From: Parapedobacter luteus
Lineage (GTDB): Bacteria > Bacteroidota > Bacteroidia > Sphingobacteriales > Sphingobacteriaceae
Length of the DNA: 64,000 nucleotides
Reading direction: 5' to 3'
Assembly (NCBI RefSeq): GCF_900168055.1
Contig: NZ_FUYS01000002.1
Span: forward strand, 124,888 to 188,887
The first letter of the stretch is position 1, and every line of letters starts with the position of its first letter. Below are positions 1 to 64,000 of the stretch, in pieces. The position numbers and the translations under genes are program-made. The notes under the pieces are model-generated. The model was given only the letters and a program-made list of their open reading frames with translations. It was not told where the DNA came from and searched no databases.

Positions 1-526
1 AGGTGCGAAGCGTTGCGGGCATCGCCCCAATAAAGAACTGGTGAGTGCCGGGGAAATGGTAGACCGGCTGAAAGCGGCAGTAGATGCCCGCACGGACAGC
101 CATTTTGCCATCGGTGCACGTACCGATGCCCTGGCCAGCGAAGGGTTGGAAGCTACGTTGGTCAGGGCTGTGGCCTATGCCGAAGCGGGGGCTGATTTTA
201 TTTTTGCCGAAGCAGTATCCGAGCTCACCCAATATCGCGCTTTTGCAGAGACGACGGGTCTTCCGGTGCTGGCCAATATCACCGAGTTCGGCATGACCCC
301 GCTGTGGACGGTCGCTGAACTGGCTCAAGCAGGGGTTTCCATCGTGTTATATCCACTATCCGCATTCCGTGCGGCCAATAAGGCAGCGCTGAATGTCTTT
401 ACCCATATCCGGCAGGACGGTACCCAGCGGCATGTGCTGGATACCATGCAAACCCGTGCTGAATTATATGACAGCATCGGTTATTACGATTTCGAAAGCA
501 AATTGGACGCGCTGTATGGGAAGTAG
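1..526 (+). CDS. prpB: Methylisocitrate lyase PrpB, C-terminal part (5' end outside the window)
   Basis: Cleaves 2-methylisocitrate to pyruvate and succinate, the last step of the methylcitrate cycle for propionate breakdown. The reading frame is open from base 2 and starts with [24 protein letters not shown] is the catalytic cysteine loop of the isocitrate lyase/PEP mutase family, with the Cys codon at 14-16. Further matches are [23 protein letters not shown] and the C-terminal [18 protein letters not shown], all characteristic of PrpB. A GTG at 41 is an internal codon and not the start. Only about 174 C-terminal residues are present; the family is about 290 residues. It is followed after 25 nt by prpC and belongs to a prpBCD operon. 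Confidence 0.95.
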
Positions 527-551
527 CGGGACAGCATACAACAACTAAATT

Positions 552-1709
552 ATGAGCGACAATAATCAGCAATCAACGTTTAAGCCCAAAAAATCGGTTG
601 CCCTTTCGGGGGTTTCGGCCGGTAATACCGCGCTATGTACGGTAGGCCGGAGTGGCAATGATTTGCATTACCGGGGTTACGATATCCTTGATTTGGCGGA
701 GGGCGCTTCCTTTGAGGAAGTGGCTCATCTGCTTATCCATGAGAAATTGCCAAACAAGGCGCAACTGCAGGCATACCGTGCGAAATTGAAGGCGCTTCGT
801 GGATTACCCCAGATTGCGAAAAATGTGTTGGAACAGATCGGTGCGGCAGCGCATCCGATGGATGTCCTCCGTACCTACACATCGGTACTGGGAACCATTT
901 ATCCGGAAAGGGATGATCATAACCCTGTCGGCGCACGTGACATTGCAGACAAACTCCTGGCTTCGTATGCATCGGCTTTGCTATACTGGTATCACTATGC
1001 GCAACACGGACGGCGTATTGAGGTAGAGACTGACGACGAAACGATTGGCGCCCATTTTCTTCATTTGCTGCATGGCAAGGAGCCGTCGGCCGCATGGAAC
1101 AAGGCTATGGCGATTTCGCTGAACTTGTACGCGGAGCATGAATTCAACGCTTCCACCTTTACCGGGCGTGTGATCGCCGGCACGGGGTCGGATATCTACT
1201 CCTGCGTTGCGGGGGCCATCGGAGCTTTGCGGGGGGCGAAGCATGGCGGGGCCAACGAGGTGGCCTATGAAATCCAAAGTCGGTATGCCAGTGCAGACGA
1301 GGCAGCTCAGGATATTAAACAGCGGCTGGAACGTAAGGAGGTCATCATTGGCTTCGGCCACCCGGTATACACCATTTCCGACCCTCGGAACGTGGTTATT
1401 AAAAAGATTGCCCGGCAATTATCCGAGGAATCGGGTGATATGGCGCTGTTTACCGTTGCAGAGCGGTTGGAGACATTGCTTTGGGAGGAAAAAAGGATGT
1501 TTCCGAACCTGGACTGGTTTTCGGCGGTTTCTTATCACCTGATGGGAATACCCACGGCCTTTTTTACGCCCTTGTTTGTGATTGCGCGGGTGACGGGATG
1601 GAGCGCCCATATCATTGAACAGCGGCAGGACGGGAAAATTATCCGACCGAGTGCTAATTACACCGGACCGGACCCCAGGGCGTTTGTTCCGCTTACCGAT
1701 AGGATATAA
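552..1709 (+). CDS. prpC: 2-methylcitrate synthase PrpC
   Basis: Condenses propionyl-CoA with oxaloacetate to 2-methylcitrate. The protein has 385 residues, the normal length for the short citrate synthase family. Visible active-site elements are GAKHGGANE (first catalytic His region), [15 protein letters not shown] (second His region) and the C-terminal ITGWSAH-like segment [12 protein letters not shown] before the conserved RPSANYTG. Methylcitrate synthase rather than housekeeping citrate synthase is inferred mainly from the position between prpB and prpD and from the short N-terminus. The start ATG at 552 lies 25 nt after prpB with no Shine-Dalgarno sequence, as usual in this phylum. Confidence 0.94.
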
Positions 1710-1726
1710 GCTGTAAGCAAAGCAAG

Positions 1727-1766
1727 AGGCGGTAAGCTTTGGGCTTAGGCTTATAGCTTGCCGCCT
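1727..1766. repeat. Imperfect intergenic palindrome between prpC and prpD
   Basis: AGGCGGTAAGCT (1727-1738) pairs with AGCTTGCCGCCT (1755-1766) with one G-T wobble; the inner bases can pair further. There is no T tract, so it is not a classic terminator. The string GGCGGTARGCTTTGGG recurs in the palindrome at 39334-39375, so the two look like members of one dispersed element family. It may also stabilise the 3' end of prpC mRNA. Confidence 0.6.
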
Positions 1767-1804
1767 AACAAGCTAATGCATAAACATAAATCAACATAAA
1801 AAAC

Positions 1805-3259
1805 ATGTCATCACCGATTTCAAACGTACGTCCCGAAACGGATAACGTCATTGCCGATATTGTAGATTATACATTGACTTATCAAATCTCCAGTGATTTG
1901 GCCTTTAAAACAGCGCATTATTGCCTGTTGGATACCCTTGGATGCGGATTCGAAGCGTTGACTTATCCCGCTTGCACGAAATTGCTCGGCCCCGTCGTGA
2001 GCGGTACTATCGTGCCTCATGGGGCCAAGGTTCCGGGCACTTCTTACCAACTGGATCCGGTACATGCGGCGTTTAACATCGGGGCGATGATTCGTTGGTT
2101 GGATTTCAATGATACGTGGTTGGCTGCCGAGTGGGGCCACCCCTCGGACAATCTGGGCGGTATATTGGCCACGGCTGACTGGCTTTCCCGTACAGCGGCA
2201 GCCAACGGCAAAGCGCCATTGACCATGCATGACGTGCTCGATGCGATGATTAGGGCCCATGAAATCCAGGGCGTGATGGCACTGGAAAACTCGTTCAACA
2301 AAGTGGGGCTTGATCACGTGCTCCTTGTGAAGCTGGCTTCCACGGCGGTGGTGGGCAAGCTGTTGGGGTTAAGCCGCGAGGAGTTGGTCAATGCCGTATC
2401 GCTTGCATTCGTTGACGGCCATTCGCTGCGTACCTATCGGCATGCCCCCAATACGGGGAGCCGTAAATCATGGGCCGCAGGTGATGCCACTTCCCGGGCC
2501 GTGCGGCTTGCCCTGATAGCCAAGACCGGTGAGATGGGCTATCCATCGGTGCTTACCGCTAAGACCTGGGGCTTCTACGATGTGTTGTTTAAGGGCAATT
2601 CGTTCCGTTTTCAGCGGGATTACGGTTCGTATGTGATGGAAAACGTGTTGTTCAAAATTTCATTTCCGGCTGAATTCCATGCACAGACGGCCGTGGAAGC
2701 CGCCATGGTGTTGTACCGTAAGCTCAACGAATTGGGCAAGACGGCGGCTGATATCCGACATATCCGCATTCGCACGCACGAGGCGGCTATCCGCATCATT
2801 GATAAGAAGGGGCCTTTGCATAATCCGGCCGATCGTGACCATTGTATCCAATATATGATTGCCGTACCCCTAATCTTTGGGAGACTGACAGCTGCGGATT
2901 ATGAGGATAGGGTGGCATCCGACCCGCGTATTGATCGGTTGCGTGAAGTGATGGAAACCGAAGAGGATGCGCAATTTACGTCGGACTACCACGACCCCGA
3001 AAAACGGTCCATCGCCAATGCGCTCACGGTGACACTGGCCGAAGGAACGGTGCTGGATGAGGTGGTCGTGGAGTATCCCATTGGTCATAAGCGCCGTCGG
3101 GAAGAAGGGATGCCGGTGTTGATAGAGAAATACAAAACCAATCTCGCACGTATATTTTCGCCAAAACAGCAGCAACAGGTGTTTGATGCGTCGCTGGATA
3201 TCGATAAGTTGGCCGCAATGCCCGTTAATGAATTTGTGGATTTGATGGTCATTCCCTAA
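1805..3259 (+). CDS. prpD: 2-methylcitrate dehydratase PrpD
   Basis: Member of the MmgE/PrpD family that dehydrates 2-methylcitrate to 2-methyl-cis-aconitate without an iron-sulfur cluster. It has 484 residues, matching PrpD of proteobacteria. Recognisable segments are [14 protein letters not shown] near the N-terminus, the [21 protein letters not shown] substrate-site stretch and [12 protein letters not shown]-like [15 protein letters not shown] in the middle. It completes the prpB-prpC-prpD set. The 95-nt spacer from prpC holds the palindrome at 1727-1766 and no obvious promoter, so it is probably co-transcribed with prpC. Its last codons overlap a good promoter for the next gene. Confidence 0.95.
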
Positions 3260-3272
3260 ATTATTATCTTTG
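3242..3272 (+). promoter_or_regulatory. Bacteroidota-type promoter for the pseudouridine synthase gene
   Basis: TTG (3242-3244), 20 bp, TATCTTTG (3265-3272) fits the -33/-7 consensus TTG and TAnnTTTG of the Bacteroidota primary sigma factor. It lies over the prpD stop codon, 25 nt before the ATG at 3298, so the next gene has its own transcription start. Confidence 0.7.
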
Positions 3273-3297
3273 CGGCGTAACGTGAAGATACTTGAAT

Positions 3298-3993
3298 ATG
3301 CCTATTTCCGACAGCGATATCATCTATGAAGATAACCATTTGCTTGCTGTAAATAAGCGCGCGGGGTACCTTGTGCAGGCCGATCCGGGTGGCGACGAAC
3401 CGTTGGAAGACATGGTTAACAAATATTTAACCAAAAAATATAGTAAACCCAACGGTGCTTTCGTGGGCGTGGTACACCGGCTTGATCGCCCCGTAAGCGG
3501 GCTGATACTCTTTGCCAAGACGAGCAAGGGGCTGGAGCGGATGCAGCAGCTTTTTAAAGATAGGGAAATTCAGAAGACCTATTGGGCGGTCGTGCGGAAC
3601 CCTCCTGAGCAGCCGGAAGCTAAACTGGTGCACTGGCTCTCACGTGACCGTACGCAAAACGTCACAAAGGTACATCGTGAAGCCGCGGACGGTAGGGTAT
3701 ATGCCGAATTGGATTACCGGTTATTGGGCGAATTGGATGGCTATTATTTGCTTGAGGTGTATCCGCTGACCGGACGTACGCACCAGATACGTGCGCAGTT
3801 GGCTTCTATGGGGTGCCCGATCGTAGGTGACCATAAGTATGGTTACCCAAGGGGAAGCCTGAGGCGATCGATCTGCCTTCACGCTAAGAAGCTGTCTTTT
3901 GTGCATCCTATCAAAAAAGAACCCATAGTGTTGTTTGCCAGACTGCCCAAAGATGGCTTCTGGGATCGCTTCGAGGTATTCGACGGTGAATAA
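3298..3993 (+). CDS. RluA-family pseudouridine synthase
   Basis: Isomerises uridine to pseudouridine in rRNA or tRNA; the exact target cannot be told from sequence. The 231-residue protein begins at ATG 3298 (an upstream in-frame TTG at 3292 is less likely). It has the catalytic motif HRLDRPVSGLILFAKT with the invariant Asp, then LTGRTHQIRAQLASMGCPIVGDHKYG, both diagnostic of the RluA group. It lacks an N-terminal S4 RNA-binding domain, as do RluA/RluC-like short forms. It has its own promoter and is not part of the prp operon by function. Confidence 0.92.
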   Translation: MPISDSDIIYEDNHLLAVNKRAGYLVQADPGGDEPLEDMVNKYLTKKYSKPNGAFVGVVHRLDRPVSGLILFAKTSKGLERMQQLFKDREIQKTYWAVVRNPPEQPEAKLVHWLSRDRTQNVTKVHREAADGRVYAELDYRLLGELDGYYLLEVYPLTGRTHQIRAQLASMGCPIVGDHKYGYPRGSLRRSICLHAKKLSFVHPIKKEPIVLFARLPKDGFWDRFEVFDGE

Positions 3994-4015
3994 GTGAATA
4001 TGGCAGAACATTTTG

Positions 4016-4023
4016 TATCTTTG
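4016..4023 (+). promoter_or_regulatory. -7 box TATCTTTG five bases before a start codon
   Basis: An exact TAnnTTTG match ends 5 nt before ATG 4029. No TTG sits at the ideal distance upstream. If used, the transcript would start at or next to the ATG and be leaderless. Confidence 0.5.
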
Positions 4024-4028
4024 TATTT

Positions 4029-4307
4029 ATGAACAGGATAAAGCGGTTTCTGGGGGCCATCATGGTCACACTCGTATTGTTCGCGATAACGCCAAGTGAT
4101 ACCCAAGCACAATGTGCCATGTGCTCACTCACGGCCGAAAACGCGACCGAACACGGGAATACACAGGGAAAGGGGCTGAACAAGGGCATATTGTTCTTGC
4201 TGGCTATCCCTTATCTGGCGGCGGTTGGGATAGGCGTATTGTGGTATAAAAAATACCGGAGCAAAAAGACCGTGAATGTGGACAATGATCCGATTGTGTT
4301 GAATTAG
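4029..4307 (+). CDS. Small membrane-anchored protein with a periplasmic CxxC
   Basis: A 92-residue protein not assigned to a function. It has a basic N-terminus and a signal peptide ending in TQA, followed directly by QCAMCSLTAENA, so a Cys-x-x-Cys pair lies at the mature N-terminus. One transmembrane helix (GILFLLAIPYLAAVGIGVLW) near the C-terminus is followed by a lysine/arginine-rich tail in the cytoplasm. The topology suggests a metal- or redox-active tip held at the outer face of the inner membrane. It is followed after 9 nt by the DUF983 gene and the two probably form one unit. Similar small CAMC proteins are, to my knowledge, common in Bacteroidota but uncharacterised. Confidence 0.75.
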   Translation: MNRIKRFLGAIMVTLVLFAITPSDTQAQCAMCSLTAENATEHGNTQGKGLNKGILFLLAIPYLAAVGIGVLWYKKYRSKKTVNVDNDPIVLN

Positions 4308-4316
4308 TATGTCTTC

Positions 4317-4724
4317 ATGGCTGCACATACTTCCCGAATCAAGGCGGTAATCACATCTAAATGTCCGAAATGCCGGGTGGGCAACATGTTTGTAGGGAGT
4401 ACTTATGGGATTAAGCGGCAGCGGATGAATGATATATGCCCGCACTGCGGCTTCCGGTTTGAGATTGAGCCGGGTTATTTTTATGCCGCCATGTACGTAA
4501 GCTATGCAATGTCCGTGGCGCAGGTCGTGACGGCAGGCTTATTGACCTATCAAATCACCAAAAGCGAATCGCCGTGGGTGTACCTCGCTGTCTTAGTAGC
4601 GGCCATCGTGATTTTTGCGCCCTTCAATTTTCGCTATTCACGTCTGATTCTGTTGCATTACCTTACACCGAAGGTAAAGTATGACCCCAAGTACGAAGAC
4701 CAGCTCCACGAAGACACGCCTTAG
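4317..4724 (+). CDS. DUF983 family membrane protein
   Basis: A 135-residue protein with an N-terminal zinc-ribbon-like part, CPKCRVGNMF and CPHCGFRF (two CxxC knuckles), then EPGYFYAAMYVSY, which is the signature of DUF983, and two predicted membrane helices (about 58-80 and 88-108). The biochemical role of the family is unknown. It follows the small CxxC membrane protein by 9 nt and is the last gene of that pair; the next gene is convergent, only 19 nt away. Confidence 0.85.
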   Translation: MAAHTSRIKAVITSKCPKCRVGNMFVGSTYGIKRQRMNDICPHCGFRFEIEPGYFYAAMYVSYAMSVAQVVTAGLLTYQITKSESPWVYLAVLVAAIVIFAPFNFRYSRLILLHYLTPKVKYDPKYEDQLHEDTP

Positions 4725-4743
4725 TGGTACTGGGAAAAATCAG

Positions 4744-5292
4744 TCAAAAGGGGTTGGCAATGTCTTTCAGAAACGGCAATTGGCGGTCCTTCTCGGAAAT
4801 GATAAGCTCATCGCTGGCCAACGGCCAATCGATACCTAAGTCGGGATCATCCCACCTGACGCCTACTTCACCAGCCTTGTCGTAAAATCCGGTAACTTTA
4901 TAGGCGAATAAGGTGTCGTCTTCAAGCGCTACAAATCCATGGAGAAAACCCGGAGGTATCCAGAGTGACTTCGCTTCCTGCGCGTCAAGGATGATGGAAA
5001 AGTGCTGACCGTAGGTTTTGGAAGCTTTCCGGATATCGACCGCGACGTCCAAAACACGGCCACGCAGCACCCTCACGAGCTTGCCTTGTGCGTTTGGGCC
5101 CGCCTGAGCGTGCATCCCGCGTAATACGCCACGGTGAGAAGAGGAAAGATTGTCCTGCACGAACGTTGCGGTGATGCCATTTGCCGTAAAAGGCTTTTCA
5201 TTATAGGTTTCGATAAAAAAACCGCGCTCGTCTCGCCACACTTGTGGCTCGATAACGACGATGCCTGGTATTGTTGTGGATGAAAATTTCAT
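4744..5292 (-). CDS. rfbC: dTDP-4-dehydrorhamnose 3,5-epimerase
   Basis: Epimerises dTDP-4-keto-6-deoxyglucose at C3 and C5 on the way to dTDP-rhamnose for surface polysaccharide. The 182-residue protein is of normal length. Visible features: GFFIETYNE, the RGMHAQ strand with catalytic His61, the following Lys71 of GKLVRV, IPPGFLHGFVAL and YKVTGFYDKAGEVGVRWDDPDLGIDWP, where the Tyr is the second catalytic residue. The usual partners rfbA, rfbB and rfbD are not adjacent; instead the gene sits 4 nt downstream of the DUF4286 gene and is probably co-transcribed with it. Confidence 0.94.
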   Translation of the reverse strand: MKFSSTTIPGIVVIEPQVWRDERGFFIETYNEKPFTANGITATFVQDNLSSSHRGVLRGMHAQAGPNAQGKLVRVLRGRVLDVAVDIRKASKTYGQHFSIILDAQEAKSLWIPPGFLHGFVALEDDTLFAYKVTGFYDKAGEVGVRWDDPDLGIDWPLASDELIISEKDRQLPFLKDIANPF

Positions 5293-5296
5293 GATA

Positions 5297-5596
5297 TCAA
5301 TAGCTGCTAAGGTACTTCATGACGCTGTCAAAGAAGAGAACTTTTCCGGTATGTTGTTGGTTTGCAAAAGCTTGGATCGGGGCCAGATACTGCTGTTGAA
5401 ACAGTGCGATTTCTTCGTTGTGCGCCGCACGCAGTTGAAGGCAGTAAGTCGTCCCTTCATGTGGTGAGTCCAACAGCTCCAGCAAAGCGACCGATGCGGT
5501 TGCCTCCCGGTAGTGCTTCAGGTGTTCTTCAATGTGCTGCCGGACAATTTCCCGGATATCGTCTTCGGTGATGATGGTCACATTATACAGATACAT
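5297..5596 (-). CDS. DUF4286 family protein
   Basis: A 99-residue cytoplasmic protein starting MYLYNVTIITEDDI, which is the typical beginning of DUF4286; the reading frame extends further upstream but the family start is the ATG at 5596. It is predicted to fold like a small ferredoxin-type alpha/beta protein with no signal peptide or membrane helix. Function unknown. It is the first gene of a two-gene unit with rfbC (4-nt gap). A -7-like box (TATCTTCG on the minus strand, 5601-5608) ends 4 nt before the start codon. Confidence 0.8.
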   Translation of the reverse strand: MYLYNVTIITEDDIREIVRQHIEEHLKHYREATASVALLELLDSPHEGTTYCLQLRAAHNEEIALFQQQYLAPIQAFANQQHTGKVLFFDSVMKYLSSY

Positions 5597-5600
5597 GGGG

Positions 5601-5608
5601 CGAAGATA
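5601..5608 (-). promoter_or_regulatory. -7-like box TATCTTCG next to the DUF4286 start
   Basis: Read on the minus strand the box differs from TAnnTTTG at one base and ends 4 nt before the ATG, the same arrangement seen at 4016, 31821 and 49979. Confidence 0.4.
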
Positions 5609-5752
5609 AGCAATCCATCGAAATAGCCGCGACAAAATGACTTGGCGAGTTGCCGGCAATGATAGGTGAGACGTGTAAAATTAAGGTTGCATAATGAGCT
5701 TTTACGCTAAATTTTTCCACCTTTGAAAGAATGGAGAGGGAATACTGTTAAT

Positions 5753-7636
5753 ATGGTACGTCGTATAGTTTTATTATTCGGGGTGGTTTTCATGGCGTGT
5801 TTAACGCGCTGTGACAACCATAAGACACGTATTATACCTGTAGAGGATTTTTTTTCCGAACCTGAAAAGACCAATTTCAAGATATCCCCTAACGGCAAGT
5901 ACATCGCTTACCTGAGTACCTATGCAGGGCAGAAGAACATTTTCGTCTTGGAGGCAGGCAAAGAAAGCGGTGAGCAACGTATTACATCGGAAACAGAATT
6001 GGGCATCCAGTCATATTTTTGGGCCAATGACAGTGAGTTGATATTTACGAAGGATAGAAAAAATGATAGCCTGCAGGTGTTTGCCGTTAACCGGGCTACG
6101 CTGGCCGTGAGGCATCTTATGCCGGCTGCTTCGGTAAAGTTGCGTTGGATTCCGCCTTCGAAGGTGATAAACAACGGTTTCTTGATTTCGCTCAACGAGC
6201 GGGACTCGTCTGTATTTGATGTATACCGCCTCCGTACGGACGCCTGCAAAAAAGAATTGGTGGCCAAAAATCCTGGAAATATTATCAAATGGTTTGCTGA
6301 TTTAGACGGGCAGTTGCGGCTGGCACTGGCCAGCGACAGTGTAAAAGAGACCGTGTTATACCGGGATAGCGAAAAGGAGGCCTTTAGGCCGGTGATGAGC
6401 AACAGCTTCAGGAATTCGATCTTGCCGATTGGGTTTTCGGGCGAAAATAGGAGCCACGTGTTTGCCCTTTCCAACATCAACCGGGACAAACTGGCCTTGG
6501 TGGAAATCGACATGAACACGGGCAAGGAAGTGCGGATGATCTATAGCCATCCGGACGTGGATATGGACAACGGTGGCTATTCGAGCGACCGCGGTGAAAT
6601 GTCCTATGCGACCTACGCCACGTGGAAGCAACAACGGCATTTTCTGAACAAGCAGACCGAACGGGTTTACCGGGCAATCAGCGAGAAGCTGAATGGCTAT
6701 GAAGTGAGTATATTGGATCGGGATACCGCGCGCACGCGGTTTATCGTGCGTTCTTATACCGATAAAGATCCGGGCGCGACGTACTACTACGACATCACTG
6801 CAGATCAGTTGATAAAGTTGGCGGATAACAGCCCCGCCCTGAAGGATTGTTTGCTTGCGGAAATGACACCCATTACCTATCGATCACGCGATGGACGCCA
6901 AATACAGGGGTATTTGACCATGCCGGTAAAGTCAAAAGGCAAAAAGACCCCGGTGATCGTATACCCGCACAATGGGCCGAGTGGCAGGAACCAATGGGGG
7001 TTTAATCCCGAAGTGCAATTTTTTGCCAATCGTGGATTCGCCGTTTTTCAAATGAACTTCAGGGGATCGACCGGATATGGAAAGGAATTTTGGTCTGCCG
7101 GTTTTAAGGAATGGGGAGGGAAGATTCAGGATGACATTACCGATGGTGTACGCTGGTTGATTGAGGAAGGTGTCGTAGACTCGTCACGGATTGGTATTTA
7201 TGGCGCTGGTTTTGGAGGATATGCCGCACTGCATGGTGCCTGTTTCAACTCTGATCTCTACGCCTGTGCCGCCTCTTACTCCGGATTTGCCAACCTTTTT
7301 ACCTACCTCAAAGAGATCCCGCCGCATCTCAAGCCTTACTTACAAATGTATTATGAAATCATCGGTAATCCGGAATCTGAGCCTGATTTAATCAAGGCAA
7401 TGTCTCCGGTATTCCACACCGACAATATCAATATACCGGTATTCATCGCACAGGGAGGGAAGGATAGCTGGAGCACGGTAAACGAGACGAATCAATTTGT
7501 GCAGAAGCTAAAAAAGCGGAAGATCCCCATTACGTATATCCTGCGGGAAGAAGAAGGCCGGTATTTTCGTGATGAGGAAAACCGGATACTGTTTTACAGG
7601 GAATTGGGCGCATTTTTTGACAAATACCTGAAATGA
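5753..7636 (+). CDS. S9-family prolyl oligopeptidase-like protein lacking catalytic Ser and His
   Basis: A 627-residue exported protein: N-terminal hydrophobic segment ending in a cysteine (MACLTRC, a poor lipobox because of Arg at -1), a beta-propeller-like region with TolB-type repeats (about 40-380), and an S9 alpha/beta-hydrolase domain (about 380-627) with WGFNPEVQFFANRGFAVFQ and NFRGSTGYGKEFW. The nucleophile elbow reads GIYGAGFGGYAA where the family has GxSxGG: the Ser is Gly486 (GGT, 7208-7210). The Asp is kept in AQGGKD (Asp571). The C-terminal EGHGF motif reads EGRYF, so the His is Arg603. The protein should therefore not hydrolyse peptides. The stop overlaps the kinase start (ATGA), so it is probably made together with the sensor kinase. 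Start chosen at ATG 5753; a TTG 30 nt upstream is in frame but gives a poor signal peptide. Confidence 0.88.
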   Translation: MVRRIVLLFGVVFMACLTRCDNHKTRIIPVEDFFSEPEKTNFKISPNGKYIAYLSTYAGQKNIFVLEAGKESGEQRITSETELGIQSYFWANDSELIFTKDRKNDSLQVFAVNRATLAVRHLMPAASVKLRWIPPSKVINNGFLISLNERDSSVFDVYRLRTDACKKELVAKNPGNIIKWFADLDGQLRLALASDSVKETVLYRDSEKEAFRPVMSNSFRNSILPIGFSGENRSHVFALSNINRDKLALVEIDMNTGKEVRMIYSHPDVDMDNGGYSSDRGEMSYATYATWKQQRHFLNKQTERVYRAISEKLNGYEVSILDRDTARTRFIVRSYTDKDPGATYYYDITADQLIKLADNSPALKDCLLAEMTPITYRSRDGRQIQGYLTMPVKSKGKKTPVIVYPHNGPSGRNQWGFNPEVQFFANRGFAVFQMNFRGSTGYGKEFWSAGFKEWGGKIQDDITDGVRWLIEEGVVDSSRIGIYGAGFGGYAALHGACFNSDLYACAASYSGFANLFTYLKEIPPHLKPYLQMYYEIIGNPESEPDLIKAMSPVFHTDNINIPVFIAQGGKDSWSTVNETNQFVQKLKKRKIPITYILREEEGRYFRDEENRILFYRELGAFFDKYLK

Positions 7637-9300
7637 CGCACCGTCGCAATACCTATCGCGTAACCTATGTATTGGTAAGCGCTTTTATCGTTGTCGGCAT
7701 CGCTTCATTCGTGTTGGCTATCATCCTCGCCCGTGATTTGACCGTTACGTATGTCGAAAATGAATTTGCGTCCAGGAAAGTAGAGGTGCTGGAGTACAAC
7801 ATCGGCCCGTTCAATGATTTTTTCCAGAATCGGATTCCAGAGATATCATTCTATCAGGGTTATCTGGATTCGGCGGGCGTTGCTTCCTATGCCGATAGCG
7901 TATTGCAAACGTATCCGTTTGTCGAGCGCATCGTATTTTATGATGTAGCCTTGAGCAACAGCGAGTCTGTCGATTATGGGTTCTCGGCGAATAACCTGGT
8001 GGTATACCCAAAGGGTATCTACCAGTTCAGTCAGCCAAACCAAACCGGCCAGCCTTCATCAACAGCCAACCACAGCGGACAGTTGCCGCTGTCGTTGTCG
8101 GATGATTTCAATAACATGGCGGTTAAATTTGCGGCATTCATCGAACGGGTGGATACCACCAAAGCATTGCGGGACGAGGATATCTTCAAAGTGTTCTATG
8201 CCGTAACACCCGGTAAGATATCTTATATGAATATCCCCAGACGGGATGACCTAAAAGCCTATAAGGAGCTTATGTACGGGAAGCATTTGCATGATGCCGT
8301 CTATGAACAGGATATTTTTACGTATTTTATTAACCCCAATAAGCTGTCGTTAAACAATACCGTACCCGAATTATATCAGCATATACAAATACAACCGTTG
8401 GTTTATGAATCCATCGATACGGACCCGGATTTACTGACCACGGAAACCCCCTTGCCCGGGGCGTTGGCCGATTACAAAATCTACTTCAGCTCAAGCCGTT
8501 CGTTTTTACTGACCGAAATCAACCGGCGATTTCTGCCGGTATTGGCCGGTGTGGTTGCGATCTATCTCCTGCTGGCAATCATCGCATATCTGATTTATCG
8601 CAACTTATACGTAAACGAACGCATGTTTAAGTTGCAGTACGATTTTATCAATAACCTTACCCATGAATTTAAGACACCGGTAAGTGTTATCAAGATTGCG
8701 GGCAATAACATCAAGAGTGCGAAGCAACTATCGGACAAAGAACGCGTCCACTACGGGAAAATATTGGATGAGGAAGCGGATAAACTCAATAACCTGATGA
8801 ATACGTTGCTTTCCTTTACACAAATTGAAAATAAATCAATAAAAATAAAACGCGAAGAGGTTGATTTGCACGAATTTTGTGATAAAGTGTTGGCTGCCTC
8901 CAAAATTAAGTATGGCGATTTAATTATTCAGTGTCAAGTGGATGCAAACCGGGCCTTATACATTGATCCGGTATTGTTGGGCAGTATATTCCAAAACTTG
9001 ATAGATAACGCCTACAAGTATTCCAAGCCCGATAATAAGGTGCTGGATATCTATATTACACAGACGAAAAAACAAGTGACCATGCGGTTCGCGGACAAAG
9101 GCATCGGCATTGCCAAGAAAGAGTTGGCACACATTTTTAAAAAATTTTACCGTGTACAAAACCAGTACAACCAACAAGGCAGTGTGGGGCTGGGGCTTGC
9201 TTTCTGCAAAGAACTGGTTAATTTCATGGGCGGGGAGATCCGGGTGGAAAGTGAGCTGGATAAAGGCACGACGTTTATCATTGTTTTCCCGGTAGACTGA
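7633..9300 (+). CDS. Membrane sensor histidine kinase
   Basis: A 555-residue two-component sensor. Transmembrane helices at about 15-35 and 302-325 enclose an extracytoplasmic domain of about 265 residues with no family I recognise. There is no HAMP domain; a short linker leads to HisKA, with NNLTHEFKTPVSVIK and phospho-acceptor His344, then the HATPase domain with an N box (NLIDNAYKYS), G1 (ADKGIGI), F (FKKFYR) and G2 (GLGLAF). The start codon overlaps the stop of the inactive S9-like protein by ATGA, and the response regulator follows 40 nt downstream, so the three genes form one signalling operon. Confidence 0.93.
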   Translation: MTHRRNTYRVTYVLVSAFIVVGIASFVLAIILARDLTVTYVENEFASRKVEVLEYNIGPFNDFFQNRIPEISFYQGYLDSAGVASYADSVLQTYPFVERIVFYDVALSNSESVDYGFSANNLVVYPKGIYQFSQPNQTGQPSSTANHSGQLPLSLSDDFNNMAVKFAAFIERVDTTKALRDEDIFKVFYAVTPGKISYMNIPRRDDLKAYKELMYGKHLHDAVYEQDIFTYFINPNKLSLNNTVPELYQHIQIQPLVYESIDTDPDLLTTETPLPGALADYKIYFSSSRSFLLTEINRRFLPVLAGVVAIYLLLAIIAYLIYRNLYVNERMFKLQYDFINNLTHEFKTPVSVIKIAGNNIKSAKQLSDKERVHYGKILDEEADKLNNLMNTLLSFTQIENKSIKIKREEVDLHEFCDKVLAASKIKYGDLIIQCQVDANRALYIDPVLLGSIFQNLIDNAYKYSKPDNKVLDIYITQTKKQVTMRFADKGIGIAKKELAHIFKKFYRVQNQYNQQGSVGLGLAFCKELVNFMGGEIRVESELDKGTTFIIVFPVD

Positions 9301-9340
9301 CAAGTGGATTATAAATATACCCATAAATCGTATTCAAGAT

Positions 9341-10033
9341 ATGCAAAAAAACATCAAAATAGCCGTCATTGAAGACGACGAGAATTTACGTTTCTTAGTT
9401 GCCCACCGCCTTGAATCGGAAAATTACCAGGTTATACAGACTGGCAATGGTGATGATGCAGAAAAGCTGATATTGGAGCAAAAGCCCGATATTGTCTTAT
9501 TGGATTGGATGCTGCCCGGGAAGCAGGGCTCGGATATCTGTGCCAGCCTGAGGAGTGAGGGGTTTGCCAACTTGATCATCATGATGACGGCAAAATCCCA
9601 AGATGTCGATAAAATTGATGCTTACAGCTTTGGTGTGTCGGATTACATCACCAAGCCTTTCAGCATGGACGTCCTGGTGGCCATGATAGAAAACAAGGTC
9701 AAGTACTTTGTCAATAGCCAAAACGCGGACTTATATACATTCGGCGATACCGAGCATCACCCCAACGTCCATTCGCTGGTGCGTAATGGTAAGAAAATTG
9801 AGCTGACGATTTTGGAAAACCGTATCCTGCTATATTTCCTTCAAAACGTGGGGCGGGTCATCAGTCGCGACGAATTGATGCAGGTGGTCTGGGGCTACAG
9901 CTCCAATGTAAACACCCGGACATTGGATATGCATATCGTGCGCTTGCGTAAAAAAATTGAACTCAACGCTGATAAGCCTGCATATTTGCAGACCGTGAGG
10001 GGGATGGGGTATAAGTTTGTGGATAATCCTTGA
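9341..10033 (+). CDS. OmpR/PhoB-family response regulator
   Basis: A 230-residue regulator: receiver domain 5-120 with acidic pair IEDDEN, phospho-acceptor Asp55 in VLLDWMLPG and the conserved Lys in ITKPFS, followed by a winged-helix DNA-binding domain (about 130-228) with TRTLDMHIVRLRKKIE and VRGMGYKF. It is the cognate partner of the upstream kinase by position. Its targets are unknown. After its stop there is only a weak hairpin, and the greA promoter begins 17 nt further. Confidence 0.95.
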   Translation: MQKNIKIAVIEDDENLRFLVAHRLESENYQVIQTGNGDDAEKLILEQKPDIVLLDWMLPGKQGSDICASLRSEGFANLIIMMTAKSQDVDKIDAYSFGVSDYITKPFSMDVLVAMIENKVKYFVNSQNADLYTFGDTEHHPNVHSLVRNGKKIELTILENRILLYFLQNVGRVISRDELMQVVWGYSSNVNTRTLDMHIVRLRKKIELNADKPAYLQTVRGMGYKFVDNP

Positions 10034-10049
10034 TTATTGCCGGCTTTTT

Positions 10050-10080
10050 TTGCTTTATTCAAAAACATTGCCTATCTTCG
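10050..10080 (+). promoter_or_regulatory. greA leader promoter
   Basis: TTG (10050-10052), 20 bp, TATCTTCG (10073-10080), one base off the TAnnTTTG box with ideal spacing. It is the only promoter-like sequence I see before greA and lies upstream of an intrinsic terminator, so read-through would be needed for greA expression. Confidence 0.6.
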
Positions 10081-10085
10081 TCACA

Positions 10086-10136
10086 ATGAGCAAGGCCATG
10101 CCACTTCGAACGGTATGGTCTTGCTTCTTTTTTTGA
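10086..10136 (+). CDS. Possible 16-residue greA leader peptide
   Basis: ATG 10086 opens a 16-codon frame, MSKAMPLRTVWSCFFF, that ends at a TGA in the T tract of the terminator. It begins 5 nt after the -7 box, so it would be the first coding sequence of the leader transcript, and it spans the whole terminator hairpin. A ribosome on it would prevent hairpin formation. It may be a chance ORF: no homology can be judged at this length. Confidence 0.3.
   Translation: MSKAMPLRTVWSCFFF
10089..10134 (+). terminator. Intrinsic terminator/attenuator in the greA leader
   Basis: AGCAAGGCCATGCC (10089-10102) pairs along its whole length with GGTATGGTCTTGCT (10112-10125), with two G-U wobbles, a 9-nt loop and a T-rich tract (TCTTTTTTT). 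A transcript starting from the promoter just upstream would be only about 50 nt if terminated here. It could in addition stop transcripts from the regulator gene upstream. Confidence 0.8.
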
Positions 10137-10162
10137 CTTTATTTTTTTAATTCATAATTATT

Positions 10163-10636
10163 ATGGCAGAAGTAACGTATTACAGCAAAGAGGGATTGGA
10201 GAAACTCAAGGAAGAATTGCAGTATCTCAAAACAGAGGGCAGAGCAAAGATTGCCAAGGCTATCGCCGAAGCACGTGACAAGGGTGATTTGTCTGAAAAC
10301 GCCGAATACGATGCAGCAAAGGAAGCCCAAGGCTTACATGAGGCCAAAATAGCTAAATTGGAAGAAAGTTTGGCGAATGCCCGGATTATCGACGAGTCGA
10401 CGTTGGATACTTCAAAAGTGTTGGCGTTATCCATTGTTAAGCTAAAAAATGTAAAGAACGGGGCCGTTATGACCTACCAGCTGGTGTCAGAGACGGAAGC
10501 CGATCTTAAAGCGGGCAAAATATCCGTAAAGTCGCCCATTGCTCAGGGATTGCTGGGTAAATCAATTGGCGATAAGGCACAGATACAGGTGCCAGCAGGC
10601 CAGGTAGAATTGGAAATTTTGGATATTTCCAGGTAA
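10163..10636 (+). CDS. greA: Transcription elongation factor GreA
   Basis: Binds the secondary channel of RNA polymerase and stimulates cleavage of backtracked RNA. At 157 residues it matches the family: N-terminal coiled coil (about 1-75) with the acidic tip GDLSENAEYDAAKE, which carries the residues that act at the polymerase active site, and a C-terminal FKBP-like domain with SPIAQGLLGKSIGDKAQI. Upstream lies an attenuator-like leader (10050-10134); E. coli greA is also known to have a terminator in its leader, giving short GraL RNAs. Hairpins at 10649-10681 and 10699-10726 follow the gene. Confidence 0.96.
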   Translation: MAEVTYYSKEGLEKLKEELQYLKTEGRAKIAKAIAEARDKGDLSENAEYDAAKEAQGLHEAKIAKLEESLANARIIDESTLDTSKVLALSIVKLKNVKNGAVMTYQLVSETEADLKAGKISVKSPIAQGLLGKSIGDKAQIQVPAGQVELEILDISR

Positions 10637-10648
10637 AGATGAATGTCG

Positions 10649-10681
10649 GTTATGTGCGGGTCTGCCATAACCGCACATAAC
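10649..10681. repeat. Perfect 11-bp hairpin after greA
   Basis: GTTATGTGCGG (10649-10659) and CCGCACATAAC (10671-10681) are exact inverted repeats around an 11-nt loop. There is no T tract, so it is more likely an mRNA 3'-end stabiliser or a partner of the terminator that follows 17 nt later. Confidence 0.6.
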
Positions 10682-10698
10682 AAACAATATTTATCCAG

Positions 10699-10726
10699 CG
10701 GCTGTTTATCAAAAACAGCCGTTTTT
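10699..10726 (+). terminator. greA terminator
   Basis: CGGCTGTTT (10699-10707), 5-nt loop, AAACAGCCG (10713-10721) followed by TTTTTATTT: a standard rho-independent terminator ending greA. Confidence 0.85.
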
Positions 10727-10729
10727 ATT

Positions 10730-10737
10730 TATCTTTG
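10730..10737 (+). promoter_or_regulatory. -7 box for the HIT gene
   Basis: TATCTTTG, an exact TAnnTTTG match, lies directly in the tail of the greA terminator and 22 nt before ATG 10760. No clear TTG at -33. Confidence 0.55.
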
Positions 10738-10759
10738 TGCATACCAACAAGAAAGCAAT

Positions 10760-11173
10760 ATGCCGACCATATTTTCTAAAATCATCGCTGGTGAAATTCC
10801 CGCGTACAAAGTAGCCGAAAGTAATGACTATCTCGCTTTTTTGGATATAAACCCGCTGGCCAAAGGACATGTATTGGTCATTCCCAAACGCGAGACGGAT
10901 TACTTGTTTGATATGGCTGATGACGATTACATGGGGCTTTGGATTTTTGCAAAAATTGTCGCCCAAGGTATTAAGCGGGTATTCCCCTGTGAAAAGGTGG
11001 GGGTGGCCGTGGTCGGCTTGGAGGTGGCTCATGCGCACATTCATTTAGTGCCCATCAATGATGTGGGCGATATTAATTTCAGCAAGCCGAAGCAGAAACT
11101 TACGCCAGCGGAGCTTGCCGAGAGTGCCGAAGCGATCAAAAATGCCGTATTATCGATAACGAATACACCATAG
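10760..11173 (+). CDS. HIT-family nucleotide hydrolase/transferase
   Basis: A 137-residue histidine-triad protein of the HINT/protein kinase C inhibitor type, which hydrolyses adenosine phosphoramidates or similar nucleotidyl compounds in the cytoplasm. It starts MPTIFSKIIAGEIPAYK, the typical family N-terminus, and has FLDINPLAKGHVLVIPK and the catalytic triad VAHAHIHLVP. The frame is open further upstream to 10643, but that part crosses the greA terminator and is not coding. Confidence 0.92.
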   Translation: MPTIFSKIIAGEIPAYKVAESNDYLAFLDINPLAKGHVLVIPKRETDYLFDMADDDYMGLWIFAKIVAQGIKRVFPCEKVGVAVVGLEVAHAHIHLVPINDVGDINFSKPKQKLTPAELAESAEAIKNAVLSITNTP

Positions 11174-11237
11174 CTTGCCGCTGCAATTCCTTTTATCCCG
11201 ATACTTTATGGCCTTAAAGAACGCCTGTCAAAGCATT

Positions 11238-11267
11238 TTGCCCTTAAGTGCAATTTGTGTAAGTTTG
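11238..11267 (+). promoter_or_regulatory. Promoter of the DedA-ppa-CNNM-rsmE operon
   Basis: TTG (11238-11240), 19 bp, TAAGTTTG (11260-11267): both boxes match the Bacteroidota consensus at correct spacing, 12 nt before ATG 11280. Confidence 0.7.
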
Positions 11268-11279
11268 TAACTGATATTT

Positions 11280-11951
11280 ATGCAAGAGTTCTGGGAGTCA
11301 TTTTTGCAATTGCTGGATGCCGAAGCGTTGATAAGGTCTGGAGGCTTCTATCTTGTCATCTTTATCGTATTTGCCGAGACAGGGCTCTTCTTTGGATTTT
11401 TCCTTCCGGGAGATTACCTCCTGTTTTTGGCAGGCCTATTTTGCTCGTCGGGTCTGTTAAGCGTTGATATCACGACATTGTGCTTCGGACTTTTCAGCGC
11501 TGGCGTGTTGGGCAATTTCACAGGCTATTGGTTTGGATGGCGAACGGGGCCTATGCTCTTTAAACGTAAAGAAACTTGGCTCTTTAAGCGGCGATATGTT
11601 GTTATGGCTGAGGAGTTTTACCATAAATATGGCGGCCCGGCATTAATTATCGGTCGGTTTGTGCCAATAATCCGTACATTTGCGCCGATATTGGCGGGTA
11701 TCGTACGACTGAATTTCCGGAAATTTGTACTATATAATGTTTCAGGAGCAGCAATTTGGGTTTTGCTGCTGACATTGTCCGGCTTTTTTTTGGGACGTGA
11801 ATTTCCGCAGATTATTAATTACATTGAATACATTATTATCGGTTTTATAGTGATTTCGTTTACACCGATATTAATAGCGTTGATCAGAAGAAAATTGCGC
11901 CTCAACAAGAAAGCGGGCGAAGTAAAGAATAACAACCATAGTGCTATATAG
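11280..11951 (+). CDS. DedA family membrane protein
   Basis: A 223-residue integral membrane protein of the DedA/VTT family, whose members are implicated in lipid flipping and membrane homeostasis. Conserved features: [21 protein letters not shown] near the N-terminus, the G(x)3G(x)3GxxxG-type segment [16 protein letters not shown], and [18 protein letters not shown], the DedA signature with essential Arg. About five membrane segments. It heads a tight operon with ppa (1 nt gap). A second DedA copy, differing in many positions, is at 34608. Confidence 0.93.
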
Positions 11952-11952
11952 A

Positions 11953-12504
11953 ATGAGCAAATCACACCCTTGGCATGACATATCTCCGGGTGACGACATT
12001 CCGTCATCGGTCAATGCGATTATTGAAATCCCAAAAGGTTCAAAAGCTAAATACGAAATAGATAAAGAGAGCGGGCTAATTAAACTGGATCGCGTCTTGT
12101 TTTCGTCGGTAATGTATCCGGCCAATTACGGATTTATCCCCAAAACGTATTGCGACGATAAAGACCCATTGGACATTTTAGTGCTTTGTTCAGTGGACGT
12201 GTATCCGATGAGTATTATCGAGGCCAAGGTCATTGGTGTCATGCATATGATAGACAACGGGGAGCAGGATGACAAGATTATCGCCGTGGCCAAGAACGAT
12301 ATGTCTGTCAATTACATCAACGACCTTTCTGAACTTCCCCCGCACACCATGAAAGAAATTGTCCGTTTCTTTCAGGATTATAAAGCACTGGAACGGAAGA
12401 ACGTTACGATAGAACGCCTTTTTGGTCGTTCGTATGCTTATCAAGTCATTCAGGATAGCCTCGATCTGTACCAAAAGGAATTTGGTAATCTAACAATGAC
12501 TTAA
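11953..12504 (+). CDS. ppa: Inorganic pyrophosphatase (family I)
   Basis: Hydrolyses pyrophosphate and so drives biosynthetic reactions. The 183-residue protein has the family I core: [18 protein letters not shown]-like [39 protein letters not shown] with the metal-binding Asp motif DxDPxD, and [21 protein letters not shown]. Start ATG 11953, 1 nt after the DedA stop; an upstream GTG at 11941 would overlap DedA. The stop codon overlaps the next gene (TAATG), indicating translational coupling. Confidence 0.95.
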
Positions 12505-13817
12505 TGGGCTGGGAAATTTTCTGGACATTTTTTCTGGTTTTTGCCAACGGGTTTTTCGTGGCGGCGGAGTTCGCTATTGTCAAAGTTAGAGCCTCGCAAA
12601 TCGAAATTAAAATCAAGACAGGTAGCCAGGTAGCCCAAGTAGCCAAGCACATCACCAATCACCTTGATGGGTATCTGGCGGCTACCCAATTGGGTATTAC
12701 CATTTCCTCGCTGGCTTTGGGCTGGATAGGTGAGGCGGTAATGACCGAAATTGTGACAGGTATTTTTGGCTGGTTTAACGTGGAGCTCACCGGGACGTTG
12801 GCCAAAAATCTGGGCCATGTGCTTGCGTTCAGCATCATTACCGTGCTGCACATTGTTTTCGGCGAATTAGCGCCGAAGTCCATCGCGATCCAGCGTCCGG
12901 TTGGAACTACGATGAACATCGCCTTGCCTTTGCGGTTTTTTTACCTGGTGTTCAGACCCATTATCTGGGTATTGAACGGGTTTGCCAACCTGATTCTCCG
13001 CCTGATGGGATTCCAAGTCAATGTAGGGGAAGCTCACCATTCATCTGAAGAGCTGCAGTACCTGCTCGATCAGGGCAAAGAGAGCGGAGCACTGGACACC
13101 GTGGAACATGAATTGATTAAAAACGTGTTTGATTTCAACGAACGGATAGTCAAAAATATCATGGTGCCGCGTACCAAGATTTCCGCCATTGAAATGAATT
13201 GCCCGGGCGACGAGTTTATCGAGCGGATCACCAGGGAAGGGTATTCGCGTATTCCCATCTATGACGATAATATCGATCAGATTATCGGAATCGTACATAC
13301 CAAGGATATTTTGCCCATCATCGCCAAAGGCAAGGAACTGGTGCTGCGGAACATCATCCGTAAACCTTATTTCATTCCGGAGACCAAAAAAATCAACGAC
13401 CTGATGGCTGAATTCCAGCAGCGGCGCATTCAGATTGCCATCGTGCTGGACGAATTTGGCGGCACGGCAGGGATGGTGACGCTGGAAGACATCGTGGAAG
13501 AGTTGGTGGGCGAGATACAGGACGAATACGACGAGGAAACGCCTGTTGTGGAAAAGATTTCCGAAACGGAGTATATGGTGGATGCCAGCGCCAGTGTGCA
13601 TGATGTCAATGAATTTTTGCCAAGAGAGCTGCCCGAAAGCAACGACTACGATACGATATCGGGGTTGGTGAGTGACTTATTTGACAAGATACCCGATGTG
13701 GGCGAGCGTAAAGAGTTTCACGGATATAATTTCATCGTCATGAAGAAAACCCAGCAAAACATTGAATTTGTAAAGCTGGAGCTGGTGGAAATGGACGATA
13801 GTGACGAGGTCGAATAA
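12504..13817 (+). CDS. CNNM/CorC-like (hemolysin family) transporter protein
   Basis: A 437-residue membrane protein with an N-terminal DUF21 (CNNM) transmembrane domain (about 1-190, four helices, LDGYLAATQLGITISSLALGWIGE), a CBS pair (about 205-335, with VPRTKISAI and GYSRIPIYDDNIDQIIGIVHTKDIL, then DEFGGTAGMVTLEDIVEELVGEI) and a C-terminal CorC/HlyC transporter-associated domain. Homologues are linked to Mg2+/Co2+ efflux and, in gliding relatives, GldE is a member. Start overlaps ppa by one base. The hemolysin name is historical and should not be taken as function. Confidence 0.9.
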   Translation: MGWEIFWTFFLVFANGFFVAAEFAIVKVRASQIEIKIKTGSQVAQVAKHITNHLDGYLAATQLGITISSLALGWIGEAVMTEIVTGIFGWFNVELTGTLAKNLGHVLAFSIITVLHIVFGELAPKSIAIQRPVGTTMNIALPLRFFYLVFRPIIWVLNGFANLILRLMGFQVNVGEAHHSSEELQYLLDQGKESGALDTVEHELIKNVFDFNERIVKNIMVPRTKISAIEMNCPGDEFIERITREGYSRIPIYDDNIDQIIGIVHTKDILPIIAKGKELVLRNIIRKPYFIPETKKINDLMAEFQQRRIQIAIVLDEFGGTAGMVTLEDIVEELVGEIQDEYDEETPVVEKISETEYMVDASASVHDVNEFLPRELPESNDYDTISGLVSDLFDKIPDVGERKEFHGYNFIVMKKTQQNIEFVKLELVEMDDSDEVE

Positions 13818-13824
13818 ACGATTG

Positions 13825-13832
13825 TAGCTTTG
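13825..13832 (+). promoter_or_regulatory. -7-like box overlapping the rsmE start codon
   Basis: TAGCTTTG matches TAnnTTTG exactly and its last three bases are the TTG that is the likely rsmE start codon. If it were used as a promoter the transcript would begin inside the gene, so it may be fortuitous. Confidence 0.3.
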
Positions 13833-14543
13833 CAGCTGTTTTATACACCCGGTATCCAACCTAAGGACAGGGCTTTCGTGCTCGATGAGGAAGAAAGCAA
13901 ACATGCTGTACGCGTGCTGCGTATGGCGGCGGGGCATCACGTCAATCTGGTAGACGGGCGGGGCGGGCTGTATACCGCCGTTGTTGTAGATGCACATCCC
14001 AAGCGGACCGCCTTGGAAGTCACCGCGGTAAACCTGGACTACGCCAAAAGACCTTATTATTTGCATATCGCGATAGCGCCCACGAAAAATATCGATCGGA
14101 TGGCGTGGTTTCTTGAGAAAGCTACCGAGGTGGGCATTGATGAGATTACTCCCCTTATTTGTGAACGATCGGAGCGGAAGGAAGTGAAAACCGACCGGTT
14201 GAACAAGGTGATGGTCGCCGCAATGAAGCAGTCATTGAAGGCGTTTCTCCCAAAGCTCAATGAAGCCGCGAAATTTGTTGATTTCGTGAAATTGGCGGCT
14301 ACGCAAGATACCCATAGCCTTATTGCGCACTGTGCCGAAGGGGAAAAACACTATTTGAACAAGCTCATACCGCCTGCAGGGCGGTATACCATTTTGATAG
14401 GTCCGGAAGGCGATTTCAGCGGTTCGGAAATAGAAGCCGCTCTGGCAGCAGGATATCATCCGATAACATTAGGCGATACACGATTGCGCACGGAGACCGC
14501 TGCGTTGATGGCTTGCCTGGAGGTGGCGATATCAAATCGGTGA
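13830..14543 (+). CDS. rsmE: 16S rRNA (uracil1498-N3)-methyltransferase RsmE
   Basis: SPOUT-class methyltransferase modifying U1498 of 16S rRNA. The 237-residue protein starts MQLFYTPGIQ from a TTG codon; the family usually begins at this point, and no ATG fits. N-terminal PUA-like domain (1-70), then the knotted SAM-binding domain with KNIDRMAWFLEKATEVGIDEITPL, IGPEGDFSGSEIEAAL and LGDTRLRTETAAL, which are the RsmE signatures. It is 12 nt after the CNNM gene and ends the operon. Confidence 0.94.
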   Translation: MQLFYTPGIQPKDRAFVLDEEESKHAVRVLRMAAGHHVNLVDGRGGLYTAVVVDAHPKRTALEVTAVNLDYAKRPYYLHIAIAPTKNIDRMAWFLEKATEVGIDEITPLICERSERKEVKTDRLNKVMVAAMKQSLKAFLPKLNEAAKFVDFVKLAATQDTHSLIAHCAEGEKHYLNKLIPPAGRYTILIGPEGDFSGSEIEAALAAGYHPITLGDTRLRTETAALMACLEVAISNR

Positions 14544-14565
14544 ACGCGGTACACGCGCTTGCTGA

Positions 14566-15048
14566 TTACTGAATCAGCTCCGCGTCCAAAATCTGGATTT
14601 CAGAATTACCTTCCTGCGTATCGGGGTTGAGGCGCACCCTGCCCCTTATTTTTATCGGTTCTTCCGTAAAACGCACCTTTGTGCCCTTCTTCATAAAGAT
14701 TTCGACCATGGGCGGGATATCGCCTTGGCCACAGAACATGCATTGCATGATGGGCAACACCGAAAGCATAAAGGTTTCATGGTCACGCCCGCCTTGCATC
14801 GGCACCAAATACCCGGGCAATGTGACGGTTTGTTTGTCTATTGCCTTCAATTCATCGGGGAAATGGGGGGTGTAAATGGTCTGATTGTCTTTATAGGTAA
14901 CCTTATACATCAATTTGTTGATGGTTTCCCACGTATCGTTCATCATGGGGGTGTGGTCGGGTACCTCCCCGAATGGGTTATCCTGTTGTGCGTTGGCTAA
15001 CTGTACGCCAAGCGCGATGAATGCAATAACGATAAGCTGTTTTAACAT
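14566..15048 (-). CDS. Exported DUF3299 domain protein
   Basis: A 160-residue secreted protein with a signal peptide (MLKQLIVIAFIALGVQLANA). The mature part has the DUF3299 pattern: LPGYLVPMQ, a central MQCMFCGQGDIPP with a CxxC, and a C-terminal OB-like strand region RGRVRLNPD. DUF3299 proteins often sit with FtsX-type ABC transporters; their function is unknown, and the CxxC suggests metal or thiol chemistry. It is the last gene of the minus-strand ABC operon, 4 nt after the permease. Confidence 0.85.
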   Translation of the reverse strand: MLKQLIVIAFIALGVQLANAQQDNPFGEVPDHTPMMNDTWETINKLMYKVTYKDNQTIYTPHFPDELKAIDKQTVTLPGYLVPMQGGRDHETFMLSVLPIMQCMFCGQGDIPPMVEIFMKKGTKVRFTEEPIKIRGRVRLNPDTQEGNSEIQILDAELIQ

Positions 15049-15052
15049 TTCT

Positions 15053-16369
15053 TTAATTTCCTGACAATGTTTGTGATATAGAAGTTTTGTATGCCTTTAT
15101 AGCAGGAATCACGGAAGCCACGAAGCCAATGGCGACACCGATAAATACCAGCCATGCTTCCTGCGGCAATAAAACCATGGCTTGCAACAAGGTCGCCGTG
15201 CCGCCGGTACTGACACCGATTAAATAAATAGCTATATGGCCAACGACGATTCCCACCATTGCACCTACAAAGGTAAGCAATATTCCTTCTGCAATCACTA
15301 TGCCGAATAGCTTTCCTTGCGAAGCTCCTAATGTACGCATGATGGCGAGATCATATTTCCGGCTTTTAAGCGCATTGTACAAACTGATAAAAACACTGAG
15401 GGCCGCCATAAGCATGATGACATAGGCCAATACCTGCAAGGAGTCAATGCCTATCCCTAACAAGGAAAACAACCGGGCACTCTCAATGGCCGGTGAAGCG
15501 GCTTGCATGGCTGTTTGCTGATTGACCAGCCGGGGAAACATGCCAATGGCGGCGGGATTGCGGTATTGGATAAGCATGCTGGTGATTTCCCGCTCACCGG
15601 AGCCGATGTCGCCCATGATGCTTTTGACAAGCCGGGGCTCATTGCCATGGTCGTGTTTATGTTCATGTTCATGGTTATGCTCGTGGTCATGATCATGTGC
15701 TTCGCCGTGGTCATGTGTTTCGTCATGCGCATGGTCGTGATCATCATCATCATGGTCGCCATGCATCCGCCAAACACTGCTGAGGTTGGTCAATATCAGG
15801 CGGTCTGCGATATGGTGCGCAGGTTTGAAGATGCCTGTAATGGTGTACGGGTGTTCATCATGGGTGTGCCCTTCGCTGCTCAGGCCATGGGCACCATACA
15901 GTTGGTCACCGATTTTCAGGTTGTGTTTCTGTGCAACGTCTGCACCGATTGCTGCTTCGAAGTCGGCTTGCCAGATACGGCCTTCCGACAGTTCGAGTCC
16001 GTATAATTGCAGGAACGTGCTATCGGTACCGATGATGCGATGCCCCTTGTAATTATCGCCCAATGACAACGGTACTGCCAGCCTAACCATCGGATTGGTG
16101 GCTAACTTCTGTGCTTCGGTCAGGCTGATATTGCCCGTAGGATTGTCCATGTGGTAGATACTGCTTAATATAAGCTGTATGGGGCTTCCTTTGGCGCCCA
16201 CGACCAGATCAATGCCGCGGCTGTTGTTGCCAAGCTGCTGTTCGATTTGGTGTGAGGTCAGTAGCAAAACACATAATATGCCGGTGCCGAAAGCAGTAAG
16301 CAGTATGCCTAATATCGAGGTTGCTGGGTTCTGGCGAATATTTTTCCAGGCGATTTGCAATGCGTTCAT
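15053..16369 (-). CDS. FtsX/LolC-type ABC permease with a His/Asp-rich periplasmic loop
   Basis: A 438-residue permease of the MacB/FtsX class: one N-terminal membrane helix (18-38), a large periplasmic domain, and three C-terminal helices (about 310-335, 360-390, 400-425). Residues 203-241 carry 16 histidines alternating with Asp/Glu, and a second small cluster EGHTHDEH is at 167-173. Such loops bind divalent metals (zinc, copper, nickel). With the ATPase upstream and the DUF3299 protein downstream this resembles zinc-linked ABC sets such as Zrg of Vibrio, where I recall a separate His-rich protein; here the metal site is built into the permease. Transport direction and metal are inference. 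Confidence 0.88.
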   Translation of the reverse strand: MNALQIAWKNIRQNPATSILGILLTAFGTGILCVLLLTSHQIEQQLGNNSRGIDLVVGAKGSPIQLILSSIYHMDNPTGNISLTEAQKLATNPMVRLAVPLSLGDNYKGHRIIGTDSTFLQLYGLELSEGRIWQADFEAAIGADVAQKHNLKIGDQLYGAHGLSSEGHTHDEHPYTITGIFKPAHHIADRLILTNLSSVWRMHGDHDDDDHDHAHDETHDHGEAHDHDHEHNHEHEHKHDHGNEPRLVKSIMGDIGSGEREITSMLIQYRNPAAIGMFPRLVNQQTAMQAASPAIESARLFSLLGIGIDSLQVLAYVIMLMAALSVFISLYNALKSRKYDLAIMRTLGASQGKLFGIVIAEGILLTFVGAMVGIVVGHIAIYLIGVSTGGTATLLQAMVLLPQEAWLVFIGVAIGFVASVIPAIKAYKTSISQTLSGN

Positions 16370-16393
16370 TTGCGCGTCGTTATAGCTAAGTAA

Positions 16394-17071
16394 TCATTTA
16401 TTTGACAATGCCGGCCGGGTGGCCATCTCATAAGCCCGCGTTATGCGATTTTTTACACGCTTGTCGTGCGTGGCTATGACGAGTGTGGCCCCTTGTTGGT
16501 CGGCTTGCGTAAGCAACAGGTTCAGTACACTTTCGGTATTGCGGTCATCCAGTGATGCTGTAGGCTCGTCTGCCACTAAAATTGCCGGTTTGTTGATGAC
16601 CGCCCGGGCGATAGCTGCCCGTTGCATTTGCCCACGGCTCAGTTTATTGGGGTAACTATCGGCCTTGTGGTCCAGGTTGAGCAATGCCAGCACTTCGTTG
16701 ATCCGGGTATTGTCGACCTTGGCGCCAGCGAATCCCTGGGCAATCTGCATGTTTTCTTTTATGGTGAGGCTTTTCACCAGATGCGCTTCCTGAAAGATCA
16801 ACCCGATACGTTGCCCACGAAATTCATCCAGCTTCCGGGCCGGCAACTCATAAAGCGGTTGTCCGTCAATATCCACCATGCCTGTTGTCGGTTTGAGCAA
16901 TCCGCTGAGAATGTGCAACAAAGTGGTCTTTCCGCTGCCTGAATCACCTAATATCAGCGTATGTTGCCCGGAAGGCACCTCCAGGTCAGCAAAGTGTAGG
17001 GATTCCCCCTGAGGATATTGATAAGTAACATTATTTAGACGAATGACCGTCTTTACTAAGTTATCCTGCAT
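16394..17071 (-). CDS. ABC transporter ATP-binding protein (LolD/MacB type)
   Basis: A 225-residue ATPase with Walker A GDSGSGKTTLL, Q loop IFQEAHLV, signature LSRGQMQR (Arg in place of the second Gly of LSGGQ, tolerated in this class), Walker B ILVADEPTASLD and the H loop VIATHDKR. It powers the FtsX-type permease encoded 24 nt downstream. First gene of the three-gene operon; a 7-bp inverted repeat lies in its leader. Confidence 0.93.
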   Translation of the reverse strand: MQDNLVKTVIRLNNVTYQYPQGESLHFADLEVPSGQHTLILGDSGSGKTTLLHILSGLLKPTTGMVDIDGQPLYELPARKLDEFRGQRIGLIFQEAHLVKSLTIKENMQIAQGFAGAKVDNTRINEVLALLNLDHKADSYPNKLSRGQMQRAAIARAVINKPAILVADEPTASLDDRNTESVLNLLLTQADQQGATLVIATHDKRVKNRITRAYEMATRPALSNK

Positions 17072-17091
17072 AACATGGCGTTAATGTTAAT

Positions 17092-17112
17092 CTAAAGGTA
17101 ATAGCCCTTTAG
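17092..17112. promoter_or_regulatory. Inverted repeat in the ABC operon promoter region
   Basis: CTAAAGG (17092-17098) and CCTTTAG (17106-17112) are exact inverted repeats with a 7-bp spacer, about 20 nt upstream of the ABC operon start. On the minus strand TACCTTTA (17093-17100), a near -7 box, overlaps one arm, so a repressor bound here would block transcription. Confidence 0.4.
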
Positions 17113-17441
17113 GTTTCGCAAGTTTAACGTATTCTGATTAAATATACATCCTTATCATGCAACTTTATTGATATTGTTTGTCTTGGGCGGGAGTAAGCGG
17201 CCGGGAGTCGAGAGCTGAATGTAGTCGGTTAAGATGAAAATATCGGCGTTTCGTCTGTGTAAAGATTGAATTTTTTGATTTTAAGTTTGTTTTAATGTGG
17301 TTTTTTTGGTTTTATGGGCTTGTTTGTTCTGTTTTTTGTTGGTTTTGGTTTGAAATATACAAGTTTATGCTTGATTGTGTTATTTGTTTTTTCTTTTATT
17401 GTCATGGTATTGCGTTATTTATTTGTTATATTGGTTTTGTT
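17113..17441. other. Gene-free T-rich intergenic region
   Basis: Between the divergent ABC operon and ald. The plus strand is very rich in T and G and poor in C from about 17260 to 17440, with runs such as GGTTTTGGTTTG. I find no ORF with coding character, no tRNA and no convincing hairpin in it. It probably holds the ald promoter but no exact TAnnTTTG box is visible. Confidence 0.5.
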
Positions 17442-17481
17442 TTCGTATAAATGTGTATAATTGTTCGAAATTTTATACGAA
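17442..17481. promoter_or_regulatory. Operator-like inverted repeat upstream of ald
   Basis: TTCGTATAAA (17442-17451) and TTTATACGAA (17472-17481) are perfect 10-bp inverted repeats with centres 30 bp apart, about three helical turns, and a TTCGAA palindrome in between. The second arm ends 11 nt before the ald ATG. Alanine dehydrogenase genes are often controlled by Lrp/AsnC-type regulators, which bind such phased sites; a leader hairpin is the alternative. Confidence 0.5.
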
Positions 17482-17492
17482 TTATAAAAAAA

Positions 17493-18605
17493 ATGACGAT
17501 AGGTATACCTAAAGAAATCAAAAATAATGAAAGTCGGGTGGCGTTGACCGCATCGGGTGTGTTTGAATTAAGGCAATATGGTCATCATATTTTGGTGGAG
17601 CAGGGTGCAGGAAAGGGAAGTGGAATATCAGACGTGGAATATGAACACGCAGGAGCGGAAATCGTGACCAATCCACATGATATTTGGGCAAGGGCGGAGA
17701 TGATAGTAAAGGTGAAAGAGCCTATCGATGAAGAATTGCGGCTGGCCCGCGCCGGACAGATCGTTTTTACCTATTTTCATTTTGCCTCGAGCATCACGCT
17801 TACAGAGGCAATGATCGGCCGTGGAGCCGTATGCATCGCGTATGAAACCGTTGAAAAACCGGACCGGTCATTGCCATTGCTCACGCCGATGTCTGAAGTA
17901 GCCGGACGGATGGCCGTGCAGCAAGGAGCCCGTTACCTGGAAAAGCCGGTGAAGGGTAGGGGGGTGTTGCTCGGCGGCGTACCTGGCGTACCTCCGGGGA
18001 GGGTGCTTATCTTGGGGGCCGGAATTGTCGGCGTTCAGGCAGCCAAAATGGCCTCCGGTTTAGGTGCGCATGTGACGATTTTGGATATCAATACCGATCG
18101 GCTCCGTTATGTCAATGACATCCTGCCCCCTCATGTGGTGACGCAATATTCCAGCCAATATACCATCCGTAAGTTGGTACAGACACACGACCTCATCATC
18201 GGTGCGGTACTGATACCGGGTGCCAAAGCACCGAATCTGGTCACGCGCGATATGCTGAAGACGATGCGGCCGGGCACGGTCATTGTCGATGTGGCCGTCG
18301 ATCAGGGCGGTTGCGTAGAGACCTGCGTGCCAACAACGCATGAAAACCCCACGTATGTCATTGACGATGTCTTGCATTATTGCGTGGCCAATATGCCCGG
18401 TGCGGTACCTTTCACCTCAACGCTTGCGCTTACCAATTCGACCTTGCCTTACATCATCAACATTGCCAATAAAGGCTGGAAGGCGGCTTGTGCGCATGAT
18501 CCTGCACTGATGAAAGGACTTAACATCGTCGAGGGCAAAGTCGTGTACCAAGGGGTTGCCGAGGCATTTGATTTGCCTCTGCATGACGTAGTGGAGGTTT
18601 TTTGA
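17493..18605 (+). CDS. ald: Alanine dehydrogenase
   Basis: Reversible NAD-dependent deamination of L-alanine to pyruvate and ammonia. From ATG 17493 the protein has 370 residues, as expected for Ald, and begins MTIGIPKEIKNNESRVALT; an in-frame ATG at 17451 would add 14 atypical residues. Other motifs: VKVKEPI, FTYFHFASS, MSEVAGRMAVQQGA, GGVPGVPPGRVLILGAGIVG (nucleotide-binding GxGxxG) and the C-terminal LALTNSTLPYI. Single gene, no downstream partner. Confidence 0.96.
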   Translation: MTIGIPKEIKNNESRVALTASGVFELRQYGHHILVEQGAGKGSGISDVEYEHAGAEIVTNPHDIWARAEMIVKVKEPIDEELRLARAGQIVFTYFHFASSITLTEAMIGRGAVCIAYETVEKPDRSLPLLTPMSEVAGRMAVQQGARYLEKPVKGRGVLLGGVPGVPPGRVLILGAGIVGVQAAKMASGLGAHVTILDINTDRLRYVNDILPPHVVTQYSSQYTIRKLVQTHDLIIGAVLIPGAKAPNLVTRDMLKTMRPGTVIVDVAVDQGGCVETCVPTTHENPTYVIDDVLHYCVANMPGAVPFTSTLALTNSTLPYIINIANKGWKAACAHDPALMKGLNIVEGKVVYQGVAEAFDLPLHDVVEVF

Positions 18606-18791
18606 TGAAGCCGTTTATTCGTTGGGTTAAATGACTTGTAACTAATGCTATATGTTGTCTATTTGAATATCGTTTATAATTAATTAACATTAATTTCATT
18701 AAAATATGATTTTCAGTAAATGTTGCCTTTATATTAAATAAATTCCTTTGTAAAAGGATTATTGAGGTATCAAACATTAAATTGAAAAATC

Positions 18792-20039
18792 ATGAAAAAG
18801 TTATTTTTACCATTCCTGACCGTGTTTGCATTAGGTTTTGCGACGAGTTGTAGTGATGATGACGATCCGGCACCAGATCCGGGAAACGAGGGGGAAGAAA
18901 TTGTAAAACAAGGTGTCCTTACGGAAAATGAGACTTGGACTGCAGATAACATTTATATTTTGGATGGACGAGTTGTCGTTGGCGAGGGCGTGACATTGAC
19001 TATCGAGGCAGGAACCATAATTAAGGGCGAAGAGGGGCAAGAGACATTGGCGTCTGCGTTGATTGTTGACCAAGGCGGTAGATTGATCGCTAATGGTACT
19101 GCGGAGCGGCCTATTATCTTTACCTCAATCCAAGATAATATACAAATAGGGCAAACTGCCGGCACCAACCTAACGGAAGATGATTTCGGATTGTGGGGTG
19201 GAGTTATCATCCTTGGTAGGGCTCCAATTTCTGTAACCGGTGGAAATTTAACAGCTCAAATCGAGGGTATTCCTGCCAATGAGCCTTATGGTCAATATGG
19301 TGGAGACGATCCGGATGACAATTCGGGGTCGCTGCAGTTTGTATCTATTCGCCATGGGGGGATTACAATCGGCCAGGATAATGAAATCAATGGGTTAACG
19401 TTAGGAGGTGTTGGTGCCGGGACAACCATCAGTAATATCGAAGTAGTAGGTAATCAGGATGACGGTATCGAATGGTTTGGTGGTACCGTCAATGCATCGA
19501 ATTTATTGGTTTGGGCACAACAGGATGATGGTTTGGATGTTGATCAGGCATACTCCGGAACCATTTCAAATGCGGTGGTCATTCAAGGAGGATCTGAACC
19601 TGGATTTGCGTTGGAGCTTGATGGTCCAGAAGGTGAAACGCTTCCAACTACGGCTCCATTCACCATAGAAAATGTTACCGTTATTGGAAATAGTGAAAGC
19701 GATATCATTGCAGACCTTCGTGATGGAGTGCTATGTAATTTGAATAACATATTGGTGCACGGCGTCAATGCTAATGCTTGGGTACGTGTGAACGGTGCTG
19801 ACTCTCAAGCTGAACTTGTAAATGATCGGATCGCCTTTTCTAATTGGGAGGTGGTATTGGCGGAGGGTGCTACTATTGATGGTCTTATCGCCGCAAACGA
19901 CAGAGTGGCGCTTCCCGCAGCGTCAGCGTCCAAATTTACAAACAACGTGACGGCTATTACTTCAGCAGACGAAGCATCTGTAGGTGCAAATCTTTCAGTG
20001 TTCTCTTGGACATACGCTGCGAGCAAGGGCGCATACTAG
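18792..20039 (+). CDS. Surface lipoprotein with parallel beta-helix, partner of the TonB receptor
   Basis: A 415-residue lipoprotein: lipobox FATSC with Cys20, directly followed by SDDDD, an acidic stretch like the surface-export signal of Bacteroidota lipoproteins. The rest has repeated short beta-strands with G/N/D turns (VVVGEGVTLTIEAGTIIKG, ALIVDQGGRLIANGTAERPIIFTS, ISNIEVVGNQDDGIEWFGG, NLLVWAQQDDGLDVDQ), typical of a right-handed beta-helix. Similar proteins are sometimes mis-annotated as multidrug transporters. It is followed by a TonB-dependent receptor, with a hairpin between them, so it probably captures a ligand at the surface. The ligand is unknown. Confidence 0.8.
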   Translation: MKKLFLPFLTVFALGFATSCSDDDDPAPDPGNEGEEIVKQGVLTENETWTADNIYILDGRVVVGEGVTLTIEAGTIIKGEEGQETLASALIVDQGGRLIANGTAERPIIFTSIQDNIQIGQTAGTNLTEDDFGLWGGVIILGRAPISVTGGNLTAQIEGIPANEPYGQYGGDDPDDNSGSLQFVSIRHGGITIGQDNEINGLTLGGVGAGTTISNIEVVGNQDDGIEWFGGTVNASNLLVWAQQDDGLDVDQAYSGTISNAVVIQGGSEPGFALELDGPEGETLPTTAPFTIENVTVIGNSESDIIADLRDGVLCNLNNILVHGVNANAWVRVNGADSQAELVNDRIAFSNWEVVLAEGATIDGLIAANDRVALPAASASKFTNNVTAITSADEASVGANLSVFSWTYAASKGAY

Positions 20040-20065
20040 TTATCAGTTAAAAATAAATGAAAAGC

Positions 20066-20106
20066 ATGTCCATCTCCAAATCTTTTAAGGGGATGGACAT
20101 TCTTTT
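20066..20106 (+). terminator. Hairpin terminator/attenuator between lipoprotein and TonB receptor
   Basis: ATGTCCATCTCC (20066-20077) pairs with the segment ending at 20100 (GATGGACAT plus GGG, one T-G wobble), giving a stem of about 12 bp followed by TCTTTT. It sits in the 94-nt gap between the two genes, so the receptor may be expressed at a lower level than the lipoprotein. Confidence 0.7.
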
Positions 20107-20133
20107 AAAAAAATAGTTTTTCCAAACCGAAAT

Positions 20134-22950
20134 ATGTTAAAAAGAATTTTGTTCCTTTTATTTGGGAATGTATGTTTATCGTCTATGTTGTTTGCTCAAC
20201 AAGGACGTATTGTTGGCACCGTATCGGAAAGCGGAACTACCGAAAACCTTTCGGGTGTGAGTGTTGCAGTGAAGGGTTCAACTATTGGAGTAGCGACCGA
20301 TTTTGAGGGAGATTATTCGCTTGAACTCGCACCAGGTATCTATACCATCGTTTATTCTTTTATCGGATATGAAACCAAAGAGGTTGAGTCTGTTGAGGTC
20401 AAAGCGGGAGACGTTGTTCATTTAGATGTCGCAATGGTGGTAAGTGCAGATATGTTGGGGGAGGTTGTCGTTACTACTACAGCTAGGCAAAATACAGAGA
20501 TTTCGTTGTTAAACATGCAACGTAATGCATCGACATTAATGGATGGATTGTCGTTGCAGAGTATCAATCGTAGCGGGGCAAGTAGTATCGCATCCGCTGT
20601 GCGGGTGGTCCCAGGAGTTTCTATTCAGGACGGTAAATTCGTTTATGTGCGGGGGTTAGGCGATCGTTATACAAAATCGATTCTGAATGGAATGGATATT
20701 CCGGGGCTCGATCCAGATAAGAATACTGTTCAAATGGATATTTTTCCAACTAACATTCTGGAAAATATTGTCGTTGTCAAATCGGCGTCTGCTGAGCTTC
20801 CTGCTGATTTTACGGGAGGTGTAGTCGATGTTGTAACGAAGGATTTTCCAACGCAACGGCAGTTTAATATATCAATTTCCGGTGGATTCAATCCAGATAT
20901 GCATTTTAAAAACAACTATTTGAGTTATGCCGGTGGTGGGACAGATTTTCTGGGGTTTGATGATGGAACTAGGAAATTGCCGATTTCGTCGAGCATGACC
21001 ATTCCGAGCCCTGCAGGTGATAATGGCACGTTGGAAGGCATAACACGTTCCTTTAATCCGATTATGGCGGCAGACCGGCAAAATAGTTTTGCAGATTTTA
21101 GTATAGGAGCTAACTATGGTAATCAATACAATATCGGTGTCAATAAATTAGGAGTTATCGCGTCCATCGAATATAAAAACACGACTACTTTCTATGAAGG
21201 ATTTAGGAATGGTGTTTATCAAAAGCCCGAGAATAATAGTGAGCTCGAACTCCGTTCTGATCGGACAAGGTGGGGGGATCTGGGGGTGCGGGGGGTGCTG
21301 GGCTCGGTATTGGCTGGCATATCTTACAAGACAGAGCGATCTAAATACGTGCTTAATTTGCTGCATATACAAAATGGCGAAAGCCGTGCAGCATTGTTCG
21401 ATCAGCGTACTGAGATTTCCAATGTGATTAACGTAGTTAAAAACAATCTAGAATATACACAACGTTCGGTTTCGAATTTGCAATTGGGAGGCAAACATAC
21501 AAATTCAGATGCTTCATTTACAACCGAATGGAAACTGTCGCCGACTTTAGCAAAAGTTTATGATAAAGATGTGCGGTTAACTACATTTATTGTGGGAAGT
21601 AATGGATATACTATTGGCTCAGATGCTGGATTTCCCAATCGGGTTTGGCGAGATTTAGATGAGATGAATTTGGTGGGAAAACTAGACTTTACGAAAAAGT
21701 ACCAATTGTTTGCCCAAGGAGCTTCACTCAAATTCGGTGGTTTATATAGTTACAAGCAACGGGATTATTCGATTCAAAGCTATAACATAGCTTATAGGGC
21801 CGTGAGTACAGGAGACTTGAATGGCGATCCAAACGCAATATTAGCAGACGAAAATGTGTGGACACCGGAGACTAATTCGGGGTACTTTGTTCGCGGGAAT
21901 TTTCAGCCGGCGAACACATTTGACGCTACGCAACTAACTGCAGCAATTTATGTATCTAATGAAGCAAAGATAGGCGACCGATTAAGGACTGTCATTGGCC
22001 TTCGGGCTGAGCAATTTACATCTCTGCTAACAGGGCAGAACAGTACCGGTACTATAAATTACGACAATGAAAAGACCATCGAGAAGCTAGATCTGTTTCC
22101 CTCAGCTAACTTGATTTATGCGTTGACTGCTCAAAGTAACGTAAGGGTCGCTTACTCCCGTACTACCGCACGACCTACGTTTAAGGAAATATCACCGGTA
22201 CAAATTGCCGACCTGCTTACTGATCTTACATTTCTAGGAAATTTAGATTTGAAACCTACGTATATCAATAATATCGATGTACGTTATGAGCTTTTTGGCG
22301 ACAACGCACAACTGTTTGCTTTAAGCGGTTTTTACAAGCGATTTAAAGATCCCATCGAGTTGGTTGCTTATTCCAATATCGCCCCAACTAATGTGACACC
22401 TAGAAATGCGCCTGAAGCCGATGTGTTCGGTGTCGAGCTAGAAGGAAGAAAAAATCTAGGTTTTATTTCCGATGGCTTGGAAAAATTAAGTGTGAATGTA
22501 AATGTGTCTTTTATTGAGTCGCGTATCGCCATGAGCAAAGGGTTAGGTATGGAATATGATTCGCGTTTGATGTTTGCTCGGGAAGGCGAAGTTATCGATG
22601 ATACCAGACAACTACAGGGGCAATCTCCTTACTTGATCAACGCAGGATTGAATTACAATAATAGTGATATCGGCTTGGAAACTGGGCTGTTTTACAATGT
22701 TCAGGGGAAGACATTAGAAGTGGTTGGACTCGCACAAAACCCCGATGTATACGTACAACCCTTTCATAGTTTAAATTTCAATTTTTCCAAGAAACTCGGA
22801 AGTCAAAGGGGGACGATAAGTGTAAAAGTAGAGAATATTTTGGATGATAATCGAGAAAGCTTATACGAATCCTATGGGGCAGCTAAACAAGCATTCCAGT
22901 TTAGGAACCCCGGCCGAAATTTCAGCTTGGGATATAGCTGGAGCTTTTAG
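20134..22950 (+). CDS. TonB-dependent outer-membrane receptor
   Basis: A 938-residue receptor: signal peptide ending LFAQQ, a carboxypeptidase-regulatory-like domain (about 24-105, GRIVGTVSESGTTENLSGVSVAVKG and YTIVYSFIGYETKEV), a plug (about 125-240, SAVRVVPGVSIQDGKFVYVRGLGDRY) and a C-terminal beta-barrel ending in aromatic residues (LGYSWSF). It resembles the TonB receptors of the Xanthomonas/Caulobacter type rather than SusC, and no SusD-like gene is nearby. With the upstream beta-helix lipoprotein it forms an uptake pair of unknown substrate. Codon use is more AT-rich than in the flanking housekeeping genes. Confidence 0.92.
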   Translation: MLKRILFLLFGNVCLSSMLFAQQGRIVGTVSESGTTENLSGVSVAVKGSTIGVATDFEGDYSLELAPGIYTIVYSFIGYETKEVESVEVKAGDVVHLDVAMVVSADMLGEVVVTTTARQNTEISLLNMQRNASTLMDGLSLQSINRSGASSIASAVRVVPGVSIQDGKFVYVRGLGDRYTKSILNGMDIPGLDPDKNTVQMDIFPTNILENIVVVKSASAELPADFTGGVVDVVTKDFPTQRQFNISISGGFNPDMHFKNNYLSYAGGGTDFLGFDDGTRKLPISSSMTIPSPAGDNGTLEGITRSFNPIMAADRQNSFADFSIGANYGNQYNIGVNKLGVIASIEYKNTTTFYEGFRNGVYQKPENNSELELRSDRTRWGDLGVRGVLGSVLAGISYKTERSKYVLNLLHIQNGESRAALFDQRTEISNVINVVKNNLEYTQRSVSNLQLGGKHTNSDASFTTEWKLSPTLAKVYDKDVRLTTFIVGSNGYTIGSDAGFPNRVWRDLDEMNLVGKLDFTKKYQLFAQGASLKFGGLYSYKQRDYSIQSYNIAYRAVSTGDLNGDPNAILADENVWTPETNSGYFVRGNFQPANTFDATQLTAAIYVSNEAKIGDRLRTVIGLRAEQFTSLLTGQNSTGTINYDNEKTIEKLDLFPSANLIYALTAQSNVRVAYSRTTARPTFKEISPVQIADLLTDLTFLGNLDLKPTYINNIDVRYELFGDNAQLFALSGFYKRFKDPIELVAYSNIAPTNVTPRNAPEADVFGVELEGRKNLGFISDGLEKLSVNVNVSFIESRIAMSKGLGMEYDSRLMFAREGEVIDDTRQLQGQSPYLINAGLNYNNSDIGLETGLFYNVQGKTLEVVGLAQNPDVYVQPFHSLNFNFSKKLGSQRGTISVKVENILDDNRESLYESYGAAKQAFQFRNPGRNFSLGYSWSF

Positions 22951-22975
22951 TTGGTGAATAGAGATGGGTTAAGTG

Positions 22976-23008
22976 GCTGTATCATTTTACTTTGATACAG
23001 CTTTTTTT
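22976..23008 (+). terminator. Terminator of the lipoprotein-receptor operon
   Basis: GCTGTATCA (22976-22984), 8-nt loop, TGATACAGC (22993-23001), then seven Ts: a standard intrinsic terminator 25 nt after the receptor stop. Confidence 0.9.
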
Positions 23009-23877
23009 GTGTCTTTGTTACTTGCTGTTTACTTGTATTTTTTATTGTATTCCAAGCATCAGTGGATCGTATAAAAAGTTATTGAGATTGTCCATTATTG
23101 TGGTTGTCTTCGTTTACCAGTAAACACGAATTATGAGAAAACGAGACAGGCTTTTTGAGGTACTGACCCCATTAAGTACCATTGCATGGGTATCATGTGA
23201 GAAATTCAATGATAACATTGCTGGCTTTCTCCAAATGACCTGACCGAATGCGAGACTTGGAACTTTGTGTGCCGGGAAAACACTCGATTGGACGGTTTGT
23301 TCCGGTAGACGGAGAAAACAAGGTCTTTATGTAATACTACTGGAAGGATGATTCAACTGAGAGAGGTGATGCGAATTATCCCGTCCTCTTCTTCGAAGTG
23401 TCGCAGGCTGGTGAGATCTTTTACTTGCGGAAATCGGAGATGCGCAACTGGAAGGTGGTTCACATTACCATGTGTCCGAATTGTAATTTCGTTGCATTGG
23501 ACCGACGGACGGATCAATCAAGGGCGAGTCTGTCAGCGATAATAAATGGTTGATAGAAGCCAATGTGGTATTGGCACTCTTCAGGCAACGTATTTGATAC
23601 ATGGTGCTAAACAGTATTTCCTACGCTGATTAAAAGTAACTTTCCATTTGTCTCGGGGTAAGAAACTATTCCGCTTAGGTTGTGACATATAACGTATTCG
23701 TAGCGGTTTCTCGTGCCGATTCGCTGTTTTTTAAAGGATAGAATATCTTCTTGTTTGGAAAAGCTTTACTATAAGGGTAATTTGAGTGCGTTCAAAATTC
23801 AAGTTTTCTTTACTAATATTTTACATAAAAGTCAAGTAGTGTGCATAAATTAAAGACGACAAATAAGTATTGGAACT
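23009..23877. other. Gene-poor region with decayed coding remnants
   Basis: No intact gene. A 36-codon frame at 23133-23243 and an interrupted frame at 23248-23553 look like remnants (the latter listed separately). The right part, 23560-23877, is AT-rich and shows no ORF, hairpin or consensus promoter that I can support; it must contain the start signal of the lipoprotein gene at 23878. Confidence 0.5.
23248..23553 (+). pseudogene. Possible decayed coding remnant with an in-frame stop
   Basis: One frame reads about 28 codons from ATG 23248 (..KHSIGRFVPVDGENKVFM), a TAA at 23332-23334, then 72 more codons without a stop (YYWKDDSTERGDANYPVLFF, YLRKSEMRNWKVV, CPNCNF). The amino-acid make-up is protein-like across the stop, so a degraded gene is plausible. 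I do not recognise the family, and chance cannot be excluded at this length. Confidence 0.3.
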
Positions 23878-25644
23878 ATGAAAAGAAATGTATTTTTCCT
23901 CGCAATGTCGGGGCTTCTGTTACTAGGCTCTTGTCAAAAAAAGTTTGATCGCCTTGATGTTATTCAAGAAGATTTAAGTTTGGATATAGCTCCGCTGTCC
24001 ATTACGGACCCCAATGATCCCAATCTTGATGCAAACTGGAATTTTTCTGATCCGAATGTCACAACAACACAAATTTATTATGGTCAGCGAGCGAATAACC
24101 AGCCCGTCAGTAGTGTGGAAGTAACTTTGCCTTGGTTTACTGCTGGTAATCCCGCAAACAATGAAGATAGGGACTACCGTCCCGAATTAGGTTGGGTGTT
24201 ATATTTAAAAGACTTTGGTACCCCCGAACGGCCAACGCAAACTCCTTTCTTCGCATTGTACAATAAATATTCAGGCGTGTTGCGCTTCTTCGTTTATAAT
24301 TATAGGGTTCGTAATCAAGGCGAACCTTCGAAGACCTATTACGTAGCGGAGTTGGGTTTTAACAACGCAGCTAATTACAATGCGTCGCTTTCCTTTTTTG
24401 CTCCTACGGACGAATTTGTAAAGAACAATACCAACCCAAGTACCAAACAAATCGTTGTGACCAAGAAGGATGCTTCAGATACGTGGTTAAATTTTGATTT
24501 TGTGATGACTTATGATACCAAATACAGCGAATTGAAATTGACTGTATACGGGGCGAGCCAAGCAGATTTAGCACTAGGAACGGATTTCTCTACGTTGAAC
24601 GCGAGATCTTCGGTGGGAGGGGCAGGCGTTACTTCGGATTTTCACAATGCCATGACGAAGGGTTATGAATATATTGGTTCCACAAAATCGCTTTTGGATG
24701 CTATTAACGATCTACTGGGGAAGCGAGATTCTAATAAGTCAGCCAGTCAATATGTTGTCCAAAGTGAGGCAGCATCAGGAGGAAACGTTGCTCCTCAATC
24801 AGTGGTTGGGACGGTAGCAGCTGCAGTAGGTGTCGTACAAAGCGTTGTGGGGTTAATTAGATCTTTTTCCGGTGGAAAGAAGTCAACAGTCGCAACACAG
24901 ACTGTCTACCAGTATTCAGGTATTGTTCAAACCACGGGGACAGCTACGATTACAAATAATCTATATAGCATTCAATTTCATCAAGACCCAAAAGCGCCGT
25001 TGACAGCTAACCGATATAGACCGATATACCAATATGACACAGGGTTAATTGGAGCGCCGGATCGGTTTCATTTGTTTGCTAGGGGAACTCTGTATGATAT
25101 GGGTTGTTATTTTTATCGAATGAGAGATTTGCACTTGTTTACGTATAATACAGCTTTTAGGTTTGACAAATTCGTTGATGCATTTTATCATAATCCAGAC
25201 TTGCTTGGAAAAGTCAAACTCGTCAAGTTCGATACATACTTAGTCAATAATATTATATCGGAAATTGGACTAGGCAGTGAATATAACTCTTTTGATTTTT
25301 TGCAATGGGCTGATGCAAGTTTAAATGGCGGGGTCACTGGCGATAGTCCACATAGCTTACCTGTAAACGCTGACAGACGCCGAGATATTGATGATGCGCA
25401 AATCACCTATGGAAGATATATCCATCCCTTGATAACTGATAATTATAACCCTTTCCCTACCAGGTTAAACCATCCAAAGATCGGAATAGAAATTCATTAC
25501 GAAATCATTGATCCGAATTATCCATTGGAGGATTCGAGAGAAAGAGTTATCTTTAAAGTGGTTGACCTGACGACATTTGACTTTACGCCACATACGGGTC
25601 GTCCGCTAGATTATTGTCCACAACCTTTTGAACATTTTTATTAG
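23878..25644 (+). CDS. Large lipoprotein of unknown function
   Basis: A 588-residue lipoprotein with lipobox LLGSC (Cys19) followed by QKK, so without the acidic surface signal. No domain recognised. Residues about 303-330 form a hydrophobic Gly/Val/Ala-rich segment (VVGTVAAAVGVVQSVVGLI) in the middle of an otherwise polar protein, and about 335-368 is a Thr/Ser-rich alternating stretch (TVYQYSGIVQTTGTATITNN). This pairing recalls membrane-inserting regions of pore-forming proteins, but that is only an analogy. Many Tyr, Asn and Asp residues suggest an extracellular beta-rich protein. Single gene in an AT-rich accessory stretch, without a visible partner. Confidence 0.75.
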   Translation: MKRNVFFLAMSGLLLLGSCQKKFDRLDVIQEDLSLDIAPLSITDPNDPNLDANWNFSDPNVTTTQIYYGQRANNQPVSSVEVTLPWFTAGNPANNEDRDYRPELGWVLYLKDFGTPERPTQTPFFALYNKYSGVLRFFVYNYRVRNQGEPSKTYYVAELGFNNAANYNASLSFFAPTDEFVKNNTNPSTKQIVVTKKDASDTWLNFDFVMTYDTKYSELKLTVYGASQADLALGTDFSTLNARSSVGGAGVTSDFHNAMTKGYEYIGSTKSLLDAINDLLGKRDSNKSASQYVVQSEAASGGNVAPQSVVGTVAAAVGVVQSVVGLIRSFSGGKKSTVATQTVYQYSGIVQTTGTATITNNLYSIQFHQDPKAPLTANRYRPIYQYDTGLIGAPDRFHLFARGTLYDMGCYFYRMRDLHLFTYNTAFRFDKFVDAFYHNPDLLGKVKLVKFDTYLVNNIISEIGLGSEYNSFDFLQWADASLNGGVTGDSPHSLPVNADRRRDIDDAQITYGRYIHPLITDNYNPFPTRLNHPKIGIEIHYEIIDPNYPLEDSRERVIFKVVDLTTFDFTPHTGRPLDYCPQPFEHFY

Positions 25645-25787
25645 CCATAGGAATTACCCACGTCCAATAATTAGCGTTGTATAAAACATAATAGAAAACA
25701 ACCATTGGCCTCTCGGGGGCCATTTTTGTTTTTGTTGACTGCAAATTTGCTGTCAGGAAAAGGCAATCGTGTCGTGAATTAGAAGTG

Positions 25788-26278
25788 ATGAAATTAGGGA
25801 TTCACATTGCCCACGGGTCAGGTGCAGGTTTCTATTTGACATATGATAGAATAGATGCAAACGATATTCGGGTAGCCAAGGCAGCCTTTGTAGGGAAAAG
25901 GATTGGAGACCGGCGTGAGCGCGACAACGTGTTGCTGGAAACCAAACGTCTCCTGATGTATGCTATGCTCTGCTGGGATATCCCAAAGGACAAAATTAGG
26001 TCACTGGTTATCTTTATGACCTATTACGTAAATTTTGAATTCAAGGAAACAAACACTATTTTGAAATGGAAAAATAACAACTTACCAGAGGCAGTGATAC
26101 CATAGGAATTGAGCAATTGTTAATCGAGACTGAAAAGAAGCGGAGCGAGAAGAAAGGTGTTGAAAAATGGAAGAGCAATCTGGTGAATCTTATTGTCAAA
26201 CTTGGCTTATCCGATGAGCGGGCAGCCAATGTAGCCGAAGTCCCCATCGGCTTGGTTCGCAAAGTCCGCGCCGCCTAG
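25788..26278 (+). pseudogene. Frameshifted Rpn/PD-(D/E)XK transposase-like remnant
   Basis: The first frame (IHIAHGSGAGFYLTYDRIDANDI..RLLMYAMLCWDIPKDKIRSL) ends in an unrelated tail, while another frame continues FEMEK, a TAA at 26075-26077, then QLTRGSDTIGIEQLLIETEK and a C-terminal LGLSDERAANVAEVPIGLV..VRAA stop at 26278. Joined, this is the C-terminal half of the Rpn-type recombination-promoting nuclease/putative transposase family, including the usual TxGIEexL segment and the C-terminal helix-turn-helix-like end. At least one frameshift near 26055-26070 and one nonsense mutation; the N-terminal nuclease domain is missing. Confidence 0.6.
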
Positions 26279-26344
26279 ATAAGAAGCAGAAATAAACCGT
26301 CCGCCTTTCTCCACCCTTTCTTCTACCGTAATGCGGACTGGATA

Positions 26345-26401
26345 CGGGTCTCATCCGAGGCGGATCTGGGAAATCCTGAGATCCGCCTCGGATGAGACCC
26401 G
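26345..26401. repeat. 23-bp perfect hairpin in gene-free DNA
   Basis: The 23-base arm 26345-26367 is the exact reverse complement of 26379-26401, with an 11-nt loop; after one mismatch three further base pairs extend it to 26341-26405. The arms are GC-rich (beginning CGGGTCTCATCC). No T tract follows, so it is not a normal terminator. It lies 67 nt after the broken transposase-like gene. Confidence 0.85.
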
Positions 26402-26463
26402 CATCGCGCACGGATAACGGCAGGAGAAGCAAGCGGATTGATAATAAATTAATCCCGATTTAA

Positions 26464-26493
26464 TTGAGGGATAATATGTCGACCCTACTTTTG
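26464..26493 (+). promoter_or_regulatory. Orphan promoter, probably for a small RNA
   Basis: TTG (26464-26466), 19 bp, TACTTTTG (26486-26493): both boxes match the Bacteroidota consensus with correct spacing. The only thing downstream before the aquaporin gene is a strong terminator at 26554-26580. Confidence 0.6.
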
Positions 26494-26498
26494 CTGAT

Positions 26499-26580
26499 GT
26501 AAAAAGAAACATAGAGCAGCATTCATTTTGTTAGGTTTGGTTAAATGGAAAGACCCCGCTGTGAAGCGGGGCTTTTTTTT
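26499..26580 (+). ncRNA. Candidate small RNA of about 80 nt
   Basis: Bounded by the promoter at 26464-26493 and the terminator at 26554-26580, with a start expected near 26499. It contains no ORF of useful length (ATG TAA at its beginning; a 13-codon frame running through the terminator). The 5' half is A-rich and would be single-stranded. No similarity to 6S RNA, tmRNA, SRP or RNase P RNA that I can see. A terminated leader of the aquaporin gene is the alternative. Confidence 0.4.
26554..26580 (+). terminator. Strong orphan terminator
   Basis: CCCCGCT (26554-26560), loop GTGA, AGCGGGG (26565-26571), C and eight Ts. No protein gene ends upstream within 275 nt, so it ends a non-coding transcript or acts as an attenuator before the aquaporin gene. 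Confidence 0.9.
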
Positions 26581-26587
26581 GTTTGAG

Positions 26588-26618
26588 TTGTTTTGTAATA
26601 AAAAACTTTTTACTTTCG
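26588..26618 (+). promoter_or_regulatory. Aquaporin promoter
   Basis: TTG (26588-26590), 20 bp, TACTTTCG (26611-26618), one base off TAnnTTTG, 23 nt before ATG 26642. It lies after the orphan terminator, so the aquaporin gene has its own start. Confidence 0.6.
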
Positions 26619-26641
26619 ATAAACTAATTTATTATTCAATT

Positions 26642-27358
26642 ATGGAAATTAAACTATCGACTAAATTCGTAGCCGAGCTCGTCGGTACTTTCGGATTAGT
26701 ACTTTTCGGGTGCGGCGCCGCCGCTGTGGCAGGTGTAGACACGTTGGCCGGTCTTTCGGGCTTGGGACTGTTGGGGATTTCTTTGGCCTTCGGCTTAGCT
26801 GTGGTCGTTTTTGCTTACGCCATTGGTGGTATAAGCGGTTGCCACATCAATCCGGCCATTACTATTGCCATGCTGGTTAACGGCAAAATTTCTGCAAAAG
26901 ACGCAATCGCTTATATCGTAGCGCAATTAATCGGAGCCTTGGTAGGGGTACTTTTGCTACGGTTGGTGCTCGGTGGTCAAATCGAAGGGTTTACCCCGGG
27001 AGAGTGGGCTTATGGTGCCAACGGCTGGGGCAAAGGTTACCAAAGTGAATACGGCACCGCTGCAGCGTTTCTTGCTGAAGCGGTGTTGACGTTTCTCTTT
27101 TTGTTTGTGATTTTCGGTACCACTTCCAAGTGGGGAAATAGTACCATGGCCGGATTGGCCATAGGTTTCACATTGGTACTTATTCATCTCGTGGCGATTC
27201 CCATCACCGGCACATCCGTTAATCCCGCCCGTAGCTTTGGCCCCGCTGTTTTCGCCGGAGGCGCAGCCCTGAGCCAGCTATGGTTGTTCGTCTTAGCGCC
27301 CATTACCGGCGCTGTGGTGGCTGCGGTCGTTTGGCGGTTGTTGGAAAGGCGAGTTTAA
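26642..27358 (+). CDS. aqpZ: Aquaporin (MIP family, AqpZ-like)
   Basis: Inner-membrane channel for water. The 238-residue protein starts MEIKLSTKFVAELVGTFGLVLFGCG; the frame is open upstream into the orphan terminator, which is not coding. Both half-helix motifs are present, HINPAIT and SVNPARS, with six membrane helices and the C-terminal WLFVLAPITGAVVAAVVW. Arg after the second NPA is kept. The narrow-pore residues suit an aquaporin rather than a glycerol facilitator, though this rests on overall likeness to AqpZ. Confidence 0.94.
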   Translation: MEIKLSTKFVAELVGTFGLVLFGCGAAAVAGVDTLAGLSGLGLLGISLAFGLAVVVFAYAIGGISGCHINPAITIAMLVNGKISAKDAIAYIVAQLIGALVGVLLLRLVLGGQIEGFTPGEWAYGANGWGKGYQSEYGTAAAFLAEAVLTFLFLFVIFGTTSKWGNSTMAGLAIGFTLVLIHLVAIPITGTSVNPARSFGPAVFAGGAALSQLWLFVLAPITGAVVAAVVWRLLERRV

Positions 27359-27384
27359 TGACGGAAAAGCATTATTCACGAGGT

Positions 27385-29310
27385 TCATTTCCTTCCGCTA
27401 ATTGCGTATTTGGCACCTAAGCTAAGCCACCTTCCGGGCATTGGGATAGCGGCGGCTTCAATGTAGGTGACATTAAAAATGTTTTGTGCATCCAGGTACA
27501 GGGCCACGGGCTTGAAGCCGTAAGCGATGCGCATGTCGCCGACAAAATAGCTTTTATAGCTGATGCGCTCGTTAAAGCGGGCCGTTGTCGTAGCTGAAAA
27601 CGCCCCGATAGAAAATTGGAGATTGGCAACCAGTTGGTGTCGAAGGCTTTCGATAACATATTTGGAAAGGAACCCGGCGTCCTGGCTATCTTCGAAATGG
27701 GGAGATAGCCAGGTATACGAAAGACCAGCCATCAGTCCTATGCTGCTTTGTGTGGGAAATAGGCGATAGCTGCCGGAAAAGGTAATGCCCTGCGTACGAT
27801 TCCGCTGGAAGTTGTGGGGCTGCCATGGTTCGTCTGGTAATAGGCGTACCCAGTCAATAAAGTCGTTCATGTTTCGGAAAAAGTAACGGGCTTGTGCCAT
27901 CACACCGCCGGCTACATATTTGATGCCGCCCTCCGCGTGCCAAGCGCGTTCGGAAACCAGTGACGGGTTGCCGATATTGCCGGGGCGTTGGTCGAGGTAC
28001 AAATCGGTAAACGAAGGAATGCGCTGGCCAGTCCCCGTGTGGGCGACTAATTTCCATCGCTCACTTAGCTGGTAGCCCAAGTCGACGCCGGGAAACACCT
28101 GCCAACCGTAGTCTGAATTGTAATTGAGATATGCGCCGGCATTGAGTAACAGTTTATTGATTACCTCAGTTTTGAACTCCGCGTATAGGCCATAGTTGGT
28201 CCGGTTGTGGTCGCCAATATTGGTGCTTCGGATGATTTCATTGCGCATTTCCAGCCCGATGCCGACATCGCCTGCGGTGGTCTGTAATGAGCCGTTGAGT
28301 TCTGAATTGATTGCGTGGCCATGATGTTGGCTCCGCGCCCGGGTGAGGTCATAGCGGAAGTAACGGTAATCGTCATACGCATAACGGTAGCTGACGCGCG
28401 GCGACAATGAAAACCGGCTGGATAACTGGCTGCGGTATCCGATAGCAGCCAGGACCGTCTGGACGATTTCCTGGGATTCGGTGTCGCCGGGTGCCGCGTA
28501 GAAGCCATTGGCTCCGAAATCATTGGATACATATCCGCCCATCAGGGAAAAAGCGTTGGTTGTGCCTGTGGGGATTTCGCCCTGATAAAATACTTTGTTG
28601 TTTCGGAATCCCGTATTGTATCGATATCCATTGCCTGATTCATGGCTACCATACAGGGAATGGGTACCAAACCGGCCTGTGTGGGTGCCGCTGAGTTGTA
28701 TGCCGCGCCCGTTGAAAAGGGCATCGTTATTGGCGGTGTCTTTTTTGAATCCGCTCCCGCTATAGGCATGGGCAGTGATTTCTGATTGTTGGGGCTTGCG
28801 GGTCACGATGTTGATGGCGCCGGTGAGGCTGTTGATACCGTAGATACGTGCCGTGGGGCCCCGGATGATCTCGATGCGTTCGATGGCATCGGTGGGAATA
28901 GGCAGGTTAAGGCTATTGTGCCCCGTTTGAGCGTCGAATGCCTTGATGCCATTGACCAAGATAAGGGTTTGCTCAAAGGTTCCTCCATCGATGCTGACGT
29001 CGGCTTGTACGCCGAATGGGCCCCGTTGTCTTAAATCGACACCAGCTACATAGCTTAGCAGTTCATTGACCGACCGCACGGGTAAGGCTTCGATTTGCTT
29101 CCGGTCGATGATTTGGATATTTCGGTTTTGTTTGGCGAAAGGCAACTGGAGTCGGTTTTCCGTGATGACAACCTCATTCAACGATATCGCGCTGGTATCC
29201 TGCGATGAAGGACGGAGGTGGTTGGTTTGTCCCCGGGTTGGTTTGGTCGTCAGCCAAAAAAGAGCGAGCGCAATCATGGTAATACGTGTTATCGGTAATA
29301 TTTGCTTCAT
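27385..29310 (-). CDS. TonB-dependent receptor, BtuB/siderophore-like
   Basis: A 641-residue outer-membrane receptor starting MKQILPITRITMIAL; signal peptide ending TRGQ, then a TonB-box-like segment (SLNEVVITENRLQLPF), a plug domain (about 60-170, LPVRSVNELLSYVAGVDLRQRG, VDVSIDGGTFEQ-like SIDGGTFEQTLILVNG, IERIEIIRGPTARIYGINSLTGAINIVT) and a barrel ending AKYAISGRK. No carboxypeptidase-regulatory domain. This layout is typical of vitamin B12 or metal-chelate receptors. Divergent from the MocR regulator at 29376 with only 65 bp between, so regulation by or with it is possible. The frame is open upstream to 29355 but would overlap the shared promoter region. Confidence 0.92.
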   Translation of the reverse strand: MKQILPITRITMIALALFWLTTKPTRGQTNHLRPSSQDTSAISLNEVVITENRLQLPFAKQNRNIQIIDRKQIEALPVRSVNELLSYVAGVDLRQRGPFGVQADVSIDGGTFEQTLILVNGIKAFDAQTGHNSLNLPIPTDAIERIEIIRGPTARIYGINSLTGAINIVTRKPQQSEITAHAYSGSGFKKDTANNDALFNGRGIQLSGTHTGRFGTHSLYGSHESGNGYRYNTGFRNNKVFYQGEIPTGTTNAFSLMGGYVSNDFGANGFYAAPGDTESQEIVQTVLAAIGYRSQLSSRFSLSPRVSYRYAYDDYRYFRYDLTRARSQHHGHAINSELNGSLQTTAGDVGIGLEMRNEIIRSTNIGDHNRTNYGLYAEFKTEVINKLLLNAGAYLNYNSDYGWQVFPGVDLGYQLSERWKLVAHTGTGQRIPSFTDLYLDQRPGNIGNPSLVSERAWHAEGGIKYVAGGVMAQARYFFRNMNDFIDWVRLLPDEPWQPHNFQRNRTQGITFSGSYRLFPTQSSIGLMAGLSYTWLSPHFEDSQDAGFLSKYVIESLRHQLVANLQFSIGAFSATTTARFNERISYKSYFVGDMRIAYGFKPVALYLDAQNIFNVTYIEAAAIPMPGRWLSLGAKYAISGRK

Positions 29311-29375
29311 ACTGATTCGTTTTTTTGCAAAAGTCGTATCTTGCGGGCATATCAAGATGTGCCAGTTTTTATTTT

Positions 29376-30851
29376 ATGGGTAGTCCGGTTTTAGTTCCAT
29401 ATCGTAGTTTTATCCAAATTGATCGCCTATCGGCCACACCTGTATACCTTCAAGTGGCCAATCAGCTGATCAGCGCCATTCAACGTGGTTATTTGACGGA
29501 TGGGCATAAACTGCCCGGAAGTCGGCAAATGGGTAAATTGCTGGGCGTGCATCGCAATACGGTGGCAGCAAGCTATGCCGAACTGGATGCCCAGGGGTGG
29601 ATAGCCATCCATCCCAGCAAGGGCTCGTTCGTCAGCAATAGCGGGGCGGAAAAAAAACGGCGATTGCGGGCAATGGGCGTGGTCGCTTACCCTCAGCAGG
29701 CTGGTTTCCATTTTAGAAAATGGAGTGTCTTGGACAACCCCTTTGACTATTCGTCTGCAAAATATACGCTCGACGACGGGCTTCCGGACCCCAGGTTGTC
29801 TCATGTGGATTACCTGACACGGTTGCTGCGTACCAACATGAAGCGAAAGGGCAATCGGCCCAAGTTGGGCTATAACAACATGATGGGCGTCGCATATTAC
29901 AAGGAGAACCTGGCGAATTTCCTCAACCTGACGCGAGGGCTGCATATCTCAAAAGAGCACATCCTCGTGACACGTAGCTTGGAGCTAAGTGTTTATATTG
30001 TGGCGGAGACACTGATAACTCCGGGCGATCGTGTAGTGGTTGGTGAACTTAGCTACTTTGCGACCAACATGATCTTGCAGAAGGCTGGAGCAGCCATCAT
30101 GACGGTGCCGGTTGACGCGGAGGGACTTGATGTTGCTGCCATCCGGACGCTTTGCGAGCGGCAGCCTTTCCGCATGCTGTATATTACGCCTCACCATCAT
30201 TATCCGACTACGGTGGCATTCAGTGCGCAGCGCAGGGCAGAGCTGTTGGAATTATCCGCCCAATATGGATTCGTCATTGTGGAGGATGACTACGATTATG
30301 ACTTTCATTACGACGATTGCCCCCAGCTCCCCATGGCTAGCACAGACACGGAAGGAATGGTCGTTTACGTCGGGACTTTTGGTAAGCCGATGGCGCCTGG
30401 TTTCCGTTCCGGATTTATTGTCGCCCCGCCGGAACTGATTAACGAAATGGGAAAGCTTTTAGGGGTCATGGACCGCCACGGCGACGCGCTGACCGAATTA
30501 GCCCTTGGAGAGATGATTGCTGATGGTGAAATTCATCGTTACTTGAAAAAAACAACCTTGGAATACAAAGCTCGCCGGAATATGTTGGCGTCATTGTTGA
30601 ATGAGCATTTGGCGTCATTTGTCGATTTTAACGTGCCAAGCGGGGGACTGGCCATCTGGACACGATGGCCTAAAGAATTGAACTTAATGCGCTTAAGGGA
30701 TCTTTGTGCGCAACATGAGGTTCACTTGCCTCGGTACCTGTTGTATCAATCCAACATGCATTGTGGTATTCGCTTGGGGTTTGGCAGTCTTCCGCAACCC
30801 GCATTGACGGAGGTGGTGGCGTTGATGGGGCAAGCAGCCCGGACAATGTAG
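29376..30851 (+). CDS. MocR/PdxR-type regulator (GntR domain fused to aminotransferase fold)
   Basis: A 491-residue regulator: winged-helix GntR domain (about 20-90, LQVANQLISAIQRGYLTDGHKLPGSRQMGKLLGVHRNTV) joined to a class I aminotransferase-like domain (about 130-490) that binds PLP. The PLP lysine lies in VYVGTFGKPMAPGFRSGF and the region YITPHHHYPTT is typical of PdxR. Members control vitamin B6, GABA, taurine or related genes. No pdx or gab gene is adjacent; the closest target candidate is the divergent TonB receptor. Start chosen at ATG 29376; the frame extends upstream to 29325 without a family match. Confidence 0.92.
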   Translation: MGSPVLVPYRSFIQIDRLSATPVYLQVANQLISAIQRGYLTDGHKLPGSRQMGKLLGVHRNTVAASYAELDAQGWIAIHPSKGSFVSNSGAEKKRRLRAMGVVAYPQQAGFHFRKWSVLDNPFDYSSAKYTLDDGLPDPRLSHVDYLTRLLRTNMKRKGNRPKLGYNNMMGVAYYKENLANFLNLTRGLHISKEHILVTRSLELSVYIVAETLITPGDRVVVGELSYFATNMILQKAGAAIMTVPVDAEGLDVAAIRTLCERQPFRMLYITPHHHYPTTVAFSAQRRAELLELSAQYGFVIVEDDYDYDFHYDDCPQLPMASTDTEGMVVYVGTFGKPMAPGFRSGFIVAPPELINEMGKLLGVMDRHGDALTELALGEMIADGEIHRYLKKTTLEYKARRNMLASLLNEHLASFVDFNVPSGGLAIWTRWPKELNLMRLRDLCAQHEVHLPRYLLYQSNMHCGIRLGFGSLPQPALTEVVALMGQAARTM

Positions 30852-30865
30852 GCACTGTTATTTAG

Positions 30866-31816
30866 CTAATGCCACTCCTTCCTGCCAAGGATTTCCTGCC
30901 CGTCTGCGGGCATGGGTAAGGTGTCCGTGGCGGCGTCATTTCCGAAGGTGAGTTTTTGCAGGTTTGGCTGCCCGGCATCTATCCACGCGGAGTACCAAAA
31001 GTTGCCGATGCTCAGGATAGCTCCACGCATCCTCCGCTCGACCATCCCTGCTAACGCCTCGTGGTATGCCAATGAATATTCATCGGAATACGAACGTGTG
31101 AGTACCCGGTTGCGTTCAACATATCCATATTTGCGGTCAGCGGGGTATGCCTCATTCAGTTCGGCTTCGATGCCCAGCACATCATCCACTAATGCATAGC
31201 TTTCTTTTACAATACGCCATGCTTCTTCCAGGGGTGAATTTACGTAGCGGGCGCGGCCAACCATAAAGTCATAGCTGCCCGAAAAGAGCTCCGGCAGGCG
31301 GCTTTCCCAAAAGGCATGGATGCCCACTTGGTTGGTCTGCTGTCCGTTGTAATTGCTCGTGGTATGTAACGGCACATGGGCGTCCGCGACATAATGACCA
31401 ATGTCAGCTGAATGCCGTAATATCCGCTGCAGGTCTCCGGAAGAAAGCGCATCGACGAGATTTAGGTAGCTCCGGTTGATTTGCCAGGGAAGAATGCCTG
31501 ACGCGAGCAACCTGCGTTCGGTGAACTTACCGATAGCGGCTGACCAATGGATAGGGATGGTGTCGAATGGCTGCTGGCCATAACGGTCGGCGTCAATGAA
31601 GTGACGGGGCGATTCCGCGGTGTCTACATAACATCGTTTATCAGCGTCGATAGCATGCTCGGTGATGTAGTCTACATGATGTTTGTAGAATCCGGCCACG
31701 GCAGCCGGCAAGGTAAATACGGCCATCTGATTGATGAGCTTATGGGCATGGAAGCCCCAGGAGGAAAGCATCACCCACAATAGGATGCATAACGGCAGTA
31801 GGCAGATTCGGTTCAT
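30866..31816 (-). CDS. Exported zinc-dependent phospholipase C / S1-P1 nuclease-like protein
   Basis: A 316-residue exported protein. The signal peptide (MNRICLLPLCILLWVMLSS) ends directly before WGFHAHKLINQMAVF; in the S1/P1 and phospholipase C families the N-terminal Trp and the following His bind zinc. Further zinc ligands lie in SPRHFIDADRY and HSADIGHYVADAHVPLHTT (HxxxD and HxPLH). Hydrolysis of phosphodiesters in the periplasm or outside is inferred; whether lipid or nucleic acid is the substrate cannot be told. Start ATG 31816; a -7-like box (TATCTTTC, minus strand, 31821-31828) ends 4 nt before it. Confidence 0.88.
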   Translation of the reverse strand: MNRICLLPLCILLWVMLSSWGFHAHKLINQMAVFTLPAAVAGFYKHHVDYITEHAIDADKRCYVDTAESPRHFIDADRYGQQPFDTIPIHWSAAIGKFTERRLLASGILPWQINRSYLNLVDALSSGDLQRILRHSADIGHYVADAHVPLHTTSNYNGQQTNQVGIHAFWESRLPELFSGSYDFMVGRARYVNSPLEEAWRIVKESYALVDDVLGIEAELNEAYPADRKYGYVERNRVLTRSYSDEYSLAYHEALAGMVERRMRGAILSIGNFWYSAWIDAGQPNLQKLTFGNDAATDTLPMPADGQEILGRKEWH

Positions 31817-31820
31817 CGAC

Positions 31821-31828
31821 GAAAGATA
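31821..31828 (-). promoter_or_regulatory. -7-like box TATCTTTC next to a start codon
   Basis: Minus strand, one base off TAnnTTTG, 4 nt before the ATG of the S1/P1-like gene: another case suggesting a leaderless transcript. Confidence 0.35.
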
Positions 31829-32081
31829 GCGGATATAAGGCAGAATCACAAATCTTTCATGGGTTTTTAACGCTGGGGTAATATTAAATTCGGTAATTAG
31901 CATAAGAATTTTCAACACGGCAGCTATGAAAAAGTTAATAAATTGGATGGTAGGTTTGAAAAGCCGTATTTTTTTTCGTTTTTTGGCCTCAGCGTTTAGG
32001 CATTGAAGAGTCGGAAGCCCGGAAGTGGGGAGCCTGATGCTTCATGTTTATGGTGTCACGTCTGATGTCTATCGTCTTACT

Positions 32082-33083
32082 ATGAAAATCCTCTATGCAG
32101 TGCAAGGTACGGGCAACGGTCATCTAAGCCGTGCTATGGATGTGGTACCCTGTTTGCAGCAGCGTGCTACGGTTGATGTACTGGTCAGTGGTATCCAGGC
32201 AGATTTGGTCTTGCCGTTTCCTGTAAAATACCGTATGCACGGGCTCAGTTTTATCTTTGGCAAAAAAGGTGGGGTAGATTTGTGGAAAACGTTTATGAGT
32301 TCCACCGTGCGCAGGCTTATCCAGGAAGTCAACACATTACCCGTTGACCAGTATGACTTAATCATCAATGATTTTGAGCCGATATCTGCTTGGGCGTGCA
32401 ACATCCGCGATAAGGCATGCATCGGACTCAGCCACCAGGCTGCGGCAATGGATGTCCAGGCGCCTAAACCCAAGGATCAGGACATGGTAGGCAAATTTAT
32501 TATGAAGAACTATGCGCCTGCGACGTTCAACTATGGCTTCCACTTTAAGCGGTACAGCGCGAGGATATTTACGCCTGTGATTCGCCAGCAGGTGCGCCGG
32601 TTGGATGTGACGGACAAAGGGCATTACACGGTATATCTTCCGGCATATGACGATGCGCGACTGCTCAAACATCTGATGCGTTTTCCCGATGTTCAGTGGG
32701 AGGTGTTTTCGAAGCACAACAAGATTCCGTTCGAGATGCGCAATGTGCGTGTGCAACCGATAGCCAATGAGGCCTTTATCCAAAGTATGGCCAGCTCGGC
32801 GGGCGTGCTATGTGGGGCAGGGTTTGAAACGCCTGCGGAAGCGATGTTCCTGCAAAAGAAATTGCTGGTCATCCCGATGAAAAACCAGTATGAACAGCAC
32901 CTTAATGCGGCGGCACTTGAAGAGATGGGAATTCCGGTGATTAAGAGCCTGAAGCCTAAAAATGACGCTGCTATTGAAGCATGGTTGACCAGTAGACACA
33001 CGGTTGCGGTAGATTACCCGGATTGTACACAAGCCATCATCGACAACCTCTTGGACGCGCACGTCCGCAAAGCATTGGCATAG
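32082..33083 (+). CDS. Glycosyltransferase, MJ1255/PF13528-like
   Basis: A 333-residue GT-B fold protein starting MKILYAVQGTGNGHLSRAMD, where the Gly-rich GNGHLSRA loop is typical of the PF13528 group, distant relatives of MurG and UDP-sugar transferases. The C-terminal nucleotide-sugar site shows GVLCGAGFETPAEAMFLQKKLLVIPMKNQYEQHLNAAAL. Cytoplasmic, no membrane helix. Acceptor and donor unknown. The upstream frame to 32025 is not family-like. It precedes a GH1 glucosidase by 4 nt, so the two probably act on related sugars. Confidence 0.87.
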   Translation: MKILYAVQGTGNGHLSRAMDVVPCLQQRATVDVLVSGIQADLVLPFPVKYRMHGLSFIFGKKGGVDLWKTFMSSTVRRLIQEVNTLPVDQYDLIINDFEPISAWACNIRDKACIGLSHQAAAMDVQAPKPKDQDMVGKFIMKNYAPATFNYGFHFKRYSARIFTPVIRQQVRRLDVTDKGHYTVYLPAYDDARLLKHLMRFPDVQWEVFSKHNKIPFEMRNVRVQPIANEAFIQSMASSAGVLCGAGFETPAEAMFLQKKLLVIPMKNQYEQHLNAAALEEMGIPVIKSLKPKNDAAIEAWLTSRHTVAVDYPDCTQAIIDNLLDAHVRKALA

Positions 33084-33087
33084 CTAC

Positions 33088-34437
33088 ATGGTAAGATCGG
33101 ATTTTGGACATGACTTTCAATGGGGGGTCTCCAGTGCGGCCTTCCAGACGGAAGGGGTGTGTGATGCGGATGGCAAGGGCCCATCGATATGGGATACGTT
33201 TGCCGGTAAAAAAGGTAAAATCAAGTATAATCATCGCGCACATACCGCGTGTGATTTCTATAACCGGTACCAAACGGATATCGCTTTGATCAAAGAAATG
33301 CATATTCCCAACTTCCGGTTTTCGCTATCGTGGCCCCGCATCTTGCCGGAAGGAACCGGTCGGTTCAATGCACAGGGCATGGATTTTTACGAACGTTTGG
33401 TCGATCATTGTTTGGCGCAGGGTATCACACCCTGGATCACGCTCTACCATTGGGATCTTCCACAAGCGCTGCAAGACAAGGGTGGATGGACGAACCGCGA
33501 TGTGCTTGGTTGGCTGGAAGCGTATGCCGAGCGTGTCGTAAGGCGCTTGGGCGATCGCGTACGGCATTGGATGGTACTCAATGAACCTGCAGTATTTACA
33601 GGCGCAGGTTACTTCTTCGGGGTGCATGCGCCCGGTCTTACCGGATTGCGCAATTTCTTCCCGGCAGCTCACCATGCCGCGCTGGCGATGGGCCATATCG
33701 GCCGGCTGCTACGTGCTGAAACAAAAAATGCGCGAATTGGAAGCACATTCAGCTGCTCGAGTATTCACGCGGCGAGTTCCAGAAGGCGCGATGTGGATGC
33801 CGCGAAACGGGCCGATGCATTGATCAACCGGCTTTTCATTGAGCCTATATTGGGGATGGGCTACCCTACGGCCGATTTGAAAGCGCTGGCAGGCATTGAG
33901 CGGTACATGATGGCCGGAGATGAAACACAGCTACCGTTTGATTTCGATTTTATCGGCATTCAAAATTACACCCGGGAAGTGATACGCCATTCGTATTTTG
34001 TACCCTACTTGCAAGCACGTCTTGTTCCTGCAAAAAAACGGCACGTGCCGCTCGTCACCGAGATGGGATGGGAAGTATATCCTGAGGCGATCTATGAGAT
34101 GATTAAGCAATTCAATGCGTACCCCAATATACCCGATATTTACATAACGGAGAACGGGGCGGCGTTTGCCGATGTCGTGGAGGGGGGAGCAGTGCACGAT
34201 CGGTTACGTATCCAGTATTTGAAAGATCATCTTGCACAGGTGCTTCGTGCCAAACGCGAAGGACTGAATATCCACGGGTATTTTATTTGGACGCTCACAG
34301 ACAATTTCGAATGGGCGGAAGGCTATCATCCACGGTTTGGCTTGGTACATGTTGATTTCGAAACACAACAGCGGACGATGAAAGACTCCGGGAAGTGGTA
34401 TGGAAGTTTCTTGGCGAATAGTATCTTTGCTGAATGA
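33088..34437 (+). CDS. Family 1 glycoside hydrolase (beta-glucosidase)
   Basis: A 449-residue retaining beta-glycosidase without a signal peptide, so cytoplasmic. N-terminal FQWGVSSAAFQTEG, acid/base Glu166 in WMVLNEPAVF, nucleophile Glu355 in IYITENGAAF, and the C-terminal WTLTDNFEWAEGYHPRFGLVHVD and aglycone-site signature. Length and motifs are normal for GH1 beta-glucosidase. It starts 4 nt after the glycosyltransferase, an unusual pairing of a sugar-adding and sugar-removing enzyme in one unit. Confidence 0.94.
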   Translation: MVRSDFGHDFQWGVSSAAFQTEGVCDADGKGPSIWDTFAGKKGKIKYNHRAHTACDFYNRYQTDIALIKEMHIPNFRFSLSWPRILPEGTGRFNAQGMDFYERLVDHCLAQGITPWITLYHWDLPQALQDKGGWTNRDVLGWLEAYAERVVRRLGDRVRHWMVLNEPAVFTGAGYFFGVHAPGLTGLRNFFPAAHHAALAMGHIGRLLRAETKNARIGSTFSCSSIHAASSRRRDVDAAKRADALINRLFIEPILGMGYPTADLKALAGIERYMMAGDETQLPFDFDFIGIQNYTREVIRHSYFVPYLQARLVPAKKRHVPLVTEMGWEVYPEAIYEMIKQFNAYPNIPDIYITENGAAFADVVEGGAVHDRLRIQYLKDHLAQVLRAKREGLNIHGYFIWTLTDNFEWAEGYHPRFGLVHVDFETQQRTMKDSGKWYGSFLANSIFAE

Positions 34438-34607
34438 GAAATCGTGGGCATCGGTTTTTTGGATAGCAGCCGAAAGTGATTTGTCACTACAATGACATTT
34501 CGGGTTGATGGCCCTGAAAATAAATCATGTTTTCTCCAATGTGGCATGATTTTGTACAATCTTTTTCCAGTTTTGGTTAGTTCTTTTGCTTTTATTTTTT
34601 TTAATCA

Positions 34608-35288
34608 GTGGCGGAATTTTTAGCATTTTTGAATAATCTCAGCAATCCCGATTGGATTGTTGCACATGGTGGTCTTTATTTATTGTTATTTATTGTTTTT
34701 GCCGAAACCGGCATTCTTATCGGGTTTTTCCTGCCGGGTGATCCGATCTTGTTTATTGCAGGAATCATTATTGCCAACCTGACGCTTGGCCCGGTAGACT
34801 CCGTGCTTACGTTGTTGTATTGGATTGCCTTGATTGCTTCCGCAGGCATTTTGGGCAATTTTGTAGGTTATTGGTGCGGCAAGTATTTCGGGCATCGTTT
34901 GCTGAAGATGAAAGATAACTGGCTTTTTAAGAAGGAATACATCTTCCGGGCACAGGACTTTTATCATAAACGGGGCGGTGTAGCGATCATCCTCGCGCGT
35001 TTTCTTCCAGTGGTGCGGACATTTGCCCCCATCGTGGCGGGCATCGTGGAGATGGATTTCAGGAAGTTTGCTTTTTATAACGTCGCGGGGGGAATCCTCT
35101 GGGTGGGCAGCCTCGTCACGTTGGGGTACCTGCTCGGCGAAAATGAATGGGTACAGCATAATCTCGAGTATGTGATTATCGGTATTGTAGTTGCTGCGAC
35201 GGCGCCTGTGGTCATAAAAATGATTACCGGAAAGAAGAAGACACCGGCTTATGCCGAGGCCGAGATGCTTGAAGAAGAGGAATGCTGA
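34608..35288 (+). CDS. DedA family membrane protein (second copy)
   Basis: A 226-residue DedA/VTT-family protein starting at GTG 34608 (no ATG fits upstream). It has AETGILIGFFLPGDPILFIAG, SAGILGNFVGYWCGKYFG, and ILARFLPVVRTFAPIVAG, and a C-terminal acidic tail EAEMLEEEEC. It is a diverged paralogue of the protein at 11280, here as a single gene. Membrane lipid homeostasis or lipid scrambling is known for the family; the division of labour between the two is unknown. Confidence 0.92.
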   Translation: MAEFLAFLNNLSNPDWIVAHGGLYLLLFIVFAETGILIGFFLPGDPILFIAGIIIANLTLGPVDSVLTLLYWIALIASAGILGNFVGYWCGKYFGHRLLKMKDNWLFKKEYIFRAQDFYHKRGGVAIILARFLPVVRTFAPIVAGIVEMDFRKFAFYNVAGGILWVGSLVTLGYLLGENEWVQHNLEYVIIGIVVAATAPVVIKMITGKKKTPAYAEAEMLEEEEC

Positions 35289-35384
35289 CCCGACCCGCCG
35301 TTCCCAAATGCGGATGCTTAGCTTCCGGGTGTTGGGATAAGTAAGTTGATACGTAAAAATGCATGGTGGAGTGAAAGGAATGTT

Positions 35385-35392
35385 TAGCTTTG
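35385..35392 (+). promoter_or_regulatory. -7 box of the MFS gene
   Basis: TAGCTTTG, an exact TAnnTTTG match, 22 nt before ATG 35415; no clear TTG at -33. Confidence 0.45.
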
Positions 35393-35414
35393 CGCAAAAC
35401 TTCATTATGTACTT

Positions 35415-36632
35415 ATGGACACAGAAGAATCTGTCGTTACCAAACAACACGTATCTGCCACCATTTATCCCGTACTGTTTGCCTTAAGCTTCTCGCATCT
35501 GCTTAATGATACCATCCAATCCCTTATTCCGGCGATTTATCCCATCGTTAAAGATTCGTTCCAGCTGAGTTTTTCGCAGATTGGCGTGATTACGCTGGTA
35601 TTTCAGCTTTCATCTTCATTACTGCAACCGCTGGTGGGCATCATTACCGATAGTAAGCCTTATCCTTATGCCTTGCCGGTAGGGATGGGATTTAGCCTTA
35701 CAGGGCTGGTCATGATGGCCCTGGCGCCGAGTTACTACTGGATCTTGGTATCCGTTGCTTTCGTGGGAGCCGGTTCGTCTGTCTTTCATCCTGAGGCTTC
35801 GCGTATGGCTTATGTCGCGTCAGGTGGCCGGCGGGGCTTTGCACAGTCGTTGTTTCAGGTAGGGGGCAATGCCGGAAGTGCCATCGGCCCGCTGCTGGCA
35901 GCGATGCTTATCGCGCCCTTTGGGCGATTTAATGTCATTTGGTTTTCATTTGCCGCGCTTACAGCTATTGTCATCCTCTATCGGGTAGGGAAATGGTATA
36001 AACCGAAATCTATCCGTAACTACATCCTAAGGCGAAATAAAGTCAAGGCAGTCGTCCAACAGTCATTGCCACGTAAGACCGTGATAGTGTCTATTGCGGT
36101 GTTGCTGGTACTTATCTTCTCCAAATATTTTTATTTTGCGAGCCTTACCAGCTATTACACCTTTTACCTGATGGATAAGTTTGGTGTATCCGTGCAGCAA
36201 TCACAGTTTTATCTATTTATCTTTCTGTTTGCCGTGGCTGCCGGAACGATGATTGGTGGCCCCGTGGGCGACCGTATTGGCCGGAAGTACGTTATCTGGC
36301 TGTCTATCTTGGGTGCGTCACCGTTCACGTTGGCATTGCCATACGCTAACCTGTTTTGGACAATCATTTTATCCTTCGTAATCGGTGTGATCATCGCCTC
36401 CGCGTTTTCGGCAATACTGGTTTATGCGCAGGAATTATTGCCGGGCAATGTAGGGTTGGTGTCCGGATTGTTCTTTGGATTTGCCTTTGGCATGGGCGGA
36501 ATCGGGTCCGCGGTGCTTGGTAAACTTGCGGATAGCCAAGGCATTGATTTTGTATACCACATCTGCTCATTTCTGCCGTTGATCGGCATTGTCGCTGCAT
36601 TGTTGCCGGACCTGGCGAAGCGATCGCATTGA
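35415..36632 (+). CDS. MFS exporter, fosmidomycin-resistance (Fsr) type
   Basis: A 405-residue, 12-helix major facilitator protein. The beginning FALSFSHLLNDTIQSLIPAIYPIVKD and the segment SVFHPEASRMAYVASGGRRGFAQSLFQVGGN are typical of the Fsr subfamily, first described as fosmidomycin exporters; the natural substrate is not known. Two loops with DRxGRK (GPVGDRIGRKYV) are present. Single gene with its own -7 box. Confidence 0.9.
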   Translation: MDTEESVVTKQHVSATIYPVLFALSFSHLLNDTIQSLIPAIYPIVKDSFQLSFSQIGVITLVFQLSSSLLQPLVGIITDSKPYPYALPVGMGFSLTGLVMMALAPSYYWILVSVAFVGAGSSVFHPEASRMAYVASGGRRGFAQSLFQVGGNAGSAIGPLLAAMLIAPFGRFNVIWFSFAALTAIVILYRVGKWYKPKSIRNYILRRNKVKAVVQQSLPRKTVIVSIAVLLVLIFSKYFYFASLTSYYTFYLMDKFGVSVQQSQFYLFIFLFAVAAGTMIGGPVGDRIGRKYVIWLSILGASPFTLALPYANLFWTIILSFVIGVIIASAFSAILVYAQELLPGNVGLVSGLFFGFAFGMGGIGSAVLGKLADSQGIDFVYHICSFLPLIGIVAALLPDLAKRSH

Positions 36633-36698
36633 TGCCGATCGGATGAATAGGCTATCAATAATTAAAGAAAAAACACCCGCAACGATGAAATAAGTGTG

Positions 36699-36706
36699 TA
36701 TATTTG
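36699..36706 (+). promoter_or_regulatory. -7 box of the FKBP-AKR operon
   Basis: TATATTTG, an exact TAnnTTTG match, 35 nt before ATG 36742; the -33 region has no clear TTG. Confidence 0.45.
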
Positions 36707-36741
36707 ACACGCTGAGTAGGCACTATCACTAATTATCCAAT

Positions 36742-37479
36742 ATGAATTATTTACGTATCACCGCGGTGTGTTGTTTGATGTATGCTGGACTTGCAAATGC
36801 GCAGCAAACCGGCGTCAATAGTGGGGCCGCCTTAAAAAACCGCAAAGACTCTGTTGCCTATGCTTTTGGCGCTTCTATTGCCCGCGACCTGAAGCGCACA
36901 GGACTTGAGGAAATCAACGCCACGGCACTTGGCCAGGCCATTGCCGATATATTTGCTGGAAAAGCATCCGTTTTTGAGGAAGAGCAAGAACGCGAACTGA
37001 TTATGGACGCGATAACCGCTGCCCGGGAGAAGCTCGATGCACGATTGAAGGATGAAGCGAATGCATTTATGGAAAACAACAAGGCAAAGCCGGGTGTTGT
37101 TACCACAGCCTCCGGCCTTCAATACGAAATTATCCGGGAAGGCGCAGGTGAGAAACCTGCACTGGCGGATACCGTCACGGTGCATTACAAAGGACAACTG
37201 AGTGACGGTAAGGTCTTTGACAGTTCGTATGAACGGGGCGAACCCGCGACGTTCCCGCTTGATCGTGTCATCGAAGGATGGCAGGAGGGCTTGCAACTGG
37301 TACCAGTCGGCGCTCACTATCGGATTTTTATTCCTTATGAGCTGGGATATGGTGAGCGCGGAGCTGGGCAGGATATTCCACCTTTTAGCCCATTGATTTT
37401 TGATGTGGAGCTTATTTCCGTGCAGAAGGCCAACGAGGAGACTCCGATCACGATCGGGCCGGCTGATGAAATGAAATGA
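36742..37479 (+). CDS. Exported FKBP-type peptidyl-prolyl isomerase (Mip/FklB-like)
   Basis: A 245-residue periplasmic foldase. Signal peptide ending ANA; FKBP N-terminal dimerisation domain (about 30-105, SVAYAFGASIARDLKR and an Ala/Glu-rich helix) and C-terminal FKBP domain (about 110-230) with DTVTVHYKGQLSDGKVFDSSYERGEPATFPL, VIEGWQEGLQLVPVG and YGERGAGQDIPPFSPLIFDVEL, the complete active-site set. The stop codon overlaps the next start (ATGA). Confidence 0.94.
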   Translation: MNYLRITAVCCLMYAGLANAQQTGVNSGAALKNRKDSVAYAFGASIARDLKRTGLEEINATALGQAIADIFAGKASVFEEEQERELIMDAITAAREKLDARLKDEANAFMENNKAKPGVVTTASGLQYEIIREGAGEKPALADTVTVHYKGQLSDGKVFDSSYERGEPATFPLDRVIEGWQEGLQLVPVGAHYRIFIPYELGYGERGAGQDIPPFSPLIFDVELISVQKANEETPITIGPADEMK

Positions 37480-38372
37480 ATCAATTAGGTAAATCGGATT
37501 TATATGTGAGCCCGCTCAGCTTTGGCTGTATGTCTTTGGGTGAAAACGCAACAACTTACAAAGATATGTTGCGTAAAGCGGCTGATGCGGGAATCAACTA
37601 TTTCGATACCGCTGATCTATATCAAAAAGGATTAAATGAATTGTACGTGGGGGAAGCCCTTCGGCCGATTCGCAAAGATATCCTCATTGCCACCAAGGTG
37701 GGCAACCAGTGGCGTAGCGACGGGAGCGGTTGGGATTGGAATCCGCATAAAGCGTATATCCTGAAAAGTGTTGAGCAAAGTCTCAAGCGGCTTAAAACGG
37801 ACTATATCGACTTGTACCAACTGCATGGAGGTACCATCGACGACCCCATTGATGAGACCATAGAAGCCTTTGAATTGTTGAAGCAGCAGGGGAAAATACG
37901 TTGGTATGGCCTCTCATCTATCCGGCCAAACGTGATTAGGGAATATGTCAGGCGGTCAAATATGGTCAGTGTGATGATGCAGTATAGCTTGTTGGATCAC
38001 CGGCCGGAGGAAGAACTGCTGGATTTGCTAAATAATCATGGCATTAGCGTCATCTGTCGCGGAGCCGTTGCTCAGGGGCTGCTTGTAGGCAAAGCCGCTG
38101 ACAGTTATTTGCAGTATACGGATGGGGAAGTCGCAAAGGCAGCGAAAGCGGTAGCCAAACTAGCGGCTGAGACGGACCTGGACCCACTGGATATCGCACT
38201 GGGCTATGTATGGGGCCATCCGGCTGTCGCTACTGTCGTCTTGGGGATGCGGACGGCAGCGCAATTGGATGAAGCCGTCCGCACGCTGCGTCGTGCGGTG
38301 CCATTGTCCGGGCTTCAACGGGAACAGTTGCGCCATGCTGTACGTTCGTTCCACTATGAAGGGCACCGTTGA
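37476..38372 (+). CDS. Aldo/keto reductase
   Basis: A 298-residue NADPH-dependent oxidoreductase with the full catalytic tetrad: Asp44 and Tyr49 in YFDTADLYQKG, Lys74 in IATKVG and His117 in LYQLHGG. TIM-barrel fold; substrate unknown. Translationally coupled to the exported FKBP isomerase by ATGA although it is itself cytoplasmic, so the link in function is not obvious. Confidence 0.93.
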   Translation: MNQLGKSDLYVSPLSFGCMSLGENATTYKDMLRKAADAGINYFDTADLYQKGLNELYVGEALRPIRKDILIATKVGNQWRSDGSGWDWNPHKAYILKSVEQSLKRLKTDYIDLYQLHGGTIDDPIDETIEAFELLKQQGKIRWYGLSSIRPNVIREYVRRSNMVSVMMQYSLLDHRPEEELLDLLNNHGISVICRGAVAQGLLVGKAADSYLQYTDGEVAKAAKAVAKLAAETDLDPLDIALGYVWGHPAVATVVLGMRTAAQLDEAVRTLRRAVPLSGLQREQLRHAVRSFHYEGHR

Positions 38373-38480
38373 CGGCGGGGGAAGGATTTAGCCTGGCTGA
38401 ACGTCGGCGTACCCTGCTTGCGGCTGGCTGTTCACTTATCGACTACTTGACACAATATTATAAACACTAATTCAATAGCA

Positions 38481-39329
38481 ATGAAAAAGCACCTAAGATT
38501 CGCTATCCTCACAGGATGCATAACGTTAGTAATGGGCGTGACCGCTTTATATGCACAGCAGCCGGAAAAGAAACTGGGCTGGTACTTATCTGCGCAAACG
38601 TATACCTTCAACCGGTTTACTTTTTTTGAGGCTGTCGACAAGACATTAGGCGCAGGAATGAATTCGGTGGAAGCGTTCAATGGGCAAGAGATTGGCGGCG
38701 GAATTGACGGGAAAATGGATTATAAAATGGATGCTGAAAAGCGTAAGGCGATTCTTAACGCACTGAAAAAGAAAAAGGTAAAGCTATGTGCGTTTGGCGT
38801 AGTGAATGGTACGACGGAAGAAGAATGGAAACAGCTGTTCGAATTTGCGAAGGCAATGGGTATCAAGGTCATTAATACTGAGCCAAATGTGGAGTTCTTG
38901 CCTTTAATAGGCGAGCTGGCCAATCGGTATAAGATTAAAGTGGGTATACATAACCATCCGAAGCCTACCAAGTACTGGGATCCGGCTATCGTGCTGGAAG
39001 CAATTGCGAAAGCCAATAGTAAGTATGTGGGCGCTTGTGCTGATATCGGTCATTGGGTTCGGTCGGGCTTGGATCCGGTAGAAAGCTTAAAACAATATGA
39101 AGGTCATCTGGTGAGCTTGCATTTCAAAGACTTGGCAGAAAAGACACCAAAGACCCATGACGTGCATTGGGGGACGGGTGTGTGTAACGTGGAAGGCGTA
39201 ATTGCCGAATTAAAACGCCAAGGCTTTAAGGGCAACATTTCAGCAGAGTACGAACATAACTGGGAAGATAATGCAGGCGACGTGGCCCAAAGTGTTGCAA
39301 ACTTCAGAAAGTTGTTGGCTGAGAAGTAG
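38481..39329 (+). CDS. Exported sugar phosphate isomerase/epimerase-like protein
   Basis: A 282-residue xylose-isomerase-like TIM barrel with a signal peptide (ending TALYAQQ). Core features: GWYLSAQTYTF, VEAFNGQEIGG, GVHNH-like VGIHNHPKPTKYWD and ADIGHWVRSGLDPVESL, LVSLHFKDL and SAEYEHNW, which supply metal and catalytic residues. Bacteroidota have many such exported members, thought to act on sugars or inositols in the periplasm; the substrate here is unknown. Followed by a palindrome shared with the convergent kdsB. Confidence 0.88.
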   Translation: MKKHLRFAILTGCITLVMGVTALYAQQPEKKLGWYLSAQTYTFNRFTFFEAVDKTLGAGMNSVEAFNGQEIGGGIDGKMDYKMDAEKRKAILNALKKKKVKLCAFGVVNGTTEEEWKQLFEFAKAMGIKVINTEPNVEFLPLIGELANRYKIKVGIHNHPKPTKYWDPAIVLEAIAKANSKYVGACADIGHWVRSGLDPVESLKQYEGHLVSLHFKDLAEKTPKTHDVHWGTGVCNVEGVIAELKRQGFKGNISAEYEHNWEDNAGDVAQSVANFRKLLAEK

Positions 39330-39333
39330 GCTT

Positions 39334-39375
39334 TAGGCTATGGGCGGTAGGCTTTGGGGTACCGCCCATAGCCTA
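39334..39375. repeat. Perfect 16-bp intergenic palindrome
   Basis: TAGGCTATGGGCGGTA (39334-39349) and TACCGCCCATAGCCTA (39360-39375) are exact inverted repeats with a 10-nt loop. They lie between convergent genes and the right arm includes the kdsB stop codon. No T tract. It shares GGCGGTARGCTTTGGG with the palindrome at 1727-1766. Confidence 0.8.
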
Positions 39376-40119
39376 CTGCTTCATCGCTTTTAGCCGATCC
39401 AAGTCTTCGGGGGTATCCACGGCGATGGTTTCTACCTTGGTTTCTGCCGTTTGGATGTGATAGCCGTTTTCAAGCCACCGGAGCTGTTCCAACGCCTCTG
39501 CCTGTTCAAGGGAAGAAACCGGGAGTTTGGTCAATTCTGCCAAGATGGCTGACCTGTAGCCGTAAATGCCAATATGTTTATAATAAGGATGCAAATGAAG
39601 CCAGTCCTGGGAGGGGGCATTCCGCTGAAAAGGGATTGTTTGTCTGCTGAAATAAATGGCTTGCCCCGTACGGTTGACCACCACTTTGGGAATTCCTGTA
39701 TTGAATAACTCTTCGGCAGTTGAAATTCGTTTTATCAACGTTGCGATTTGAACATGCTTATTGTCAAAACAGCTGACCAATAAATCAATCTGTGCAGGAT
39801 CGATGTACGGCTCATCACCCTGGATATTAATGGCGACATCAAAACCGCTGTAAACGGTAAGCACCTCCGCACACCGGTCTGTACCGCTCTGGTGAGTGCC
39901 TGCGGTCATCAATACGTTCCCGCCGAAGGTGCGCACATGGGCAAGGATGCGCTCGTCATCGGTGGCGACGACCACTTGATCAAGCGACTGACTTTGTATG
40001 GCCTGCTCATATACCCGCTGTATCATACTTTTGCCCGCAATATCGATAAGAGGCTTGCCCGGAAAACGGCTTGACGCATAACGCGCAGGGATAATGCCTA
40101 TGGTTTTGATGTGAGACAC
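39373..40119 (-). CDS. kdsB: 3-deoxy-manno-octulosonate cytidylyltransferase
   Basis: Activates KDO as CMP-KDO for lipopolysaccharide synthesis. The 248-residue protein has IIPARYASSRFPGKPL (nucleotide-binding start), VVATDDERI, NIQGDEPYIDP, IYFSRQTIPFQR, YKHIGIYGYR and LEQAEALEQLRWLENGY, which together define KdsB. It starts with GTG at 40119, 2 nt after the nucleoside kinase stop, as the third gene of trpS-dNK-kdsB. Confidence 0.96.
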   Translation of the reverse strand: MSHIKTIGIIPARYASSRFPGKPLIDIAGKSMIQRVYEQAIQSQSLDQVVVATDDERILAHVRTFGGNVLMTAGTHQSGTDRCAEVLTVYSGFDVAINIQGDEPYIDPAQIDLLVSCFDNKHVQIATLIKRISTAEELFNTGIPKVVVNRTGQAIYFSRQTIPFQRNAPSQDWLHLHPYYKHIGIYGYRSAILAELTKLPVSSLEQAEALEQLRWLENGYHIQTAETKVETIAVDTPEDLDRLKAMKQ

Positions 40120-40121
40120 GT

Positions 40122-40736
40122 TTAAAACAATCCAAACAATTCTGTTTCAATTTTCTGAAGGACAAAGCCCATATCTTCGGGATTATTAGCAAAATCGAGT
40201 TTGTCTTTATCCAATACGAGTAGCTTTCCGTCCTTATAATTCTTTATCCATTTTTCATACTTCGCATTGAGCTTAGAAAGGTAATCCAACCGGATGTTTG
40301 CTTCGTATTCCCGCCCCCTTGTCTGGATATTCTCGACCAATGTCGGTACGGAAGCCCGCAGGTAGATAAGCAGATCGGGTGGTTTGATGTAGGAGATGAT
40401 GCTTTCGAAGATATTACTATAGTTTTCGAAATCGCGGGCACTCATCAACCCCATATCATACAGGTTTTCGGCAAAGATATAAGCGTCTTCGTAAATGGTG
40501 CGGTCTTGGATGATGTTTATTTCTTTTTGTTGTAGCTGCACAATGTGCCTAAACCTGCTGTTGAGGAAATAAATTTGCAGGTTGAACGCCCAGCGTTTCA
40601 TGTCGCTGTAAAAATCCTCCAGGTAAGGATTGTCATCCACAGCTTCAAACTGCGGTTCCCATTTGAGGTGATTGGCCAGCAGTTTGGTAAGTGTTGTTTT
40701 TCCCGCTCCGATATTTCCTACGATGGCGATATGCAT
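40122..40736 (-). CDS. Deoxynucleoside kinase
   Basis: A 204-residue kinase that phosphorylates deoxynucleosides for nucleotide salvage. Start MHIAIVGNIGAGKTTL (P loop), then the conserved ENPYL-like DDNPYLEDFY, FLNSRFRH, the DRS-type QDRTIYEDAYIF and LIYLRASVPTLVENIQTRGREYE (lid). The frame extends upstream into trpS, but the family start is ATG 40736, 1 nt after the trpS stop. dAdo/dGuo versus dCyd preference cannot be told. Confidence 0.93.
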   Translation of the reverse strand: MHIAIVGNIGAGKTTLTKLLANHLKWEPQFEAVDDNPYLEDFYSDMKRWAFNLQIYFLNSRFRHIVQLQQKEINIIQDRTIYEDAYIFAENLYDMGLMSARDFENYSNIFESIISYIKPPDLLIYLRASVPTLVENIQTRGREYEANIRLDYLSKLNAKYEKWIKNYKDGKLLVLDKDKLDFANNPEDMGFVLQKIETELFGLF

Positions 40737-40737
40737 A

Positions 40738-41733
40738 CTATAACGTTCTAATGCCGATAATTTCGCGTACGTCCGCGATGGTTTTGCGAGCACTTTCCCG
40801 TGCTTTTTCATTTCCAAGGCGAATCATCTTGCTAATATACTCGTTATCGTTGGAAATTTCATGGATACGTTCACGAACAGTTGCCGTGGCGATAATCATG
40901 TCCTCCGCCAATTGCTTTTTCAGATCGCCGTAACGTATTTCGCACCGGTTGTATTGTTCGTCGAAATGCATCACCGTGTCAGGCGAGGATACCGCTTCGA
41001 GCAGCGTAAAGAGATTTTGTATGGCTTCCGGCTTTTGCTGGTTGGGCTCCGTGGGGCCACTGTCGGTCACGGCACGCATCACTTTCTTCCGGATCGTTTC
41101 AGGGGTGTCCGACAGGTAAACCGCATTGGCCTCGCCTTCTGATTTCCCCATTTTTCCTTTGCCATCCAGTCCGGGAATCTTGATGAGCTGCTTGCTAAAT
41201 GAAAATGCGTGCGGTTCCGTGAAATACGCTGTGTTGTACATGCGGTTGAACCGATTGGCAAACGTTCTGGTCATTTCCAGATGCTGCTCCTGGTCTTTAC
41301 CTACCGGCACCTTGGTAGCCCGGTGCAATAGAATATCGGCCGCCATTAATACCGGATAGGTGAGCAAGCCGGCATTGACGTTGTTGGGATTAGCTCTTAC
41401 CTTATCCTTAAATGATGCCGCACGTTCCAGCTCGCCAAGATAGGCATTCATGTTGAGGTAGAGGTATAATTCAGCCACTTCGGGCACTTCGGATTGAACG
41501 TAGATGGTTGCCACCTCGGGGTCAATGCCGGCCGCGAGGTATTCTACCACCACCTGGCGTACGTTGGCCTGTAGATCGTCGGGTGTAGGGTGGGTGGTCA
41601 GTGAATGGAGATCAGCGATGAAGAAAAAGCAGTTGTGCTCATGCTGCATCTGTACAAAATTTCTCACTGCCCCGTAGTAATTTCCTAAATGTAGTTTTCC
41701 GGTACTGCGGATACCGCTCACAACTGTTTCCAT
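40738..41733 (-). CDS. trpS: Tryptophanyl-tRNA synthetase
   Basis: Class I synthetase charging tRNA-Trp. From ATG 41733 the protein has 331 residues, as usual, and begins METVVSGIRSTGKLHLGNYYGA with the HIGH-type motif HLGN; the KMSKS loop reads GKMGKSEGE. Other markers: FFIADLHSLTT, LTYPVLMAADILL and VPVGKDQEQHLEMTR. First gene of trpS-dNK-kdsB. A -7-like box (TATTTTCG, minus strand, 41742-41749) lies 8 nt upstream of the start. Confidence 0.96.
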   Translation of the reverse strand: METVVSGIRSTGKLHLGNYYGAVRNFVQMQHEHNCFFFIADLHSLTTHPTPDDLQANVRQVVVEYLAAGIDPEVATIYVQSEVPEVAELYLYLNMNAYLGELERAASFKDKVRANPNNVNAGLLTYPVLMAADILLHRATKVPVGKDQEQHLEMTRTFANRFNRMYNTAYFTEPHAFSFSKQLIKIPGLDGKGKMGKSEGEANAVYLSDTPETIRKKVMRAVTDSGPTEPNQQKPEAIQNLFTLLEAVSSPDTVMHFDEQYNRCEIRYGDLKKQLAEDMIIATATVRERIHEISNDNEYISKMIRLGNEKARESARKTIADVREIIGIRTL

Positions 41734-41771
41734 ATTGACCGCGAAAATAAGGAATTCTCCGCTATTATCCT

Positions 41772-41779
41772 TATTTTTG
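41772..41779 (+). promoter_or_regulatory. -7 box of the desaturase gene
   Basis: TATTTTTG, an exact TAnnTTTG match, 29 nt before ATG 41809, in the 75-bp divergent region with trpS. Confidence 0.45.
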
Positions 41780-41808
41780 TGACCGCAAGGACTAATCAGC
41801 GGTCGACT

Positions 41809-42909
41809 ATGGAAACACTCGTTAAACCAACATATAAGAAGCCCGGACCGGACGATTTCTTTAAAAAACTTCAAAAGGAAGTACAGGAGAAGGTGTTGAG
41901 CGATAAGCGCATACAGCGGCGTAATGTGGCAAAAACCTATTTCCTGCTTTTTCTTTATTTTGCCTGCTATACCTGCATATTGCTTTTTGGAAACTATACC
42001 CCGTTGTTGTTTTTGTGTTATATTTTGTTGGGCTTTTCAATGATTATGCTCTTCATTAATGCGTTTCATGATGCCGCCCATGGAGCGGTATTCAAAAAAC
42101 GCAAACACAACCGGCAATTTATGTATGTGCTGGAACTGTTCGGCAGTAACAGTTGGCTCTGGGGCAAGCGCCATAACCTGCTGCACCATCCGTATCCCAA
42201 TATCCAGCATTGGGATACCGATATCAAGCAAAGCGACATGGTACGCATTTTTCCTGATACGCCCCATTTGAAGCAGCACAATTACCAGCATATCTATATG
42301 TTTCTGCTTTACCCGCTGTATACCCTCAATTGGTTATTCATTCGTGACTTTAAGGATTTTTTCGGTACGAAGGATAATTACGTCAAGCGAGTTGTGAAAA
42401 TACCTAAAGTGGAATATTATCGGCTGTTTGCGGCGAAGCTCGGTAACCTGTTTTACCTGCTGGCTATTCCAATGCTGGTGCTGAACCAGCCATGGTATGT
42501 GATTGTACTGGGCTGGTTATGTATGCACATTTTTGGTAGTATGCTGGGGGTTATAGCACTCATATCTACCCATGTAGATGAGACCGCCATCTTCCCGCTG
42601 CCTCCGGCGGATGGCAAAATGGGGGTGACGTGGGCCGAACACCAGATGATGGTGACCAAAGATTTCAGTGCCGATAGTCCGGTAGCCAATTTCCTTTTTG
42701 GCGGCTTTACGCACCACGTAGCCCATCACTTGTTTCCGCATGTGGCGCATACTTACTATCCTTATATCACACCCATCATCAAGCGGTATGCAAAGGAATA
42801 CAACTTACCCTACACCTGTTATCCGGCGATGAAAGCGGTGCGCTCACACTTCGTGTTGTTGAAAAAACAGGGATCGGGAGAGAGCTTGTTCCAACATGGC
42901 GAATTATAG
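41809..42909 (+). CDS. Membrane fatty acid desaturase
   Basis: A 366-residue di-iron desaturase with the three histidine boxes HDAAHGAVF, HNLLHH and HHVAHHLFPH, and four membrane helices (about 45-90 and 205-260). It introduces double bonds into acyl chains at the inner membrane. Start ATG 41809 (METLVKPTYKKPGPDDFF); upstream frame crosses the promoter. The 3' end overlaps the convergent mazG by 6 nt. Confidence 0.93.
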   Translation: METLVKPTYKKPGPDDFFKKLQKEVQEKVLSDKRIQRRNVAKTYFLLFLYFACYTCILLFGNYTPLLFLCYILLGFSMIMLFINAFHDAAHGAVFKKRKHNRQFMYVLELFGSNSWLWGKRHNLLHHPYPNIQHWDTDIKQSDMVRIFPDTPHLKQHNYQHIYMFLLYPLYTLNWLFIRDFKDFFGTKDNYVKRVVKIPKVEYYRLFAAKLGNLFYLLAIPMLVLNQPWYVIVLGWLCMHIFGSMLGVIALISTHVDETAIFPLPPADGKMGVTWAEHQMMVTKDFSADSPVANFLFGGFTHHVAHHLFPHVAHTYYPYITPIIKRYAKEYNLPYTCYPAMKAVRSHFVLLKKQGSGESLFQHGEL

Positions 42910-43707
42910 GTTTTTGGCTTCTTCCCAGTAAACATCCATTTCGGCAAGCGTCATCTCCTTAAGGCTCTTGCCCTGTTCGTGTGCGCGGGCCTCCAAATGA
43001 GTGAATCGCTTAATAAACTTCTTATTTGTGCGCTCCAGGGCGTTTTCGGGGTTGATACCAATGAACCGGGCGTAATTGACCAGAGAAAAGAGCAGATCGC
43101 CAAATTCTGCTTCTGCCCGTTCGGCATCTATGGCTTCCGCGTTCGTGACGTCAAACTCGTTTTTGAATTCAGCCAGTTCTTCCTCTACCTTCTGCCATAC
43201 TTGGTGCTTTTCTTCCCAATCAAACCCGACGCCTCGCACTTTGTCCTGGATACGGTACGCTTTTACCAACGCGGGTAATGAACGAGGTACCCCAGCAAGT
43301 ACGGACGTATTGCCTTCTTTGAGTTTAATCTGTTCCCAATTGCGTTTTACATCCTCCTCATTGGCTACATCCATGTCGCCATAGATGTGGGGGTGGCGGC
43401 TAATTAGTTTTTCGCAGACGCTGTTAAGCACATCCACGATGTCAAAGGCGGCTTGTTCTTCTGCGATGCGCGCGTAGAATACCAAATGCATCATGAGGTC
43501 GCCGAGTTCTTTTTTTACTTCGGGTAAATCGTTGTCCAGAATCGCATCCCCCAACTCATACATTTCCTCGATGCTTAGATGGCGGAGCGATTCCATCGTC
43601 TGTTTCCTGTCCCATGGGCACGCTGTGCGTAGCGTATGCAATACGGTCAGCAAGCGCTCGAAGGCTGTTGCGGGTGTTTCCTGGGGAGGGGGTGGGGTAT
43701 GCGGCAT
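42904..43707 (-). CDS. mazG: Nucleoside triphosphate pyrophosphohydrolase MazG
   Basis: Hydrolyses NTPs to NMP and pyrophosphate, cleaning damaged nucleotides and tuning ppGpp responses. The 267-residue protein has two MazG modules: CPWDRKQTMESLRHLSIEEMYEL with EExxE-type KKELGDLMMHLVFYARI, and a second with WQKVEEELAEF and EFGDLLFSLVNYARF. Ends with the usual EMDVYWEEAK. Tail-to-tail overlap with the desaturase. Confidence 0.95.
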   Translation of the reverse strand: MPHTPPPPQETPATAFERLLTVLHTLRTACPWDRKQTMESLRHLSIEEMYELGDAILDNDLPEVKKELGDLMMHLVFYARIAEEQAAFDIVDVLNSVCEKLISRHPHIYGDMDVANEEDVKRNWEQIKLKEGNTSVLAGVPRSLPALVKAYRIQDKVRGVGFDWEEKHQVWQKVEEELAEFKNEFDVTNAEAIDAERAEAEFGDLLFSLVNYARFIGINPENALERTNKKFIKRFTHLEARAHEQGKSLKEMTLAEMDVYWEEAKNL

Positions 43708-43726
43708 GTTGTCTTGTTTTTACCAA

Positions 43727-43734
43727 CAAAGGTA
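43727..43734 (-). promoter_or_regulatory. -7 box of mazG
   Basis: TACCTTTG on the minus strand, an exact TAnnTTTG match, 19 nt upstream of the mazG ATG at 43707. Confidence 0.45.
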
Positions 43735-43753
43735 ATAAAATTGCATCGGACGC

Positions 43754-46276
43754 TTATACACCCACCGCATTTGGGTTGCCGTGAATCTGCAATTGTTGCA
43801 TCAATTCATCGAGCTGCAAGAGGGTGCGCCGTAATTCTGTTTCTTGCGGCAAATCGCCACTGCGGGCGTCGATTTCCATTTTGCGTAGCAGGAAGGCTAT
43901 TTTTTCGGCTCCGATTTGCGCTGTCCGTCCCGCGATGCGATGCAACAGCAATTCTACATTTTCCAGGTCGTGTGCGCGGTAATACTCGTTTAAGGCGGCA
44001 ATATCCGAGGTGGTATCACGGGTATAAAGCGCGATGATGTTGTGGGTTTGCACCTCGTCGTCCGGCGAAAAGCGTTGAATTGAGGTTATTTCGCCATTGG
44101 CACCGTTGGGCTGTATGGGCTGGGAAACGCCCAATAGGTGAAGTAGATCGGCCTCCTTGAACGGCTTAAGCAATAGGCCGTCAAATCCTTGTGCGAGGAT
44201 TTGTTCCTGCTCTTCCGGCAGCACTTGGGCGGTGCAAGCGTAGATGTTTACGCCTGTTGTGGTGATTTTGCGGCGCAATTTTCGATTGAGTTGGGTACCA
44301 TCCATTTCCGGCATCCGGATATCCATCAACACGGTCTTAACCTGGGGATCCCATTCCGCCGCCAATACGTCGCGCGGGGATAAGAAACAACGATAGGGAA
44401 TGTGGTATTTGTCAAGAATATTTTGGCATAAACCAAGAATCAGCCTATCGTCGTCAATAATCCATACGCCGCCGTCGACCTGTTTCCGGGCGGTATGCGC
44501 CTCAGGCACTGGTTTTTCAGGTGCCGTGACGGCGGCTGTTTTTAGCGGGAGGTTGACTTTAAAGACCGATCCGAATCCCTTCTTGCTTTCCACCCGGATA
44601 TCGCCGCCCATGCTCTCGCATATGGCTTTTACAATGCTCAATCCCAGCCCACTGCCGAAATGGACACCCGAGTTGGCATTTTCTGACTGTTCAAAGTCAT
44701 TGAATATGCGGTCAAGATCTTCCGGAGGTATGCCTTTACCGGTATCCTTTACCACCATGTTGAATTCGGTCTTTTCGTTATATACAGCCGTACTGACGTT
44801 GAGCGTCACCTTGCCACGTTCAGTAAATTTAATGGCATTGCTGAGCAAGTTGAATAAAATCTGTTTGATGCGGAAGGCGTCGCCCGTTACTTGCCCCGAA
44901 CCCAAAATGCGGGTGTTGAACTCCAGGACCAGTCCTTTGGCTTGAGCCTGTGTTTTCATGACAGACACCACACTGTTCACCAAGCCTTCCACGGCAAAAG
45001 GCTTTTCATTAAGCACGATTTTACCGGATGTGATGCGGCTATAGTCCAGAATTTCATTGACGATTTGCAAGAGATGCTCCGAAGACTGGTAGATAGCGTC
45101 AATCTTAACGTCATCGGCTTGCCGTCCATCCTTGAGCTGCTCGGCATAACCGATGATGGATTGAAGAGGGGTACGCAGTTCGTGGCTCATATTGGCCAGG
45201 AAACGTTGTTTTGCCGCGGCGTGATATTCAGCTTCTTCCTTTGCCGCCTCCAGCGCCACACGGTATGCATTGTTTCGACGGATATCACCTAAAATTAAAT
45301 ACACCATGATGGCGGTGATGATGAAAAATGCGAGAATGATAGCACTGATACGCCATACACTGTCACTCACTACGGCGCGGGCTTGCTGGTTATCCACTTC
45401 CATCTGCTGCATGGCCTCGTTTTCTACCGAATGGAGGATGCTGAGCATGTTGCTGATAAGCGTATTGCTGGCGATGGTCAGGTCTTTTTCCCGACTGACA
45501 AATAGCTCGCGCTGTTGTTGCTGCAACATTTGGAAGCGCTGCACTGCGCTGTCAATGCGGGCTAATGTGCTATCATGTTGTACCGCCCTGATGGTGTCAA
45601 TGATGGTTTCCAGTTCCTCCTCAACCATCCGGCGTTCCTCGACTACCGGCAATGGTGGCTGCTCCTGGCGTTTGCGGCCGAAAAGCCGGCCAAGGAAGCC
45701 GCGGTCGTCATTGTCCATGGGGACGGATATCGCACTGGTATCTCCCGCGATGGTTGTCGTGCGGCGTTTCCGTTCGGTGGTTACAATGGTGCTGTCCGGG
45801 CTTGGCTCGTAAATAACGTCGCTTAATGATTGCAGCTGTTCCAGAAATTCGCGACTGTCAACAACCTTTTCACGGACACTCACATAGGCATTGAATAACC
45901 TGTCGCGTTGCCGGAGAAGGGTTTTTATGGAGTCTATCCGCGACTGCTGGACATCGCTGCCCGCATACAATTGTTTCAGTGAATCCAAGGAGGAAACGAT
46001 TGCGGCAGATTCTTTGGAAAAGCTTTTGTAAGAGGTGTTGCCGCCAAACGCCTGGGCGCGCTGCATTTGATCGAGGCGCATGATATCCCGCGATATAGCG
46101 CTGACCATTTCCAGTTTCGGATCGGGCGTCGTAATGTTTTCGACGGTATCCATCATCTCCGTAAAAGCCACGCGACTGATCACCCACGCCAGGGTCAGCG
46201 CAACCGCGCAGGTGACGAACACAAAGATCACCTTGCGCCGTACGCTTCCTGTGGACTGTATGTCTTGTGTCGGCAT
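43754..46276 (-). CDS. Hybrid histidine kinase with receiver and HPt domains
   Basis: An 840-residue complete phosphorelay protein. Membrane helices at about 14-34 and 312-334 enclose a long, mostly helical sensor part rich in charged residues (coiled-coil-like). HisKA with LANMSHELRTPLQ (His365), HATPase with NLLSNAIKFTE, DTGKGIP and GSGLGLSI; receiver with Asp652 in VLMDIRMPEMDG; C-terminal HPt domain with LLHRIAGRTAQIGAEKI (His779). The final phosphate acceptor is not adjacent: no response regulator with an output domain is near. Input signal unknown. Confidence 0.93.
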   Translation of the reverse strand: MPTQDIQSTGSVRRKVIFVFVTCAVALTLAWVISRVAFTEMMDTVENITTPDPKLEMVSAISRDIMRLDQMQRAQAFGGNTSYKSFSKESAAIVSSLDSLKQLYAGSDVQQSRIDSIKTLLRQRDRLFNAYVSVREKVVDSREFLEQLQSLSDVIYEPSPDSTIVTTERKRRTTTIAGDTSAISVPMDNDDRGFLGRLFGRKRQEQPPLPVVEERRMVEEELETIIDTIRAVQHDSTLARIDSAVQRFQMLQQQQRELFVSREKDLTIASNTLISNMLSILHSVENEAMQQMEVDNQQARAVVSDSVWRISAIILAFFIITAIMVYLILGDIRRNNAYRVALEAAKEEAEYHAAAKQRFLANMSHELRTPLQSIIGYAEQLKDGRQADDVKIDAIYQSSEHLLQIVNEILDYSRITSGKIVLNEKPFAVEGLVNSVVSVMKTQAQAKGLVLEFNTRILGSGQVTGDAFRIKQILFNLLSNAIKFTERGKVTLNVSTAVYNEKTEFNMVVKDTGKGIPPEDLDRIFNDFEQSENANSGVHFGSGLGLSIVKAICESMGGDIRVESKKGFGSVFKVNLPLKTAAVTAPEKPVPEAHTARKQVDGGVWIIDDDRLILGLCQNILDKYHIPYRCFLSPRDVLAAEWDPQVKTVLMDIRMPEMDGTQLNRKLRRKITTTGVNIYACTAQVLPEEQEQILAQGFDGLLLKPFKEADLLHLLGVSQPIQPNGANGEITSIQRFSPDDEVQTHNIIALYTRDTTSDIAALNEYYRAHDLENVELLLHRIAGRTAQIGAEKIAFLLRKMEIDARSGDLPQETELRRTLLQLDELMQQLQIHGNPNAVGV

Positions 46277-46343
46277 GGGCTATCCCTCCTTATTCGTAAC
46301 TTCATGTAAAGTTACCAAAAATTATGCTAAATATATTATGACA

Positions 46344-46380
46344 GCCGGTGATCATCATAGGTGGTCCATGATCATCCGGC
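46344..46380. repeat. Hairpin between clpB and the hybrid kinase
   Basis: GCCGGTGATCAT (46344-46355) pairs with ATGATCATCCGGC (46368-46380) with one bulged base and a 12-nt loop. It follows the clpB stop by about 27 nt on the minus strand; without a U tract it is a doubtful terminator and may protect the clpB mRNA end. Confidence 0.5.
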
Positions 46381-46406
46381 GCCCGCCGCCGTTCATTGTC
46401 CGCGAA

Positions 46407-49001
46407 TCACTGATTTAAGAACACAAACTTGTTGTCAAACATATCCAACTTGATGTTGCTCTCTTTGTCTATCTTTCCTGCGAGAATCTCCTTGGAAAGC
46501 TCGTTGAGGATGTGTTTCTGGATGACGCGTTTGAGCGGACGGGCGCCATATTGCGGGTCGTAGCCCAGCTGTGCCATCCAGTCAAGCGCTTCCTCGCTTG
46601 CTGTAAGATTGATGCCTATCTCGGCCAGTTGTTGCTGTACCTTGCTGAACTGGATTTGTACGATTTTGCTCAGCTCATCCCGGCTAAGTGGCGTAAACAT
46701 GATGACCTCGTCGATGCGGTTGAGAAACTCCGGCCGGATGGTTTTCTGGAGCAACTCAAAGACTTCATGCTGTGTTTTCGCCATGATTTCCTCTTTATTG
46801 CTTTCATCCAACTGGCTGAAGTTTTCCTGGATAAGATGCGAGCCGATGTTGGAGGTCATGATGATGATGGTATTTTTGAAGTTGACTACCCGCCCTTTGT
46901 TGTCGGTGAGGTGTCCATCATCCAGTACCTGCAACAGGATGTTGAAAACGTCAGGATGGGCTTTTTCAATCTCGTCCAGCAATACAACGGCATAGGGCCT
47001 GCGGCGTATGGCTTCCGTTAGTTGTCCACCTTCGTCGTAGCCTACGTATCCCGGAGGCGCTCCAATAAGACGCGACACCGAGTGGCGTTCTTGGTACTCG
47101 CTCATGTCAATGCGTACCATCGACTGCTCATCATTGAAGAGAAACTCAGCCAACGCTTTTGCCAGTTCGGTTTTACCCACGCCGGTGGTGCCGAGGAAAA
47201 TGAAGGAGCCTATAGGGCGGCGTTTGTCGCTGAGCCCGGCACGGGAACGGCGGATAGCATCGGAAATCGCTTCAATAGCCTCGTCCTGGCCTGCTACCCG
47301 TTTGTGTAATTCTTCTTCAAGATGTAGCAATTTTTCACGTTCGCTTTGTACCATCTTCGTTACGGGAATGCCAGTCCACCTGGACACTACGCCGGCAATG
47401 TCTTCGGCGGTCACTTCCTCTTTTAGCATCCGGCTGTCGCTTTGTTTTTCGGCGAGCTCTTTTTTCAGCGCATCGACTTTGTCTTGGGACTCTTTGATAC
47501 GTCCGTAGCGGATTTCTGCGACTTTGCCATAGTCGCCTGCCCTTTCGGCCTGATCTGCTTCAATCTTGTAGTTTTCTATCTGCTCGAGCTCGTGGTTGAC
47601 GCTGTCGACGAGCGTTTTTTCGCTTTGCCACGCTGCGCGGAGGGAATCCCGTTCTGCACTCAGGTTGGCTATCTCTTCGCTCAGTTCGTCGACCTTTTTT
47701 GTGTCCTTCTCCCGTTTGATGGCTTCCCGTTCAATTTCCAGCTGCATGATGCGACGTTCGATCTCATCCACCGCTTCGGGCACCGAATCCATTTCGAGGC
47801 GTAGTTTTGAAGCTGCTTCATCCATGAGATCGATGGCCTTGTCGGGCAGGAAGCGGTCGGCGATGTAACGCTGTGATAGTTCCACGGCCGCGATGATGGC
47901 CTCGTCAAGGATACGCACCTTATGGTGGGTCTCATAACGTTCTTTGAGTCCACGGAGGATAGAAACCGCATCTTGGGTATCCGGCTCTTCCACCATTACT
48001 TTTTGAAAACGCCGTTCCAATGCTTTGTCCTTCTCAAAGTATTTTTGATATTCATTGAGGGTAGTGGCTCCGATGGCACGTAGTTCACCACGGGCTAGGG
48101 CCGGCTTCAGAATGTTTGCGGCATCCATCGCTCCCTCGCCGCCGCCTGCTCCAACAAGCGTGTGGATCTCGTCAATGAAAAGAATTATCTCCCCATCACT
48201 TTGGGTTACCTCCTTGACAACAGCTTTGAGCCGTTCCTCAAACTCTCCCTTATATTTGGCTCCCGCGATGAGTGCGCCCATATCTAATGAGAAGACCGTT
48301 TTGGTCTTTAAGTTTTCAGGGACGTCGCCTTTGATAATCCGGTGTGCGATGCCCTCGGCAATGGCTGTCTTGCCCACACCGGGCTCACCCACCAGAATAG
48401 GGTTGTTTTTCGTCCGTCGTGAGAGTATCTGGATTACCCTCCGGATTTCCTCATCACGACCGATGACCGGATCCAGTTTGCCTGATTCTGCAAACTCATT
48501 AAGGTTGCGGGCATATTTATTTAAGGCGTTGTATGTGGCTTCTGCGTTTTGATCGGTTACCCGTGCATTGCCCCGTAGGTCGCCTATGGCCCTTTTCAAA
48601 TCTTTCTCCGTCACGCCTTGATCTTTGAGCAGTGCGGCCGTCTTATCACCCGCGTTGAGTATTCCAAGCAACAGGTGTTCAATGGATACGAATTCATCCT
48701 TGAACTCTTTCAGATACGTCTGCGCCTTTTGCAGCGCGGTATTAGCCGACGAAGCAAGGTAGATATTGCTGCCGCTGACCTTTGGAAACGTGGCAATTTG
48801 TCTGTCGAGCTCATCTTCCACATGCTTGACGTTGACATTGAGCTTTTTAAGCAAATGGTTTACGACATTCTCGTCTACCAGCAACAGCGCTTTGAGCAAG
48901 TGTGCCGTCTCAATAGCTTGTTGCTGATTGCCGGCAGCAATTTCAGAAGCTTTTTGAATGGTCTCTTGCGCCTTGATGGTATAGTTGTTGAAATTCATCA
49001 T
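46407..49001 (-). CDS. clpB: Disaggregase chaperone ClpB
   Basis: Hexameric AAA+ disaggregase working with DnaK. The 864-residue protein has the Clp N domain (1-145), first AAA module with Walker A GEPGVGKT and Walker B IILFIDEIHTLVGAGGGEGAMD, a long coiled-coil middle domain (about 400-525) and a second AAA module with GTTGVGKTELAKALAE and VLLDEIEKAHPDVFN, ending with the D2 small domain. Start is either of two adjacent ATGs (49001 or 48998; the second gives the usual MNFNNYTIK). No HrcA (CIRCE) site is visible in the 159-nt upstream gap. Confidence 0.97.
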   Translation of the reverse strand: MMNFNNYTIKAQETIQKASEIAAGNQQQAIETAHLLKALLLVDENVVNHLLKKLNVNVKHVEDELDRQIATFPKVSGSNIYLASSANTALQKAQTYLKEFKDEFVSIEHLLLGILNAGDKTAALLKDQGVTEKDLKRAIGDLRGNARVTDQNAEATYNALNKYARNLNEFAESGKLDPVIGRDEEIRRVIQILSRRTKNNPILVGEPGVGKTAIAEGIAHRIIKGDVPENLKTKTVFSLDMGALIAGAKYKGEFEERLKAVVKEVTQSDGEIILFIDEIHTLVGAGGGEGAMDAANILKPALARGELRAIGATTLNEYQKYFEKDKALERRFQKVMVEEPDTQDAVSILRGLKERYETHHKVRILDEAIIAAVELSQRYIADRFLPDKAIDLMDEAASKLRLEMDSVPEAVDEIERRIMQLEIEREAIKREKDTKKVDELSEEIANLSAERDSLRAAWQSEKTLVDSVNHELEQIENYKIEADQAERAGDYGKVAEIRYGRIKESQDKVDALKKELAEKQSDSRMLKEEVTAEDIAGVVSRWTGIPVTKMVQSEREKLLHLEEELHKRVAGQDEAIEAISDAIRRSRAGLSDKRRPIGSFIFLGTTGVGKTELAKALAEFLFNDEQSMVRIDMSEYQERHSVSRLIGAPPGYVGYDEGGQLTEAIRRRPYAVVLLDEIEKAHPDVFNILLQVLDDGHLTDNKGRVVNFKNTIIIMTSNIGSHLIQENFSQLDESNKEEIMAKTQHEVFELLQKTIRPEFLNRIDEVIMFTPLSRDELSKIVQIQFSKVQQQLAEIGINLTASEEALDWMAQLGYDPQYGARPLKRVIQKHILNELSKEILAGKIDKESNIKLDMFDNKFVFLNQ

Positions 49002-49145
49002 CTTAATTTTTATGGATGTCTAAACAAAACAAGTACCACGGGAGATTTGATTTCGGAATCGGAAATTTTGTCGTATTTAGTTTAGGTATTGCTGAATAAT
49101 TGACTGTATTTTAGAAGATTATACTGAAAAAATTGCAGGTTGTAA

Positions 49146-49163
49146 TAGCAGGCATCGCTGCTA
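49146..49163 (-). repeat. Short hairpin at the end of the LOG gene
   Basis: TAGCAG (49146-49151) and CTGCTA (49158-49163), a 6-bp stem with a 6-nt loop that includes the LOG stop codon; followed on the minus strand by a mixed TA-rich tract. At best a weak terminator. Confidence 0.3.
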
Positions 49164-49871
49164 AAAATTTGGCTTGAGTAGGTACTTGTCATAGAACCGG
49201 AAGATGTGCTCCGCGGCTTCTTCGGCGGTATCCACAAGCCGGTAGAGGTTGAGGTCTTCCGGACTGATATTGCCTTCTTCAAGCATCGTATTTTTTATCC
49301 AATCGAAAAGGCCACTGTAATACGCTTTGCCGACCAAGACGATGGGGAAACGTGCGACTTTACCGGTTTGGATTAGCGTAATGGCCTCAAATAGTTCATC
49401 CATCGTGCCGAAGCCCCCGGGGAGCACGATAAAGCCTTGGGAATATTTCATGAACATGACTTTGCGGACAAAGAAATAATTGAATTGTAAGAGTTTGTCA
49501 CGGTCGATGTATGCATTGTGGAATTGTTCAAAGGGTAATTCAATGTTAATTCCAACCGATTTTCCCCCTGCTTCATACGCCCCCTTGTTGGCGGCCTCCA
49601 TAATTCCGGGTCCGCCTCCGGAAACAACGCCATAGCCCCGTTCGGTCAGCAATCGCGCTATGTCTTCGGCCAATTTGTAGTATTTGTGATCTTGCGGTGT
49701 CCGTGCTGAGCCAAACAGCGATACGCAGGGGCCTATTTTGGCCAGCTTTTCGAATCCATCCACAAACTCGGCCATGATCTTGAAGATTTGCCAGGAGTCT
49801 TTTACTTTGATTTCTTGCCAGGTTTTGTTTTCGAATGCCCTTATGATTTTGTCTTCTCTCGTCCTTGCCAT
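49161..49871 (-). CDS. LOG-family Rossmann-fold protein (TIGR00730-like)
   Basis: A 236-residue protein of the lysine-decarboxylase-like/LOG family, many members of which remove ribose 5-phosphate from nucleoside monophosphates. Motifs: VSLFGSARTPQ, VVSGGGPGIMEAANKGAYEAGG and the signature VLPGGFGTMDELFEAITLIQTGK. Cytoplasmic. Lies upstream of clpB in the same direction but with a 159-nt gap, so co-transcription is uncertain. Confidence 0.9.
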   Translation of the reverse strand: MARTREDKIIRAFENKTWQEIKVKDSWQIFKIMAEFVDGFEKLAKIGPCVSLFGSARTPQDHKYYKLAEDIARLLTERGYGVVSGGGPGIMEAANKGAYEAGGKSVGINIELPFEQFHNAYIDRDKLLQFNYFFVRKVMFMKYSQGFIVLPGGFGTMDELFEAITLIQTGKVARFPIVLVGKAYYSGLFDWIKNTMLEEGNISPEDLNLYRLVDTAEEAAEHIFRFYDKYLLKPNF

Positions 49872-49978
49872 AAGATAGTGTCTTTGTGTCTTTGATTTTC
49901 GCTAAAATACTAATTTTTGCCCGGTCTGCCTATCGATAAACGGTCGACTTATCACTTATGACTTTCGCACTAAAAAAG

Positions 49979-49986
49979 TATCTTTG
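49979..49986 (+). promoter_or_regulatory. -7 box TATCTTTG four bases before recR
   Basis: Exact TAnnTTTG match ending 4 nt before ATG 49991; the -33 position has TTA rather than TTG. A start from here would give a leaderless or nearly leaderless recR mRNA. Confidence 0.5.
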
Positions 49987-49990
49987 TTCC

Positions 49991-50605
49991 ATGAATTTTT
50001 CTTCCAAATTGTTGGAGCAGGCCGTGGCGGAGTTTGGCCGCTTGCCAGGGGTAGGGCAGAAGACCGCTTTGCGCCTTGTGCTGCATCTGCTGAAACAACC
50101 GCAGGCCGATGTTGAACGGTTTACAACAGCTTTGGACCGCCTGAAGCGCGAAATCCGGTATTGCGTCACTTGTTATAACATTTCAGATAACGCGATTTGC
50201 GAAATCTGTGCATCGCACAAGCGTGATAAAGGACTTGTTTGTGTGGTTGAAGACACACGTGATGTGATGGCGATCGAAAATACCAACCAGTATCATGGTG
50301 TATATCATGTGCTGGGAGGACTGATATCACCCATGGATGGCGTCGGACCTTCAGATCTCCAGATTGACAGTCTTATCCGGCGTATAGAAGCTGGGGGCGT
50401 ACAGGAGGTTATATTGGCCTTGAGTGCTACGATGGAGGGGGATACGACAATTTTTTACCTTTATAAGAAACTCAAAGACTTCGGCGTACAGATCAGTACC
50501 ATCGCAAGAGGCATAGCCTTCGGCGGTGAACTGGAGTATGTGGATGAAGTAACCCTCGGACGTTCCATCGCCACCCGTGTGCCTTATGAGCGGAACATTG
50601 CGTAA
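49991..50605 (+). CDS. recR: Recombination protein RecR
   Basis: Clamp-like partner of RecO/RecF in gap repair. The 204-residue protein begins [34 protein letters not shown] (HhH motif), then the four-Cys zinc finger ([16 protein letters not shown]) and the Toprim domain [32 protein letters not shown] and [20 protein letters not shown]. Start at ATG 49991; the upstream frame includes the promoter. Overlaps the SDR gene by 20 nt. Confidence 0.96.
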
Positions 50606-51407
50606 CAAGACCGTTGTCATTACCGGGGCATCCTCCGGTATCGGCTTAGCCTGCGCGGAAGCATTTGCGCGGCAGGGTGCCCAGCTTGTCCTTGGTGCCA
50701 GGCGGTATGTGACGTTGTGCGAAATCGCGCAATCACTGGAGCGGCAATACGGTGTCCGTGCACTGGCTGTGCAGTGCGACGTCACCAAGGAGGCGGATTG
50801 CGAGGCATTGATAAGGCAGGCGACTACTACCTTCGGTGTTATTGACGTATTGGTCAACAACGCTGGGCTTAGCATGCGGGCATTGTTTGCCAACCTGGAC
50901 CTTGCTGTGCTCCGCCGTCTGATGGATGTAAACTTTTGGGGTACGGTACACTGCACAAAATACGCAATGGAGGCATTGCTGCGAAGCAAAGGAACGGTGG
51001 TGGCGGTTTCATCTATCGCAGGTTTCCGCGGGCTTCCTGGTCGCACAGGGTATGCAGCTTCCAAATTTGCCATCCACGGATTCATGGAGTCACTCCGTGT
51101 TGAAAACCTGAAAACGGGGTTGCATGTCATGGTGGTGTGTCCGGGCTTTACCGCTTCCAACATTCGGCAAACCGCACTGGATGCAATGGGTGGCGAACAC
51201 GGTGAAACCAGTATGGACGAAACGAAAATGATGACAGCCGAAGAAGTGGCCGAACGGATTGTGCAAGGTGTTGTCCTTCGCAAGCGTACGTTAGTCATGA
51301 CCCGACAGGGTAGGCTAACTGTGCTGATGAACAAACTATTCCCGGCCTGGGTGGATAAGCAAGTCTATAAATTGTTTGCTAAAGAAAAGAATCCGTTGGT
51401 GAAATAG
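50586..51407 (+). CDS. Short-chain dehydrogenase/reductase
   Basis: A 273-residue classical [18 protein letters not shown] cofactor loop, NNAG, catalytic Ser in VSSIAGFRG and YxxxK in [16 protein letters not shown] after it. C-terminal hydrophobic/basic extension similar to membrane-associated SDRs. Substrate unknown. Its ATG at 50586 overlaps the 3' end of recR by 20 nt in another frame, so the two are translationally coupled; a TTG at 50598 is the alternative start. Confidence 0.93.
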
Positions 51408-51465
51408 CCCATCGCAGCACATGGGGCTGCTACCGAACAGGTTTGTGTACGCTCTTGCATGGGGC

Positions 51466-52665
51466 TCACAATTTCCTGACAATAACATAGAGTCCAATGG
51501 CTACGCCCACAAGTACGATAGTAGTGCCCCACCATAGCGTATTGAACCCATACTGATCGGCAATGCGGGTGCCCAGGAATGGCGAAAATACGTGAGCAGC
51601 GGAGAAGGCTAACGCATTGAGCCCCATGTAAGCCCCCTGGGTGCGTCTTGACGCCCGCTGTACAGCCACGGAGGCCATGAAAGGCATGGCCAGTATCTCG
51701 GAGATGCTCAACAGAAAAATAGACACATAGAGTATCCAATAGCCTGTGGGGATGGGAAGCAAGGCAAACGATAAGGCACAGAGTGCCGTGCCCCAAAAAA
51801 TGCTGCTGGCATAGGAGAGGCGCCGCTCCGCGATATGCACAAGCAGCATCTCGAACAGGACGACGACAAATCCGCTGAACCCTAATATGATGCCCACCTG
51901 CTTTTCGTCCAGGCTATGTGCCTTTTGGTAGAAGAGTGGCAGGGTGCTCAGCAGTTGAAAGAAGCAGATCGCGTAGATACAGCAAAAAAAGCTGAATAAT
52001 AGGAATACCCAGTCGCCGTAGGGGGACTTCGGTGCTGCGGTTTCGTCGATGTTGTGCGTAGACTTAGACCGGATCGTTCCTTTGCGTTTTGCAAAGAAGG
52101 CGATAAAAATAAGCGCAGCTATGAAGGCGCCCAGTGCGTTGCCATAAAATATCCAGTGGTATGAAATAGAGGCAAGGAAACCACCCATCGCAGGGCCGAC
52201 GGAAAAACCAAGGTTGATGGCCATGCGGTTGAGTGAAAATGCCCGTGTGATGTTTTCAGGGCGTGCATAGCGGGCCACCGACACGGAGTTAGCGGGCCGG
52301 AACGATTCGGTCACCACACTGAGTATATAGATGGCGGCAGCCAGCGTTTCAACCGATGTAAACAGTGGCGTCACAACGAACAGCGGTACCGAGGCCAGCA
52401 AACTTAAGGTCTGTACCCAGAAATTGCCAAAACGGTCGGTCAGCCAGCCGCCAAGCCATGAGCCCGTGACTGCGCCAAGGCCAAAACAAGCCAGTACGAC
52501 CCCGACTTCCCTGATGGAAAAATTGAGCGCCTGTGTCATGTAGATACCCAAAAAAGGCAGCACCATGGCGCCTGTGCGATTGACGAGCATGACCAGGGCC
52601 AGCATCCATGCGGGGCGCGATAGTCCCCGGTACGCGTCGATATATAGGCGTATAAACTCCTTCAT
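51466..52665 (-). CDS. MFS transporter
   Basis: A 399-residue, 12-helix major facilitator protein (YRGLSRPAWMLALVMLVNRTGAMVLPF at the N-terminus, loop 2-3 with SWLGGWLTDRFGNF, loop 8-9 region). It resembles the drug-exporter-like MFS proteins common in Bacteroidota that are annotated as arabinose-type or multidrug efflux; substrate not known. Next to the inverted 5'-nucleotidase pair on the same strand with a 50-nt gap. Confidence 0.88.
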   Translation of the reverse strand: MKEFIRLYIDAYRGLSRPAWMLALVMLVNRTGAMVLPFLGIYMTQALNFSIREVGVVLACFGLGAVTGSWLGGWLTDRFGNFWVQTLSLLASVPLFVVTPLFTSVETLAAAIYILSVVTESFRPANSVSVARYARPENITRAFSLNRMAINLGFSVGPAMGGFLASISYHWIFYGNALGAFIAALIFIAFFAKRKGTIRSKSTHNIDETAAPKSPYGDWVFLLFSFFCCIYAICFFQLLSTLPLFYQKAHSLDEKQVGIILGFSGFVVVLFEMLLVHIAERRLSYASSIFWGTALCALSFALLPIPTGYWILYVSIFLLSISEILAMPFMASVAVQRASRRTQGAYMGLNALAFSAAHVFSPFLGTRIADQYGFNTLWWGTTIVLVGVAIGLYVIVRKL

Positions 52666-52715
52666 TTATTTTACACCGATTTCAGATTTTGCGTGGCGAT
52701 CGCTGCGATTAGCGT

Positions 52716-53708
52716 TTATGTCGTTCTTCGCATCTGACGCGGCCCGCCAACACTCTTCTCAAGCGGAGCGCTTCCCGAAATTTCATATCGGCTCGCTGTT
52801 AGCAAGGTTTTTTTGCCGGATCGCCGCTCAAATAGGTAGTCCAGCCGTCCGAGATTGATGCCGCCAAACCCTACTTGGTTTATCGTAGTGACTTCGCCAT
52901 CCAGGTTTCGGATATCCTCAGGTTCGGGCATAAACGTGTGCGTATGTCCGCCAATGATGAGGTCGATACCACGGGTATGGGCAGCCAGTACCTGGTCGGA
53001 GACTTTATTGTCGCGGTAGCGATAGCCCAAATGCGATAGGCAGATGACGAGGCTACACTTGTAATCGTGCTTGAGTCTAGTGGCAAATTCATTGGCAGTA
53101 TCAATTGGATTGAGGTAACGTACATCGCGATGGTGATTGGGATCAACTAATCCTTCCAATTCGATGCCCAGTCCGAAGATGCCGATGCGTAGCCCCTGTT
53201 TTTTGACGATAAGGTAGTCTCGGGTTTTTCCCTTCAGGATGGTATCACGGAAGTCGTAGTTGGCCGTCAGGAACGGAAACTGGGCATAGGGAAGCATTTT
53301 TGCCAATCCATCCAGCCCGTTGTCAAATTCATGGTTGCCCAAGGTGCTGGCGTCATAGCCCATTTTACTCATGAGCTCAAGCTCAACTCTTCCCTCAAAT
53401 AGGTTGAAGTACGGTGTGCCTTGTACGGTATCGCCGGCATCGAGCAACAGCACGTTGCGCTGTTCGCGGCGAATACGCTCAACTAACGTTGCCCGGCGGG
53501 CCACACCGCCCAAGCCCTGGTTTCTGGAGCCATCCATTGGGAATGGCTCGATGCGGCTATGTACATCATTGGTATGAAGGATGGTAAGCGCAACATGATC
53601 GTCATTGGCCAAGGCCGATAACGGAATGCCGCCAAGGGTTGAAAATGCCGCAAGTGCGCTGGCTTGTTTCAGAAAAATGCGCCTACTGGTTGCGAGTGAT
53701 TCGTCCAT
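52716..53708 (-). CDS. 5'-nucleotidase-type metallophosphatase, catalytic domain only
   Basis: A 330-residue exported protein with a twin-arginine signal (TSRRIFLKQASALAAFS) followed by the calcineurin-like catalytic domain of UshA-type 5'-nucleotidases: LTILHTNDVHSRIEP (metal Asp and His), LLLDAGDTVQGTPYF, LGNHEFDNG, VICLSHLGYRYRD and IIGGHTHTFMPEP. The usual C-terminal substrate-binding domain is missing; it is encoded by the gene just upstream, which overlaps by 26 nt. So the enzyme is split, and the gene order is the reverse of the domain order in the fused form. Confidence 0.93.
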   Translation of the reverse strand: MDESLATSRRIFLKQASALAAFSTLGGIPLSALANDDHVALTILHTNDVHSRIEPFPMDGSRNQGLGGVARRATLVERIRREQRNVLLLDAGDTVQGTPYFNLFEGRVELELMSKMGYDASTLGNHEFDNGLDGLAKMLPYAQFPFLTANYDFRDTILKGKTRDYLIVKKQGLRIGIFGLGIELEGLVDPNHHRDVRYLNPIDTANEFATRLKHDYKCSLVICLSHLGYRYRDNKVSDQVLAAHTRGIDLIIGGHTHTFMPEPEDIRNLDGEVTTINQVGFGGINLGRLDYLFERRSGKKTLLTASRYEISGSAPLEKSVGGPRQMRRTT

Positions 53709-54438
53709 CGAGTTGCGTGTTAATATTTTTGCCTTCCTTGGTTTGCTGGCTGACGTAGTCTATTAATGCTTCGCGGACTTTTTTGCCCAGATCGATGCGT
53801 TTCGACGGTTTTTCGAGTCCCCGCGAATTGTCGCCCCCGTTAGCCAAATAATCATAGGTGACCAAGGTGTAGGTGCGGGAAAGATCGATCGGCTTGCCGG
53901 CGATTTCGATATCAACGGGTTTGCCGTCTTTAGTCTTCATCCGTATACCCGCAACGGGTTGCCCGCCTGTACTGGCGATAAACTGCGCCAACTGCTGTAC
54001 GCTTTGGCCGGGTAGCTCCAGCACTACCAATTCATTTTCGAAAGGCATCAGCTCAAAGAGGAGGCCGACGGTTATATTCCCCTGTTGCAGCTCGGTACGC
54101 AGGCCGCCTTTAGTACCAAAGGAAAATTCTGCATTGGGATAGTGCTTACGGCCTTCAGCTAAAAGTGCGTCCGCAAAGAAATTGCCAAGCAAGGTTTCCG
54201 GCGCGTCGCTCGGCTTCGTCAGGTCTACATCGGTATAGCCGACAACCCGGTTCATTTCGGCCTCCAGCTGTTGTTGGTAAGGTGAATAGTACTTAATGTA
54301 CGCCGAATCGGCGGGTATTTCGCCGCTGATTCCGTATTGCGTATACTGTGGTTTGGTTGGAGTAAAGTACCTGGAGCAGGCCATGATACTCCATACCACG
54401 AGAATCAAAGGAATACCCATTTTGGTAAGTCTCGCCAT
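53683..54438 (-). CDS. 5'-nucleotidase C-terminal domain as a separate lipoprotein
   Basis: A 251-residue protein with a lipoprotein signal (VWSIMAC, Cys21) and the 5'-nucleotidase C-terminal domain: ETLLGNFFADALL, EFSFGTKGGLRTELQQGNITVGLLFELMPFENELVVLELPG, and YTLVTYDYLANGGDN, where NGGDN and FxN/PFENE hold the nucleotide base. It overlaps the catalytic-domain gene downstream by 26 nt, so the two are coupled. A membrane-tethered binding half with a Tat-exported catalytic half is inferred. Confidence 0.92.
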   Translation of the reverse strand: MARLTKMGIPLILVVWSIMACSRYFTPTKPQYTQYGISGEIPADSAYIKYYSPYQQQLEAEMNRVVGYTDVDLTKPSDAPETLLGNFFADALLAEGRKHYPNAEFSFGTKGGLRTELQQGNITVGLLFELMPFENELVVLELPGQSVQQLAQFIASTGGQPVAGIRMKTKDGKPVDIEIAGKPIDLSRTYTLVTYDYLANGGDNSRGLEKPSKRIDLGKKVREALIDYVSQQTKEGKNINTQLDGRITRNQ

Positions 54439-54523
54439 CCGAATCGCGTATTTAAAGGGATAAAGGTAGTCAAGAAGTATGGAAAACGGAAAAAGATATC
54501 ATTAAGCTTTCGTAAAATACGTC

Positions 54524-56907
54524 TCAAGGCTGTTCATCAAGCGCTGACTCCATACTGATGATGCTGCGCTGTTCGGCCACCTTCAGTAAGAATACCAGAA
54601 GCTTCTCAAGGACAACCGGCTTATTGAGAATGTCATACGCATGTATTTCTGATAACCTTACCCGAACATCACCCATGATGTCTGCTGTGGAAATAACGAT
54701 GTGTGTGTCCGGATAGTGTTTGTGGACGAATTCAGAAAGGGCTTGTCCGTCCATACCCGGCATATGCAGGTCGATGAATGCAATGTGATACGCATTGTTC
54801 TTCAATAATGATAAAGCCTCCAGGCCATCGTAGGCACAATCGGGGACGATGCCAAAATAAGCCAGTTGTTTTTGGGCCACCATTGCATTAATGGGGTTGT
54901 CTTCTACGAGCAATACCCGCAAATCCCCCAATTTATTGGCATAAGTGTCTACGGAATAGCTTATGCTCGGTTGGTCAATTGCCATGTTGCTCTGGGGCAA
55001 ATCGAAGGCGATATCAAAACGGAATGTCGTGCCTTTTCCCATCGTGCTCTCCATCGAAATATGGCTATTGTGAAGTTCGATAAGTTTCTTGGTAATCGCT
55101 AAGCCCAATCCGGTACCGGTATGTTTCCTGGACGCCGGCTGCTGCACCTGCTTGAAACTATCGAAGATAACCTCATGGTACTCCTCGGGGATGCCGATGC
55201 CGGTATCTTTGATGGTAAAACGGATGGTCACCTTATGCGCATCACAGGACAATGCTTGCAGGGCAACCGTTACCTTCCCCGCATCCGTGTATTTAAGGGC
55301 ATTGCTTATCAGGTTGTTTAGTATCTGGTTTATCCGGACGGCATCAGCTATGATTTTTTCTGGTATTCCGGGGTCCACAAAAGTGATCAGGTCGATATTT
55401 TTTGACTCAGCCAGTGAGTTGAATTGGTTCGTGATACGCTGCAACAGTTCGAACAAGTTGACTTCGTTTTGCACCAGCTCAACATGGTCACTGTCTATTT
55501 TCGTGAGATCAAGGATGTCATTAATAAGTTGCAACAAGTGATCTGCCGAGAAAATCAAATTATCCACATAGGCTTGGTGATCTTGAAAGCGGTTCATTTT
55601 TAGTAGGTTGCTTATGCCGATAATACCGTTTAATGGGGTCCGTATTTCGTGGCTCATGACCGATAAGAAGTCAGTCTTTGCCTGTGCAGCCTCTTCCGCT
55701 TTGTTTTTGGCTTCCAACAGCGCTTGGGTGGTTTTCATTTGCTCGGTAATGTCCATCGTTGCTCCCCGCAGTTTTACGACGCAGTTGTTTTCAACCACGG
55801 GAAAGCCGATGCTCCTCAACCACTTCTTGTCACGGATACGGAAAATAAAATCGTGCGGCTCCTTTTTTTCCAAGGATCGGCGAATATGCTGATCAAAGAT
55901 GTAATCATAACCCGGGTCGCACAACGTCAGGATATCCTGGTAATTGATGGTGTCATTTTCGCCAATCTCAAAGATCAATTTGGTCTGGTTGGTCCAAAAC
56001 ATCTCTCCCGTCAATACGTCAAATTCCCAGCCACCGGTATTGCTCAGCTTTTGGCTGGATTCCAGTATCTGGTTTGTCCGTTCGAGCAATGCTTTTGTTT
56101 GTTTGAGGGCTTGCTCCTGTTTGATGCGGCTTGTGATGTCTTGGATTGTCAGCGCCAGGCGTTGCTGTTCTGCCGGTTGGTTAGTTTTGCTTACCATCGT
56201 TACTTTGGCTTTAAACCATTTATCAATGGTGGGATCAATGTGCTTGTATTCGAATTCTTGGGGCTCGCCTGTACGGATGGCCGCCGTAATGGGGGCGGAA
56301 AACAAGCTTTCCATGTGGGGAAATACCTCGGCTATGGTTTTACCGATAAATTTTTCCTTAGGTAGAAAAAACAGTGTTTCATCTTTGGCCCAAACATTTA
56401 TAAACCGCCTTTCGGTATCGATTTCCAATACAATATCTTCAAGGAAGCAATCAACGAGGTAAGGTAGGTGTTCATTTCCCGTTGTCTGTTTTCGGCTTCC
56501 TTTAATTTTATATGGGTTAAATGGTCGTCGGTAACATCTTGTACATAACCGATAAGGCATTGGCTTCTATCCTGTTCGTTTTGTATCAGCCGTACATCCA
56601 TGCGGCAAAAGCGGATGCCGCTTTGGGGGTGGTGTATGCGAAAGCCGAAGGCTACGGTTTGCTTTTGCCCGGTTGTTGCTTCCCTGATGGCGGTGGCGAT
56701 CACCGGTATGTCCTCGGGTACCAAGACGCTATGCCAGCCTTTGCCCAGGGAGACGCCGACTTCGAGACCAGTGATATCTTCCCATGATTTGCTGACAAAA
56801 AGCGCATTGCCGTCCAGATCGAGCTTGAAAAAGCCGAACGGGGCCGCATGGAGTATTTCCTGGAGGTTTTGATCGGTTGTCTGGTCAAAATTTTTCATAG
56901 CGTACAT
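54524..56907 (-). pseudogene. Hybrid PAS sensor kinase with receiver, split by a frameshift
   Basis: Two overlapping frames make one kinase. The N-terminal frame (56398-56907; start at ATG 56907 or 56898) carries a PAS domain (FFKLDLDGNALFVSKSWEDITGLE..) and ends LTSLIASLKILYW. The other frame (54524 to about 56440) resumes LEDIVLEIDTERRFINVWAKDE, a second PAS, a third PAS (SNTGGWEFDVLTGEMFWTN), HisKA (FLSVMSHEIRTPLNG), HATPase (NLISNALKYTD, DTGIGIPE, GTGLGLAI) and a receiver (VLLVEDNPINA, IAFIDLHMPGMDG). One missing G near 56440 restores the expected ..IASLEDIVLEID. No membrane helix. It is either a recent mutation or a sequencing error. Confidence 0.75.
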
Positions 56908-57025
56908 AGCGGGGTCGTCCGATAAAGGCAGGCAATAAAGATAGTAATAAAGTAAGAAACCAAAAAGTTTTCTATTTCTTTTTACTTAATATTTTTAAAC
57001 GACTATGCAGCTATTAGCCAGTCGG

Positions 57026-58081
57026 TTATAATTTAATGGGTGCGTTGCCTGTGCGCAGGGCTATCCTATTCCGGATTCTGGATCGAAGGGATGGCCTCGG
57101 ACGGCCGGTTTTATCTGGTTTCCTGCGCTTAAACGAGGTCGGAAGATTGTACGCGGTCCAGTTGATGAGGAGTACACTGATAAGGATAACCGCCAATCCA
57201 GTAATTTGGATGCCGGTAATGTGCTCATCTGTAAGCAAAAGGCTTAGCAATACCGCTACGATAGGGTTTACATAAGCATATGTACTCACCTCTGTTGCCG
57301 GCCGCACCTTGAGTAACCAGATATACGCGCTGTATGCAATGATGGACCCGAATAGGATAAGGTATGCAATAGCCCACCAGGCTTGAGCGGGGATCTCCTG
57401 TGGGCGGAAGGCCTCCGCTTCGCCGCGAACAAATGCCGTGATGGTGAACGCCAGGCCGGCAATCAATAGCTGCCAAGCGGTGCCGACCATGCCATTGGCG
57501 GGCGTAGCCTTATCCGGTTTGCCAGTATATTTGGAGTATAATGAGCCAATTGTCCAAGCGATGGCACCGAACATCAACAACAGTAGGCCATTGGTGTTGG
57601 TTTTCCGCTCGGCGAGATCTACGGAAAGCGCCACCTGCTCTCCAAAAAGCATGACCACACCAAAGAAGCCCAGAAAAAGGCCAGCGATGGTCGGGAGGTT
57701 TGAAAAGTTTTCCTTCCACTTTGGTTTATCCAATAGGATAAACCAGATAGCGGCAGACGCAGCCATAATGGCTACCAGGCCGCTGGCCAGAAACTGCTCC
57801 ACCCAAATAATGATACCCGTGTCAATGTATAGCAGCAGCAATCCGGTTATGCCAGCGTTCCGTATCACGGACCAATCGAAAATCGGATATTTTTTATAGG
57901 CATACCATCCAAGCATGAGCAGACCGGCGGTTGTAAACCGGATAGCGCCCAGCGTGAAAGGTTCGAAACCAGCCAGCGCTTTGTGGATAAAGAAAAAGGT
58001 TGAACCCCAAACGAGGTAAACGATGGCAAATGCCAGCGCGACCATGAGCTTAAATTGGTTTTGATTTGTTCCAGTCGTCAT
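57026..58081 (-). CDS. DMT (EamA) family exporter
   Basis: A 351-residue protein with ten membrane helices in two EamA repeats (FAIVYLVWGSTFFFIHKALAGFEPF at the start, YLILFGSIIAYSAYIWLLKVRPATEVSTYAYVNPIVAVLLS in the second). EamA members export amino acids and metabolites. It begins at ATG 58081, 11 nt after the Lrp-type regulator, so it is probably the regulator's target and may export an amino acid. Basic C-terminal tail (RRKPDKTGRPRPSLRS). Confidence 0.9.
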   Translation of the reverse strand: MTTGTNQNQFKLMVALAFAIVYLVWGSTFFFIHKALAGFEPFTLGAIRFTTAGLLMLGWYAYKKYPIFDWSVIRNAGITGLLLLYIDTGIIIWVEQFLASGLVAIMAASAAIWFILLDKPKWKENFSNLPTIAGLFLGFFGVVMLFGEQVALSVDLAERKTNTNGLLLLMFGAIAWTIGSLYSKYTGKPDKATPANGMVGTAWQLLIAGLAFTITAFVRGEAEAFRPQEIPAQAWWAIAYLILFGSIIAYSAYIWLLKVRPATEVSTYAYVNPIVAVLLSLLLTDEHITGIQITGLAVILISVLLINWTAYNLPTSFKRRKPDKTGRPRPSLRSRIRNRIALRTGNAPIKL

Positions 58082-58092
58082 TGCTTTTGCTG

Positions 58093-58569
58093 TCAATTTT
58101 GGGGGATAAGTACCTGCTGTTGCTCTTTGACGGTTTCCAACACAATGGTTGTCCGGGTAGAGATGATATTTGGAATTTTAGCAAACGAATTGCGCATTAA
58201 TTCTACCAGTGCCGAAGCGTCTGCCGTGCGGACCTTTACGAGGTAGCCATCGTCGCCCGCGATATCATGTACTTCCTGCACTTCCGGAATGGCCGCTAAA
58301 GCCTGTCCGGTGGTCGCACAGCCGATGCCATCAGCCGCTTTGATAAAAATAAAAGACAACAGCTTTTGGTTGACCGCAGCCGGATTAATTTTGGCGTTGT
58401 ATTGCAAAATCACCTGTTTCTGCTCCAGTTTTTTCACCCGTTCCAGCACCGCCGAAGGCGCCATGCCGAGTTCGCGTGCGATATCTGCATTGTTGATACG
58501 GGCATTTTCCTGCATCAACCGGATAATGGTGAGGTCTACGTGGTCTAACGTGTATGTTGTTTCGCTCAT
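58093..58569 (-). CDS. Lrp/AsnC family transcriptional regulator
   Basis: A 158-residue regulator: N-terminal winged helix (DHVDLTIIRLMQENARINNADIARELGMAPSAVLERVKKLEQ) and C-terminal RAM domain for effector binding and oligomerisation. First gene of a unit with the EamA exporter, the classic pairing for amino-acid-sensing export control. Two GAATAWTATTC palindromes upstream (58595-58636) are probable autoregulatory sites. Confidence 0.93.
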   Translation of the reverse strand: MSETTYTLDHVDLTIIRLMQENARINNADIARELGMAPSAVLERVKKLEQKQVILQYNAKINPAAVNQKLLSFIFIKAADGIGCATTGQALAAIPEVQEVHDIAGDDGYLVKVRTADASALVELMRNSFAKIPNIISTRTTIVLETVKEQQQVLIPQN

Positions 58570-58594
58570 TGTTCTCTACAAATTGTGTTATTTA

Positions 58595-58636
58595 GAATAT
58601 TATTCAAAATGTATGCCATATATCGGAATAATATTC
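58595..58636. promoter_or_regulatory. Paired operator for the Lrp-type regulator
   Basis: GAATATTATTC (58595-58605) and GAATAATATTC (58626-58636) are each an 11-bp palindrome and differ only at the central base; both are followed by CAAA. Their centres are 31 bp apart, about three helical turns, as for Lrp-type octamers. They lie 26-67 nt upstream of the regulator start. Confidence 0.55.
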
Positions 58637-58671
58637 AAACCTGTTGATTTGTCAGTTTCGAAAAAAAGAAT

Positions 58672-58702
58672 TTGCTAATATTAACACCGTTAATTAACTT
58701 TG
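58672..58702 (+). promoter_or_regulatory. Promoter of the TetR-efflux operon
   Basis: TTG (58672-58674), 20 bp, TAACTTTG (58695-58702): full match to the Bacteroidota consensus, 17 nt before ATG 58720. The operator-like repeats overlap it. Confidence 0.7.
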
Positions 58703-58715
58703 CCACGTTAATATT
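58677..58715. promoter_or_regulatory. TetR operator candidates overlapping the promoter
   Basis: AATATTAAC (58677-58685) is an inverted repeat of GTTAATATT (58707-58715), and between them lies the perfect palindrome GTTAATTAAC (58689-58698). Thus four TTAAC/GTTAA half-sites surround and overlap the -7 box, fitting autorepression by the TetR protein encoded immediately downstream. Confidence 0.55.
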
Positions 58716-58719
58716 TGTC

Positions 58720-59364
58720 ATGGGAATCAAAGAAAGAAAAGAGCGCCATAAAGAGGATTTGAAAATAAGGATATTGGAGGCGGCAAAGAAGCTATTTGTA
58801 AAAGAGGGCTATGAGGCGACGTCTATCCGCAAGATCGCGGCAGAGATAGAGTTCAGTCCTACAACCATTTACTTGTATTATAAAGACAAAACAGATATCG
58901 CGTATGCGTTGCATCAAGAGGGGTTTAGTTTATTGCGCGAGCGGCTGGCTGCCTTGGTGTATGTGGACCAGCCGTTTGAGCGGCTGAAAGCCATGGGAAG
59001 GGCATACATTCAATTTGCCTTGGATCATCCTGATTTTTATGAGCTTATGTTTATTATGAAGGAGCCGATGAAATATTTGCAGGCCCATCATCCAGAGGAG
59101 GAATGGCCAGAGGGTGAGCGCATTTTCGATGGGCTGATAAAAACTGTGGCCGCCTGCCAGGACAGCGGTTATTTCGGGGGAATGGATACTAACGAGGTAG
59201 CGATGCTTTCTTGGAGTGTCGTGCATGGCTTATGCTCGTTGCATATTACGAGCCATTTCAAGCATATCGCTGAAAAGTGCGGCAGCTATGCGCTGCCGGC
59301 GCATGAGGCGCTACTGGAAAGCGTTTTCCAGGTTTACCTGAGGTCGCTCGAGCGGTTATCGTAA
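58720..59364 (+). CDS. TetR/AcrR family regulator of the efflux operon
   Basis: A 214-residue repressor with the N-terminal helix-turn-helix (KIRILEAAKKLFVKEGYEATSIRKIAAEIEFSPTTIYLYYKDK) and a C-terminal ligand-binding part (TetR_C-like, with FELMFIM). Start at ATG 58720; the upstream frame holds the promoter. First gene of an operon with tolC-, MFP- and RND-type genes, so it most likely represses the pump until a toxic ligand binds. Confidence 0.93.
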   Translation: MGIKERKERHKEDLKIRILEAAKKLFVKEGYEATSIRKIAAEIEFSPTTIYLYYKDKTDIAYALHQEGFSLLRERLAALVYVDQPFERLKAMGRAYIQFALDHPDFYELMFIMKEPMKYLQAHHPEEEWPEGERIFDGLIKTVAACQDSGYFGGMDTNEVAMLSWSVVHGLCSLHITSHFKHIAEKCGSYALPAHEALLESVFQVYLRSLERLS

Positions 59365-59372
59365 TTTTTTTT

Positions 59373-59386
59373 GTTTATATATAAAC
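59373..59386. promoter_or_regulatory. 14-bp palindrome before the TolC gene
   Basis: GTTTATATATAAAC is a perfect palindrome in the 32-nt gap between the TetR and TolC-like genes, followed by GTTAATAAT, which resembles the TetR half-site. Either an additional operator or a chance AT-rich palindrome. Confidence 0.35.
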
Positions 59387-59396
59387 ACTGTTAATA

Positions 59397-60767
59397 ATGA
59401 GAACAGTATTAATTATCTTGATTTGCATTCCGCTGTTTAGCTCGTACAGTGTGCATGCCGTTGCTCAGGACGCGTTAGCGGGCTATGTACAGGAAGGGCT
59501 GGCCAGTAACTTGGTACTCAAGCAACGCGATGTCTCGTTGCAGCGGGCCGAATACGGATTGAGGATTGCCAAGAGTATGTTTCTCCCTGCCGTCAACCTC
59601 CAGGCCGGCTACCAGACTGCGGATGGCGGTCGCAACATCCCGTTGCCCATCGGAGACATGCTTAATCCCGTATATCGTACGTTGAACCAATTGACGCAAT
59701 CCAACAACTTTCCTCAAATTGAGAACGAAACCATCAATTTTCTTCCCAGGAATTATTACGATGCGCACATCCGGACCACCTTACCGCTCATCAACACGGA
59801 TATTGCTTACAACAAACGCATTCAGGAGCAACAGGTGCAGTTGAGTGAGCTGGAGGTGGACATTTATAAACGTGAGTTGGTCAAGGAAATCAAAATCGCC
59901 TATTTTAACTACCTGAGTGCCCAGCAGGCCGTCGGTATCTATCGGTCAGCATTAGAGCTGGCCCGGGAAGGGAAACGCACCAATGAACGCCTGGTAGAAA
60001 ATGGCAAAGGACTCCCAGCTTACGTCCTTCGCTCCAGTGGCGAGGTGGCCGAGGCTGAAGCTAAATTGACCGATGCTGAACTAAAAGCACGGAATGCGCA
60101 GCTTTACTTCAACAGTTTACTTAATCGTACAGCAGATTCAGGGATTGATACTGCTTTTAACCATGATGATGCCTTATTGGAGGCAGCAGGTATGCTCCGG
60201 CAAGGTACGCTATCGGTGGGCGAACGAGAAGAATTGCTATCGTTGGCTACCGCAATAGGTATACGTGAAACTGTGCTTCGGATGAACAAGCGTTTTGCGG
60301 TGCCCAAGCTGAATGCGTTCTTTGACCTGGGCTCGCAATCGGAAGGGTTTCATTTCAATGGGCAGACACGTTATTATATGGCCGGCTTACAATTGGAATT
60401 CCCTATTTATAACGGTAATCGGAATAAATACAACATTCAACAGTCACGGCTCGACCTTCAGGATGCCCAATTGCAACTGCAGCAGGTGCAGCAGCAATTG
60501 CAGCTTGCCAACTCGGTGGCACATCACAACCTTCAATCGGCCTGGCAGAGCTACCGGTCGTCCAAAAGTCAGCTGGAAGCTGCGCAGGCTTATCAGCGCC
60601 TCATCAGTAAGGGGTATCAAGCAGGTTCAAATAGCTATATCGAGACCGTCGATGCGCGCAATCAATACACGTCTGCCCGCATGGCTTTATTAATAAACAC
60701 GTATCAGGTGCTTTCGGCAGCCGCTGCGCTCGAACGTGAAAATGCAAATTATCCGCTTATCCAATAA
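59397..60767 (+). CDS. TolC family outer-membrane efflux channel
   Basis: A 456-residue outer-membrane factor: signal peptide (ending VHAVAQ), then two tandem OEP repeats with long coiled-coil helices (EQQVQLSELEVDIYKRELVKEIKIAYFNYLSAQQAV and the second repeat rich in Q/L, LQLQQVQQQLQL). Forms the exit duct of the RND pump encoded downstream. Spacing 32 nt after the TetR gene and 24 nt before the adaptor gene. Confidence 0.93.
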   Translation: MRTVLIILICIPLFSSYSVHAVAQDALAGYVQEGLASNLVLKQRDVSLQRAEYGLRIAKSMFLPAVNLQAGYQTADGGRNIPLPIGDMLNPVYRTLNQLTQSNNFPQIENETINFLPRNYYDAHIRTTLPLINTDIAYNKRIQEQQVQLSELEVDIYKRELVKEIKIAYFNYLSAQQAVGIYRSALELAREGKRTNERLVENGKGLPAYVLRSSGEVAEAEAKLTDAELKARNAQLYFNSLLNRTADSGIDTAFNHDDALLEAAGMLRQGTLSVGEREELLSLATAIGIRETVLRMNKRFAVPKLNAFFDLGSQSEGFHFNGQTRYYMAGLQLEFPIYNGNRNKYNIQQSRLDLQDAQLQLQQVQQQLQLANSVAHHNLQSAWQSYRSSKSQLEAAQAYQRLISKGYQAGSNSYIETVDARNQYTSARMALLINTYQVLSAAAALERENANYPLIQ

Positions 60768-60791
60768 ATTGAACAATCAAAAGAGATAGAA

Positions 60792-61838
60792 ATGAACAAG
60801 TTCGGGAATATCAGTGTCGTGTTGGGCCTCTTGCTGAGTGCGGGGGCATGCGGGCACCGCAAACAGCAAGAAAGCTTGCCGGGTACGGAAGTCATCCCTG
60901 TCGTCGTGGTGCCGCTTGCATCACGGGATACGGTACAGTCGGTAAGCGCTACGGGCGTATTTACCACGGATGACGAGACCGTACTTTCATTCAAGAACGG
61001 CGGCGTCATTCAGCACATCCAGGTGAAGGAAGGGGATGCATTCAAGCGTGGCCAGTTACTTGCTTCGCTGGAGCCTACGGAAATAAACACCGCGGTGAAG
61101 CAGTCACAACTTGCGCTGGAAAAGGCCGAGCGCGATTACAAACGCGCTCGGCAGCTTTACCTCGATAGTGTAGCAACATTGGAGCAATTGGAAAACACGC
61201 AAACAGCGCTTGAGGTGGCCAGGCAGGATGCGGAACGTGCGACTTACAACCTGGGGCATACCAGCATCCGGGCGACATTCGATGGTTATGTGTTGCAACG
61301 CCCTGTCAATCCAGGGCAGATAGTTGGGCCCGGTACACCCGTGTTGGTCGTCAGTGGCACGGGACGTAGTGGATGGTTGCTCAAGGTCGGTGTCAGCGAT
61401 AGGCAGTGGGCGGCCATCCGTGTGGGCGATAGCGCTACGGTATATAGCGGTGCTATTGCGGATGGGGCAATGCGAGCGGTGGTATTGCGCAAATCCGAGG
61501 GCATCGATCAGCAATCAGGAACGTTCACCGTCTATCTGAAGCTTTTGGATAAGCAGCTGCCTGCCTTGGCTTCAGGCATGTTCGGTAAAGCGGAAATCCG
61601 GCTGGCCGGTAAAAAGGACGCCTGGTTCATTCCATACGAAGCACTTTTGGATGGTGATGCCGGAACGGGTTATGTCTTTGTGACCGACGACGGTAAAACG
61701 GCCAAGCGGGTGCAGGTGCAGATAGGTGATATCCAACGTGATCACGTGATGATTACGGGCGGGCTGGAAGATGCGCAATCGCTTATCGTTTCGGGGAGTC
61801 CCTATTTGCGCGACGGTTCAACGATCACGGTAAAGTAA
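60792..61838 (+). CDS. RND efflux periplasmic adaptor (membrane fusion protein)
   Basis: A 348-residue lipoprotein adaptor: lipobox SAGAC (Cys18), first barrel-sandwich half with VLSFKNGGVIQHIQVKEGDAFKRGQLLASLEPTEI, an alpha-hairpin (about 95-135, KAERDYKRARQLYLDSVATLEQLENTQTAL), second half with STIRATFDGYVLQRPVNPGQIV-like IRATFDGYV, and beta-barrel and membrane-proximal domains. Links the RND pump with the TolC channel. It precedes the pump gene by 6 nt. Confidence 0.94.
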   Translation: MNKFGNISVVLGLLLSAGACGHRKQQESLPGTEVIPVVVVPLASRDTVQSVSATGVFTTDDETVLSFKNGGVIQHIQVKEGDAFKRGQLLASLEPTEINTAVKQSQLALEKAERDYKRARQLYLDSVATLEQLENTQTALEVARQDAERATYNLGHTSIRATFDGYVLQRPVNPGQIVGPGTPVLVVSGTGRSGWLLKVGVSDRQWAAIRVGDSATVYSGAIADGAMRAVVLRKSEGIDQQSGTFTVYLKLLDKQLPALASGMFGKAEIRLAGKKDAWFIPYEALLDGDAGTGYVFVTDDGKTAKRVQVQIGDIQRDHVMITGGLEDAQSLIVSGSPYLRDGSTITVK

Positions 61839-61844
61839 GATGAC

Positions 61845-64000
61845 ATGGATTTAATCAGATATCCCATAAAAAATTATCAGTTTACGCTAATCATGGTGTT
61901 GATGGTCATCGCTATCGGTGTGAGCAGTATCCTGACCATGCCCCGGGCTGAGGACCCCGAGATGCAACCACCTAATTTCCCTGTGGTGGTCATTTATCCA
62001 GGCACCAATCCGAAGGATATGGAGCAATTGGTCGTAAAACCCATGGAAACCCGGATCTACGACCTCGACAATATTAAGCGTATACGTACCACAATCCTGA
62101 ATGGGCTGGCCGTACTTTTCGTCGAGTACGAACACGGTGTTGATTACGATGATAAATACCAAGAGCTTATTCGGGAAGTCAGCGCATTGCGTCCGCAATT
62201 GCCTGATGAGCTATACAGCATTGATGTACAGAAAATCGATCCTACGGGCGTAAATGTTTTGCAAGTTGCATTAATCTCTGAGAATGCGTCACGCAAAGTG
62301 ATGAAGGATGTTTCCGACGATCTGAAAGAGGCGCTGGAGAAGGTGAAGGCCTTGAAGGATGTGAAAGTAAGCGGCCTGTCTGACCAGATAATAAGGGTGG
62401 ATGTTGAGCCGGCGCGGCTCGCACAGCTAGGTATCCCGCTCAATCGGGTCATGCAAGCTATCCAAAGCGAAGGGGCTAACATTCCTGGAGGAAGTATATT
62501 GGCTGGAGGCAAAGTGTTTAGCATCAAGACCAGCGGCAACTACCAAAGTATTGAGAGCATCAAAAACACCATCATCTCCAGTGCGGAGGGAAAAAACACG
62601 CTGTTGAGGGATGTTGCGGCCGTGTATGCCGATTTTGCGCCGGAGACACATATTACGCGTCTCAATGGCCATCGGGCCGTATTTGTGAATGCGGCGCAAA
62701 AGGCCGGGGAAAACATTAGCCGGACACAGGAAGCGTATCTGAAGGTGCTCGATCAATTCAAAGCGCGCTTGCCGGACAATATCGACATGGTGTTGCATTT
62801 CGACCAAGGTGAAAACGTCAATAAACGGCTCAGTGGCTTGGGGATTGACTTCCTCATTGCAGTCACGCTGGTGCTTATCACGCTGTTGCCCTTGGGTATG
62901 CGTGCGTCGCTCGTGGTGATGATTGCTGTACCGCTGTCGTTATCCATGGGGGTCATTGTTCTCAATGCGCTGGGTTATTCATTGAACCAGCTGAGTATCG
63001 TCGGCTTCGTGGTGGCGTTGGGTTTGGTCGTAGATGATAGCATTGTGGTGGTCGAAAACATCGAGCGGTGGATGCGCGAAGGGTTTTCGCGTGTGGAGGC
63101 AGCCATCAAGGGCACCCATCAGATTGCGCTGGCAGTAGTCGGCTGTACAGTGACCTTGGCGATAGCCTTTATGCCCCTGATGTTTATGCCTGAGACGGCG
63201 GGCGATTTTATCCGTAGCTTACCGATGGCGGTCATCGGTTCGGTCATCGCTTCCATGTTGGTGGCCTTGCTGGTGGTGCCTTTTCTGTCGAGCCGGTTAC
63301 TAAAGCCGCATGAAAATCCCGACGGAAACGCCGTGCTTCGCTGGCTCCAGCGCGCTATCCATAGCACGTATGCGGTATTGCTCGATAAGGCGCTGAAGCG
63401 CCCGTGGCAGACGGTCGCAGTGGCCGTTTTGATTTTTGCTGGCGCATTGGCACTTATTCCTGTGGTCGGTTTCAGTTTGTTTCCGTCTTCAGAAAAACCT
63501 CAGTTTCTAGTCCGTATCAATGCGCCGTTGCAGGCTAATATCTATGTGACAGATAGCATTACGCGCCAGTTGGAAGCTGAGCTTGCGGAGATGTCTGAGG
63601 TGCAATACTTCGCGTCCAACGTCGGTAAAGGGAATCCCCGGATCTATTATAATGTGGAGCAAGCCAACGAACGAGCAGATTTCGCTGAGCTGTTTGTGCA
63701 GTTGCAGGCGGATACCTCCCCAAAGGAGAAGGAAGCATTCATTGAGCAACTGCGGCAGCGTTGGACGCCTTATCTGGGCGCGAAGGTAGAGGTGAAGAAT
63801 TTTGAGCAGGGGGTTCCTGTGATATCCCCGGTGGAAGTGCGTCTGTTTGGTGAGAACTTAGATACGCTGAAACGTTTAGCTGCGCAGGTGGAAACGATGA
63901 TGGAGCGCACGCCAGGTGCATTGTATGTGAATAATCCTATACGAAACGATAAGACAGATATCCAGGTGGATATTCATCGGGATAAGGCGTTGGCCCTGGG
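61845..64000 (+). CDS. RND efflux pump permease, 5' part (runs off the right edge)
   Basis: The frame from ATG 61845 (MDLIRYPIKNYQFTLIMVLM) stays open for 718 codons to the window end. It has the first membrane helix, periplasmic pore domain (NPKDMEQLVVKPMETRI), helices 2-6 with VALGLVVDDSIVVVENIERWMREG (the conserved proton-relay Asp pair) and FMPLMFMPETAGDF, and the beginning of the second half (RPWQTVAVAVLIF). The class is a drug/hydrophobe-type HAE-RND or acriflavin pump. It follows the adaptor by 6 nt and is controlled by the TetR at the operon head. About 300 C-terminal residues are missing. Confidence 0.93.
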   Translation, partial: MDLIRYPIKNYQFTLIMVLMVIAIGVSSILTMPRAEDPEMQPPNFPVVVIYPGTNPKDMEQLVVKPMETRIYDLDNIKRIRTTILNGLAVLFVEYEHGVDYDDKYQELIREVSALRPQLPDELYSIDVQKIDPTGVNVLQVALISENASRKVMKDVSDDLKEALEKVKALKDVKVSGLSDQIIRVDVEPARLAQLGIPLNRVMQAIQSEGANIPGGSILAGGKVFSIKTSGNYQSIESIKNTIISSAEGKNTLLRDVAAVYADFAPETHITRLNGHRAVFVNAAQKAGENISRTQEAYLKVLDQFKARLPDNIDMVLHFDQGENVNKRLSGLGIDFLIAVTLVLITLLPLGMRASLVVMIAVPLSLSMGVIVLNALGYSLNQLSIVGFVVALGLVVDDSIVVVENIERWMREGFSRVEAAIKGTHQIALAVVGCTVTLAIAFMPLMFMPETAGDFIRSLPMAVIGSVIASMLVALLVVPFLSSRLLKPHENPDGNAVLRWLQRAIHSTYAVLLDKALKRPWQTVAVAVLIFAGALALIPVVGFSLFPSSEKPQFLVRINAPLQANIYVTDSITRQLEAELAEMSEVQYFASNVGKGNPRIYYNVEQANERADFAELFVQLQADTSPKEKEAFIEQLRQRWTPYLGAKVEVKNFEQGVPVISPVEVRLFGENLDTLKRLAAQVETMMERTPGALYVNNPIRNDKTDIQVDIHRDKALAL

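Follow-up and report, generated by a model that had tools for sequence, protein, structure and literature searches.

The Sphingobacteriaceae carry, directly before the genes of a histidine kinase and an OmpR/PhoB-type response regulator, the gene of a predicted lipoprotein with the fold of the S9 prolyl oligopeptidase family, and the nucleophile serine is missing from 75 of the 97 such proteins that we compared. Here we describe this operon from a 64,000-nucleotide stretch of the Parapedobacter luteus genome, a 4.83-Mb draft in 28 contigs; the whole stretch is called the window below. We consider it probable, although well short of certain, that the S9 lipoprotein is an accessory of a family-specific two-component system and that its catalysis later became dispensable. 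We propose that an active S9 peptidase lipoprotein was placed upstream of the kinase and regulator genes in the family ancestor and became an accessory subunit of the adjoining system, and that, anchored in the envelope, it would present its state (ligand-bound or not, folded, localized) to the large sensor domain of the kinase. Because signalling under this proposal needs the fold and not cutting, the nucleophile serine would have disappeared on about ten separate occasions, with glycine as its usual replacement, with drift of the histidine afterwards and the rest of the protein held under selection. Both the contact with the kinase and the binding of a ligand are putative steps of this scheme.

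The window protein contains both parts of the S9 fold, an N-terminal propeller and a C-terminal Peptidase_S9 hydrolase domain, the latter scoring 137.6 bits against a Pfam cut-off of 22.6, and its AlphaFold2 model has a mean pLDDT of 93.1. Among the residues that define an S9 enzyme it retains the aspartate, Asp571; the serine of the GxSxGG motif is replaced by Gly486 and the histidine by Arg603. A first-pass annotation of the same DNA had reported these three residues, an intact reading frame and a stop codon overlapping the kinase start, and sequence and translation agree with it throughout. The N terminus is signal-like and includes an invariant cysteine, Cys20, at which the protein is predicted to be lipidated (Table 1). 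The closest solved relative is the acylaminoacyl peptidase 5l8s, both by sequence (287.7 bits, whole-length) and by Foldseek, where it was the top match to the model (TM-scores of 0.79 and 0.82); 5l8s was deposited as a peptidase, whereas the window protein has neither Ser nor His and is encoded in a kinase operon. Entries for DPP4 scored below 100 bits in the search of solved structures, which, with 5l8s as the nearest relative, speaks in some measure against membership of subfamily S9B by descent. The NCBIfam profiles for Dpp5 (NF053518, 97.7 bits) and for Atxe2-family lasso peptide isopeptidase (NF033523, 72.6 bits) matched far under the curated cut-offs, which are 900 and 400.

Table 1 Features of the S9–kinase–regulator operon in the window
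Feature	Coordinates	Strand	Basis
Candidate cis element TGTAAAATTAAGGTTGCATAA, core GTA-N8-GTTGC at 5675-5690	5674..5694	+	Conserved upstream of S9
S9-family pseudopeptidase, predicted lipoprotein, 627 aa	5753..7636	+	ATG 5753, stop 7636; translation, Pfam, AlphaFold2
Predicted signal peptide through Cys20	5753..5812	+	Cys20 in 38/38 rows, alignment A1
Nucleophile position, Gly486 (GGT)	7208..7210	+	Sequence, alignment
Triad Asp571 (GAT), retained	7463..7465	+	Asp in 96/97 linked proteins
Triad-His position, Arg603 (CGG)	7559..7561	+	Sequence, alignment
Sensor histidine kinase, 555 aa	7633..9300	+	Translation; HisKA + HATPase_c (Pfam)
Extracytoplasmic sensor region, residues 35-296 (limits set by us)	7735..8520	+	No Pfam match
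His344 of HisKA, probable phosphoacceptor	8662..8664	+	Invariant in alignment A2
OmpR/PhoB-type response regulator, 230 aa	9341..10033	+	Response_reg + Trans_reg_C (Pfam)

Columns 486, 571 and 603 can be read as the triad because 58 of 59 aligned relatives without an orthologous kinase adjoining have S-D-H there, the remaining one having S-D-L. These unlinked relatives belong to many phyla by record title and come from the best 80 of 587 confirmed places kept in the search for related loci; at least 600 nt of downstream DNA is visible in 56 and at least 1,700 nt in 51, and linkage could be missed in some of them because eight show less than 1,700 nt, three of these less than 600 nt. One member of the set (L196) does lie near a kinase and a regulator, but unrelated ones. 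All nine Parapedobacter genomes, the window included, have G-D-R and a kinase downstream, the relatives being 74–91% identical, so that Gly486 and Arg603 are not sequencing errors, and recent decay confined to a single strain is likewise ruled out; an intact, unlinked enzyme, for which the close relatives were to be searched, was found in none of them.

To read the triad beyond the genus, we used 97 linked proteins, one from the window, 79 from family loci and 17 from named loci freed of duplicates; one locus with a broken S9 gene (L162) and, as duplicates, 4 of the 21 named linked loci were left out. Ser is present in 22 of the 97, His in 28 and both in 21. Sorted by genus, Ser is gone from all readable members of ten, mixed in four (g13, g17, g18 and g21) and kept in eight, several of which are represented by one member. 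At least ten changes between Ser and non-Ser are needed on the S9 tree, for which the triad columns were omitted and 16 of the 59 unlinked relatives served as outgroup, and at least ten on a tree of kinase plus regulator; for His the minimum is nine and eight changes, respectively. Both are quick trees in which several deep branches are weakly supported, and parsimony cannot itself separate loss from regain. The single linked protein with Ser and without His (L144) is placed within a Ser-lost group, and its Ser may be a regain. Serine is encoded by AGC or AGT in 20 of 20 cases among the fetched family loci, one step away from Gly, Arg and Asn. It seems to be the first residue to go, because seven of the 97 proteins have lost Ser and kept His and one shows the reverse.

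These counts bear on two alternatives that leave the protein, or some of its orthologs, an enzyme. That it still catalyses, through another nucleophile or in another reaction, strikes us as very improbable: Asp571 and the elbow glycines remain, and the full triad persists in 21 of the linked proteins, but the place of His is taken by any of 13 other residues or by a gap, with no replacement that is general in the family. All of the full triads come from other genera or named records, and catalysis may matter in some lineages because they are kept. A lineage-dependent switch, one of the two main rivals to the accessory role, would have Ser-keepers degrade a signal and thereby end signalling, and Ser-lost proteins act as receptor or sink for the same ligand. 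The four genera mixed for Ser fit this account, and the contrast between fly and mammalian DPP10, as given in part of one report, supplies a precedent (PMC4873792). We nevertheless hold it to be unlikely: in the 21 Ser-keepers, constraint is already relaxed at some sites that do not vary among the 59 unlinked proteins, such as residues 104, 134 and 410, so that the Ser-keepers too may be changed enzymes.

The preferred reading, an accessory of the adjoining system, draws on the constancy of the operon. A match to the S9 protein at E <= 1e-60 is present in 290 of 301 family genomes and 22 of 25 genera, and nearly all of the matches listed span the query. From the 290 matching genomes, 80 loci with flanks were fetched, picked to cover all 22 genera. 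In these and the window (81 of 81 loci) the kinase lies downstream of S9 on the same strand, at most 200 nt away save in L162; the regulator follows in 80 of 81, the remaining locus (L158) ending at a contig edge with its kinase partial. The gene order, whose conservation the first-pass annotation had proposed to test, is thus seen across the family, as in operons of the QseG type, and it recurs in named records, Olivibacter, Sphingobacterium, Pedobacter, Mucilaginibacter, Arcticibacter and Pelobium among them. The gap between S9 and kinase has a median of 6 nt over 80 loci with kinase starts picked by alignment. In the window the S9 stop and the kinase ATG share ATGA, a 4-nt overlap that is mainly characteristic of Parapedobacter, overlap being found in 9 of 80 loci and 7 of those 9 belonging to this genus.

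Kinase and regulator have the parts expected of a two-component pair, HisKA and HATPase_c domains with their histidine in one, and a receiver with a DNA-binding domain in the other; His344 is probably the phosphoacceptor, as expected for the family. For the sensor region, Pfam matched no domain and a profile search against solved chains found none up to E = 1, and most of the 50 Foldseek matches listed for the kinase model either are kinase cores or have low TM-scores. Within a class sample of 295 genomes, in which up to eight first-look candidates per genome were scored, the sensor region was detected at E <= 0.001 in 10 of 10 Sphingobacteriaceae and in 0 of 285 others. In an order sample made up entirely of Sphingobacteriaceae, 200 of 201 genomes have a match to the kinase itself at E <= 1e-100.

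Sequence divergence indicates that the fold is kept and that relaxation is mainly in the former catalytic domain. Between the window and its nearest congener dS is 1.8–2.3, and dN/dS comes to 0.028 (S9), 0.023 (kinase) and 0.038 (regulator); for S9 this is the one usable pair of eight, the seven others being saturated. Relative to the kinase, the propeller diverges to nearly the same extent in Ser-lost (1.43), intact (1.45) and mixed (1.48) pairs, and the hydrolase domain by 0.98 in Ser-lost pairs against 0.72 in intact and 0.89 in mixed ones; these pairs are of moderate divergence (225 Ser-lost, 36 intact), are not independent and exclude rows L156, L159, L161 and L164. Like DPP6 and DPP10, the window protein combines a replaced nucleophile with a fold under selection.

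The S9 gene is nonetheless absent or broken in places. No match was found in 11 of the 301 family genomes, six of which belong to one reduced genus (g10). In five of them a full kinase and a downstream regulator are present and S9 is absent from the fetched stretch (about 650 nt of which is visible upstream in L304); in the sixth (G082, 83% complete) a full kinase was not found. In one of the five (L303) a small ORF and what is probably an rmlC-like gene remain nearby, and a divergent gene, probably for a TPR-like protein, occupies the expected place of S9. Neither S9 nor a full kinase was found in G071, which is 100% complete, or in G015, G016 and G049, which are 71–76% complete; G261 has both as fragments, the kinase fragment lying where a contig ends. 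In G186 and G141, each on a single contig, and in G112, S9 lies in two frames and the adjoining kinase aligns in one, with one TAA flagged in the kinase frame of G141. The S9 gene is thus common and constrained yet not indispensable, as the g10 loci and the three two-frame genes indicate.

Neutral decay, in which a useless catalytic activity is lost and the gene drifts towards loss with no positive role, would account for the repeated loss of Ser and His, for the g10 and two-frame loci and for the faster hydrolase domain of Ser-lost pairs. It is improbable in our estimation, given how widely the gene persists at full span, a dN/dS near 0.03, like that of the kinase, in the one usable pair, a propeller that is not accelerated, and 42 columns that are invariant over the 38 rows of alignment A1, 26 of which have no Ser. 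The earlier proposal of a conserved role that needs no catalysis gains from the same facts, since Ser has been lost repeatedly while frame and sequence are conserved. A strict dependence of the kinase on S9 fares less well: the order is conserved, but five reduced g10 genomes keep kinase and regulator without it.

Co-divergence of the genes is not specific to the sensor, the partial r being 0.448 for propeller against sensor and 0.492 for propeller against regulator (92 rows, with L156, L158, L159, L161 and L164 dropped). In g10, changes are found at 7 of 25 near-invariant sites of the sensor and at 7 of 98 in the core of the kinase; in g3, an S9-bearing genus, and in g24 the sensor counts are 6 of 28 and 5 of 26 (all counted without L158).

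Upstream of S9, the DNA of eight genus members contains a conserved block. Eight of the nine genus genomes have the 21-mer TGTAAAATTAAGGTTGCATAA unchanged and the ninth differs from it at one position; the 64-kb window contains no other match to it at up to three mismatches. In its general form, GTA-N8-GT[TG][AG]C, the element precedes S9 in 89 of the 97 linked loci and in 0 of 57 unlinked ones (two of the 59 were dropped for short upstream DNA). Within 250 nt of S9 it occurs in 88 of 94 loci (L156, L161 and L164 dropped), against a mean of 0.97 and a maximum of 3 in shuffles; this count is not blind, because the pattern was derived from the same sequences. Spacers of 4–15 nt other than N8 gave at most 5 of 94. 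The linked loci hold 168 pattern matches in 2.57 million strand-bases, and about 79 therefore lie elsewhere than upstream of S9. Zero-mismatch copies fall at the operon in 9 of 9 cases in Parapedobacter, in 13 of 14 in 13 genomes of other genera and in 7 of 7 in a third set of ten genomes, where the operon copy has one mismatch in G150, two in G035 and no match in G014. The element is absent from the 250 nt that precede the kinase in g10 (5 of 5 loci). It does not belong to the divergent ORF at 5297-5659, being present in 45 of the 49 loci, among 76 tabulated, in which that ORF does not adjoin. Two GT steps 11 bp apart have the look of the tandem sites of OmpR/PhoB-type regulators, and from this likeness we infer that the regulator of the operon may bind the candidate element. 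An inverted repeat, GTA-N10-TAC, is another possible reading of the same letters.

A second target of the element is likely in g13, the Pedobacter group, where similar elements lie about 60–130 nt before genes for outer-membrane beta-barrel proteins (PF14905) in six genomes. Three of these came from the pattern (G144 twice, G065 twice, G074 once) and three (G083, G020, G099) from an independent protein search, G083 being a pattern hit as well; in that search the element stood 91–132 nt before the match start in all four g13 loci (G083 twice, G020, G099). Elsewhere it preceded 2 of 26 matches (L371 at 103, L367 at 293) and none of the other 24, although the orthology of matches outside g13 is doubtful because they are 29–39% identical. 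At up to one mismatch the pattern has 35 sites in 13 genomes versus 21 for a reversed-pattern control, and a lone one-mismatch site is meaningless because, once the 14 exact sites are subtracted, such sites are no commoner than the control. For the same reason the case for the beta-barrel genes rests on the repeated position of the element.

The element also bears on the other main rival, in which the two-component system has the S9 protein as an output and not as an input: a lipoprotein of the envelope or of peptide handling, transcribed together with its regulator, whose useful part would be binding or scaffolding with no relation to sensing. Co-regulation would explain the upstream element and the operon linkage as well as sensing does, the similar elements before beta-barrel genes in g13 may mean that the element marks envelope outputs, and in g10 kinase and regulator persist without S9. 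We still think an output role somewhat unlikely: S9 adjoins the kinase in every one of the 81 loci at a median of only a few nucleotides, outputs would often drift from their regulators over such distances, and the complete genome G071 lacks S9 and full kinase together.

Two kinds of known system resemble the accessory role that we prefer. In the enterobacterial QseE–QseG–QseF system, one operon encodes a lipoprotein, a kinase with a large periplasmic domain and a regulator, and passages of two reports describe QseG as binding and activating QseE and as needed for its kinase activity (PMC6075780, PMC12691602); here, by comparison, the accessory is an S9 propeller and hydrolase protein encoded first in the gene order, and its contact with the kinase is putative. 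DPP10, an S9 protein that has Gly in place of the catalytic Ser, acts as a channel modulator, and DPP6 and DPP10 (S9B, Kv4 channels) share with the window protein the S9 fold, the replaced Ser and, on our proposal, a membrane signalling partner (parts of PMC4350108 and PMC4873792). They differ in coming from animals, in having a membrane helix and in partnering a channel, whereas the present system is bacterial, with a predicted lipoprotein, a kinase operon and about ten separate Ser changes. Fly DPP10 is described as channel subunit and peptidase at once (in part of PMC4873792), and an order in which the partner role came first and catalysis was lost later would match it. S9 proteins without catalysis and lipoproteins that assist kinases are thus each known; in the open-access literature we found no paper on the present operon or its two-component system, and none on the S9 and kinase combination with some ten changes in a fixed operon. 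A more specific version of the accessory role, which we offer tentatively as possible but doubtful, would make the pseudopeptidase a ligand-binding co-receptor that holds envelope peptides uncut, the roughly ten losses being repeated conversions of an enzyme that destroys the signal to a receptor that holds it, with the regulator feeding back on its own operon through the 11-bp-phased operator.

Collectively, these results bring out a two-component system, almost universal within one large bacterial family, that has both a candidate operator and a candidate accessory subunit. Within it, about ten parallel changes from enzyme to pseudoenzyme have taken place in one fixed operon whose intact members can serve as controls, a natural series that makes it directly testable whether the role in signalling was taken on before catalysis was lost.

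The whole operon is present in a record named Flavobacteriaceae bacterium PS02338 (locus L229), which groups with a Pedobacter-group (g13) locus with a support of 99 in both the S9 tree, built without the triad columns, and the kinase and regulator tree; this placement may reflect a misnamed record or transfer. Among linked loci, the S9 gene lies in two frames at L161, L162 and L156, where the adjoining kinase aligns in one frame, and the S9 orthologue of genome G120 (L159) reads G-N-N at the triad columns and carries a Gly-rich insertion ahead of the His column.

Outside the operon, an S9 relative from Parachitinimonas caeni (L231) keeps Ser and Asp and has Leu at the His position. Another, in a Bacteroidetes MAG (L196, 8849-11606), is followed on the same strand by unrelated genes for a kinase (29%) and a regulator (28%).

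Cis element upstream of the operon and element-like sites in genomes of the Pedobacter group
Feature	Locus	Position	Strand	Remark
Operon-specific cis element, GTA-N8-GT[TG][AG]C	window	5674-5694	+	pattern kept across most of the family
Element-like sites	L348	2558-2573; 5617-5632		5' of outer-membrane β-barrel genes
Element-like sites	L349	2653-2668; 5685-5700		5' of outer-membrane β-barrel genes
Element-like site	L350	3363-3378		5' of an outer-membrane β-barrel gene

In the reduced genus g10, as at L303 (3276-7589), the kinase and regulator are retained and both S9 and the element are missing; the divergent upstream gene at L303 presumably encodes a TPR-like protein. Close to the element-like sites of the Pedobacter group lies a gene that we take to be gcvH-like. 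The β-barrel genes behind these sites are a possible second target of the regulator.
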